Origin: Arthrobacter sp. Br18
GTDB taxonomy: Bacteria; Actinomycetota; Actinomycetes; Actinomycetales; Micrococcaceae
Length of the DNA stretch: 33,591 nucleotides
Reading direction: 5' to 3'
Assembly (NCBI RefSeq): GCF_000520555.1
Contig: NZ_AZSA01000194.1
Location: 1 to 33,591 of the forward strand
Shown: positions 1 through 33,591 of the stretch, piece by piece
Layout of the letters: the number at the start of each line of letters is the position of its first letter
Position numbering within the stretch: position 1 is the stretch's first letter
The notes under the pieces: model-generated
The model's database searches: none
Seen by the model: the letters and a program-made list of their open reading frames with translations, nothing else
What the model was told of the DNA's origin: nothing
Position numbers and translations under genes: made by a program

Positions 1-32
1 GGAATCGGCGCCCCCGTCAGGTGTCGTGCTTT

Positions 33-54
33 CCCGCCGATGTTCAGGGGCGGG
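33..54 (-). terminator. Weak hairpin after the surface-protein gene
   Basis: Just past the stop of the leftward surface-protein gene lies an inverted repeat CCCGCC / GGCGGG (6-bp arms at 33-38 and 49-54, 10-nt loop). There is no clear U-tract, so termination activity is a guess from position only. Confidence 0.35.
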
Positions 55-63
55 CTTATCGGG

Positions 64-1671
64 CTAGCTGCTGCGCTGTGCCTTCCGGCGGATACCGAAG
101 GCGGCCGCGGTGATGCCCAGGCCGGCTGTCAGGAGCCCTGCCAGGCCCAGTGCCTGCCCGGAGGTGCCTTCGGTTTCGCCGGCGGACTGGATGTTCATTC
201 CGCGGTTCGACGTCTGCCCGCCGGCACTTCCGGGAGTGGTGGTCGAGACTCCGGCACCAACCGGTACTCTGCCGGTGCCGCCGCCGGTGCTTCCGGGAGT
301 CGTTCCGCCGGTGCCGCCGGGGGTTGTCCCGCCGGTGCCTTCACCGTTGGTGATGTCGATGTAGATGTCATCGATGCTGATGTCGATATCGATGTCAACG
401 TCGATGAAGACAGTTCCGCCGGTACCGTCGACGCCGCAGGCATCGATCGATGCGTCGAACAGGCCCTGAAGCTCGTCGACATCGACCGCGGTTGCTTCCA
501 GGTCGATCTGAAGGGTGGCTACGACCGCCAGGGCTGCCTCCAGATCGGCCGTGGCATCAGCAACAGCGTCAAGGTCGAGGTCGCCCGTAGCTGCCAGGGC
601 CTCACGTGCCGCGTCTACGTCCAGCTGAGCATCCAACCGGGCGTCGAGAGCAGCATCCACTGCCGCCTCGAGGTCGGCGACGACGACGGCGTCGGCTGCG
701 ACCTGCGCCGCAATCGCAGCGTTCAGGGCCGCCTGCGCAGCAGTCACGTCCGCCCGGGCGGTGACCTGGGCTGCCAGTGCCGCATCGACATCTGCCTGAA
801 GCCCGGCGATCACTCGTATCGTCTCGGCCTGCTCAGTGCGGGCTGTCGCCAGGCCCGCACGGGCCTGGACGACCGCGGCGGTATCGGTGGCGAGGAGGAG
901 GTCCAGGGCAACTCCTGCGTCCTCAGCATTATCCGTAGCGGTGACCTGCGCCGCCGCAGCAACAGTAACGGCAGTCCTGGCCGTCGCGTCATCGGCTGGA
1001 TCGACAGTCGCCAGTGCCGCTACCAGTGCGAGCTCGGCGGCCACGAGATTGGCATTGGCCGTCGTCTGGATTGCCAGGGCTGCGTTGAAGGCGGTCTGGG
1101 CATCGGCACGCAGGCCGACCTGAACACCGAGTGCTGCAGTCAGCGCGGTGTCGGCGGCCTCGACCTCAGCCTGCGCGTCGAGAGCCAGCCCAGCCGTCGC
1201 GTCCAGGGCGGCCCGAGTATTGGTGACGTCAAGATTGGCATCGATGAGAAGGTCCGCCACGACCAGCAGCGCTGCTTCAGCGTCGTCGACGTCGGTCTCG
1301 GTGTCGATGATCGCCTGGAGCGCTGCATCCAGGTCGGCCTGCGTGTTCGTGACGTCGAGGGCGGCATCCGCAAGAACCACAAGAGCGGCATCCACGGCGG
1401 CCTGTGCCTCACGCTGATCTTCCGATCCTGCACCGACCAGAGCGTCCAGGGCACCCTGGGCCTCGACGACGGCGTCGAGGGCCACCTCGAGCTCCGCGAT
1501 CACAGCAGTGTTGGCGCCGGCATCGCCCAGCGCCGCCAGGAAGGCCGCCTGCGCTGCATTGCATTCCGTCGAGTCCGGGGCTGCCGAGGCAGGAGCAGCG
1601 GTGAAGAAGAGGCCGCCGGCGGCGAGAGCCGCCGTGGAGCCGGCAGCGAGCATACGAGTACGAGTGGTCAT
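64..1671 (-). CDS. Secreted alanine/aspartate-rich coiled-coil surface protein
   Basis: Function is not recognised. I start at the ATG at 1671 because GGGGA lies just upstream and the protein (535 aa) then opens with a textbook signal peptide (MTTRTRMLAAG, a hydrophobic core, then a likely cut after APASA). Residues of about 30-390 are a very long Ala/Asp/Val/Leu-rich helical region with almost no lysine and recurring blocks such as VTNTQADLDAA / VTNTRAALDAT, consistent with a coiled-coil stalk. After it come a DACG cysteine and an alternating Asp-hydrophobic strand (FIDVDIDIDISIDD) that could bind cations, then a Gly/Thr/Pro linker. The C-terminus is a hydrophobic helix (GLAGLLTAGLGITAAAFG) followed by RRKAQRSS, a wall/membrane anchor shape, but no LPXTG motif is visible. 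It is divergent from the response regulator at 1916. The role as a surface or adhesin-like stalk is inference. Confidence 0.8.
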   Translation of the reverse strand: MTTRTRMLAAGSTAALAAGGLFFTAAPASAAPDSTECNAAQAAFLAALGDAGANTAVIAELEVALDAVVEAQGALDALVGAGSEDQREAQAAVDAALVVLADAALDVTNTQADLDAALQAIIDTETDVDDAEAALLVVADLLIDANLDVTNTRAALDATAGLALDAQAEVEAADTALTAALGVQVGLRADAQTAFNAALAIQTTANANLVAAELALVAALATVDPADDATARTAVTVAAAAQVTATDNAEDAGVALDLLLATDTAAVVQARAGLATARTEQAETIRVIAGLQADVDAALAAQVTARADVTAAQAALNAAIAAQVAADAVVVADLEAAVDAALDARLDAQLDVDAAREALAATGDLDLDAVADATADLEAALAVVATLQIDLEATAVDVDELQGLFDASIDACGVDGTGGTVFIDVDIDIDISIDDIYIDITNGEGTGGTTPGGTGGTTPGSTGGGTGRVPVGAGVSTTTPGSAGGQTSNRGMNIQSAGETEGTSGQALGLAGLLTAGLGITAAAFGIRRKAQRSS

Positions 1672-1901
1672 CAAAATTCCCCAGACTGAGACGAGTAGAC
1701 CCTCGCGGATGTCGCGAGGGTGAAGGCAGCTTTCGAAAGATCCCCGGAGTGCCTTCTGCAATTCCACAGTGCACTGATCATTCTGGGAACCCTCCGATCG
1801 GCTAAATACTTGGACGCATCGGCCAGACTTCAGAGTGGTCGGACTACCTTCGAGGAGTATTTCCTTGACCGGGAAGGGTAGCGCGATGCCCGGTTGTTGG
1901 T

Positions 1902-1916
1902 TCTAATGGGGTGGCA
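1902..1916 (+). promoter_or_regulatory. Putative -10 box giving a near-leaderless transcript
   Basis: TCTAAT at 1902-1907 matches the -10 consensus at five of six bases and ends 8 nt before the ATG at 1916, so a start about 7 nt downstream would yield an almost leaderless mRNA. No good -35 is seen at 16-18 bp spacing. Confidence 0.35.
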
Positions 1917-2581
1917 TGGGGGAATGTGAAAGGGTTTGCGCTCATTTGGCGGGTCACGATTATCTGACCAGTAGGGCGCTCCGTGAATTGTTGAGCGCTT
2001 CAGGCCTTATTCGGGTCTCCGGTGAAAGCGCCACGGGTCGGCAGGCGTTTCACGAGGTGAGAAATGAGCAACCCGACATTGTTCTTGTCGATGCTTCGAT
2101 TACCGACGTTGGCCTGACCGAAACGATTGATGGCCTCTCCGCCGTCAACAAGAACCTGAAGTTTGTAGTTCTGGCCAATCATCACTCCCCTGCAACCCTG
2201 GACGCCGCCCACCGGTCGGGAGTGCACGGCTACTTCCTCCGCGGAGCGGTGTTGGAGGATCTGGCACCGGCCCTGCGGATCATTCATCGCGGAGGATCAG
2301 TCCAACCGTTCGTGCTGCCACGCCAAAGCCGCCAAGAACCGGCCGACGGCGTTCTGGCATCCCGATTCAAGTCCTTCACCAACCGCGACCTGCACATCAT
2401 TCGCGGCGTCACCGACGGGCTCACCAACACAGAGATCGCCGGGCCCCTGCACCTCAGCGAAGCCACCGTGAAAGCCCGCATCAGCAGAATCAAGAAACAT
2501 CTCGGCGTCACCACCAGGGTGCAGATAGCCGTCCAGTGTGTTCAGGCCGGAATGATGGCGTTCCCATCGACGCTCCCGTGA
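1916..2581 (+). CDS. LuxR/NarL-type response regulator with degenerate receiver
   Basis: A 221-aa two-domain regulator. The N-terminal 1-125 has the receiver fold: the phosphoacceptor aspartate is present (D59 in VLVDAS), but the acidic pair that binds magnesium is replaced (G13-H14 where most NarL proteins have DD), the conserved Thr/Ser is alanine (A87 in VVLAN), and the switch lysine is arginine (R109 in FLRG). Residues of about 150-212 are a LuxR helix-turn-helix (GLTNTEIAGPLHLSEATVKA). Such receivers often act without classical phosphorylation, so control by a partner, ligand or expression level is possible (inference). No histidine kinase gene is adjacent. It is divergent from the surface-protein gene, which is a plausible target. 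Base composition is a little more AT-rich at the start than in the neighbours. Confidence 0.88.
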   Translation: MGECERVCAHLAGHDYLTSRALRELLSASGLIRVSGESATGRQAFHEVRNEQPDIVLVDASITDVGLTETIDGLSAVNKNLKFVVLANHHSPATLDAAHRSGVHGYFLRGAVLEDLAPALRIIHRGGSVQPFVLPRQSRQEPADGVLASRFKSFTNRDLHIIRGVTDGLTNTEIAGPLHLSEATVKARISRIKKHLGVTTRVQIAVQCVQAGMMAFPSTLP

Positions 2582-2651
2582 CCCGCTGCGAAGGCTGCTC
2601 CGGTTCGCGACAGGGTAAGCACAGGTAGTTTTGACGCGGCGGCACGACCGA

Positions 2652-5393
2652 TCAGTGGGCGGCTTCGTGCCAGCTCAGTCCGGTCCCTACCGAGACGTCG
2701 AGCGGCACGGTCAGCTCCGCTGCCCCGGCCATCTCCCGTCGGACCAGCGCCTCCACAACCTCGCGCTCACCCGCCGCTACCTCGAGCACGAGCTCGTCAT
2801 GGACCTGCAGGAGCATCCGCGAGGAAAGCCCATCCCTGCTCAGTGCCGCATCCACGCCGAGCATGGCCTTCTTGATGATGTCGGCTGCCGAGCCCTGGAT
2901 CGGCGCGTTGAGTGCAGCCCGCTCGGCCATTTCCCGCAGCTGCCGGTTGTCACTCGAGAGGTCAGGAAGATACCGGCGGCGTCCTTCGATGGTCGAGGTG
3001 AAGCCGTCCTTGCGTGCCTGCTCGACGATGCCCCGGAGGTAGTCACGGACGGCGCCGAAGCGCTCGAAGTAGTCGCGCATCAGGGTACGCGCCTCGTCCA
3101 CCGAGATCGCGAGCTGCTTCGAAAGGCCGAAGGAGCTCAGGCCGTACACCAGGCCGTAGGACATGGCCTTGACCTTCGACCGCATGGCGTTGGTGACTTC
3201 CGCCGGCGCGACGCCGAAGATGTGGGAGCCCACGAAGCGGTGGAGGTCCTCCCCCTCCTGGAAGGCCGCGATGAGGCCCTCATCCCCGGAGAGGTGCGCC
3301 ATGATCCGCATTTCGATCTGTGAATAGTCGGCGGTCATCAGACTCTCGTACGGTGTCCCGGAACTGCTCTTGCCCACCACGAAAACCTCGCGGATACGCC
3401 GGCCCTCCTCCGAGCGCACCGGAATGTTCTGGAGGTTCGGGTTCGTCGAGGACAGCCGGCCCGTTGCTGCGACAGTCTGCAGGTACGTCGTGTGGATCCG
3501 GCCGTCGTCACCCACTGCTTTGCGCAGCCCCTCCACGGTCTGGCGCAGCTTCGTGGCATCCCGGTAGGCCAGGAGCTGCTCGAGGAACGGGTGCCCGGTC
3601 CTGACGATCAGGTCGGTGAGGGCATCGGCATCGGTGGAGTACCCGGTCTTGATCTTCTTCGTCCTCGGAAGCTCCAGCTCATCGAACAGCACCGCCTGGA
3701 GCTGCTTCGGTGAGCCGAGGTTGATTTCCTTGCCGATGATCCGGAAGGCTTCCGAGCCCGCCGCGCTGATGGTCTTCGAGAAGTCGTCCAGCAACCGGTC
3801 CAGGCGCTCCACCGAGACTGCGACCCCGGTCAGCTCCATTCCCGCCAGGACCTCGGCCAACGGCAGCTCGAGGCCGCCGAGGAGCTGATTGGCTCCCTTC
3901 TCCACGAGCTGCCCGGCGAAGTGCTCGCTGAGCTGCAGGGCAGCGAACGCGGCGACGACGGCGGGAGACGCAACATCCTTCCCGCCGAGGTCAAGTGCCT
4001 GCTGCCCTGAGGAGTCGTTCGCCGAGGCGGTGATGGACAGGCGCAGGTGGTACTGGCTGAGGTCGGCGAGGTCGTAGCTGCGGCGGTCCGGCTGGATGAG
4101 GTAGGCGGAGATGGCGGTGTCGTCGACTTCCCCCGCGAGGACCAGTCCCCGGGCGGCGAGCTGCTTGTACACGGTCTTGAAGTCGTGGACCACCTTCGGC
4201 GCATCCCTGTCAGCGAGCCAGGCGCCCAGCACCTGCTCCGCGCCGGCGTCGAGCGGCTCGAGTGGAACATAGGCGGCGCCGCTGGAGGTCACCAGTGCCA
4301 CGCCGGCAACGTCGGACCCGCCCGACGTCGATTCCATCGCCAGGTGCACTGAGGTGAGCGCCTGGTTCGTGGCCTTCAGCCAGGCGGTCAGCTCCCCCTC
4401 ATCCTGCAGCATTACATGCGGCGGCGGGCTCATCTCGTCCCCGGTGTCCTCGGTCTCCTCCTCACCGAACAGCTCGAACAGGCGTTTGCGCAGCGTGTTG
4501 AACTGCAGCGAGTCGAAGAGGTCCTCGACGGCCGTGCGGTCGGGGTGCTGGGACACCATGGCATCGAGATCGACGGGCAGCACGAGGTCCGTCAGCAGCC
4601 GGTTCAGGCGCCGGTTCCGCTTGACCGAGTCGAGGTGCTCCCGCAGGGCGTCCCCCACTTTGCCGCCGATCGAGTCGATATTCTCGATGATCCCCTCGAG
4701 GCCGCCATAGAGCCTGATCCATTTCGCGGCCGTCTTCGGGCCGACGCCGGGCACGCCCGGAAGGTTGTCGGCGCTCTCCCCCACCAGTGCTGCCAGATCG
4801 GAATACTGGTGCGGAGGTACGAAGTACTTCTCCTCGATGGCCTTCGCATCCATCTGCGGGATGTTGGTGACGCCCTGCTTGGGGTACAGCACGGTCACGC
4901 GGTCATTGACCAGCTGGAAGGCGTCGCGGTCGCCGCTGACGACCTGGACGTCCCAGTCCTCGGCAGCTGCATTGCAGGCGAGCGTGGCGAGGATGTCGTC
5001 GGCCTCGTACCCGTCCATGGAGATGGTGGGAATCCGCATGGCTTCCATGACCTTGATGATGAGGTCGATCTGGCCGTGGAACTCCTCCGGAGTCTTGGAC
5101 CGGCCGCCCTTGTACTCCGTGTACTCCTCAGAGCGGAAGGTAGGAGTATCGAGGTCGAAGGCGACCGCCACGTGCGTGGGCTTCTGGTCCTTGATCAGGT
5201 TGATCAGCATCGCCGTGAAGCCATAGACGGCGTTGGTGTGCTGACCGGTGTCGGTGGAGAAATTCTCGGGAGGAAGCGCATAGAACGCGCGGAAGGCCAT
5301 GGAGTGTCCGTCCACCACCAGGAGTCGGTTCCGCTGCCCGGTCGAAGGACGCGCGGCGGTCAGGGTTGCAGCTGGTTTGGTAGTTTCACTCAC
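2652..5393 (-). CDS. polA: DNA polymerase I
   Basis: A 913-aa family A polymerase used for Okazaki-fragment processing and repair synthesis. The start chosen is the GTG at 5393 (SETTKPAAT...), because further upstream codons run into the divergent gene and the family begins shortly before the LLVVDGHSMAFRAFYALP motif seen here. Residues of about 20-300 form the 5'-3' exonuclease with the conserved acidic clusters (YEADDILATLA, VSGDRDAFQLV) and helix-hairpin-helix (GVPGVGPKTAAKW). The middle 3'-5' exonuclease-like domain lacks the full catalytic acid set, as in most actinobacterial enzymes. The polymerase domain shows motif A (TADYSQIEMRIMAHL, about 687-701), motif B (KAMSYGLVYGLSSFGLSKQL) and motif C (QVHDELVLE, about 863). 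Length and motif order are normal. Confidence 0.97.
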   Translation of the reverse strand: MSETTKPAATLTAARPSTGQRNRLLVVDGHSMAFRAFYALPPENFSTDTGQHTNAVYGFTAMLINLIKDQKPTHVAVAFDLDTPTFRSEEYTEYKGGRSKTPEEFHGQIDLIIKVMEAMRIPTISMDGYEADDILATLACNAAAEDWDVQVVSGDRDAFQLVNDRVTVLYPKQGVTNIPQMDAKAIEEKYFVPPHQYSDLAALVGESADNLPGVPGVGPKTAAKWIRLYGGLEGIIENIDSIGGKVGDALREHLDSVKRNRRLNRLLTDLVLPVDLDAMVSQHPDRTAVEDLFDSLQFNTLRKRLFELFGEEETEDTGDEMSPPPHVMLQDEGELTAWLKATNQALTSVHLAMESTSGGSDVAGVALVTSSGAAYVPLEPLDAGAEQVLGAWLADRDAPKVVHDFKTVYKQLAARGLVLAGEVDDTAISAYLIQPDRRSYDLADLSQYHLRLSITASANDSSGQQALDLGGKDVASPAVVAAFAALQLSEHFAGQLVEKGANQLLGGLELPLAEVLAGMELTGVAVSVERLDRLLDDFSKTISAAGSEAFRIIGKEINLGSPKQLQAVLFDELELPRTKKIKTGYSTDADALTDLIVRTGHPFLEQLLAYRDATKLRQTVEGLRKAVGDDGRIHTTYLQTVAATGRLSSTNPNLQNIPVRSEEGRRIREVFVVGKSSSGTPYESLMTADYSQIEMRIMAHLSGDEGLIAAFQEGEDLHRFVGSHIFGVAPAEVTNAMRSKVKAMSYGLVYGLSSFGLSKQLAISVDEARTLMRDYFERFGAVRDYLRGIVEQARKDGFTSTIEGRRRYLPDLSSDNRQLREMAERAALNAPIQGSAADIIKKAMLGVDAALSRDGLSSRMLLQVHDELVLEVAAGEREVVEALVRREMAGAAELTVPLDVSVGTGLSWHEAAH

Positions 5394-5412
5394 AGGTGCC
5401 AGCCTAGTTCCC

Positions 5413-5901
5413 ATGATGGACAAATTCATTCCGCCGGCCTCGTCCGGTGAAGCAGGCAACGACCATGTAACGGAACTGACGGCCGCGGGTGTTCCCCCCG
5501 AGATGCACGAGTGGCTCGGCGGGTACGGCGTCGGACGCCTGAACGTGAAGATGGGCATCACCTTCCTCGAGATGAGCGCCGGGCGCATGGTCGCAACCAT
5601 GCCGGTCGAGGGCAACGAACAGGTTGCGGGGATCCTGCACGGCGGTGCACACCTGGTGCTGGCCGAGACGCTCGGATCCTTCGCCGCCGGCCTTCACGCC
5701 GGCCCGGGGCGCCAGGCCCTGGGAATCGAAATCAGCGCCACCCATCACCGCAGCATCGCGTCGGGCACCGTCACCGGCACAGCCACCGCGCTTCATCTGG
5801 GACGCACCCTGACCACGCACGAGGTCGTCATGACCGACGACGACGGCCGCCGGCTCTCCACCGCGCGCATCACCAACCTCATCCGGGACACCGGCAACTA
5901 G
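5413..5901 (+). CDS. Hotdog-fold acyl-CoA thioesterase (PaaI/MenI type)
   Basis: A 162-aa single hotdog domain that should hydrolyse an acyl- or aroyl-CoA in the cytoplasm. The signature GILHGGAHLVLAETLGS (residues about 73-89) has the HGG loop and the glutamate (E85) used as catalytic base in the PaaI / 1,4-dihydroxy-2-naphthoyl-CoA hydrolase group; the second strand set (SGTVTGTATALHLGRTL) is also typical. Two tandem ATGs (5413, 5416) are possible starts; neither has a strong ribosome site. The gene is divergent from polA with only about 19 bp between the two starts. The substrate cannot be told from the sequence; a menaquinone role is possible, but no men genes are nearby. Confidence 0.9.
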   Translation: MMDKFIPPASSGEAGNDHVTELTAAGVPPEMHEWLGGYGVGRLNVKMGITFLEMSAGRMVATMPVEGNEQVAGILHGGAHLVLAETLGSFAAGLHAGPGRQALGIEISATHHRSIASGTVTGTATALHLGRTLTTHEVVMTDDDGRRLSTARITNLIRDTGN

Positions 5902-6022
5902 CAGTCGATCCCCTCATCGCTGCGGAGGCAAGAGACCGAGCCCTGCAATCTTGTCCTTGCCGGTCTTTCTGCCGGCCCGATACCGTGGAGGTCACGCGAT
6001 CGGACCTCCGAAGGGAAAGAAC

Positions 6023-6256
6023 ATGTCAAAGAAACTGCTCCGGCAGTCCGCCGCCCTCCTCGCCGCCACCGCCCTGTTCCTTACCGGCTGCGACAACTCC
6101 GAACAGGAGCAACCTCCGGCAGATGACATGCAGCAGGAGGAGCAGCAGAACGAGGACGACGGTCAGTTCGACGACAACAACGGCATCGACACCGATCAGG
6201 GAGATGACTCCCGGGGGGAGGAAAACGAGGACGGTGAAGACGGCGAAGACGACTAG
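6023..6256 (+). CDS. Small, highly acidic lipoprotein
   Basis: A 77-aa protein starting at the ATG at 6023, preceded by GAAGGGAAAG. The N-terminus (MSKKLLRQSAALLAATALFL) is a lipoprotein signal with lipobox LTGC, so Cys at about residue 24 would be lipidated and the protein held on the outer face of the membrane. The mature part is almost only Asp, Glu, Gln, Asn and Gly with no predicted fold. It could bind cations or simply be a charged surface tether; I do not recognise a family. Its last codons and stop (GAC GAC TAG) are the first unit of a tandem repeat. Confidence 0.82.
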   Translation: MSKKLLRQSAALLAATALFLTGCDNSEQEQPPADDMQQEEQQNEDDGQFDDNNGIDTDQGDDSRGEENEDGEDGEDD

Positions 6257-6328
6257 CGCGATCAACCGACGACTAGCGCGATCGACCGACGACTAGCGCG
6301 GTCCAACCGACGACTAGCGCGATCGACA
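6248..6328. repeat. Four tandem 20-21 bp repeats spanning a stop codon
   Basis: Units: 6248-6267 GACGACTAGCGCGATCAACC, 6268-6287 (one change, GATCGACC), 6288-6308 (21 bp, GGTCCAACC) and 6309-6328 (GATCGACA). Every unit repeats the lipoprotein's terminal Asp-Asp-TAG, so the array is a duplication of the stop-codon region. Variation in copy number would change only the 3' untranslated part unless a unit lost its TAG. Confidence 0.95.
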
Positions 6329-6388
6329 GGCAGCGACGGTCGGCTTCCGGCAGCCTTTCCTCCGGCGCCCGGCACTCCGGCACCCGGC

Positions 6389-6787
6389 TCAGGCGTTGAG
6401 GCCGGGCCCAAGCCGTCGGCTGAGCCCCTCCTCGATGTGGTTCCTAAGCTCGGACGGCCGGAACGGTTTGCGCAGATAGCCGTCGGCGCCTGCTGCGACA
6501 CCACGGGCCTCGTCGGCGGGATCGGACCGTGCCGTGAGCATGACGATGAGGGTGGAGGAGAATCCCCGGATCCGGCGGGCAACCTCGAAGCCGTCGATGT
6601 CCGGGAGTCCGACATCGAGGGTGACGACGTCGGGCAGCAGACGCCGCACCATCTGCACTCCCGCGAGGCCCGCTGGGGCGGTGTGGACCTTGAACCCGGC
6701 GCCGGTGAGCACGGTGTGCAGAAGGTCGCGAACGTCGTCGTCGTCTTCAATAACCACCGCGGAGCGGGAGGGCTCTTCACTGAACAT
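6389..6787 (-). CDS. Single-domain response regulator (CheY-like)
   Basis: A 132-aa stand-alone receiver. All key residues are present: acidic pair D15/D16 in VVIEDDDD, phosphoacceptor D58 (VTLDVGLPDIDGFEV), T85 in MLTAR and K107 in YLRKPF. There is no output domain, and the tail (SRRLGPGLNA) is short. Such proteins relay phosphate or bind partners directly. It lies alone between the repeat array and the convergent end of the LigD-like gene, with no kinase or motility genes near, so its pathway cannot be assigned. Confidence 0.9.
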   Translation of the reverse strand: MFSEEPSRSAVVIEDDDDVRDLLHTVLTGAGFKVHTAPAGLAGVQMVRRLLPDVVTLDVGLPDIDGFEVARRIRGFSSTLIVMLTARSDPADEARGVAAGADGYLRKPFRPSELRNHIEEGLSRRLGPGLNA

Positions 6788-6879
6788 TCGGCCAGTCTAC
6801 CCACCGCCGGTGAACAGCCGGTTGCGGGCGCTTCCCTGACGGTTGCGCCCGCCGAACGCACGTCTCCGACGTCGTCGTG

Positions 6880-7902
6880 CTACTGCGGTTTCCGCGCCCG
6901 GCTGGGCTGTACGCGGGGCGGCTCGCCGGGCATCTTGGGGTAGTCGGGCGGGAAGGCGAGTTCGCCGAGGCCTACTTCGAGGTCACGGTTCCACCACGCG
7001 AGCAACGTATCGATCGTTCCCGGCGCGTCGTTCAGGTGTTCCCAGGGGTCGCCCCTGTCGTTCAGCCTGCCGGGCACCGTCGCCATTGTGTACCTGGCCG
7101 GGTCGGCCGTCGCGAGTTCGTCCCATTCGAGGGGGCAGGAGACCGGGGCGTGGGCCAGCGGGCGGGGACTGTAGGCGCCGGCCATGGTGCGGTCACGGTT
7201 CGCCTGGTTGTAGTCGACGAACATCTTCTCGCCGCGCTCCTCCTTCCACCATGCCGTCGTCACAGCATCGGGCATCCGGCGTTCCAGTTCACGGGCCGCG
7301 GCGATGACGGCGTGGCGGACGTCGAGGAACTCGTGCGTCGGCTCGATGGGCGCGAACACGTGCAGCCCCCGGTTGCCGGACGTCTTGATGAACGCGGTCA
7401 GGCCGGCCTCCGCGAGGACCGATCGGAGCTCCAGTGCAACGGGGACTGTTTCGGGGAACCCGGTGCCGGGCTGCGGATCGAGGTCAATGCGCAGCTGGTC
7501 CGGGTTGTCGGGATTGCCGGCGCGGGATGCCCAGGGGTGGAACACGACGGTATTCATCTGCACCGCCCACACCACGCCAGCCGGTTCGTCGAGGACCAAC
7601 TGCGGGTGTGAGCGGCCGCTCGGGTAGGTCACCGGGACCGACCGGACGAAGTCCGGAGTGCCCTTGGGTGGATTCTTCGAGAAGAACTGCTCCCCGTCGA
7701 TACCGCCCGAGAACCGTTGCAGCGATACCGGGCGGTCGCCGTTCGCGGCAAGGAACGCAGGGCTGACGGCCACCAGATACTTTGCAAGATCGAGTTTCGT
7801 CAGACCCAGCTGCGGCCAGAGGACGCGCGACGGGCTCGAGATGCGCATGTCCCGCGGGCCTCCGGGCCCGTCGACGGTGAGGAGAACTGCTTCGCTGGCC
7901 AT
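6880..7902 (-). CDS. LigD-type primase-polymerase (PolDom), stand-alone
   Basis: A 340-aa archaeo-eukaryotic primase-like polymerase of the kind that fills gaps in bacterial non-homologous end joining. The catalytic DxD is D140/D142 (LRIDLDPQPG), the third acid is D228 (MFVDYNQANRDRT), and the nucleotide-binding S173/H179 motif reads KTSGNRGLHVF. The early VQMNTVVFHPW motif is also typical. The start at 7902 (MASEAVLLTV) is preferred because residues upstream look non-coding, although its GGAG is 12 nt away. There is no ligase or phosphoesterase domain, and no ku gene, in the window, so it is either a separate Pol subunit (as in some actinobacteria) or does other repair work. Divergent from yciO. 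Confidence 0.9.
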   Translation of the reverse strand: MASEAVLLTVDGPGGPRDMRISSPSRVLWPQLGLTKLDLAKYLVAVSPAFLAANGDRPVSLQRFSGGIDGEQFFSKNPPKGTPDFVRSVPVTYPSGRSHPQLVLDEPAGVVWAVQMNTVVFHPWASRAGNPDNPDQLRIDLDPQPGTGFPETVPVALELRSVLAEAGLTAFIKTSGNRGLHVFAPIEPTHEFLDVRHAVIAAARELERRMPDAVTTAWWKEERGEKMFVDYNQANRDRTMAGAYSPRPLAHAPVSCPLEWDELATADPARYTMATVPGRLNDRGDPWEHLNDAPGTIDTLLAWWNRDLEVGLGELAFPPDYPKMPGEPPRVQPSRARKPQ

Positions 7903-8017
7903 GGGAACAATGTACTCCGCGGGCACTCCCGCGCATCCGGGCGGTTCAGCCGCACGGAACCGGGCCGGAGCGGCGTGCAATGGGCCACGATCCAGTGCGC
8001 GGTTCCGGCCCGGACCA

Positions 8018-8030
8018 TAAGCTCGTGGCA
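8018..8030 (+). promoter_or_regulatory. Candidate -10 box for leaderless yciO
   Basis: TAAGCT at 8018-8023 fits the actinobacterial TANNNT pattern and lies 6 nt before the ATG at 8030. No Shine-Dalgarno sequence precedes that ATG, which suggests a leaderless mRNA. The -35 position is weak. Confidence 0.35.
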
Positions 8031-8650
8031 TGGCCAGATACTTTGATGTGCATCCCGAGGATCCCCAGCCCCGCGCGATCGCCCAGATTGCCGAGATCGT
8101 CAGGTCGGGCGGCCTGATCGCCTACCCGACGGACTCCTGTTACGCGCTCGGGGCGCAGCTGGGCAACAAGGACGCCCTTGAGCGCATCCGCGCGATCCGC
8201 CGGCTGGACAACAAGCACCACTTCACGCTCGTCTGCAGTGACTTCGCGCAGCTGGGGCAGTTCGTGCAGATCGGCAACGACGTCTTCCGGAGCATCAAGG
8301 CAGTGACCCCCGGCAGCTACACCTTCATCCTGCCCGCCACGAAGGAGGTGCCGCGCCGGCTGATGCACCCGAAGAAGAAGACGGTGGGCGTGCGGATCCC
8401 TGACCACAGGACGGTCCAGGCGCTGCTCGCGGAACTCGGCGAGCCGCTGCTGTCGAGCACCCTGCTGCTTCCGGACCAGGAGACCCCGCTCACCGAGGGC
8501 TGGGAGATCAAGGAGGAACTCGACTACCAGGTGGACGCGGTGATCGATTCCGGGGACTGCGGCGCCGAGCCCACGACGGTGATCGACTTCTCCAGCGGCA
8601 CCGCGGAGATCGTGCGGCGCGGGATGGGCGACCCGGCCCGGTTCGAGTAG
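8030..8650 (+). CDS. yciO: YciO-type YrdC/Sua5-domain protein
   Basis: A 206-aa protein matching the E. coli YciO layout and length: MARYFDVHPEDPQPRAIAQI at the start, the YPTDSCYALG nucleotide-binding loop (about 34-43), IRRLDNKHHFTL, PGSYTFILPATKEVPRRLMH (residue about 100), the VGVRIPDH strand and the C-terminal PTTVIDFSSG. YrdC-fold proteins make threonylcarbamoyl-AMP for the t6A modification of tRNA; YciO paralogues share the fold, but their contribution to t6A is weaker or unclear, so I would not annotate this as the main TsaC. It is divergent from the LigD-like gene and probably leaderless. Confidence 0.92.
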   Translation: MARYFDVHPEDPQPRAIAQIAEIVRSGGLIAYPTDSCYALGAQLGNKDALERIRAIRRLDNKHHFTLVCSDFAQLGQFVQIGNDVFRSIKAVTPGSYTFILPATKEVPRRLMHPKKKTVGVRIPDHRTVQALLAELGEPLLSSTLLLPDQETPLTEGWEIKEELDYQVDAVIDSGDCGAEPTTVIDFSSGTAEIVRRGMGDPARFE

Positions 8651-8698
8651 CTGCCGGTCAGACACGCGATCGTGGCTGGTTGCGTCGGGCGTTCAGCA

Positions 8699-8727
8699 TT
8701 GACAGGTGGATCAGTGCTGGCTAGGTT
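8699..8727 (+). promoter_or_regulatory. Sigma-70-like promoter of glcB-glcG
   Basis: A perfect -35 TTGACA (8699-8704), a 17-bp spacer, and -10 TAGGTT (8722-8727, TANNNT type). Transcription would begin near 8734, leaving a leader of about 45 nt before the glcB ATG. Confidence 0.75.
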
Positions 8728-8779
8728 TTTATAGATTGGTAGATTTCTTCCACCGTACGAGAATTAGAAGGCGGGCAGT

Positions 8780-10966
8780 ATGCCGAATCACTTGGAGACC
8801 AACGGTCTCAGCGTCGCCGAAGAGCTCTACGCCTTCGTCCGGGACGAAGCGCTGCCGGGGACAGGGATCGAGGCGGAGGCCTTCTGGGCGAACGCCGCGG
8901 CCCTCATCGCGGAGTTTTCGCCGCGGGTGCAGGAACTGCTGGGCATCCGCGAGCGGATGCAGCAGCAGATCGACGAATACCACCGTGGGCGCGACGCGAT
9001 GCCCGTGGATTCGGATGCCTACGAGGACTTCCTCCGCTCGATCGGCTACCTGGTCGAGGAGCCCGGGGATTTCACCATCACGACCGATCAGGTCGACCCT
9101 GAGATCGCGACCGTCTCCGGTCCCCAGTTGGTGGTCCCGTTGTTGAATGCACGCTTTGCAGCCAACGCGGCCAACGCCCGTTGGGGCTCGCTGTACGATG
9201 CGCTGTACGGTACCGACGTCGTCGACGACGCGGAGGGGCGTGGGCACGCGGGGAGTTACAACCCGGTGCGCGGTGCCGCCGTCGTCGCCCGCGGGCGGCA
9301 GTTCCTCGATGAGCACACCAGCCTGGCGGGTGGATCCCACTCGGATGTCACCGCCTACCGGATCGCTGACGGCGTCCTTGTCGCCGAGACGCCGGGCGGT
9401 CCACTGGGACTGGCTGAGCCGGGGCAGCTCGCGGGCTACCGGGGAGCCGCGGACGAGCCCGAGTCCGTGCTGCTCGTACACCACGGCCTGCACATCGAGA
9501 TCCAGATCGACCGCACCCACACGATCGGCTCGGGCGATCCGGCCGGTGTGAAGGACATCGTGCTGGAATCCGCGACCACGACAATCATGGACCTCGAGGA
9601 CTCGGTGTCCGCGGTCGACGCCGGGGACAAGGTGGCCGGCTACCGCAACTGGCTCCAGTTGATGCAGGGCACCCTGACCGCCGAGGTGGCCAAGGGGACC
9701 GGGACCTACACCCGGCGGCTCAACCCCGACCGCGTGTACACATCAACCGACGGCTCGGAGCTGACCCTGCCCGGCCGTTCCCTGCTGCTCATCCGCCAAG
9801 TAGGCCACCTGATGACCAGCGACGCCGTACTCGACCCTGCCAGCGCTCCGGTGCCCGAGGAGATCCTCGACGCTCTCTTCACAGGGCTCGGTTCCGTGCA
9901 CGACCTGCGCGGCCCGCACTCCGGTCACAACTCACGGGCCGGGTCGGTGTACATCGTCAAGCCGAAGATGCACGGACCGGGTGAGGTCGCCGTGGCCTGT
10001 GCCCTGCTTGCCGGCGCCGAGGCCGTGTTGGGCCTCGAACCGCTCACCCTGAAGATCGGCATCATGGACGAGGAGCGCCGCACGTCCGCCAACCTGAAGG
10101 CATGCATCTGGGAGGCACGGGACCGCGTGGCGTTCATCAACACCGGCTTCCTGGACCGCACCGGCGACGAGATCCACACCTCGATGCTTGCGGGCCCCAT
10201 GGTCCGCAAAGCCGACATGCGGAACTCCAGCTGGATCAAGGCCTACGAGGACGCCAATGTCGATATCGGGCTGGAGTGCGGATTCAGCGGTCGGGCCCAG
10301 ATCGGAAAGGGCATGTGGGCTGCACCGGACGATATGGCTGACATGCTCGCCCAGAAGGTCGCGCACCCGCTCGCGGGCGCCGACTGCGCCTGGGTCCCCT
10401 CACCCACCGCCGCGACCCTGCACGCCATCCACTACCACCAGATCGACGTGGACGCCCGGCAGGCCGAACTCGCCGGGAAGCGCCGCTCGACCCTACGGCA
10501 GCTGCTCACCATCCCCGTCGGGAACCCCGCCGACTGGCCCGCCGCTGACCGGCACAATGAGCTGGACAACAACATCCAGAGCACGCTGGGATACATCGTC
10601 CGCTGGGTGAACGACGGCGTCGGGTGCTCCAAGGTCCCCGACATCCACGGCACAGCACTGATGGAGGACCGCGCCACCTGCCGCATCAGTTCCCAGCACG
10701 TCTCGAACTGGCTCCTGCACGGCGTCGTGACCGAGGAAGAGGTGGAGGCGTCACTGCGGCGGATGGCTGCGATCGTCGACGAGCAGAACGCCTCGGACCC
10801 TGACTACACCCCGATGTCCCCGGCGTTCACCACCGAGGCATTCCTCGCGGCCCGGGAACTCGTGCTCGACGGCGCCGCACAGCCATCCGGGTACACCGAG
10901 CCGATCCTGCACCGGCGCCGTGCCCTGCATAAGCACACCGACAATCTGACGAGGAATGCATCATGA
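8780..10966 (+). CDS. glcB: Malate synthase G
   Basis: A 728-aa cytoplasmic enzyme that condenses glyoxylate with acetyl-CoA to give malate (glyoxylate bypass and glycolate use); length matches the G isoform (about 720-730). Recognisable blocks include [16 protein letters not shown] (about 130), [20 protein letters not shown] (about 266), the core around [36 protein letters not shown] with the Arg/Asp/Glu active-site acids, [15 protein letters not shown], and the C-terminal [19 protein letters not shown]. The start is supported by GAAGGCGGG upstream. It overlaps glcG by 4 bp (ATGA), so the two are translationally coupled. Isocitrate lyase is not in the window. Confidence 0.97.
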
Positions 10967-11391
10967 ACCTGACCCTGGAATCCGCCCAATCCATTCTCGT
11001 CGACGCCCTTGCGGCGGGCCGGCAGCACGGCTTCAAACCACTGACCGTCGTCGTACTCGACGCAGGTGGCCACGTCATCGCGGCCGCGCGCCAGGACGGC
11101 GCCTCGAATAACCGCTTCGAGATTGCACACGGCAAGGCGTACGGGGCGTTGGCCCTCGGAATGGGTTCGCGTGCCATCATGGAGCGCGCCGAGCAGCAGG
11201 CCTACTTCATCGCAGCAGCGACCGCCACCCTGGGTGGCCGGCTCATCCCGGTGCCCGGTGGCGTCCTGGTACGCGATCAGGACGGCGTCATCAAGGGTGC
11301 CGTCGGCATCAGCGGCGACAGCTCCGACAACGACGAGACCGCAGCGTCGACGGCGATCGAGGCTGCCGGCCTGACGGCACAGGTGGACTGA
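10963..11391 (+). CDS. glcG: GlcG/HbpS-like (DUF336) protein
   Basis: A 142-aa single-domain protein of the GlcG/HbpS family: the [20 protein letters not shown] strand-turn, the [16 protein letters not shown] helix, and the [20 protein letters not shown] segment are diagnostic. Some family members bind haem or act as cofactors or sensors; GlcG is named for its place in the E. coli glc locus and has no firm enzymatic role. It begins within the stop of glcB, after GAGGAA, which agrees with a glycolate/glyoxylate context. There is no signal peptide, so unlike HbpS of Streptomyces it probably stays in the cytoplasm. Confidence 0.9.
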
Positions 11392-11822
11392 CGCTCCCGC
11401 GGATACGGGACTCCGACGTGGCTTGGGGCAGGTGCATGGGCCGATACCGGACCCGGGCCACGCTGTCCGACCCGCCCGTGAATCGACGCCGCGCCTCCGA
11501 AGGACGTCTGGAGCATTTTCTCCACGACCCGGCCTGACGCTGACTGGCTGTCCCTGCCCGAACGCGGATAGCGGAGCCGGCCCGCATGCACGGACATGCG
11601 TGAGGAGCAGACGTCTGCACGCTGCACGCTCTTCCTCGAACGTGCGGGCGACGTGAGCATGGCGAGCCGATGCGGCGGCACCGCCGCGAGTTCGAGCGGT
11701 GAGCCGGGTGTCCACGCACCATTGACAACTTCCTGAACACTGAGGATGCTGACTCTGACAGCGGTCAACCGTTTCAGCGGATAGGGGACGCCTCTCCCCG
11801 ATCGAGCAGGAAGTGGGGACGG
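11392..11822 (+). other. Intergenic region upstream of the SARP gene
   Basis: 431 bp with no convincing coding sequence on either strand (open frames there are Arg/Ser/Pro-rich and look like high-GC noise). It contains a perfect 12-bp palindrome GCAGACGTCTGC at 11607-11618 and a TTGACA at 11722-11727 followed after 17 bp by a weak -10 (GATGCT, 11745-11750), a possible promoter for the SARP gene. Confidence 0.5.
11722..11750 (+). promoter_or_regulatory. Possible SARP-gene promoter
   Basis: Consensus TTGACA (11722-11727), a 17-bp spacer and GATGCT (11745-11750). The -10 is poor, so this is tentative; it lies about 70 bp before the SARP start codon. Confidence 0.35.
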
Positions 11823-12602
11823 GTGATGTCATCGAGCATTGCGGTCCATTGGAGCCTGAAGTTGCTGGGATGCTGGGGTCTTGAACGGGAGCACCAGCAG
11901 GCCATCGTGGCTTTTCGGCAGCAGAGGCTCATTGCCGCCCTTGCCCTGAAGGGCGGACGGCGGCGCAGCTCTATTGCCGGTCTGCTGTGGCCGGACTGCA
12001 CCGAGGTCCAGGCATCCGGGAGCCTGCGCGCCTGCCTGTGGAACATCGCGCACCAGCTTCCGGGACTCCTTGAACCGGCCAGTGACCCCCTGTCGCTCGC
12101 GCAAACGGTTTCCATCGACGTTGCTGAGCTGACCGGGCGGATGGATCTCGTCAATCGAGGTGCAACTATTCCGACCGGCTTGGCGGACCAGCTGCGGGGG
12201 GCGAATCTGCTGCCCGGTTGGCACGAGGAGTGGCTCTGGCCGGACCAGGAGAGGTTGAATCGTCTACGCATAGCGACGCTGGAAAACCTGGCCGGGCGCT
12301 TCCTGGCCACCGGTCAGCTCGATGCCGCGCTCGAAGCCGCCACGACAGCTTCCGAACTGGATCCCCTGCGCGAGAGCGCGCAACGGATGCTGCTCCGCAT
12401 CCACCTGGCGGCCGGGAACAATGGTTCCGCCATCCGCAGTTACCGAAGCTATCTCGCGGTTCTCGGGCACGAATGCGGCGTTCGCCCGTCTGCCGGCATC
12501 ACGGATCTCATCCGGCCCCTGCTCCAGGTTCCCCAGGAACAGTCACCGACCCCTCCCCTCGGCGCTGGTCTCGGTGTGGGCCTGCGTCCGTCCTTCGATT
12601 AG
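11823..12602 (+). CDS. SARP-family transcriptional activator (wHTH + BTAD)
   Basis: A 259-aa DNA-binding regulator. Residues of about 8-100 form a compact OmpR-type winged helix (VHWSLKLLGCWGLE, then RQQRLIAALALKGG, IAGLLWPDC and SLRACLWNIAHQLPGLLE), and about 105-245 a bacterial transcriptional activator domain with TPR-like helices (ATLENLAGRFLATGQLDAAL, ESAQRMLLRIHLAAGNNGSA, YLAVLGHECGVRPSAGI). No ATPase or sensor domain follows, so it is a small SARP. The GTG at 11823 is 9 nt after AGGAAG; the ATG at 11826 is an alternative. SARPs typically bind direct repeats at 11-bp period beside the -10 box; such repeats precede the next gene downstream and also the S8 operon, making these its likely targets (inference). 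Confidence 0.85.
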   Translation: MMSSSIAVHWSLKLLGCWGLEREHQQAIVAFRQQRLIAALALKGGRRRSSIAGLLWPDCTEVQASGSLRACLWNIAHQLPGLLEPASDPLSLAQTVSIDVAELTGRMDLVNRGATIPTGLADQLRGANLLPGWHEEWLWPDQERLNRLRIATLENLAGRFLATGQLDAALEAATTASELDPLRESAQRMLLRIHLAAGNNGSAIRSYRSYLAVLGHECGVRPSAGITDLIRPLLQVPQEQSPTPPLGAGLGVGLRPSFD

Positions 12603-12620
12603 CTTCCACCTTGGGGCGGC

Positions 12621-12653
12621 CAGTAACGCGGCAGTAACGCGTGGCATGATATT
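12621..12653 (+). promoter_or_regulatory. 11-bp-period direct repeats and -10: candidate SARP operator
   Basis: CAGTAACGCG occurs at 12621-12630 and again at 12632-12641, an exact 11-bp period. A -10-like CATGAT (12645-12650) or GATATT (12648-12653) follows a few bases later. SARP activators bind heptameric repeats with this spacing in place of a -35 box. Confidence 0.6.
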
Positions 12654-12713
12654 CCTGCCCTAACCGGGCGTGCGACGAATCGGACACCGCCCGGACGAAC
12701 GGGAGGGGTCGCC

Positions 12714-15023
12714 ATGCCGAAGACACTGCCGCCGGGGGTGATCGAGCTCGGGGTGGCCAGCTTCCAGGTGAACGTCATGCCGGACGTCTTCGACTCCAGG
12801 GACCTCGAGTACCGTCCCCGGCTTGCACTGCTGCCCGCGGTTCTGGACCGCCGACCCGTGGACACTCTGGTCCAAACGCAGGAGGGCAACTCCTGCACGG
12901 GCCACGCAATGGCGGCGATGATCAACGCCGTGCTCTCCTCGGCGGGCGCCCCGGTGAGGGTGAGCCCCTACATGCTCTACCGGATGGCCCGCCGCTATGA
13001 CGAGTTCGAGGGAGAGGAGGATGAAGGGTCGTCACTCCGCGGAGCCCTCAAAGGGTGGTTCTACCACGGAGTCCTGCCCACCGAGGACTGGCCTGCCCTC
13101 ACGGAGGATCCCGATCTCGACGGTGATTCCGCCCTCGCAGAGAAAGCCTTCCTGCACCCGCTGGGTGCCTTCTACCGCGTCAATGCCCACCGTCTCGACG
13201 ATATGCAGTCCGCGATCAACGAATTGAACGTGATCGTGGCCTCCGCGCTCGTGCATACGGGCTGGATCGAACCGACCCGGGTCGTGAGATCCGACGGCAC
13301 GAACATGCATGTCATCGAGCGGCCGCCGGGCGCGGGTCAGCTCGGTGGACATGCCTTCACGATCGTCGGGTACAACAGTGTCGGGTTCCTGGTGCAGAAC
13401 AGCTGGGGCACAGATTGGGGATCCGGGGGTTTTGCAACGCTTCCCTACGACGACTGGCTCTCCTCCGCCTACGACGCCTGGGTTGCGCGGCCGGGTGTGC
13501 CCGCCATTGTCCGCACGCGGAACCGTGCAAAGGTGGTCGATACGACGGCGGGAGTGCTCGCCGAAGGGCCCGGCCCGGACCTGGTCCGACTCTCCCGTCA
13601 CGTGGTGAATCTGGGCAACGAGGGAAGGCTGTGTACCACCGGTCGCTTCACCAGCAGCCCTGCGCAGCTTGAACGCATGTTCCAGCGAATGGAGGAGTAT
13701 CACCATTTCTGGCAGGGAACCTCCGCCGGTCCGGATGAAGCGGTGCACCGTGTGGTTCTCTATGCCCACGGAGGTCTGGTCGACGAAAGGTCCGGTCTGT
13801 CCACGGCCCAGGCACAACTGAACTGGTGGCTGAACAACCAGGTGTACCCGATCAGTTTCGCCTGGCAGAGCGGCCCCGTGGAAACCATGCTCAATTCCTT
13901 CGGAGACATGATCCGCGGCAAACTCCCCTTCGGCGGTCTCGGGTTCGATCTGGTCGAGCAGGCCGACCGGTTCGTCGAGAGATTCGCCAGGCAGAACATC
14001 CGGTGGATGTGGGCCGAAATGAAGGAGAACGCGGCGGCTGCCTCGGCACCACTTCCACCTGCAGTCGAATGGCCGCGGAGCGGAGCGGGTACTGACGGCT
14101 GGGCGGGTCTCCCCGGCGCGTCCCTGCTGGCACGGCGGCTGGGGCGTTATGCGGAATCGCTTGGCGGGGGCGCCCTCGAAGTCCACGTCGTGGGGCACAG
14201 CGCCGGATCCATCTTCACGGCGCATCTCCTGTCACGCCTGAAAGAGGAGCGTGTTCCCGTGACCTCAATGACCTGGCTTGCGCCGGCGATCCGGATCGAC
14301 GACTTTCAGCAGTTGGTCCTGCCGCACCTCAAATCGGGCCACGTGAAGAAGTTCGCGTCCTTCAGTCTCCGTGGCGCGCAGGAACTGGACGACGTCGTCG
14401 GGACCGGAAAGTTCAACATCTACCAGAAGTCGCTGCTCTATCTGGTCTCCCACGCCCTGGAGCACGGGGCGGAAGGACGGGGAGGGGGGGAGGTGCCGCT
14501 TTTCGGAATGGAGCGGTTCGTGGACAGCCCGTGTGACGGTTCCACCCTGTCCAGGGTGTTGGAAGCTCCTTCCGCCGACCTGGTGTTTTCTCCTAGCCAG
14601 GGACCGCCGGCGAGCAGCTCCAGCGCCACCACCCACGGCGGGTTCGACAATGACACAGCGACGATGACATCCGTCATGGTCCGGATTCTCCGGCTCGACG
14701 AGGCAACTGAACGTACCCGCTTCCAAGCGCACTCCCCGCTGCTTGATGCTGGACCGGGAGCTGCCCGCGAACCCGCCGGGAATGCATCGGCTCCGTCCCG
14801 TGTCGCCGACGTCGAGCATGCCGGGACGGCCCCCGTGACGAGGATGGCCGCCCCGCAGCCCAATGATGTGCAGGTTCCCGCCTCCGCCGGCCCCCTCCCC
14901 GAGGAACAGCTCGCACCGGAAACCACCAGCCCCGTGATGGATGCCCTGACCCGTCACGGATGGACGGTCGAGTCCCAGGCAGCTACATCTTCCGCCCTGA
15001 AGGCCCCAGGTGGCATTCCCTGA
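12714..15023 (+). CDS. C1 (papain-like) peptidase fused to a serine alpha/beta hydrolase
   Basis: A 769-aa two-enzyme protein, start supported by GGGAGGGG. Residues of about 22-260 are a papain-fold cysteine peptidase: catalytic C61 in TQEGNSCTGHAMAA, H213 in LGGHAFTIVGYN, N229 in VQNSWGTDWGSGGFATLPYDDW. Residues of about 345-600 form an alpha/beta hydrolase: oxyanion-type YAHGGLV (350-356) and the nucleophile elbow VVGHSAGS with S496. The C-terminal 150 residues are Pro/Ala/Ser-rich and probably disordered. There is no signal peptide or transmembrane helix, so it is likely cytoplasmic or bound to the membrane protein encoded next, whose start lies within its last codons (14-bp overlap). Substrates are unknown; the hydrolase half could be lipase-, esterase- or peptidase-like. 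I know of no named family with this pairing. Confidence 0.85.
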   Translation: MPKTLPPGVIELGVASFQVNVMPDVFDSRDLEYRPRLALLPAVLDRRPVDTLVQTQEGNSCTGHAMAAMINAVLSSAGAPVRVSPYMLYRMARRYDEFEGEEDEGSSLRGALKGWFYHGVLPTEDWPALTEDPDLDGDSALAEKAFLHPLGAFYRVNAHRLDDMQSAINELNVIVASALVHTGWIEPTRVVRSDGTNMHVIERPPGAGQLGGHAFTIVGYNSVGFLVQNSWGTDWGSGGFATLPYDDWLSSAYDAWVARPGVPAIVRTRNRAKVVDTTAGVLAEGPGPDLVRLSRHVVNLGNEGRLCTTGRFTSSPAQLERMFQRMEEYHHFWQGTSAGPDEAVHRVVLYAHGGLVDERSGLSTAQAQLNWWLNNQVYPISFAWQSGPVETMLNSFGDMIRGKLPFGGLGFDLVEQADRFVERFARQNIRWMWAEMKENAAAASAPLPPAVEWPRSGAGTDGWAGLPGASLLARRLGRYAESLGGGALEVHVVGHSAGSIFTAHLLSRLKEERVPVTSMTWLAPAIRIDDFQQLVLPHLKSGHVKKFASFSLRGAQELDDVVGTGKFNIYQKSLLYLVSHALEHGAEGRGGGEVPLFGMERFVDSPCDGSTLSRVLEAPSADLVFSPSQGPPASSSSATTHGGFDNDTATMTSVMVRILRLDEATERTRFQAHSPLLDAGPGAAREPAGNASAPSRVADVEHAGTAPVTRMAAPQPNDVQVPASAGPLPEEQLAPETTSPVMDALTRHGWTVESQAATSSALKAPGGIP

Positions 15024-16038
15024 GCCACCGGACCAGCTTCCCCTGGGTGTGCCGACCAACCGGACCTGGCGGGAACAGGCGCTCACCAGCGCGGCCCAGC
15101 TGCGGACTGTCTCGGCATGGCTCGCGCTGACCGACCCGCCGTCCGGAACCGATCCCGGAGCGGACGCGGGCAAGGCCGTGCTGGAGAACGCCATCGCCTG
15201 GCATCTCAACGAAGCCATCAGTGTCGCCTCCCTTAAGTCTCCTGCCATCCAGACCTCGTACAACGGCGCCGTGGTGGAGCGCGTCCTGAGCCACCTGGAC
15301 GCCGCGCGGGTGGCGCTCCTGCTGAGGGCACCGGTCGGCTTCGTCCAGTCGCAGCTACCGAACATCCACGCCCACGTGCGCCTGCACCTGCCGCGGACCG
15401 ATCCGCAGCGGGTGGCCGTCGAGAAGGCTGCAAAGGCAGCGCTGACGACCCCGCTCGACAACGCCTCCCGGCTGACTGTGGTTTCGGCTTTCCGGGCGGC
15501 GTGCGTCGAAGCCCGTGAGGAATTCTCGCGGGTGCGCAGTTTCCGGAATGTCCTGATCATGAGCGCCCTGGTGCTGACCGTTCTGGCTGTTGCCCTCGCC
15601 GTCGCCGGTTGGATCCGGCCCGGTGAAATGCAATTGTGTTTCGAGCCGACCGAAGGACGAGCCTGCCCCACCGGGGACCGCCCCCGACCCTGGGATCTGC
15701 TGTTCATCGAGTCTTTCGGCCTCATCGCGGCAGCAGTTTCCGGAGCTGCGTCCTTGAGGCATGTCCGGGGCACCTCCACGCCGTATGGACTGCCGTTGGC
15801 CCTCGCGATCCTGAAACTACCGGCCGGGGCGCTGACGGCCGTGCTGGGCCTGCAGCTGATGCGGGGCGGATTCGTGCCCGGTCTGAGCGACCTCGACAAC
15901 CCTGCCCAGATCGTCGCGTGGGCCATCACCTTCGGAGCCGCGCAGCAGCTCTTCACCGGGCTGGTGGACCGCCAGGCGCAGACCGTCCTCGACGACATCG
16001 GCGGCAAGACCGGGAGCGACACCAACACCGCCGCGTGA
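15010..16038 (+). CDS. Four-helix membrane protein coupled to the C1/hydrolase gene
   Basis: A 342-aa protein without a recognised family. Residues 1-175 are a soluble, mainly helical domain (for example NAIAWHLNEAISVASL, DAARVALLLRAPVGFVQSQL). Then come four hydrophobic helices: about 180-201, 231-249, 261-284 and 301-319, with a short extracytoplasmic loop holding two cysteines (C210, C219) between the first two. The tail is short and charged. The GTG start at 15010 overlaps the end of the preceding gene by 14 bp, so the pair is translationally coupled and its product is a plausible membrane anchor or partner for the peptidase-hydrolase (inference). It ends 21 bp from the convergent I9-like gene. 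Confidence 0.75.
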   Translation: MAFPEPPDQLPLGVPTNRTWREQALTSAAQLRTVSAWLALTDPPSGTDPGADAGKAVLENAIAWHLNEAISVASLKSPAIQTSYNGAVVERVLSHLDAARVALLLRAPVGFVQSQLPNIHAHVRLHLPRTDPQRVAVEKAAKAALTTPLDNASRLTVVSAFRAACVEAREEFSRVRSFRNVLIMSALVLTVLAVALAVAGWIRPGEMQLCFEPTEGRACPTGDRPRPWDLLFIESFGLIAAAVSGAASLRHVRGTSTPYGLPLALAILKLPAGALTAVLGLQLMRGGFVPGLSDLDNPAQIVAWAITFGAAQQLFTGLVDRQAQTVLDDIGGKTGSDTNTAA

Positions 16039-16059
16039 CAGCCCCGCTGAACGTCACGG

Positions 16060-16290
16060 TCACTGGATGCCGCTCTCTGGCGGAGGAAGCCGGAAAGGCA
16101 ACTCCTCGTCCACCGCGGCAACCCCGTCGACCGCCTCGAGCGCGGAGCGGGAGGCCTGCGGCGCCGAACCCGTGATCATCCCCAGGACGCTCATCACCCG
16201 ATCAACGTCCATCCCGCAGGATCGCAGCTGCTCCGCGACGTCGTTGATGGTGGAGCGGTGCGTCTCCTTCACTGTCACGGTGAGCTTCAT
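16060..16290 (-). CDS. Free-standing I9-propeptide-like protein
   Basis: A 76-aa protein starting 6 bp after the S8 protease stop, with AGGA upstream. The pattern (LTVTVKE strand, INDVAEQLRSCGMDVDRVM helix, VLGMITGSA strand, SALEAVDGVAAVDEE helix-strand) is the beta-alpha-beta-beta-alpha-beta form of inhibitor I9 domains, whose last helix usually reads ...VPGVVSVEED. Encoded as a separate protein beside a protease, it could act as an intermolecular chaperone or inhibitor of the S8 enzyme. No catalytic residues or signal peptide are seen. The fold is inferred from pattern; a different small ferredoxin-like domain cannot be excluded. Confidence 0.65.
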   Translation of the reverse strand: MKLTVTVKETHRSTINDVAEQLRSCGMDVDRVMSVLGMITGSAPQASRSALEAVDGVAAVDEELPFRLPPPESGIQ

Positions 16291-16296
16291 GCCGTC

Positions 16297-17514
16297 CTAT
16301 TCCTGCGGTGCCATGACGAGCCCGGACCCCACGTCCACCGACGGCGCCAGTAGACGATGGCTTTCCTGCATCAGGACGGACCAGAGTTCCCTCCCCCGGT
16401 ACCCGGTGGCCTGCGCCCACAGGGCAGCAACACCGGCAGCATGGGGTGTCGCCATGCTGGTGCCGCTGATCGTGTTGTAGCGGTCGGGCATCAGCCAGGA
16501 GGAGTACACCTGATAGCCGGGACCCGCGATGTCGGCCTGCCCACCGCGGACCGGCAGGGTCCGCGCCGAGAAATACGCGAGGTCCAGCTGCTGGTCCAGC
16601 GCCCCCACTGCCAGGATGAACGGGCTGTTGGCAGGCGCGCCGACAAAGCCGAAGTTGTTCTGGCGTCGGTCGGCATTGTTTCCGGCGGCGGCGATGATCA
16701 ACGATCCCTGGTCGAGCACCCGCCGGCCGATCGCGGTGTACGGCGGATGGACCTGCTGGACGTCGGCCCCGAGGGACATGGAGATGACCGCACAACCATT
16801 CATCATCGCCCACTCGATCCCGGCGATGATCCCGCCGTCGCTTCCCGACCCGGAGTCGCTGAGCACCTTCCCCGCGAAGATCTCCGCCTCACAGGCAACC
16901 CCGTACCCGGGGCCGGTGGACGGTGTCCGCGGACCACAGGAACTACCGATGCAGTGGGTTCCGTGGCCATGCCCGTCCTGTGCCGTCTCGCCGGCGATGA
17001 AGGATTCAACGGTGACCTGACGGCCCGCGAAGTCGGGGTGCGAGGAATCGAACCCGGTATCGAGGACCGCCACCCTGATCCCGTCGCCGGTCCACGGCGA
17101 GGCAGCCGCCCCGGCCGCCTGGAGGCCCCAGGTGAACTGCGGCGTGTCCTGGAACGACGCCGAACCGTCGCCGCCGGTCGCGTCGGAGAGGACATGGTGA
17201 ATCAGTTCGGGCGAGACGGACACCACGTTGGCCTGATTCGACGCGGAGCGCAGCGCCCCCGCCTGCTGCGGGTCGGCCGTCACGACGGCGACGCCGAGCG
17301 CCGCGAAGACGGTGGCGTCCGCGCCCCGGGCCTGCTCGGGGTCAACCGGTCCCCGGCCGAAATCACGGGAACTCGCCACGTTGGACAGACCAGCCGCCGA
17401 CCTCAGGAACGCGGGCGGGTCCGGCTCGGACTCAGCAAAGACGACGATGAAGCGTCCGGTGGTTTCCGGTTCCTGCCTGGTGGACCGGCTTCCGGAGGAA
17501 TCAGGTTCGATCAT
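16297..17514 (-). CDS. Subtilisin-like serine protease (S8) without signal peptide
   Basis: A 405-aa protease with a complete catalytic triad: D152 (VAVLDTGFD), H184 (DGHGHGTHC) and S353 (GTSMATPHAAG), plus oxyanion N279 (AAAGNN). Residues of about 20-110 (TGRFIVVFAESE ... VVSVSPELIHH) look like its own I9-type prodomain. The N-terminus (MIEPDSSGSRSTRQ) is polar, with no signal peptide or helix, unusual for subtilases, so it is either cytoplasmic or exported by an unknown route. It is the first gene of a two-gene operon with the I9-like protein and converges on the C1-peptidase operon; its promoter shares the 11-bp TAAC repeats. No C-terminal extension. Confidence 0.92.
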   Translation of the reverse strand: MIEPDSSGSRSTRQEPETTGRFIVVFAESEPDPPAFLRSAAGLSNVASSRDFGRGPVDPEQARGADATVFAALGVAVVTADPQQAGALRSASNQANVVSVSPELIHHVLSDATGGDGSASFQDTPQFTWGLQAAGAAASPWTGDGIRVAVLDTGFDSSHPDFAGRQVTVESFIAGETAQDGHGHGTHCIGSSCGPRTPSTGPGYGVACEAEIFAGKVLSDSGSGSDGGIIAGIEWAMMNGCAVISMSLGADVQQVHPPYTAIGRRVLDQGSLIIAAAGNNADRRQNNFGFVGAPANSPFILAVGALDQQLDLAYFSARTLPVRGGQADIAGPGYQVYSSWLMPDRYNTISGTSMATPHAAGVAALWAQATGYRGRELWSVLMQESHRLLAPSVDVGSGLVMAPQE

Positions 17515-17550
17515 GGCACTCTACCTCTGGGGAATAGGGGGTGAAGCTTC

Positions 17551-17584
17551 AATGTAGCCACCGCCTCGTTATTCTGCTGTTACT
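17551..17584 (-). promoter_or_regulatory. TAAC repeats at 11-bp period upstream of the S8 protease
   Basis: On the minus strand AGTAAC (17584-17579) and AATAAC (17573-17568) are exactly 11 bp apart, followed 11 bp later by TACATT (17556-17551), a TANNNT -10. This mirrors the repeats before the C1-peptidase gene and lacks a recognisable -35. Confidence 0.5.
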
Positions 17585-17741
17585 CGGACGGCTCCTCACC
17601 GGCCTTCCACTACGGAGTGCGAAATTGACGTTCGACCCTAGCGCAGTGTCGTTTCCACCTCCACGCTCCTACACATTGCAGGTTTCACCAGGTCAGCCTC
17701 CCTCCGGACTCTCTCTGCACCTGCAGCAGGGGTGAGTCGGG

Positions 17742-17785
17742 CCATGCAGCCCACCGGCCTGTCGGTCCATGCAGCCCACCGGCCT
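17742..17785. repeat. 19-bp direct repeat
   Basis: CCATGCAGCCCACCGGCCT occurs at 17742-17760 and 17767-17785, separated by 6 bp (25-bp period). It lies 39 bp before the DUF4389 start and may be a small duplication or an operator. Confidence 0.9.
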
Positions 17786-17823
17786 ACCGGCAGGAATGCT
17801 CCACGCACGTAAGGAAGGCCACC

Positions 17824-19376
17824 ATGAAAGCAGGTCGAGTTATTCTGCTGGTGCTGGGCACCTTGATGGCGCTGACCGGGCTGGGAATGCTCGCCGGCTC
17901 CGCGGTTCTCGGCTGGGCACAATTCCAGCAGCGGGACGGCAGCTACTTCACCGCTCCGCTGGAGCGGTACCAGGCGGATTCCTATGCCCTCACCAGTCCG
18001 GGGCTGGATCTCATTGTCGATGACGGGCTGCCCGCCGTCTTCTCGACCGGCGACGTCGGCAGCATCCTGCTACGCGCGGCATCCGCCGAGGCCGGGCAGG
18101 AGATTTTCATCGGCATTGCTGACCAGGCGGAGGTGGCGGACTATCTGGCCGGCGTTGAACAGACAGAATTGACACAGGTTCAGTTTGCCCCGTTCCGGCC
18201 CGAGTACCGCACCGTGTCCGGCTCCTCCTCCCCCGCACCCCCTACAACGCAGGCCTTCTGGGAAGCCTCGGCCGCCGGTCCGGGGACCCAGGAGCTCATG
18301 TGGGATATCCGCCCCGGCAGCTGGGCGGTTGTGGTCATGGCAACCGACGGCGCCGTTCTGACCGGCGTCGACCTGCAAGCCGGGGCTCGGACGAACCTGC
18401 TCGGACCGATCGCCTGGTGGCTGCTGGCCGGCGGGGTGATCCTGGTGGCCGCCGGCGTGGCCCTGATCGTCGCCGGAGCCGCAGCACTGGGCCGCCACGG
18501 TCCGCCGGCCCCCTACGGCGAGCAGCACGCGGTCCGGCATGACGGACCGACCCCCTCCGGGCCTCCGGTATCTTCCTCGGCCGACACCCGGCCCCCGGGC
18601 TCTGCCGGCGCCCCCGCCATCGTTCCGCCGTCCGGGGACGAATATCGGTCCTATCCGGCTCGACTGTCCGGCCACGTGGACCCTTCCCTGTCGTCCTGGA
18701 TGTGGCTGGTGAAGTGGTTCCTGGCCATTCCGCACGTGATTGTGCTGTTCTTCCTCGGGTTCGCCCTACTGATGACCACCATCGTGGCCGGGTTCGCGAT
18801 CCTGTTCACCGGCCGGTACCCCCGTGCGCTCTTCGACTTCAACGTCGGGGTGCTGCGGTGGAGCTGGCGGGTTCCTTCTACGCCTACACCGCTCTGGGCA
18901 CAGATCGGTACCCGCCGTTCACCCTGGCGCGGACCGACTATCCGGCTGATTTCGACGTCGAGTATCCGCAGCGGCTTTCGCGGGGTCTGGTGCTGGTCAA
19001 GTCCTGGCCGCTGGCTCTCCCGCACCTGCTGATCGTGGCGGCCCTGACCGGCAATTCCTGGTCCTGGGACCCGCGCTGGGGAGCAACCGCGGCCCGGGAA
19101 TGGGAATCCCGGCAATCCGCGGGAGTATCGTTACTGACCATTCTGGTCCTCGTTGCCGCCGTGATCCTGCTGTTCACCCGGACCTACCGGAGAACCTTGT
19201 TCAACCTGATTCTCGGCCTGAACCGCTGGATCTACCGGGTGATTGCCTATGTGGCACTGATGCGCGATGAGTATCCGCCGTTCCGGCTCGACCAGGGCCC
19301 GGTCGACCAGCCACTGCCAGGACCGGGCCTGCCGCCGGAAACCGCGGCCGGGAGCGCGAGGCCGCTGACCGGCTGA
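17824..19376 (+). pseudogene. DUF4389 membrane protein, split by a frameshift
   Basis: The 5' part (AAGGAAGG before the ATG) encodes an N-terminal hydrophobic helix, an extracytoplasmic region, a second helix near residue 200 (GPIAWWLLAGGVILVAAGVAL), a Pro/Ser linker and the start of a DUF4389 domain (MWLVKWFLAIPHVIVLFFLG, RYPRALFDFNVGVLRWSWRV). At about 18871-18873 the frame is lost: the family continues SFYAYTALGTDRYPPFTL, and exactly that is read in the -1 frame, running through a second DUF4389-like unit (GLVLVKSWPLALPHLLI, YRRTLFNLILGLNRWIYRVIAYVALM, DEYPPFRLDQGP) to the TGA at 19376. A one-base deletion explains it. It could be a genuine inactivation or a sequencing error; both halves are otherwise intact, which favours a recent event or error. 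Function of the family is unknown. Confidence 0.8.
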
Positions 19377-19385
19377 ACGGCTGGC

Positions 19386-20240
19386 TCACCCTCCGGGCTC
19401 TACGTGGACCGGCTCCGCGTCGTTCTGACCGCTCTGTCCGTCGCCGAACGCCTCCGGAGTCATCTGTAGTTTGCGCAGGTGCAGGACGCCGAGAACCAGG
19501 AAGAACGCGGAGAGGGCCAGCGCGGGCCAGAAGGACGCGTGGTTCAATGGCAGGTCGAACAGCGGTTTCACCACTTCACCGGCTGCGAGGGAAAAGATGA
19601 GAGTGAACCCCAGGACATGGAGCGCAGGCAGCAGGATCAGTCCGGTGGCGTGCTGCCGGTAGGTCAGGACGGACAGGATCAGGAAGGCCGGCATGATGAA
19701 GCACAGGTCCAGGATGAAGATCGAGTGCAAGGAATCGATCTGTTCCCCGGTGCGCATCAGCGGCAGGAGCATTCCGATCCACAGGGGGTAGAAGACCATC
19801 GGCTGAAGCAGTGCACCCGAGGCCGAGACGACACGAATCCCCCTCGGCAGCGCCGGCTGCTGCAGGTTCCTGCGCAGGGTAGCTCCTGCATACACCAGGG
19901 CCCAGAAGGACAGGGCGAACACCGCCATATACAGCAGGTAGAGGCCGTTGTAGGTGCGCTCGATGACGTAGATGCCGTAGGCATAGAACAGGTATCCCAG
20001 GAGGCCCAGGACAATAATCTGCCGCCTGGGCGTCCCGGACCGTCCGGTGAGGGCCAGATACAGCAGACACAGGGCCGCCGCGGCGGAGATAAGATCCTGG
20101 GAATAGGCTCCGCGGATGATTCCAGGGGAAACTATCCGGTCGTAGATCGCCGGGTCCCACAGACCGGCGGCCGCGGCGACGAGGGCCAGCAGACCGGTGA
20201 CGGCCCAGGCACCCCTATTCACGTTCACGTGGGTCAGCAC
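19386..20240 (-). CDS. Polytopic membrane protein of unknown function
   Basis: A 284-aa protein with about eight hydrophobic helices (for example AWAVTGLLALVAAAAGLW, ISAAAALCLLYLAL, IIVLGLLGYLFYAYGIYVI, LYLLYMAVFALSFWALVYAG, FILDLCFIMPAFLILSVL, LILLPALHVLGFTLIFSLAAG, LALSAFFLVLGVLHL). The GTG start at 20240 is preceded by AAAGGAG at good spacing. The short polar tail (GDGQSGQNDAEPVHVEPGG) is cytoplasmic or extracytoplasmic, undetermined. No catalytic or transport motif is visible and I do not recognise the family. It converges on the DUF4389 gene with a 9-bp gap. Confidence 0.8.
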   Translation of the reverse strand: MLTHVNVNRGAWAVTGLLALVAAAAGLWDPAIYDRIVSPGIIRGAYSQDLISAAAALCLLYLALTGRSGTPRRQIIVLGLLGYLFYAYGIYVIERTYNGLYLLYMAVFALSFWALVYAGATLRRNLQQPALPRGIRVVSASGALLQPMVFYPLWIGMLLPLMRTGEQIDSLHSIFILDLCFIMPAFLILSVLTYRQHATGLILLPALHVLGFTLIFSLAAGEVVKPLFDLPLNHASFWPALALSAFFLVLGVLHLRKLQMTPEAFGDGQSGQNDAEPVHVEPGG

Positions 20241-20585
20241 GGTCTCGGGCTCCTTTCAGCACGGGTCCCGCTCTTGTGATCCCTGGCGGACCGGAGGTTC
20301 CGCAATAATCGGTGGTGCCAACCTAAACTCGGTGTTGCCCACATAAGCACAGCACCGGAGCCCCGATCAGAGGCTTTGGTCCCCTGCCTCCAACAGCACC
20401 TCGGCTGAGAACCCAGCGGCAACGCGCACCCCATCACGCACTGCCAACCGATCACCGCGAGCCTTTCGACCCTGGTACGGGCTCACCGGGGAAACCGCTA
20501 ATTCCCGGCTTCATCCTGATTCTGGTGGTCGGCGGCACACAGCCGGCCAGTGCCCTTTTGATGATCGTGAGGAGAGCCCGCCCTG
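20241..20585. other. Intergenic region left of the transposon
   Basis: 345 bp without a supported gene. It should hold the promoter of the leftward membrane-protein gene; on the minus strand a TAGGTT -10-like box is present but without a clear -35. Confidence 0.4.
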
Positions 20586-20891
20586 TTGGCGGCGGCCGTG
20601 GCCGGCTTCGGAAGGGTGATCTGGATTTTTGTCGAGCTGGCCATGATGGCCGGGTATTCCTGGCTGCAGGCCCTCTTCTTCATGTTCAGGATCTTCGAGC
20701 TGATCCTCGTCTGCGCACTGCTGGGAATCGCACTGGGCGTCGTAGTTCTCTGGTGCGAGTGTTCATCAAGATGGCGGGCTTTTTGGAGGGTAGTTGGCGG
20801 GGTCCGTAGTCGCTACAGCGCTTGGCGCGTCCCACTGAGGGATCCTCCTACGAGACGAAGATTTTCCCCTATTCGGCCTGCTGCGGTGTGA
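20586..20891 (+). CDS. Small membrane protein, 3' end possibly altered
   Basis: A TTG start preceded by GAGGAGAG (11 nt spacing) opens a 101-aa frame. The first 60 residues are strongly hydrophobic (VIWIFVELAMMAGYSWLQ, then RIFELILVCALLGIALGVVV) and look like two real helices; the last 40 are Arg/Trp-rich and unlike a natural tail. The 3' end lies about 30 bp before the transposon genes, so the original C-terminus may have been cut off by insertion (inference). Confidence 0.4.
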   Translation: MAAAVAGFGRVIWIFVELAMMAGYSWLQALFFMFRIFELILVCALLGIALGVVVLWCECSSRWRAFWRVVGGVRSRYSAWRVPLRDPPTRRRFSPIRPAAV

Positions 20892-20925
20892 ATCGCAGAG
20901 GTAAGTGGCACGGTTTTCACAGCGG

Positions 20926-21831
20926 TTAGTGGCCGATGAGGAGTGCTTCTCGGGCTGCGTCGACGAGTTCGGGTGTGAGGGTCTCGAGTTTGTTGAGGGC
21001 TTGGATTCGGGTGATTTGGGTGAGGAGCCGGTCGACGAGGCGGAAGTTGCCGCCGGTGATGCGGACGATGGTTGCTATGGCGGTGGCGTGGGCGATTCCG
21101 TCATCTGCCGTGTTCTTGGTGGTGGGGAGTCTGTTGGTGAGGACGGCGGTGAGTTCATCGGGTGTCAGGGGTCGGTATTCGTGGGCGAAGCCTATGCGGC
21201 TGTAGAGCTGGGGGTAGCGGGCGAGTCTTTTCTCGATGCCGGGCATGCCGATGAGGATGACGCCCATGTGGTGGCGGTCGAAGTAGTCGCGGACCTGCTC
21301 GAGGCCGGGGGCTTTGAGGCGGTCGGCTTCGTCGATGATGAGGAGTTCGGTGTGGCCGCTGGAGCGGGATTCGGTGTGGACGAAGGGGTCGATATTGCCG
21401 TGCTCGGCGTAGTCCGCGGCGTAGGAGATCTGTTGGCATGCCTGCGGCAGGCCTTGGTCGATTTGTCGGATGGTTGCTGCGACTGTGGGGGTGAAGAACG
21501 CGGTGCGGCCTTGGAGTACCCGTTCCGGTACGGGACCGAGGTCGTCGGCGAAGTCTCCCCGCCATTGGTCCCAGTCGTCGGCGGCGGCGTAGTGGCGGGC
21601 TGAGAGGGTTTTGCCGACGCTTGGTGGTCCCCAGCAGAGCCCGATGTAGCGGTGGACGCGGACCGCGTCGGCGAACTCGGTGAAGCGGCGATGTTCACGG
21701 GTGGTCTGGAGAGGGGGTCGCTCCGGGATTGCTGAAGGTCTGTCGTTGATCTCCCCGAGGGTGTAGGTGAGGAATCTGCGTCCGTCGTCTGCTGCGCCGA
21801 GGACGCTGTGCTTGGGGCTAGTCGGTGGCAT
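20926..21831 (-). CDS. tniB: Transposition helper ATPase (TniB-like, AAA+)
   Basis: A 301-aa ATPase starting at the ATG at 21831 (MPPTSPKHSV); the longer open frame upstream is only read-through of tniA in another frame. Walker A is GPPSVGKT (about residue 70), Walker B LLIIDEADRL, followed by sensor-1 VILIGMPGIE. These proteins bind target DNA and activate or direct the partner transposase. Its start overlaps the end of tniA by 14 bp, indicating translational coupling. Confidence 0.9.
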   Translation of the reverse strand: MPPTSPKHSVLGAADDGRRFLTYTLGEINDRPSAIPERPPLQTTREHRRFTEFADAVRVHRYIGLCWGPPSVGKTLSARHYAAADDWDQWRGDFADDLGPVPERVLQGRTAFFTPTVAATIRQIDQGLPQACQQISYAADYAEHGNIDPFVHTESRSSGHTELLIIDEADRLKAPGLEQVRDYFDRHHMGVILIGMPGIEKRLARYPQLYSRIGFAHEYRPLTPDELTAVLTNRLPTTKNTADDGIAHATAIATIVRITGGNFRLVDRLLTQITRIQALNKLETLTPELVDAAREALLIGH

Positions 21832-23302
21832 AAAGGCGCAATCCGTGTCGTAGGGCGGTCTGTTCAGTGGTTTCATCGGCGGTGATCGGTGTGATGCTTT
21901 GTTCCGCGCTGTCCGGGCTGAGTGGTTCGACCGGCGTATACCGGGTGTCTGCCGGGAGGGCGTCTGCGAGGCTGCGGCGTTGTCGTAGCTGGTCTTTGAG
22001 GTTGCGTCGGCGTTTGGATCGGGCGGCTTGGAGTTCTTCGAGTGAGACGGCGGTCGCGGCGAGTTCCGGGGCGATCGCTCGGCAAAGGTACTCATTGTTG
22101 TAGTAGACGCGGATCTCGCCGACGTCGCGTGGGTTGAACCGGACGGTGACCTGCTCGCCGACGTACGCGGCGAGGACGGGTGAGATGTATCGGGTGGAGG
22201 CGAATTGGACGCCGTCGCGTTGCACTTTCCGGGTAGCGGTCGCGTTGAGCAAAAGCAGGTCGAGGTCTTCGGGTCGGGCCGGGCTGCGCGGAATGAACCC
22301 GGAAGCTGCCCACCGGTGGGCTGGTGTCTCTCCTGTTTGCGAGTGTGGTCGCTGGTTGTAGTCCTCGACGATGAATCGTTCGAGGATCCCGTCGAGCTGT
22401 TCAAGGCTCAACGCCGGCGGCGAGACAGGCTTCCCATTCGTTCCATGCGGAATATACCCAGGCAGGTGGGGCAGGTGGGGCAGGAGTTCGGTAGTGATGG
22501 TGCCGTAGAACCGTTCGATCTTCCCGCGGCCTTGGGGCACCCCGACCCTTGAATGAATGAGCCGGGTGTGAGTATCCAGGCAGACCTGCTCGAGGCGGGC
22601 TGAGGTGAAGTCGGAGCCATGGTCGCTGTAGAGCACATCGGGCAGACCGGACACGGGCCAGGCGGGATTCGTCTTGCGGTTCACGGCCTGGTGCAAGGCC
22701 AGGGCGGTCTGCTCGGCGGTGGGTGCTCCGATAAACACGGTGTACCCGGCAACGGCACGGGAGTAGTCATCGAGTACCACGGTCAACCATGGCCGCACCG
22801 GGTCACCCGTCTTGCCGAGGATCATGACATCGAGCAGGGTATGGTCTGCCTGCCACTGCTCGTTCGGGCCGGTCGCGGTCCGGCGGAACACCAACTCGAA
22901 GCGGTCCCGGTAAGCGGCGTCGCCGTGCTGGGCGAGGGTTCGCAAACCTGGGTCGATTGCGGAGACGATGGTGCGCACACTGGAATAGCTCGGTGCCGGG
23001 ATTTCCCGGTCGCGGGCGATTTCGCTGACGCGCCGGTGAATTAACGCGATTGTGGGTTCGGGTTTCTGTAGCGCCAGTGCCTCGATCGCTTCGATGAGCT
23101 CCGACGGGATGTGTCGTGTGCCGCGGTCAGCCCGACAGGGCCGGTGGAGACCTTCGGACACTGAATCAGCACGGTGTTTCGCGGCCCAACGGCCCAGTGT
23201 CCGCAGGGGAACCCCTGATTCAGCGGCTATACGAGTCCATGGAACACCATCATCGTGCTGGCGCAGCAGTGCGAGCTTGTCCTGGACGCTGCGCTGCACC
23301 AC
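21818..23302 (-). CDS. tniA: DDE transposase (TniA / Mu-like, rve domain)
   Basis: A 494-aa transposase. Residues 1-50 hold a helix-turn-helix (WTRIAAESGVPLRTLGRWAA); a second DNA-binding segment follows (about 60-130). The integrase core has D153 (EQWQADHT), D227 (LYSDHGSDF) and E263 (GRGKIERFYG), a DDX35E spacing. The C-terminal beta-barrel (RYISPVLAAYVGEQVTVRFN, DVGEIRVYYNNEYLCRA) is the Mu-transposase C-terminal domain. The GTG start at 23302 follows GAGGGG and lies 16 bp downstream of the resolvase stop. Confidence 0.93.
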   Translation of the reverse strand: MVQRSVQDKLALLRQHDDGVPWTRIAAESGVPLRTLGRWAAKHRADSVSEGLHRPCRADRGTRHIPSELIEAIEALALQKPEPTIALIHRRVSEIARDREIPAPSYSSVRTIVSAIDPGLRTLAQHGDAAYRDRFELVFRRTATGPNEQWQADHTLLDVMILGKTGDPVRPWLTVVLDDYSRAVAGYTVFIGAPTAEQTALALHQAVNRKTNPAWPVSGLPDVLYSDHGSDFTSARLEQVCLDTHTRLIHSRVGVPQGRGKIERFYGTITTELLPHLPHLPGYIPHGTNGKPVSPPALSLEQLDGILERFIVEDYNQRPHSQTGETPAHRWAASGFIPRSPARPEDLDLLLLNATATRKVQRDGVQFASTRYISPVLAAYVGEQVTVRFNPRDVGEIRVYYNNEYLCRAIAPELAATAVSLEELQAARSKRRRNLKDQLRQRRSLADALPADTRYTPVEPLSPDSAEQSITPITADETTEQTALRHGLRLYATD

Positions 23303-23318
23303 GACCCCTCGCCACGCC

Positions 23319-23880
23319 TAGACTCTGGCGTCTTCGCCGAGGTGCCGGTAGATCGTGCCTCGCGACACCCCGAACGTTTCGGCGATCTGCTGCACCGTGT
23401 AGGTTTTCTCGTCATACATCGCCCGAGCCTGTCGGGCTTTTGTCGGCGTCATCTTGAACCGGCCCCCACCCTTGCGGCCACGGGCCCTCGCTGCGGCTAG
23501 CCCGTCTTTGTGCGCTCAACGATCAGATCGTGCTCGAACTCTGCGATCGCCGCGAGCATGTGAAAGAACAACCGCCCACCAGGGGTCGTCGTATCGATGC
23601 CCTGAGAGAGTGCCTTCAGCCCGATGCCCTGCTTCTCGAGTCCGTCGACGACTTCCTTCAGATTCCGAACCGAACGGCCCAACCGGTCGAGCTTCGTCAC
23701 CACCAAGGTGTCCCCGGCACGCAGATACTCCAGAGCGTCATCAAGGGCCGGCCGCTTCGCGAGAACACCTGAAGCGTGTTCGATGAAGACCTTCTCGCAC
23801 CCGGCGGCCTCGAGCGCATCGGTCTGACCGTCGAGATTCTGCTCCCGAGTCGAAACGCGCGCATAACCGACAGCTGCCAT
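23319..23880 (-). pseudogene. tniR: Serine resolvase/invertase with a one-base frameshift
   Basis: From ATG 23880 the protein reads MAAVGYARVSTREQNLDGQ (nucleophile S10), then KLDRLGRSVRNL, ALSQGIDTTTPGGRLFFHM and AEFEHDLIVERTKTG, where a stop (TAG) appears near 23497. The remaining C-terminal helix-turn-helix (ARARGRKGGGRFKMTPTKA ... YTVQQIAETFGVSRGTIYRH) is intact in another frame down to the TAG at 23319. The DNA reads GGCTAGCCGCA where GGCCTAGCCGCA would restore the frame, so one C is missing. The truncated product keeps the catalytic domain but loses its specificity domain and is likely inactive, unless this is a sequencing error. Confidence 0.85.
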
Positions 23881-23976
23881 GGAGCAAACTGTACCGCCAA
23901 GGTGCGTGACAGCACATAGCTCTCGGACACGGGCCATGAAACACGACGCGCCGTTCTGAGTGCCTTCGCTGCCGAG

Positions 23977-24004
23977 TGTTCTATGGACGGTCGTCCACAG
24001 GACA
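23977..24004. promoter_or_regulatory. Candidate res crossover site (28-bp imperfect palindrome)
   Basis: TGTTCTATGGACGG followed by TCGTCCACAGGACA: the halves match as an inverted repeat at 11 of 14 positions. It lies 97 bp upstream of the resolvase start, and 28 bp is the usual size of resolvase subsite I. Accessory subsites were not identified. Confidence 0.55.
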
Positions 24005-24010
24005 AGTAGT

Positions 24011-24222
24011 ACGATTGCCATCTTGCCAGACTCAGGGGACGAGTTCTCGGGAGACGTTCAGCATGAACACGTCTCGGCGTGCGATTCGAAAGCTTCGGCG
24101 ATCAGCTTGCGCAAGGATCAAATTGAGCCAGTCACTGTTCGGGTCGGCGAGGCAGGGTGGCTCTGGGGCGATCCAGTGGATTGTTGTCGCACGTGGGGCG
24201 TAGACGAGGAGGGCTTTCGCTC
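24011..24222. other. Region between transposon and MFS gene
   Basis: About 210 bp without a recognised gene. It holds an imperfect palindrome around 24051-24075 (GAGACGTTC ... GAACACGTCTC). On the minus strand an uninterrupted frame reads plausible protein (TIHWIAPEPPCLADPN...) with no start of its own, which may be a leftover gene fragment. Confidence 0.35.
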
Positions 24223-25389
24223 TCACCGTCTGCTTCTGTTGAAGTCCGCTGTGGATGGTTTGTGCAGCATCAGCGCTGCCCCGCTGAGCAGTGACACGAT
24301 GGCGGTGAGGACAAGTAGTGTTCCCAACCCCAGCCCCGGAATGATCGCGCCGGCGAGGGCTGGTGCTGCGACTGAGCTGAGGGCTCCTACGACGAGGCAG
24401 CTCGTGAATGCCGCTCCTGCTCGTTTGGGTAGCAGTTCGGCGGTCCAGACTGCGAGGACTGCTGATCCTGTCATGTATGCCATGCCGAAGATTGCTGCGG
24501 AGATCGCCGTCGCGGTCAGGGAATGGCTGGCCAGCCCGAGGATCGCCAGTGCTGCGCCGACTGTCACGAGGCACAGTGCTGCAATCCGTGATGTACCTAC
24601 TCGTCGGGCCATAGCACCGGCCCCTATACCCACCATGCCGGTGAGCCCGATGGCCGCGTAGAGTGCCGGGACGGCCACCGTAGGGAGGGTGCCGCCGTCC
24701 AGAACATCCGCGGCATAGGTGAAGTAGATGACGACGACGGCGAAGTAGACGACGGAGTAGGCGGCCGGAACTCCCAGCACCCTGACCAGTGACGAGATAT
24801 CGCGCGGGCCGTCCGGCCGCGGCTCCAGCTTGGTTTTCGGTACCAGGCGGAGGTTCAGGGCTCCGGCGGCCACCGCGGCCACCGCGATGCCGGCCCAGAC
24901 CAACCGCCACGATCCCAGCATGGCGAGCACGGCCAGGCCCCCGAGGAGTACCAAGCCACCGCTGGTGCCGGTGGTAATGATCGCCAATGTCCTTGGCTGC
25001 TGCCGTAAGGGCACCAAACGGGTAGCGATGTCCGAGTAGGGCGCCCAGACCCAACCGCCCGCGCTACCGGCCAGGATGACGCCGACGGCGAGGAGCCAGG
25101 AGGACTGGGCGAACGTCACGATCAGCGCTCCCAGGGCACCGCAGACGCCTCCTACCGTTGTCGGAGCGCGGAACCCATGGCGGGTGGCGAGTGGACCAGC
25201 GAGCAGCAGCCCGGTCAAATAACCCGCGAACGTTGCGCTGGCAACCAGGCCGAGCACAAGTTCGGAGAGCCCGAGGTCCTGCCGAATGTCAGGCAACGTC
25301 AAACCGTAGGCATATCGAGCCATGCCGAACGCAACACCGACCACTACGGCACCGGCCAGACCGACCCGGCCACCCGTGGAAAGATTCAT
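24223..25389 (-). CDS. MFS transporter (YbfB/YjiJ-like)
   Basis: A 388-aa major facilitator with 12 hydrophobic helices. The ATG at 25389 is preferred over the GTG 6 bp upstream because GGAG then sits 5 nt away. The first helix carries the GMARYAYGLTLPDIRQDLGLSE signature common to the YbfB/YjiJ and cyanate-permease-like group; the motif-A loop is GPLATRHGFRAPT. The cargo is not predictable; an exporter of small organic or amphipathic compounds is likely from family membership. It is divergent from the secreted protein at 25595, with a perfect inverted repeat between them that could be a shared operator. Its 3' end faces the transposon. Confidence 0.88.
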   Translation of the reverse strand: MNLSTGGRVGLAGAVVVGVAFGMARYAYGLTLPDIRQDLGLSELVLGLVASATFAGYLTGLLLAGPLATRHGFRAPTTVGGVCGALGALIVTFAQSSWLLAVGVILAGSAGGWVWAPYSDIATRLVPLRQQPRTLAIITTGTSGGLVLLGGLAVLAMLGSWRLVWAGIAVAAVAAGALNLRLVPKTKLEPRPDGPRDISSLVRVLGVPAAYSVVYFAVVVIYFTYAADVLDGGTLPTVAVPALYAAIGLTGMVGIGAGAMARRVGTSRIAALCLVTVGAALAILGLASHSLTATAISAAIFGMAYMTGSAVLAVWTAELLPKRAGAAFTSCLVVGALSSVAAPALAGAIIPGLGLGTLLVLTAIVSLLSGAALMLHKPSTADFNRSRR

Positions 25390-25437
25390 GATCACTCCTC
25401 TGTCCTACGCCCGACACTGGAGCCACCGCCCGCCTCA

Positions 25438-25477
25438 GCCTGAATCCACCAGCGACAGCCGACCGGTGGATTCAGGC
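25438..25477. promoter_or_regulatory. Perfect 13-bp inverted repeat between divergent genes
   Basis: GCCTGAATCCACC (25438-25450) and its exact complement GGTGGATTCAGGC (25465-25477) flank a 14-nt spacer. Position between divergent MFS and secreted-protein genes suggests an operator or RNA hairpin; no U-tract follows, so a simple terminator is less likely. Confidence 0.65.
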
Positions 25478-25594
25478 TTAGCGCTGACAGTGGTGTGGGT
25501 GGGTCGGCGTCAGTGTCCTGGATTACAGAATCTCGATCTGTCGCGTGGGTAGGCTGGGTGGATATTTGTCATCCATCCTCGTCAGGAGACTATC

Positions 25595-26098
25595 GTGCGG
25601 CTACGAACGTTGCTCGCCCCAATGAGCATCGCCGTTTTGGCGTTGCTCGCTCCGAGTCCGGCTTTCGCGGACGCGAACGGAACCCCCCGCACCAACTCCA
25701 GCACCAGCGCCAGCGAGGTTCATCGCATCAATGGGGCAGCCGTGAGCTCCCTGCCGGAGGACCAGCGGAGGTTGTCGGTGGAAGGCAAACTCGGCAGCGA
25801 CGGTGTGGCCGCCGGACGCCTGTCCTTCACACACAACAGCCCGTCAGGTTTATCCCACTTCACGGCCCGGTTGACGTGCCTGGAGTTCAATGACGGCCGG
25901 ACAGAAGTCAGCGGAACCATCACCAAGGGCGAGACGGCCGCCGGTGTTGTCCTGGACGGCAAGATGGTGGCCTTCACCCTCGACACAGAAGGTGCGCAGA
26001 ACTTCTCGCTCCCCCAGATCGGTCCCGGAGCTGCTAACTGTGGGGGTGGCAGGGCAGAGACGGTACCCGTGACCCAGGCGGGCTTCCACATCCGCTGA
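25595..26098 (+). CDS. Small secreted protein
   Basis: A 167-aa protein with a GTG start after CAGGAG and a clear Sec signal peptide (MRLRTLLAPMSIAVLALLAP..., cut after PAFA). The mature part is predicted beta-rich, with two cysteines (TARLTCLEF and AANCGGG) that could form a disulfide. It resembles the general pattern of secreted beta-barrel-like hypothetical proteins of actinobacteria (repeated strands with VSGTITKGE and VAFTLDTEG), but I cannot name a family. It ends 98 bp before the NYN gene stub. Confidence 0.8.
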   Translation: MRLRTLLAPMSIAVLALLAPSPAFADANGTPRTNSSTSASEVHRINGAAVSSLPEDQRRLSVEGKLGSDGVAAGRLSFTHNSPSGLSHFTARLTCLEFNDGRTEVSGTITKGETAAGVVLDGKMVAFTLDTEGAQNFSLPQIGPGAANCGGGRAETVPVTQAGFHIR

Positions 26099-26491
26099 TT
26101 CCTTCGCGGTGATCCGTCCCGGCTCGTTTACGCCCTGCCCCGCGAACGGTGTGCACGAGTCGCCCCAGACGTCCCTCGGACTGGGGCATCAAGTCCATGG
26201 TCACGCAGAATGCAATACTCGTTGATGCCGGATTCCTGCTGGCCGTCGGCGGCATGCGGGTTGCCGGGACGTCTCTACGGTCCGTCTTCGGGGTGGACTT
26301 CAATCGGCCATTTTTTGGCGGCTCGATCCCCAGCACACCCAACGCTGGTAATGGCCGACAGGGCAGCGCAGCTGGTGCGATCCTCCTGATGCGTCCCTCG
26401 TGGGGACGGGATCGTTGCTTGAGGTCCGATGTCCCGCTGGGCGCAGCTGTCGGGCGCTGAGGTCCGGGCAGCGGCATCGCCCTCCGGTGGC
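26099..26491. other. Region with NYN stub and hairpin
   Basis: 393 bp between the secreted protein and the end of the multicopper oxidase gene. It contains a hairpin (GCCCCAG 26162-26168 / CTGGGGC 26181-26187), the NYN stub listed separately, and about 190 bp (26302-26491) in which I see nothing. Confidence 0.5.
26197..26301 (+). pseudogene. 5' stub of a NYN-domain (PIN-like RNase) gene
   Basis: The first 35 codons read NAILVDAGFLLAVGG, RVAGTSLRSVFGVDFN, which is the start of NYN/LabA-like proteins (VDAG[YF]LLAA..RV.GTSLR...VDY). The aspartate of the first strand (VDAG) is there, but everything after VDFN is unrelated, and the frame runs on only as noise to 26460. The rest of the gene is therefore missing, probably removed or displaced by the insertion of the downstream detoxification island. 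Confidence 0.6.
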
Positions 26492-28003
26492 CTAGCCTCG
26501 GCGGGCTTCGACGGTGCCCATCATGCCTTGGTCTTCGTGGTCGAGGATGTGGCAGTGGTAGACGGTGCGTCCGGGGAAGTCTTCGAAGGCGATGAGGACT
26601 TTCACCTGTCCGCGGGCAGGGACGTTGACGACGTCCTGCCACCTCGGTTCGGAGACGTCGCGGTCACCGTCGTCGATGATCTGCATGGGCCACACGTGCA
26701 GGTGTACGGGGTGATCCATGGGGCTGGAGTTGGTCAGGGTCCATTCCTCCACGGTGCCGGCCGTGACCGGGGCGTCGGTTCGTTCTGGATCGAATTCCTG
26801 GCCGTTGATGGTGAACGCCATCACGCTGTTCTCCCCGCTGCCCATACCACCCATCGTGGCACCGTCACCGCCCATGCTGCCGGCCATGCCCATGGCGAAG
26901 TCCAGGGTCTTGCGTCCGGCGACCGGTTCTCCGCGCAGGTCACGCAGCGCGGGGCCGGCGGGGACTGGTTGTGGGGTTTGGGCCGCATCGCCTGTCACCT
27001 CGAGGGTGAACAGCTCGGTCGCGTCGTCGTTGCCGGGGTTATTGTCACCCATCATGCCCCCGCCCATCATCGAGTCCATGCCGCCGCGGCCTACCGGGGC
27101 GGCAACCAGCACTGCGGAGCCCTCGGTGGTCTCGATGAGCAACTCCACACGATTGCCGGGAGCGAGGAGTACTTCGGTGATCTCCTCGGGGACTGGCAGG
27201 CGTCCGAGGTCGCGGCTGAGCAACCGGACCTGTTGGCCCTCCAGCTGCAACCGCAGATACCGGGAGGGGCAGGCGTTGACGATTCGCCACCGTTCGCGTT
27301 CCTCGGGTGCGGCGGTGAGTCGCGGGCGGACCTGGCCGTTGACGAGCACGACCTCGCCTTCCCTGCCCATCATCTGTTGCATCCGGTCGATCTCGGCCAG
27401 GTTCCCGGAAGCATCCAGGGACAGATCGGAGACCACCAAGACCCGCTCCCGGGCCACCGGAACCGGCTCGGTATCCTCGACGATGATCGCCCCGTAGAGA
27501 CCGGCGGCGACCTGGTCGGCGACGTGGCCGTGGCGGTGGGGGTGGTACCAGTAGGTTCCCGGTAGGTGGTCTTCGGGTAGAACGAACTCGTAGTCGAAGG
27601 ACTCTCCCGGGGCGATGCTCAGGAACGGGTTGTCGCCGTTGCCCTCGGGGCAGACGTGCAGACCGTGCACGTGCAGGTTCGTCGGGGCCTCGAGCCGGTT
27701 GGTCATTGCCACCCGGATCGTGTCCCCGGGTGCTACGCGCAGCGTCGGGCCCGGCAGGGACCCGTTGAAAGTCTGCACGGAGGCCTCACGCCCTCCGACT
27801 TGGATCCGTGTCGGTGCGGCTTCCAGGTCCAGTGCCAGTACGCGGTCTCGGCTGGACAGCACTTGGGGTTCGATCAAGTCCTGCCCTCCCATGTATCCAC
27901 GACTGCTGCTGGTGGTCCACCACAGCCCTGCCCCGCCGACGATGGTGGCACCGGCCCCTGCCGCACCCAGTGCCAGCAGCTGGCGGCGGGTCAGTGGGCT
28001 CAA
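26492..28003 (-). CDS. Tat-exported multicopper oxidase, Met-rich
   Basis: A 503-aa periplasm-side (cell-envelope) oxidase of the CueO/CopA/laccase type, probably oxidising Cu(I) or phenolics. I choose the TTG at 28003 because it follows GGAGGAAG, overlaps the upstream stop as TTGA, and yields a compact twin-arginine signal (SPLTRRQLLALGAAGAG). All four copper-ligand blocks are present: HVHGLHV, YWYHPHRHGH, HPVHLHVW and YHCHILDHEDQGMM (type 1 Cys included). Two methionine-rich insertions (GGMDSMMGGGMMGDNNPG and AMGMAGSMGGDGATMGGMG) resemble the Cu(I)-binding loop of CueO. It is translationally coupled to the SHOCT membrane peptide. Regulation is probably by copper, but no copper operator was identified. 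Confidence 0.93.
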   Translation of the reverse strand: MSPLTRRQLLALGAAGAGATIVGGAGLWWTTSSSRGYMGGQDLIEPQVLSSRDRVLALDLEAAPTRIQVGGREASVQTFNGSLPGPTLRVAPGDTIRVAMTNRLEAPTNLHVHGLHVCPEGNGDNPFLSIAPGESFDYEFVLPEDHLPGTYWYHPHRHGHVADQVAAGLYGAIIVEDTEPVPVARERVLVVSDLSLDASGNLAEIDRMQQMMGREGEVVLVNGQVRPRLTAAPEERERWRIVNACPSRYLRLQLEGQQVRLLSRDLGRLPVPEEITEVLLAPGNRVELLIETTEGSAVLVAAPVGRGGMDSMMGGGMMGDNNPGNDDATELFTLEVTGDAAQTPQPVPAGPALRDLRGEPVAGRKTLDFAMGMAGSMGGDGATMGGMGSGENSVMAFTINGQEFDPERTDAPVTAGTVEEWTLTNSSPMDHPVHLHVWPMQIIDDGDRDVSEPRWQDVVNVPARGQVKVLIAFEDFPGRTVYHCHILDHEDQGMMGTVEARRG

Positions 28004-28266
28004 TGGCTGTCTTCCTCCAGGGTGCTCAGCCGCTCCCGGTATTCCTCGGTGCTCAGCTCCCCGCGGGCGTAGCGTTCTTCGAGTATTTCCCGCCCACGGC
28101 CAGGACCAGTGCCCGGGCCACGGCTGTTGTCGGGGCCGGCCGTGTTCTGGGATCTGCCGGAGAAGGCCTTCACCAGCACGACTATCAGCACGATCACCCC
28201 CACGAGCATCAGCAACCCGAAGATCCACATCAATCCCATACCGCCCATATCGTTGCCGTTCATCAT
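28000..28266 (-). CDS. Small membrane protein with SHOCT domain
   Basis: An 88-aa protein (start ATG 28266, GAGG 9 nt upstream; an ATG at 28281 is the alternative). After a Met-rich start (MMNGNDMGGMGLMWIFG) comes one transmembrane helix (LLMLVGVIVLIVVLVKAF), a Gly/Pro linker and a C-terminal SHOCT motif (EILEERYARGELSTEEYRERLSTLEE). SHOCT peptides of this type are common beside copper oxidases and copper chaperones in actinobacteria; the Met-rich head could bind Cu(I) on the outside. Its stop overlaps the oxidase start (TTGA). Confidence 0.85.
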   Translation of the reverse strand: MMNGNDMGGMGLMWIFGLLMLVGVIVLIVVLVKAFSGRSQNTAGPDNSRGPGTGPGRGREILEERYARGELSTEEYRERLSTLEEDSH

Positions 28267-28796
28267 GGTCGTGTTCCTCATCTTTTGTCGTACGTGGTCA
28301 GATCTCTAGTAGGCACGTGTCTCTTGCCGTATGTTCTCCGGCCAGTCTCGATCAGTGGCCTCCAGGCCTGTCAACAGGGGCAGCCGGCAGGGGCTTCACC
28401 GCTGCTCTTCTACGGAGGTCCGGACGAGACCGGCTGCGGGTTTGGCCGTGCGTGCTGCGGTGGTGATGATCCAGGCCAGGGCGAAAAAGGCGATCACGTG
28501 GATCAGCACCACTATTGGGGTGGGGCAGTTGGCCTTTGTTGCGGTGAAGCTCCTTGGCTGAGCCGGAGACGCGCGTCCGCAAGCCGGTCCTCCACCGGGA
28601 CGCGCTTCAGCACTCCATGCGAACAGTTGAAACTCGCGGAATTGCTGGTGTGGATCGCAGGGGTATTTGACGTTGTTCTGACAGCGCTACGTGGCTGACA
28701 AAGCTCGGCGCTTCTTGAAGGTCGCGGCCGCCCCCTCAGTGTCGGGACCACGTTGCCGGCGTCCTCCGTGGCGGTCATTTCCTTGAAGGGCGGGAG
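28267..28796. other. Non-coding gap upstream of the SHOCT-oxidase operon
   Basis: 530 bp without a convincing gene. A plus-strand frame ending at 28561 closes with a hydrophobic segment (VVMIQARAKKAITWISTTIG...) that could be a gene remnant. A TTGACA lies on the minus strand (28374-28369) but has no matching -10. Confidence 0.4.
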
Positions 28797-29207
28797 TCAG
28801 GGTGTGGTGAGGCTTGCCAATGCTGCCTGGAGGCGGGTGTCTGCGTCGTCGGCGACTTCCCGCACTGCCTGGGTATCCGTGAGCTGGACCATGGTTTGCG
28901 GGTCGATGGCCTCGACTGTGGTTTCGTGGGCATCGTTGCCTCGACGCACGACGACGTTGCATGGCAGTAGTGCGCCCAGTCCAGGTTCTGCGGCGAGGGC
29001 CCGGCTGGCCAGTTGTGGATTGCAGGCTCCGAGGATGAGGTAGTCGCCCAACTCCTGGGCGGCCTCTGCGCCGAGTTTCTTTTCAAACGTGGCCCGCACG
29101 TCGATTTCGGAGAGGATTCCGAAGCCCTGGACGGAGAGGGCGGTACGGGTCTGCTCCACGGCCTCGTCGTATCCAAGTGGTAGGACAACTTTATGGGTGT
29201 ATGACAT
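28797..29207 (-). CDS. DUF302 family protein
   Basis: A 136-aa cytoplasmic single-domain protein of the DUF302 fold: GYDEAVEQTRTALSVQGFGILSEIDV, the conserved GACNPQLASRAL block with one cysteine, GALLPCNVVVRR with a second, and the C-terminal VEAIDP... segment. These proteins are common beside CsoR/CstR regulators and sulfur or copper genes; their function is not established. AAGGAG precedes the ATG. It follows cstR at 50 bp on the same strand, so the two likely share the CstR-controlled promoter. Confidence 0.9.
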   Translation of the reverse strand: MSYTHKVVLPLGYDEAVEQTRTALSVQGFGILSEIDVRATFEKKLGAEAAQELGDYLILGACNPQLASRALAAEPGLGALLPCNVVVRRGNDAHETTVEAIDPQTMVQLTDTQAVREVADDADTRLQAALASLTTP

Positions 29208-29257
29208 GCGTGCACTCCTTCAGATGGTTGTTGCTGCTGGCTTTCAGGCTTTGCTGC

Positions 29258-30267
<1,010 letters not shown>

Positions 30268-30271
<4 letters not shown>

Positions 30272-31035
30272 TTCCGGCACTGATCCTGGGGCTCGTCGTC
30301 GGGATCGTGCTGGGTGTGGTCGGGGGCGGCGGATCGATTATTGCCGTTCCCGCCCTGGTCTACGGGGTGGGGCTGAGCACCACCGAGGCGATCCCCACCT
30401 CGTTGCTGGTGGTCGGCGTATCCTCACTGGCGGCGCTCATCCCCCGGTTGCGGGGAAGCATCCGCTGGCCGGTCGCGTTGATCATCGGCGCAGCAGGTAT
30501 TCCCGCGACGTGGGCCGGTGCGGCTGCCGGGCGGTTCCTGGATCCTGAGGTGCTGATGCTCGCCTTCGCCGTCATCATGGTGATCGCCGGTATCCGCATG
30601 CTGGGCACCACCAGCGAAACCGGCGGGTCCTGCACCACAGGGAACACGGTGTGGCGTGCGTGTGCCCCGAAGGCTGTCGGTGTCGGGCTGGCTGTCGGTT
30701 TCCTGACCGGGCTCCTTGGCGTCGGTGGTGGATTCCTCATCACTCCTGCCCTGACCCTGCTCCTAGGGCTCCGCATGAAGCAGGCCGTCGGCACTTCCCT
30801 GGTCATCATCGTCATCAACTCCGCGGCAGGATTCAGTGCCCACCTGGGCGGGTTCACCATCGACTGGCCGATCGTGCTGTCCTTCGCCATCCCAGCCATC
30901 CTCGGATCCCTGGTGGCCGGACGATTCGCCGACAGGCTCAAGGACCAGCACGTACGCACCGCGTTCGCGGTACTTGTCTTCGTCGTCGCAGCCTGGGTCC
31001 TGATCACCACAATCCCCGATCTGCTCACCTCCTGA
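30268..31035 (+). CDS. Sulfite exporter TauE/SafE family permease
   Basis: A 255-aa membrane protein with about eight helices and the family's two-fold motif pattern (GLVVGIVLGVVGGGGSIIAVPAL near residue 5 and GFLTGLLGVGGGFLITPAL near 145). It probably exports sulfite or a related sulfur anion formed by the persulfide dioxygenase. The GTG start overlaps the preceding stop by 4 bp, so it is translationally coupled. A cytoplasmic/periplasmic loop carries two cysteines (GGSCTTGN, WRACAPK) of unknown relevance. Confidence 0.92.
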
Positions 31036-31072
31036 CACCTGTCCAAACAAAACCATTTTTAAGGAGAACCTG

Positions 31073-31369
31073 ATGTCTGAAATCACCGTTGCAGACACCG
31101 ACGCCCGTCGCGGCGCCGACCAGATCCTCGACGTCCGTGAAGAATCCGAGGTGGCCGAGGGCATGATCCCGGAAGCCCTGCACATTCCCATGGGCGACCT
31201 GCATGCGCGGTTGAACGAACTGGACCCTGCTGTCCCTGTGGTCGCGGTCTGCCGCAGCGGTAACCGCAGCTCCACCGCCGCGGAGGCACTGAACCAGGCC
31301 GGATTCACCGCGTCCACCATGACAGGCGGCATGATCGCCTGGCAGCGCGCCGGACTGCCCACCACCTGA
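31073..31369 (+). CDS. Single-domain rhodanese
   Basis: A 98-aa cytoplasmic rhodanese: ILDVREESEVAEGMIPEALH, then active-site C60 in VAVCRSGNRSSTAAEAL and TGGMIAWQRAGLP at the end. It would accept or transfer sulfane sulfur between persulfides and partners. AAGGAGA precedes the ATG; it lies 37 bp after the TauE gene and 64 bp before the dioxygenase gene in one operon. Confidence 0.93.
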   Translation: MSEITVADTDARRGADQILDVREESEVAEGMIPEALHIPMGDLHARLNELDPAVPVVAVCRSGNRSSTAAEALNQAGFTASTMTGGMIAWQRAGLPTT

Positions 31370-31433
31370 AAACCCGCCCGGGACTTCAATCTCAAACCCT
31401 GCACCTGATCGTTGAACACTCAAGGAGAAAACC

Positions 31434-32789
31434 ATGGACGTCATCATCATCGAGACCCCCCAGCTCGGGGACCGCAGCTACCTGATCCACGATGGCGAGG
31501 TGGCACTGGTCATCGACCCGCAACGGGACACGGACCGGGTGGAGAAGACCGCGACCAAAGCTGGGGTGCGGATCACGCACATCGCCGAAACCCACATCCA
31601 CAACGACTACGTCACCGGCGGCCTGGCCTTCGCCAACCAGCTCGGCGCGGTGTATCTCGTGAACGCCGCCGACCCGGTGACCTATGAGCGCACCCCGATC
31701 AGCGACGGCGAAACGATCCAGATCGGAGGTTTCCTGCTGAAGGCGGTGGCGACCCCCGGCCACACCCACACCCACCTGTCCTACATCGCCACCTCCGAAA
31801 CCGGTGAGCAGGCGGTCTTCTCCGGCGGTAGCCTTCTCTACGGGTCCGTGGGACGCACCGATCTGGTCGACGCCGATGACACCGTTGCACTCACCCACGA
31901 CCAGTACGCCTCGGTCCGCCGCCTGGTCGAGGTAGCCGCCGATGAGGCGGCCCTGTATCCCACCCACGGCTTCGGATCGTTCTGCTCCTCGGGCCCGGCC
32001 ACCGGCGCAGGGGAATCCACGGTCGGTGAGCAGCTCTCCACCAACCACGCACTCACCGACCCGGATGAAGAGCACTTCGTGCGCGAACTCATCGCGAACC
32101 TCACCGCGTACCCCTCGTACTACGCCCACATGGGACCAGCCAACACCCAAGGCCCCGGCCCCGCCGAGCTGTCCGTCCCGAACTCGTTGGAACCCACCGA
32201 ACTCTCGCGCCGGCTTGAGGACGGCGAATGGGTGGTGGATCTGCGCAACAGGGTCGCCTACGCCAGCAACCACCTGCAGGGATCAGTGAGCTTCGAATAC
32301 GGCGACGGTTCCAGTTTCACCACTTTCCTGGGCTGGGTCCTGCCCTGGGACAGGAAACTCACCCTCGTCGGAGAACACGACGACGTCGAGAACGCCATCC
32401 GCGATCTCTCCCGCATCGGCATCGATTCCCCCGACGCCGCCCTGGGAACAGACCCACAGAAGCTCGCCCCCGACACCGCCGTCGTTTCTTATCCGCGTCT
32501 CGGATGGGAAGCGATGCTCACCCAGCGTCCCGGCAACGAGACCATCCTGGATGTCCGGCGCACCGATGAATACACTTCCTCCCACATCCCGGGAGCCGTC
32601 AACATCCCCCTGCACGAACTGCTCACCCGCATCGACGAGGTCCCTGCAGGCAAGCTCTGGATCCACTGCGGCTCGGGCTACCGCTCCGGGGTCGGCGCGA
32701 GCCTGCTGCAACGCGCCGGCAAGGACGTCGTCCACATCGACGCGATGTTCGGCAACGCCGAAGAAGCAGGCGTCCCACTGGAATCCTGA
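31434..32789 (+). CDS. CstB-like persulfide dioxygenase-rhodanese fusion
   Basis: A 451-aa protein in three parts. Residues 1-240 are a metallo-beta-lactamase-fold non-haem iron dioxygenase (ETHIHNDYVTGG with H54/H56/D58, TPGHTHTHLSY with H110, D143, YPTHGFGSFC with H178). Residues of about 250-340 are a rhodanese-like domain without a catalytic cysteine. Residues of about 355-450 are an active rhodanese (ILDVRRTDEYTSSHIPGAVN; C412 in IHCGSGYRSG). This MBL-pseudorhodanese-rhodanese order is that of S. aureus CstB, which oxidises persulfide to thiosulfate. The metal motif reads HxHxDY rather than HxHxDH. AAGGAG lies upstream. Confidence 0.93.
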   Translation: MDVIIIETPQLGDRSYLIHDGEVALVIDPQRDTDRVEKTATKAGVRITHIAETHIHNDYVTGGLAFANQLGAVYLVNAADPVTYERTPISDGETIQIGGFLLKAVATPGHTHTHLSYIATSETGEQAVFSGGSLLYGSVGRTDLVDADDTVALTHDQYASVRRLVEVAADEAALYPTHGFGSFCSSGPATGAGESTVGEQLSTNHALTDPDEEHFVRELIANLTAYPSYYAHMGPANTQGPGPAELSVPNSLEPTELSRRLEDGEWVVDLRNRVAYASNHLQGSVSFEYGDGSSFTTFLGWVLPWDRKLTLVGEHDDVENAIRDLSRIGIDSPDAALGTDPQKLAPDTAVVSYPRLGWEAMLTQRPGNETILDVRRTDEYTSSHIPGAVNIPLHELLTRIDEVPAGKLWIHCGSGYRSGVGASLLQRAGKDVVHIDAMFGNAEEAGVPLES

Positions 32790-32820
32790 CCCGCTTCAGG
32801 CACACCTCTTCACCAGAAGA

Positions 32821-32856
32821 TGTGGGGTGGACAGGACACACCCTGCCCACCCCACA
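32821..32856 (+). terminator. Strong hairpin between dioxygenase and Ni/Co transporter genes
   Basis: TGTGGGGTGGACAGG (32821-32835) pairs with CCTGCCCACCCCACA (32842-32856) with one mismatch over 15 bp and a 6-nt loop. No U-tract follows, so it may be an actinobacterial U-less terminator, an mRNA-stabilising hairpin or an attenuator. Confidence 0.6.
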
Positions 32857-32893
32857 ACCCTCACCGAAGACAGCGACCGTGAAAGGAACCACC

Positions 32894-33591
32894 GTGGGAG
32901 ACACCGTGGGAACCACCGGGCCGGACCAACTGCGACCCGCTGAACACCGGGGCCTGCTCACCGTCGGGGCTGCGGTTACCGGGCTGCATCTTCTGGGCTG
33001 GGGTGCGCTGCTGGTACTGGTCCTGCCCGCACAGGATGAGCTCGGCGGCAACACCGCGGCGCTTCTGGCCCTCGCGATCAGTGCCTACGCGCTGGGTATC
33101 CGGCATGCCTTCGATCCGGACCATATCGCCGCGATCGACAACGCAACACGAAGACTGCTCGCCGAGGGCCGGCCAACGGCCTCCACAGGGTTCTGGTTCG
33201 CGTTGGGTCACTCCAGCGTCGTCATCATCTCCGTGCTGCTGCTCGCGATGGGGCTGGAGACCATAGCCGGCGCTGTGTCCGATGAAAACTCCGGCCTACG
33301 CTCCGCCGCAGGAATCTGGGGAGCAACCATCTCGGGTCTGTTCCTCCTTGCTGCCGGAGCCCTGAACCTGCCATCGCTGCTGAACCTCCACCGGATCCGC
33401 CGCACCCTGCACACCAGTCCCCTCAATGAAGCCGACCTCCAGCACCACCTCGATCACCGCGGTGTCCTCCACCGGTTGCTCCAGCCCTTGTCCCGGCTCG
33501 TCGACCGGCCCGCGAAAATGTATCCGATCGGGTTCCTCTTCGGGCTCGGACTGGACACCGCAGCATCCATCAGCCTCTTCGTCCTCACCGG
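32894..33591 (+). CDS. Nickel/cobalt transporter (NiCoT/HoxN family), 3' end outside window
   Basis: An open frame of at least 232 codons that runs off the window end. The GTG at 32894 follows AAAGGA; a GTG at 32879 is an alternative. After a short polar N-terminus come hydrophobic helices, with the Ni2+/Co2+ signature HX4DH: H71-D76-H77 in GIRHAFDPDHIAAIDN. Later, FLFGLGLDTAASISL matches the second conserved motif. It would import Ni2+ or Co2+. Its place beyond the hairpin leaves open whether it shares the sulfur operon's promoter. Which metalloenzyme it supplies cannot be told. Confidence 0.9.
   Translation, partial: MGDTVGTTGPDQLRPAEHRGLLTVGAAVTGLHLLGWGALLVLVLPAQDELGGNTAALLALAISAYALGIRHAFDPDHIAAIDNATRRLLAEGRPTASTGFWFALGHSSVVIISVLLLAMGLETIAGAVSDENSGLRSAAGIWGATISGLFLLAAGALNLPSLLNLHRIRRTLHTSPLNEADLQHHLDHRGVLHRLLQPLSRLVDRPAKMYPIGFLFGLGLDTAASISLFVLT

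Follow-up and report, generated by a model that had tools for sequence, protein, structure and literature searches.

The question raised by this locus is whether a small SARP-type activator, a papain-like peptidase fused to a hydrolase, a membrane protein, a subtilisin-like protease and a 76-aa partner form one regulated system, and what such a system would do for the cell. The window, the whole 33,591-nucleotide stretch of Arthrobacter sp. Br18 that was analyzed (contig NZ_AZSA01000194.1), carries the five genes side by side; a preliminary description, made from the DNA letters, had listed them as one module, and all five open reading frames lie where it placed them. The two operons converge with a gap of exactly 21 bp, and the promoter repeats it had seen in common are TAAC-N7-TAAC, found upstream of C1H at 12624 (+) and upstream of S8 at 17582 (-).

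11823..12602, + strand: SARP, small SARP-type activator with a BTAD domain (Pfam); predicted regulator of the module
12624..12638, + strand: SARP-type box TAAC-N7-TAAC before C1H-MEM, with a possible -10 within 12647-12655; conserved before C1H in genomes G003 and G009
12714..15023, + strand: C1H, fusion of a papain-like C1 peptidase with an alpha/beta-hydrolase-like serine hydrolase; absent from the locus in some carriers
15010..16038, + strand: MEM, membrane protein without a Pfam family; N-terminal half soluble, three to four membrane segments toward the C-terminus
16060..16290, - strand: I9L, 76-aa S8 partner whose C-terminal tail is conserved; putative cognate inhibitor or chaperone
16297..17514, - strand: S8, subtilisin-like protease (Peptidase_S8) carrying the D-H-S motifs; N-terminal region prodomain-like, no sign of a signal peptide
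17551..17582, - strand: SARP-type box TAAC-N7-TAAC before S8-I9L (17568-17582) with the -10-like TACATT (17551-17556)

The five proteins

SARPs are known mainly as antibiotic-cluster switches. The SARP of this locus contains a BTAD domain (PF03704, 1.3e-14 over residues 134-233) that is also found in the G010 orthologue; residues 1-130 have no Pfam match, and in a test for a winged-helix domain this region is covered in BLAST with SARP relatives. By hydropathy, the first 60 residues of all five proteins are free of any membrane-like hydrophobic segment, in agreement with the signal peptides having been described as absent.

C1H matches Pfam Peptidase_C1 at 2.8e-4, just over the cut-off. In an alignment of the window sequence with 30 chosen relatives, Q56, C61, H213 and N229 of the C1 half and H352, S496, H641 and D645 of the hydrolase half are invariant in 31/31 sequences; the hydrolase half thus has the Ser and His of an alpha/beta hydrolase conserved, the first Gly of the nucleophile elbow G-x-S-x-G is kept in 30 of the 31, and the GHSxG motif is missing in 7 of 55 papain-type ORFs. 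The structural model has a mean pLDDT of 76 (540/769 residues at 70 or above), and, viewed for an alpha/beta hydrolase fold, contains alternating strands and helices; by Foldseek the C1 half aligns with xylellain (3ois, E 4e-16) and papain (E 8e-8), and all 50 PDB matches listed for the model are papain-like or other cysteine proteases. C1H thus has both the Gln-Cys-His-Asn active site and the papain fold that define papain family C1. Relatives of the C1 part are encoded on 16 viral contigs; viral matches to the hydrolase part are weak, and no hydrolase relative in viral contigs was confirmed.

MEM had been described as a four-helix protein; hydropathy places three segments above threshold, and the fourth, near residues 301-319, is a by-eye reading only. 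Translation may instead begin at a later GTG, at 15049. Matches to the MEM profile occur in 32 of 394 genomes of the class, that of the window included, with those in G279 and G405 being weak and partial only, in frames of more than 1,300 aa; in G225 a MEM homologue comes after two genes, one for an Endonuclease_NS protein and one for a trypsin-domain protein whose C-terminus looks hydrolase-like by eye.

S8 carries the Pfam Peptidase_S8 domain (5.4e-41), has D-H-S motifs conserved in three orthologues, and is closest among solved structures to KerA/subtilisin Carlsberg. Of the PADLOC models, S8 matches a generic subtilase far better (2e-22) than the IetS subtilase of the IetAS anti-phage system, which it matches partly (2e-6, residues 142-250); the partner of IetS is an ATPase, and none was noticed by eye beside S8 in the window. 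SARP, C1H, MEM and I9L match no PADLOC model at E 0.1, and no system-specific match extends across several genes of the module.

The name I9-like, by which the small protein had been introduced, was not confirmed: none of 14 family members matches Pfam I9 (PF05922), a structure search gives no convincing PDB relative (best E 0.036), and the I9L profile aligns with the S8 prodomain at an hhalign probability of 6.8%; the single-sequence model is poor (pLDDT 57). Outside the genus I9L lies directly after S8 in six of six free-standing matches, one S8 being a fragment and the free-standing start of some of the six resting on gene calls made in this analysis; four of the 11 I9L matches in the class sample (G168, G397, G409 and G082) lie in frames of more than 1,100 aa and were counted as not free-standing. 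In other actinobacterial genera, too, S8 and I9L form a conserved pair, and I9L is predicted to be the cognate inhibitor or chaperone of S8.

Distribution and linkage

Among 38 congeneric Arthrobacter genomes MEM is present in eight, the carriers, and I9L in seven of these; I9L is convergent with MEM at all eight I9L loci, with gaps of 0-76 bp. A hydrolase domain of this type, fused to either a C1 peptidase or a caspase, is found in exactly the eight MEM-carrying genomes of the 38 (35 + 3 searched). C1H itself is not at the locus in four of the eight carriers, and these four hold a caspase-hydrolase fusion elsewhere in the genome; C1H is an optional member of the module. The co-occurrence of MEM, I9L and the hydrolase domain in the 38 congeners gives Fisher p values of 6e-7 and 2e-8, with kinship ignored. 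On a polA tree of seven of the eight carriers and 25 of the 30 non-carriers (G440 and five non-carriers being left out), carriers appear in four places, with four changes forced by well-supported branches; they are more clustered than shuffled labels (four changes against a mean of 6.5, with 2/500 shuffles as low), and part of the co-occurrence is therefore shared ancestry.

The preliminary description would have been undermined by genes found separately and without linkage; within the genus linkage is conserved, and outside it S8-I9L and MEM occur apart. Only the genome of the window and G417 have both in the class sample, and in G417 they lie on different contigs; no linkage of S8-I9L to MEM was found outside the genus. 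No C1H-type fusion elsewhere was seen together with MEM, S8-I9L or SARP, save in one genome with MEM; as most of these fusions sit among ordinary genes, they do not as a class imply a role in conflict. For DNA outside the window, gene calls came from purpose-written callers, whose starts are approximate and which failed in some very GC-rich loci.

A related SARP precedes MEM in G005, G008, G010 and both G440 copies; beside the locus it is absent in G009 and fragmented in G003. Another short SARP in G009, with boxes near it, could be the stand-in regulator there. The idea of a regulated proteolytic system accordingly stands in part: linkage is conserved within the genus and both operons have a SARP-type box in common, but the five genes are not a fixed unit.

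The TAAC-N7-TAAC box

The box occurs twice in the window against an expected 0.04, and 0/300 first-order Markov randomizations reach two. In the excerpt of PMC10936776 drawn on here, SARP targets are direct repeats in an 11- or 22-bp register with the 3' repeat 8 bp from the -10; the candidate target boxes fit this geometry. Across 16 Arthrobacter loci (273 kb), not selected for the box and with overlaps removed, the N7 spacing is seen 33 times and no other spacing between 2 and 23 more than three times; the N7 count is 45 when overlapping and box-selected loci are included. A -10-like hexamer lies 11 bp beyond the repeat in most aligned cases, and in 37 chosen boxes the T, A and final T of the hexamer at this distance occur in 65, 81 and 73%; the -10 position is a poor match in the three C1H boxes and in several more.

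Within the genus the box is found upstream of S8 in seven of eight loci and of C1H in three of three; G009 has no exact box before S8, though one is present before C1H, and outside the genus the box is absent before 5/5 S8 and 2/2 C1H genes. In related genomes it also lies upstream of the caspase (4/4), the caspase-hydrolase (4/4), an M64-linked operon, a matrixin/astacin-like peptidase and a second S8, and it precedes both operons for contractile injection systems (eCIS) that adjoin the module, in G003 and G440. Because the box stands before peptidase and eCIS genes beyond the locus, the module seems to belong to a SARP-type peptidase/eCIS regulon; a literature search found no paper on this SARP-type peptidase regulon. 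The common control sequence points to one switch for the protease arsenal, putatively read by a SARP-type activator.

Whole-genome counts give 62 box sites against nine for the reversed pattern in the eight carriers, and 12 against seven in seven non-carriers. By hand judgment, 30 of the 62 carrier sites lie directly before a peptidase, MEM or eCIS gene and 32 otherwise, three of the latter (G008:C65, G008:C139:562 and G016:C72) being unclassified. The genome of the window has the two module boxes and three further sites, one of which is 94 bp before an exporter-like gene; the other two have no nearby same-strand gene. An exact box was not found before any of the seven SARP genes tested; in G003 the frame of another BTAD gene begins no more than about 50 bp after a box.

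Proposed function and known systems

The job of the module is inferred to lie in defense, stress or conflict. The preferred reading, possible rather than probable and drawn from sequence comparison, is that the locus makes up one branch of a peptidase regulon under SARP-type control, which would serve regulated cell death or anti-phage/inter-bacterial conflict through intracellular proteolysis. The small SARP encoded beside the module would bind the TAAC repeats and switch the whole set on together; the peptidases, in which no signal peptide was seen, would act inside the producing cell, with S8 restrained by its own prodomain and by co-transcribed I9L. The executioner-type enzyme would be the papain-hydrolase or, in sister strains, the caspase-hydrolase, and MEM would anchor the response at the membrane; once activated, the system would dismantle the cell or an invader, in some strains together with an eCIS. 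A stricter form, in which one activator and its box would fire caspases, the hydrolase-fusion executioner, an inhibitor-guarded subtilisin, metallopeptidases and sometimes an eCIS as a SARP-commanded death program, is considered doubtful; if true, bacteria would here have a proteolytic cascade governed by a defined transcriptional switch.

It is unlikely that the SARP instead turns on intracellular turnover proteases for stress or nutrient recycling at entry into stationary phase, with eCIS and caspases as other late-phase genes. Cytoplasmic subtilisins with dedicated inhibitors are known, such as Bacillus Isp1/IPI (PMC3901451, as excerpted); S8-I9L pairs in other genera sit among ordinary-looking genes, and the box also precedes non-peptidase genes such as the exporter-like gene. 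The patchiness of the module (8/38 congeners) and its association with eCIS and caspases are, however, unlike core turnover genes. A further reading, in which the contractile particle is loaded with the peptidases as eCIS cargo and injects them while I9L guards the producer, is suggested by the eCIS operon adjoining C1H-MEM in G003 and by the eCIS between the two module copies of G440; both carry the box, and the tested eCIS-associated toxins reported in the consulted part of PMC8213781 include peptidases. This is improbable: an eCIS adjoins the module in only two of eight carriers, with none found beside it in the other six, and it lies on the MEM side in G003 but on the SARP side of the second copy in G440; MEM, as a membrane protein, is an unlikely cargo. 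A search with the G003 sheath in 36 genomes, covering seven of the eight carriers (without G440), found an eCIS sheath among those seven only in G003, and the genome of the window has no detectable relative of it. Since the sheath is confined to G003 among these carriers and eCIS adjoins the module in 2/8, the cargo reading is retained as a rival only. In the examined loci, BLAST for eCIS genes, run without the loci of G003, G030 and G054 and the G440 eCIS locus, gave only short matches in two overlapping G110 loci and an AAA match belonging to the G440 eCIS.

Chance neighborhood at an insertion hot spot, with genes traveling together without joint function, is very improbable; seven of nine MEM loci, that of the window included, lie at most about 11 kb from polA and/or a Sua5-type gene, eCIS and transposase-like genes occur at the same site, and C1H comes and goes. 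Against this, G009 holds C1H-MEM><I9L-S8 together at a different place from the polA/Sua5-type site, and the box, conserved upstream of both operons, turns up again at caspase loci that are not linked to them.

The preferred regulon reading would tie caspases, two classes of hydrolase fusion, subtilisins, metallopeptidases and injection machines into one candidate regulon through the SARP-type box; this would give a concrete frame to bacterial caspases and further orphan peptidases, about which there has so far been mostly guesswork as to their roles, and the TAAC repeat would be a handle for finding further members from sequence alone.

Several published systems resemble parts of the module. 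The excerpted text of Kaur et al. 2020 (PMC7159879) describes VMAP systems in which caspase domains always have an alpha/beta-hydrolase neighbor, and NTP-dependent conflict systems that pair caspase or trypsin with such hydrolases; the peptidase-hydrolase pairing is alike, here with the hydrolase fused to the papain-like or caspase domain; the module differs in having a SARP regulator and an S8 with its small partner. MoxR, vWA or VMAP genes were not noticed by eye, without HMM, among the genes called beside the module. That BTAD regulators are tied to eCIS has been published before: in the part of Geller et al. 2021 (PMC8213781) considered here, BTAD is among the eCIS shell domains, and adjacent GerE or BTAD genes are proposed as regulators of eCIS operons. 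The eCIS of G003 and G440, under the same box as the module, are alike in this respect; the same part of that paper names no common binding site, caspase or S8-I9L pair, and 6/8 carriers have no eCIS beside the module.

CisA, a membrane protein needed for firing of the Streptomyces CIS, is single-pass with a periplasmic C-terminal domain in the section of PMC12237407 used here; both CisA and MEM are actinobacterial membrane proteins linked to CIS, but MEM is beside an eCIS in two genomes only, and identity with CisA is ruled out on topology, MEM having three to four membrane segments. The closest likeness for S8-I9L is Isp1/IPI, again a cytoplasmic subtilisin with a small dedicated partner; IPI has an Ig-like fold in the excerpt cited above, whereas I9L has its conserved tail and no detectable relative of known structure, and the pair hints at a new family of small proteins that partner subtilisins in the cytoplasm.

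Linkage and distribution of the module

The window, one entire contig (G000:C49) of a 3.54 Mb draft genome, holds a module of five genes: a small BTAD activator (SARP), a papain-like C1 peptidase/alpha/beta-hydrolase-like fusion (C1H), a membrane protein (MEM), a subtilisin-like protease (S8) and its 76-aa partner (I9L). The five open reading frames of the preliminary description were reproduced by a sequence check, in the stated order and with the convergent gap of 21 bp; MEM and C1H overlap by 14 bp, taking the first listed MEM start, and the S8 to I9L spacing is 6 bp. The absence of signal peptides, also claimed there, agrees with hydropathy, by which none of the module proteins has a hydrophobic N-terminus. 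By eye, an IS21-type IstA/IstB-like pair and a resolvase-like gene were recognised at 20926-23880 of the window, pointing to mobile DNA close to the module. Also by eye, consecutive TauE-like, rhodanese-like and metallo-beta-lactamase-like genes at 30268-32789 resemble a sulfide-oxidation set.

MEM is present in 8 of 38 Arthrobacter genomes (nine loci; these genomes are termed carriers) and I9L in seven (eight loci); the two genes are convergent at all eight I9L loci, where they lie 0 to 76 bp apart, and G003 has MEM without I9L and S8. The hydrolase domain of C1H occurs in exactly the same eight genomes as MEM (35 genomes were searched together and the other three separately); within the locus of G000, G003, G009 and G016 its fusion partner is a papain domain, and at a separate locus of G005, G008, G010 and G440 it is a caspase domain. 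Of the co-occurrence proposed as a check on the set, the MEM-I9L linkage is kept in the genus, but the papain fusion is missing from the locus in the latter four genomes. A related SARP gene lies immediately upstream of MEM in G005, G008, G010 and both G440 copies (the last two called only in part); upstream of C1H, such a gene is present in the window and in fragments in G003. G009 has none next to the locus, and G016, whose contig begins within C1H, is left out of this count.

In a polA tree covering 32 of the 38 genomes, the seven carriers included branch at four places, and four changes are the minimum that its branches with good support allow. Carriers nevertheless cluster more tightly than under label shuffling (four changes versus a mean of 6.5; 2 of 500 shuffles as low). 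The set is thus considered to have been gained or lost together on more than one occasion, with shared ancestry within two of the carrier groups; one block may have been transferred horizontally.

Profile matches to MEM were obtained in 32 of 394 genomes of the class (the window's own included; two are weak). Some of the neighbours are peptidase or cell-wall genes (S8 with M14; CHAP or peptidoglycan-binding proteins), one homologue lies immediately downstream of a SARP gene, and others sit amid ordinary-looking genes. At L169:3649-8873 (G225) a trypsin-domain protein, an Endonuclease_NS protein and a MEM homologue follow one another in one apparent operon; by eye, the trypsin-domain protein has a hydrolase-like C-terminus.

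The C1H fusion and the S8-I9L pair

All 31 aligned C1H sequences (that of the window plus 30 picked across several phyla) share the papain Gln-Cys-His-Asn residues and, in the hydrolase part, H352, S496, H641 and D645. For the most part both domains are modelled with fair to good confidence (mean pLDDT 76); the nearest solved fold to the papain half is xylellain, and the hydrolase half of the window's C1H has no Pfam match. Among the best 80 of 157 hydrolase loci from 84,980 species genomes, the motif in the same ORF is papain in 55, caspase in 18 and neither in 7; GHSxG is absent by motif in 7 of the 55 papain-type ORFs. MEM adjoins C1H at only two of these best 80, both Arthrobacter, and in one further genome, G138. 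Papain-hydrolase fusions (L045-L124) are seen in many phyla (e.g. Luteimonas, Alteromonas, Methylobacterium, Sulfurovum, Herbidospora), mostly amid unrelated genes.

Outside the genus, all six I9L matches counted as free-standing in the 394 class genomes directly follow an S8 gene, which in one case is a fragment only. The small protein had been labelled I9-like, and profile and structure comparisons did not establish an I9 fold; 13 of 14 members retain the final Gln, most of them with LPPP-like residues ahead of it, and this C-terminus fits a putative product-like inhibitory tail.

The TAAC-N7-TAAC box and the genes behind it

The promoter repeats previously noted as shared by both operons correspond to a TAAC-N7-TAAC direct repeat (the box), found twice in the window, before C1H and before S8, against 0.04 expected. 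Within the genus the box is upstream of S8 at 7 of 8 loci (the exception is G009) and of C1H at 3 of 3; outside it, the box was found before 0 of 5 S8 genes and 0 of 2 C1H genes, and it precedes none of seven SARP genes tested. Across 16 non-overlapping Arthrobacter loci picked independently of the box (272,660 bases), the N7 spacing occurs 33 times and each other spacing from 2 to 23 at most three times; the three are of N18, which corresponds to a 22-bp register. For 37 selected boxes, the hexamer starting 11 bp past the second TAAC begins with TA in most and ends with T in 73%, the -10 fit being poorer for C1H boxes and some others; the TAACNNN half-site is thus placed 8 bp ahead of the -10 element. 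According to PMC10936776, SARP targets contain repeats in a register of 11 or 22 bp, the 3' one lying 8 bp from the -10 element; as judged from sequence, the geometry of the box is that described.

A strict pattern including the -10 element gives 13 sites in 7 of 12 genomes; G009 alone of the eight carriers lacks a site, the four non-carriers have none, and the reversed pattern has none in all 12. A looser pattern gives 62 sites versus 9 reversed in the eight carriers, and 12 versus 7 in seven non-carriers; G006, which has a short SARP gene and lacks the module, has 4 versus 0. Four TAAC half-sites in an 11-bp register lie near a short SARP gene of G006, before a 703-aa gene (L203:9412-9448).

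Thirty of the 62 sites, as assigned by hand, lie directly upstream of a peptidase, MEM or an operon for an extracellular contractile injection system (eCIS, phage-tail-like); Pfam supports the scanned members for caspase, M64, M10/M12A, S8 and sheath/tube.

Genes directly downstream of the box
S8: 7 sites
C1H: 3 sites
Caspase: 4 sites
Caspase-hydrolase: 4 sites
Second S8: 2 sites
Matrixin/astacin-like metallopeptidase: 3 sites
159-aa gene preceding an M64 peptidase gene: 2 sites
MEM: 1 site
First eCIS gene, G003 and G440: 2 sites each, from a triple repeat

The remaining 32 include sites before a 302-aa gene of no assigned family, divergent from the metallopeptidase gene, a repeat protein with WNGxWHDW motifs, and a pair encoding a membrane protein and a Big_2 protein, each in three genomes, together with sites before other genes, sites without a nearby gene and three left unclassified. 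The membrane protein of the pair has a weak sigma-70 region 4 match, under the cut-off, and the pair is a possible second regulatory layer. The box-preceded pair is seen at L259, L262 and L264 (G010, G440, G005), with the Big_2 domain protein in L259.

Association with injection systems and proposed role

In G003 an eCIS (sheath, tube, baseplate) lies downstream of C1H-MEM on the same strand; in G440 a complete-looking eCIS is situated between two module copies, with M64 and Sua5-type genes at both ends too, which looks like the outcome of an island recombining into this site. The two eCIS differ, their sheaths being 38% identical over 189 residues, and a search of six further carriers with the G003 sheath found no relative. 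The flanking SARP-MEM-I9L-S8-M64-Sua5 blocks of G440:C18 (L227, L231, L228) have diverged from each other. G030, a genome that does not carry the module, has a third eCIS of the genus; the exact box does not occur in the 19.9 kb examined there. A survey places BTAD among eCIS shell domains and proposes adjacent BTAD genes as eCIS operon regulators (PMC8213781); the common box and the peptidase set are what the present analysis adds to this published link.

Gene linkage, a conserved box, conserved active-site residues and N-termini that are non-hydrophobic by hydropathy are established at the sequence level. In the proposed mechanism, SARP would bind the boxes and co-activate the genes, I9L would inhibit S8, the peptidases would act in the cytoplasm, and MEM would couple the response to the membrane. 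The module may serve in cell death or conflict, the former reading being suggested because caspases and eCIS are apparently co-regulated; it is hypothesized to be a peptidase-based conflict or death system under a known type of activator. The full-text literature matches listed, whose coverage leaves out most subscription papers, contain no SARP regulon of peptidases or caspases and no description of the S8-I9L pair, or of the papain-hydrolase fusion treated as a system; pairings of caspase with alpha/beta-hydrolase are already known (PMC7159879). A conserved separate locus in G008, G010, G005 and G440 (L022, L023, L024, L232) has two promoters with a SARP-type box and contains a stand-alone caspase, a RelA/SpoT-domain gene, a caspase-hydrolase fusion and a 550-aa protein with an HEVTH motif.
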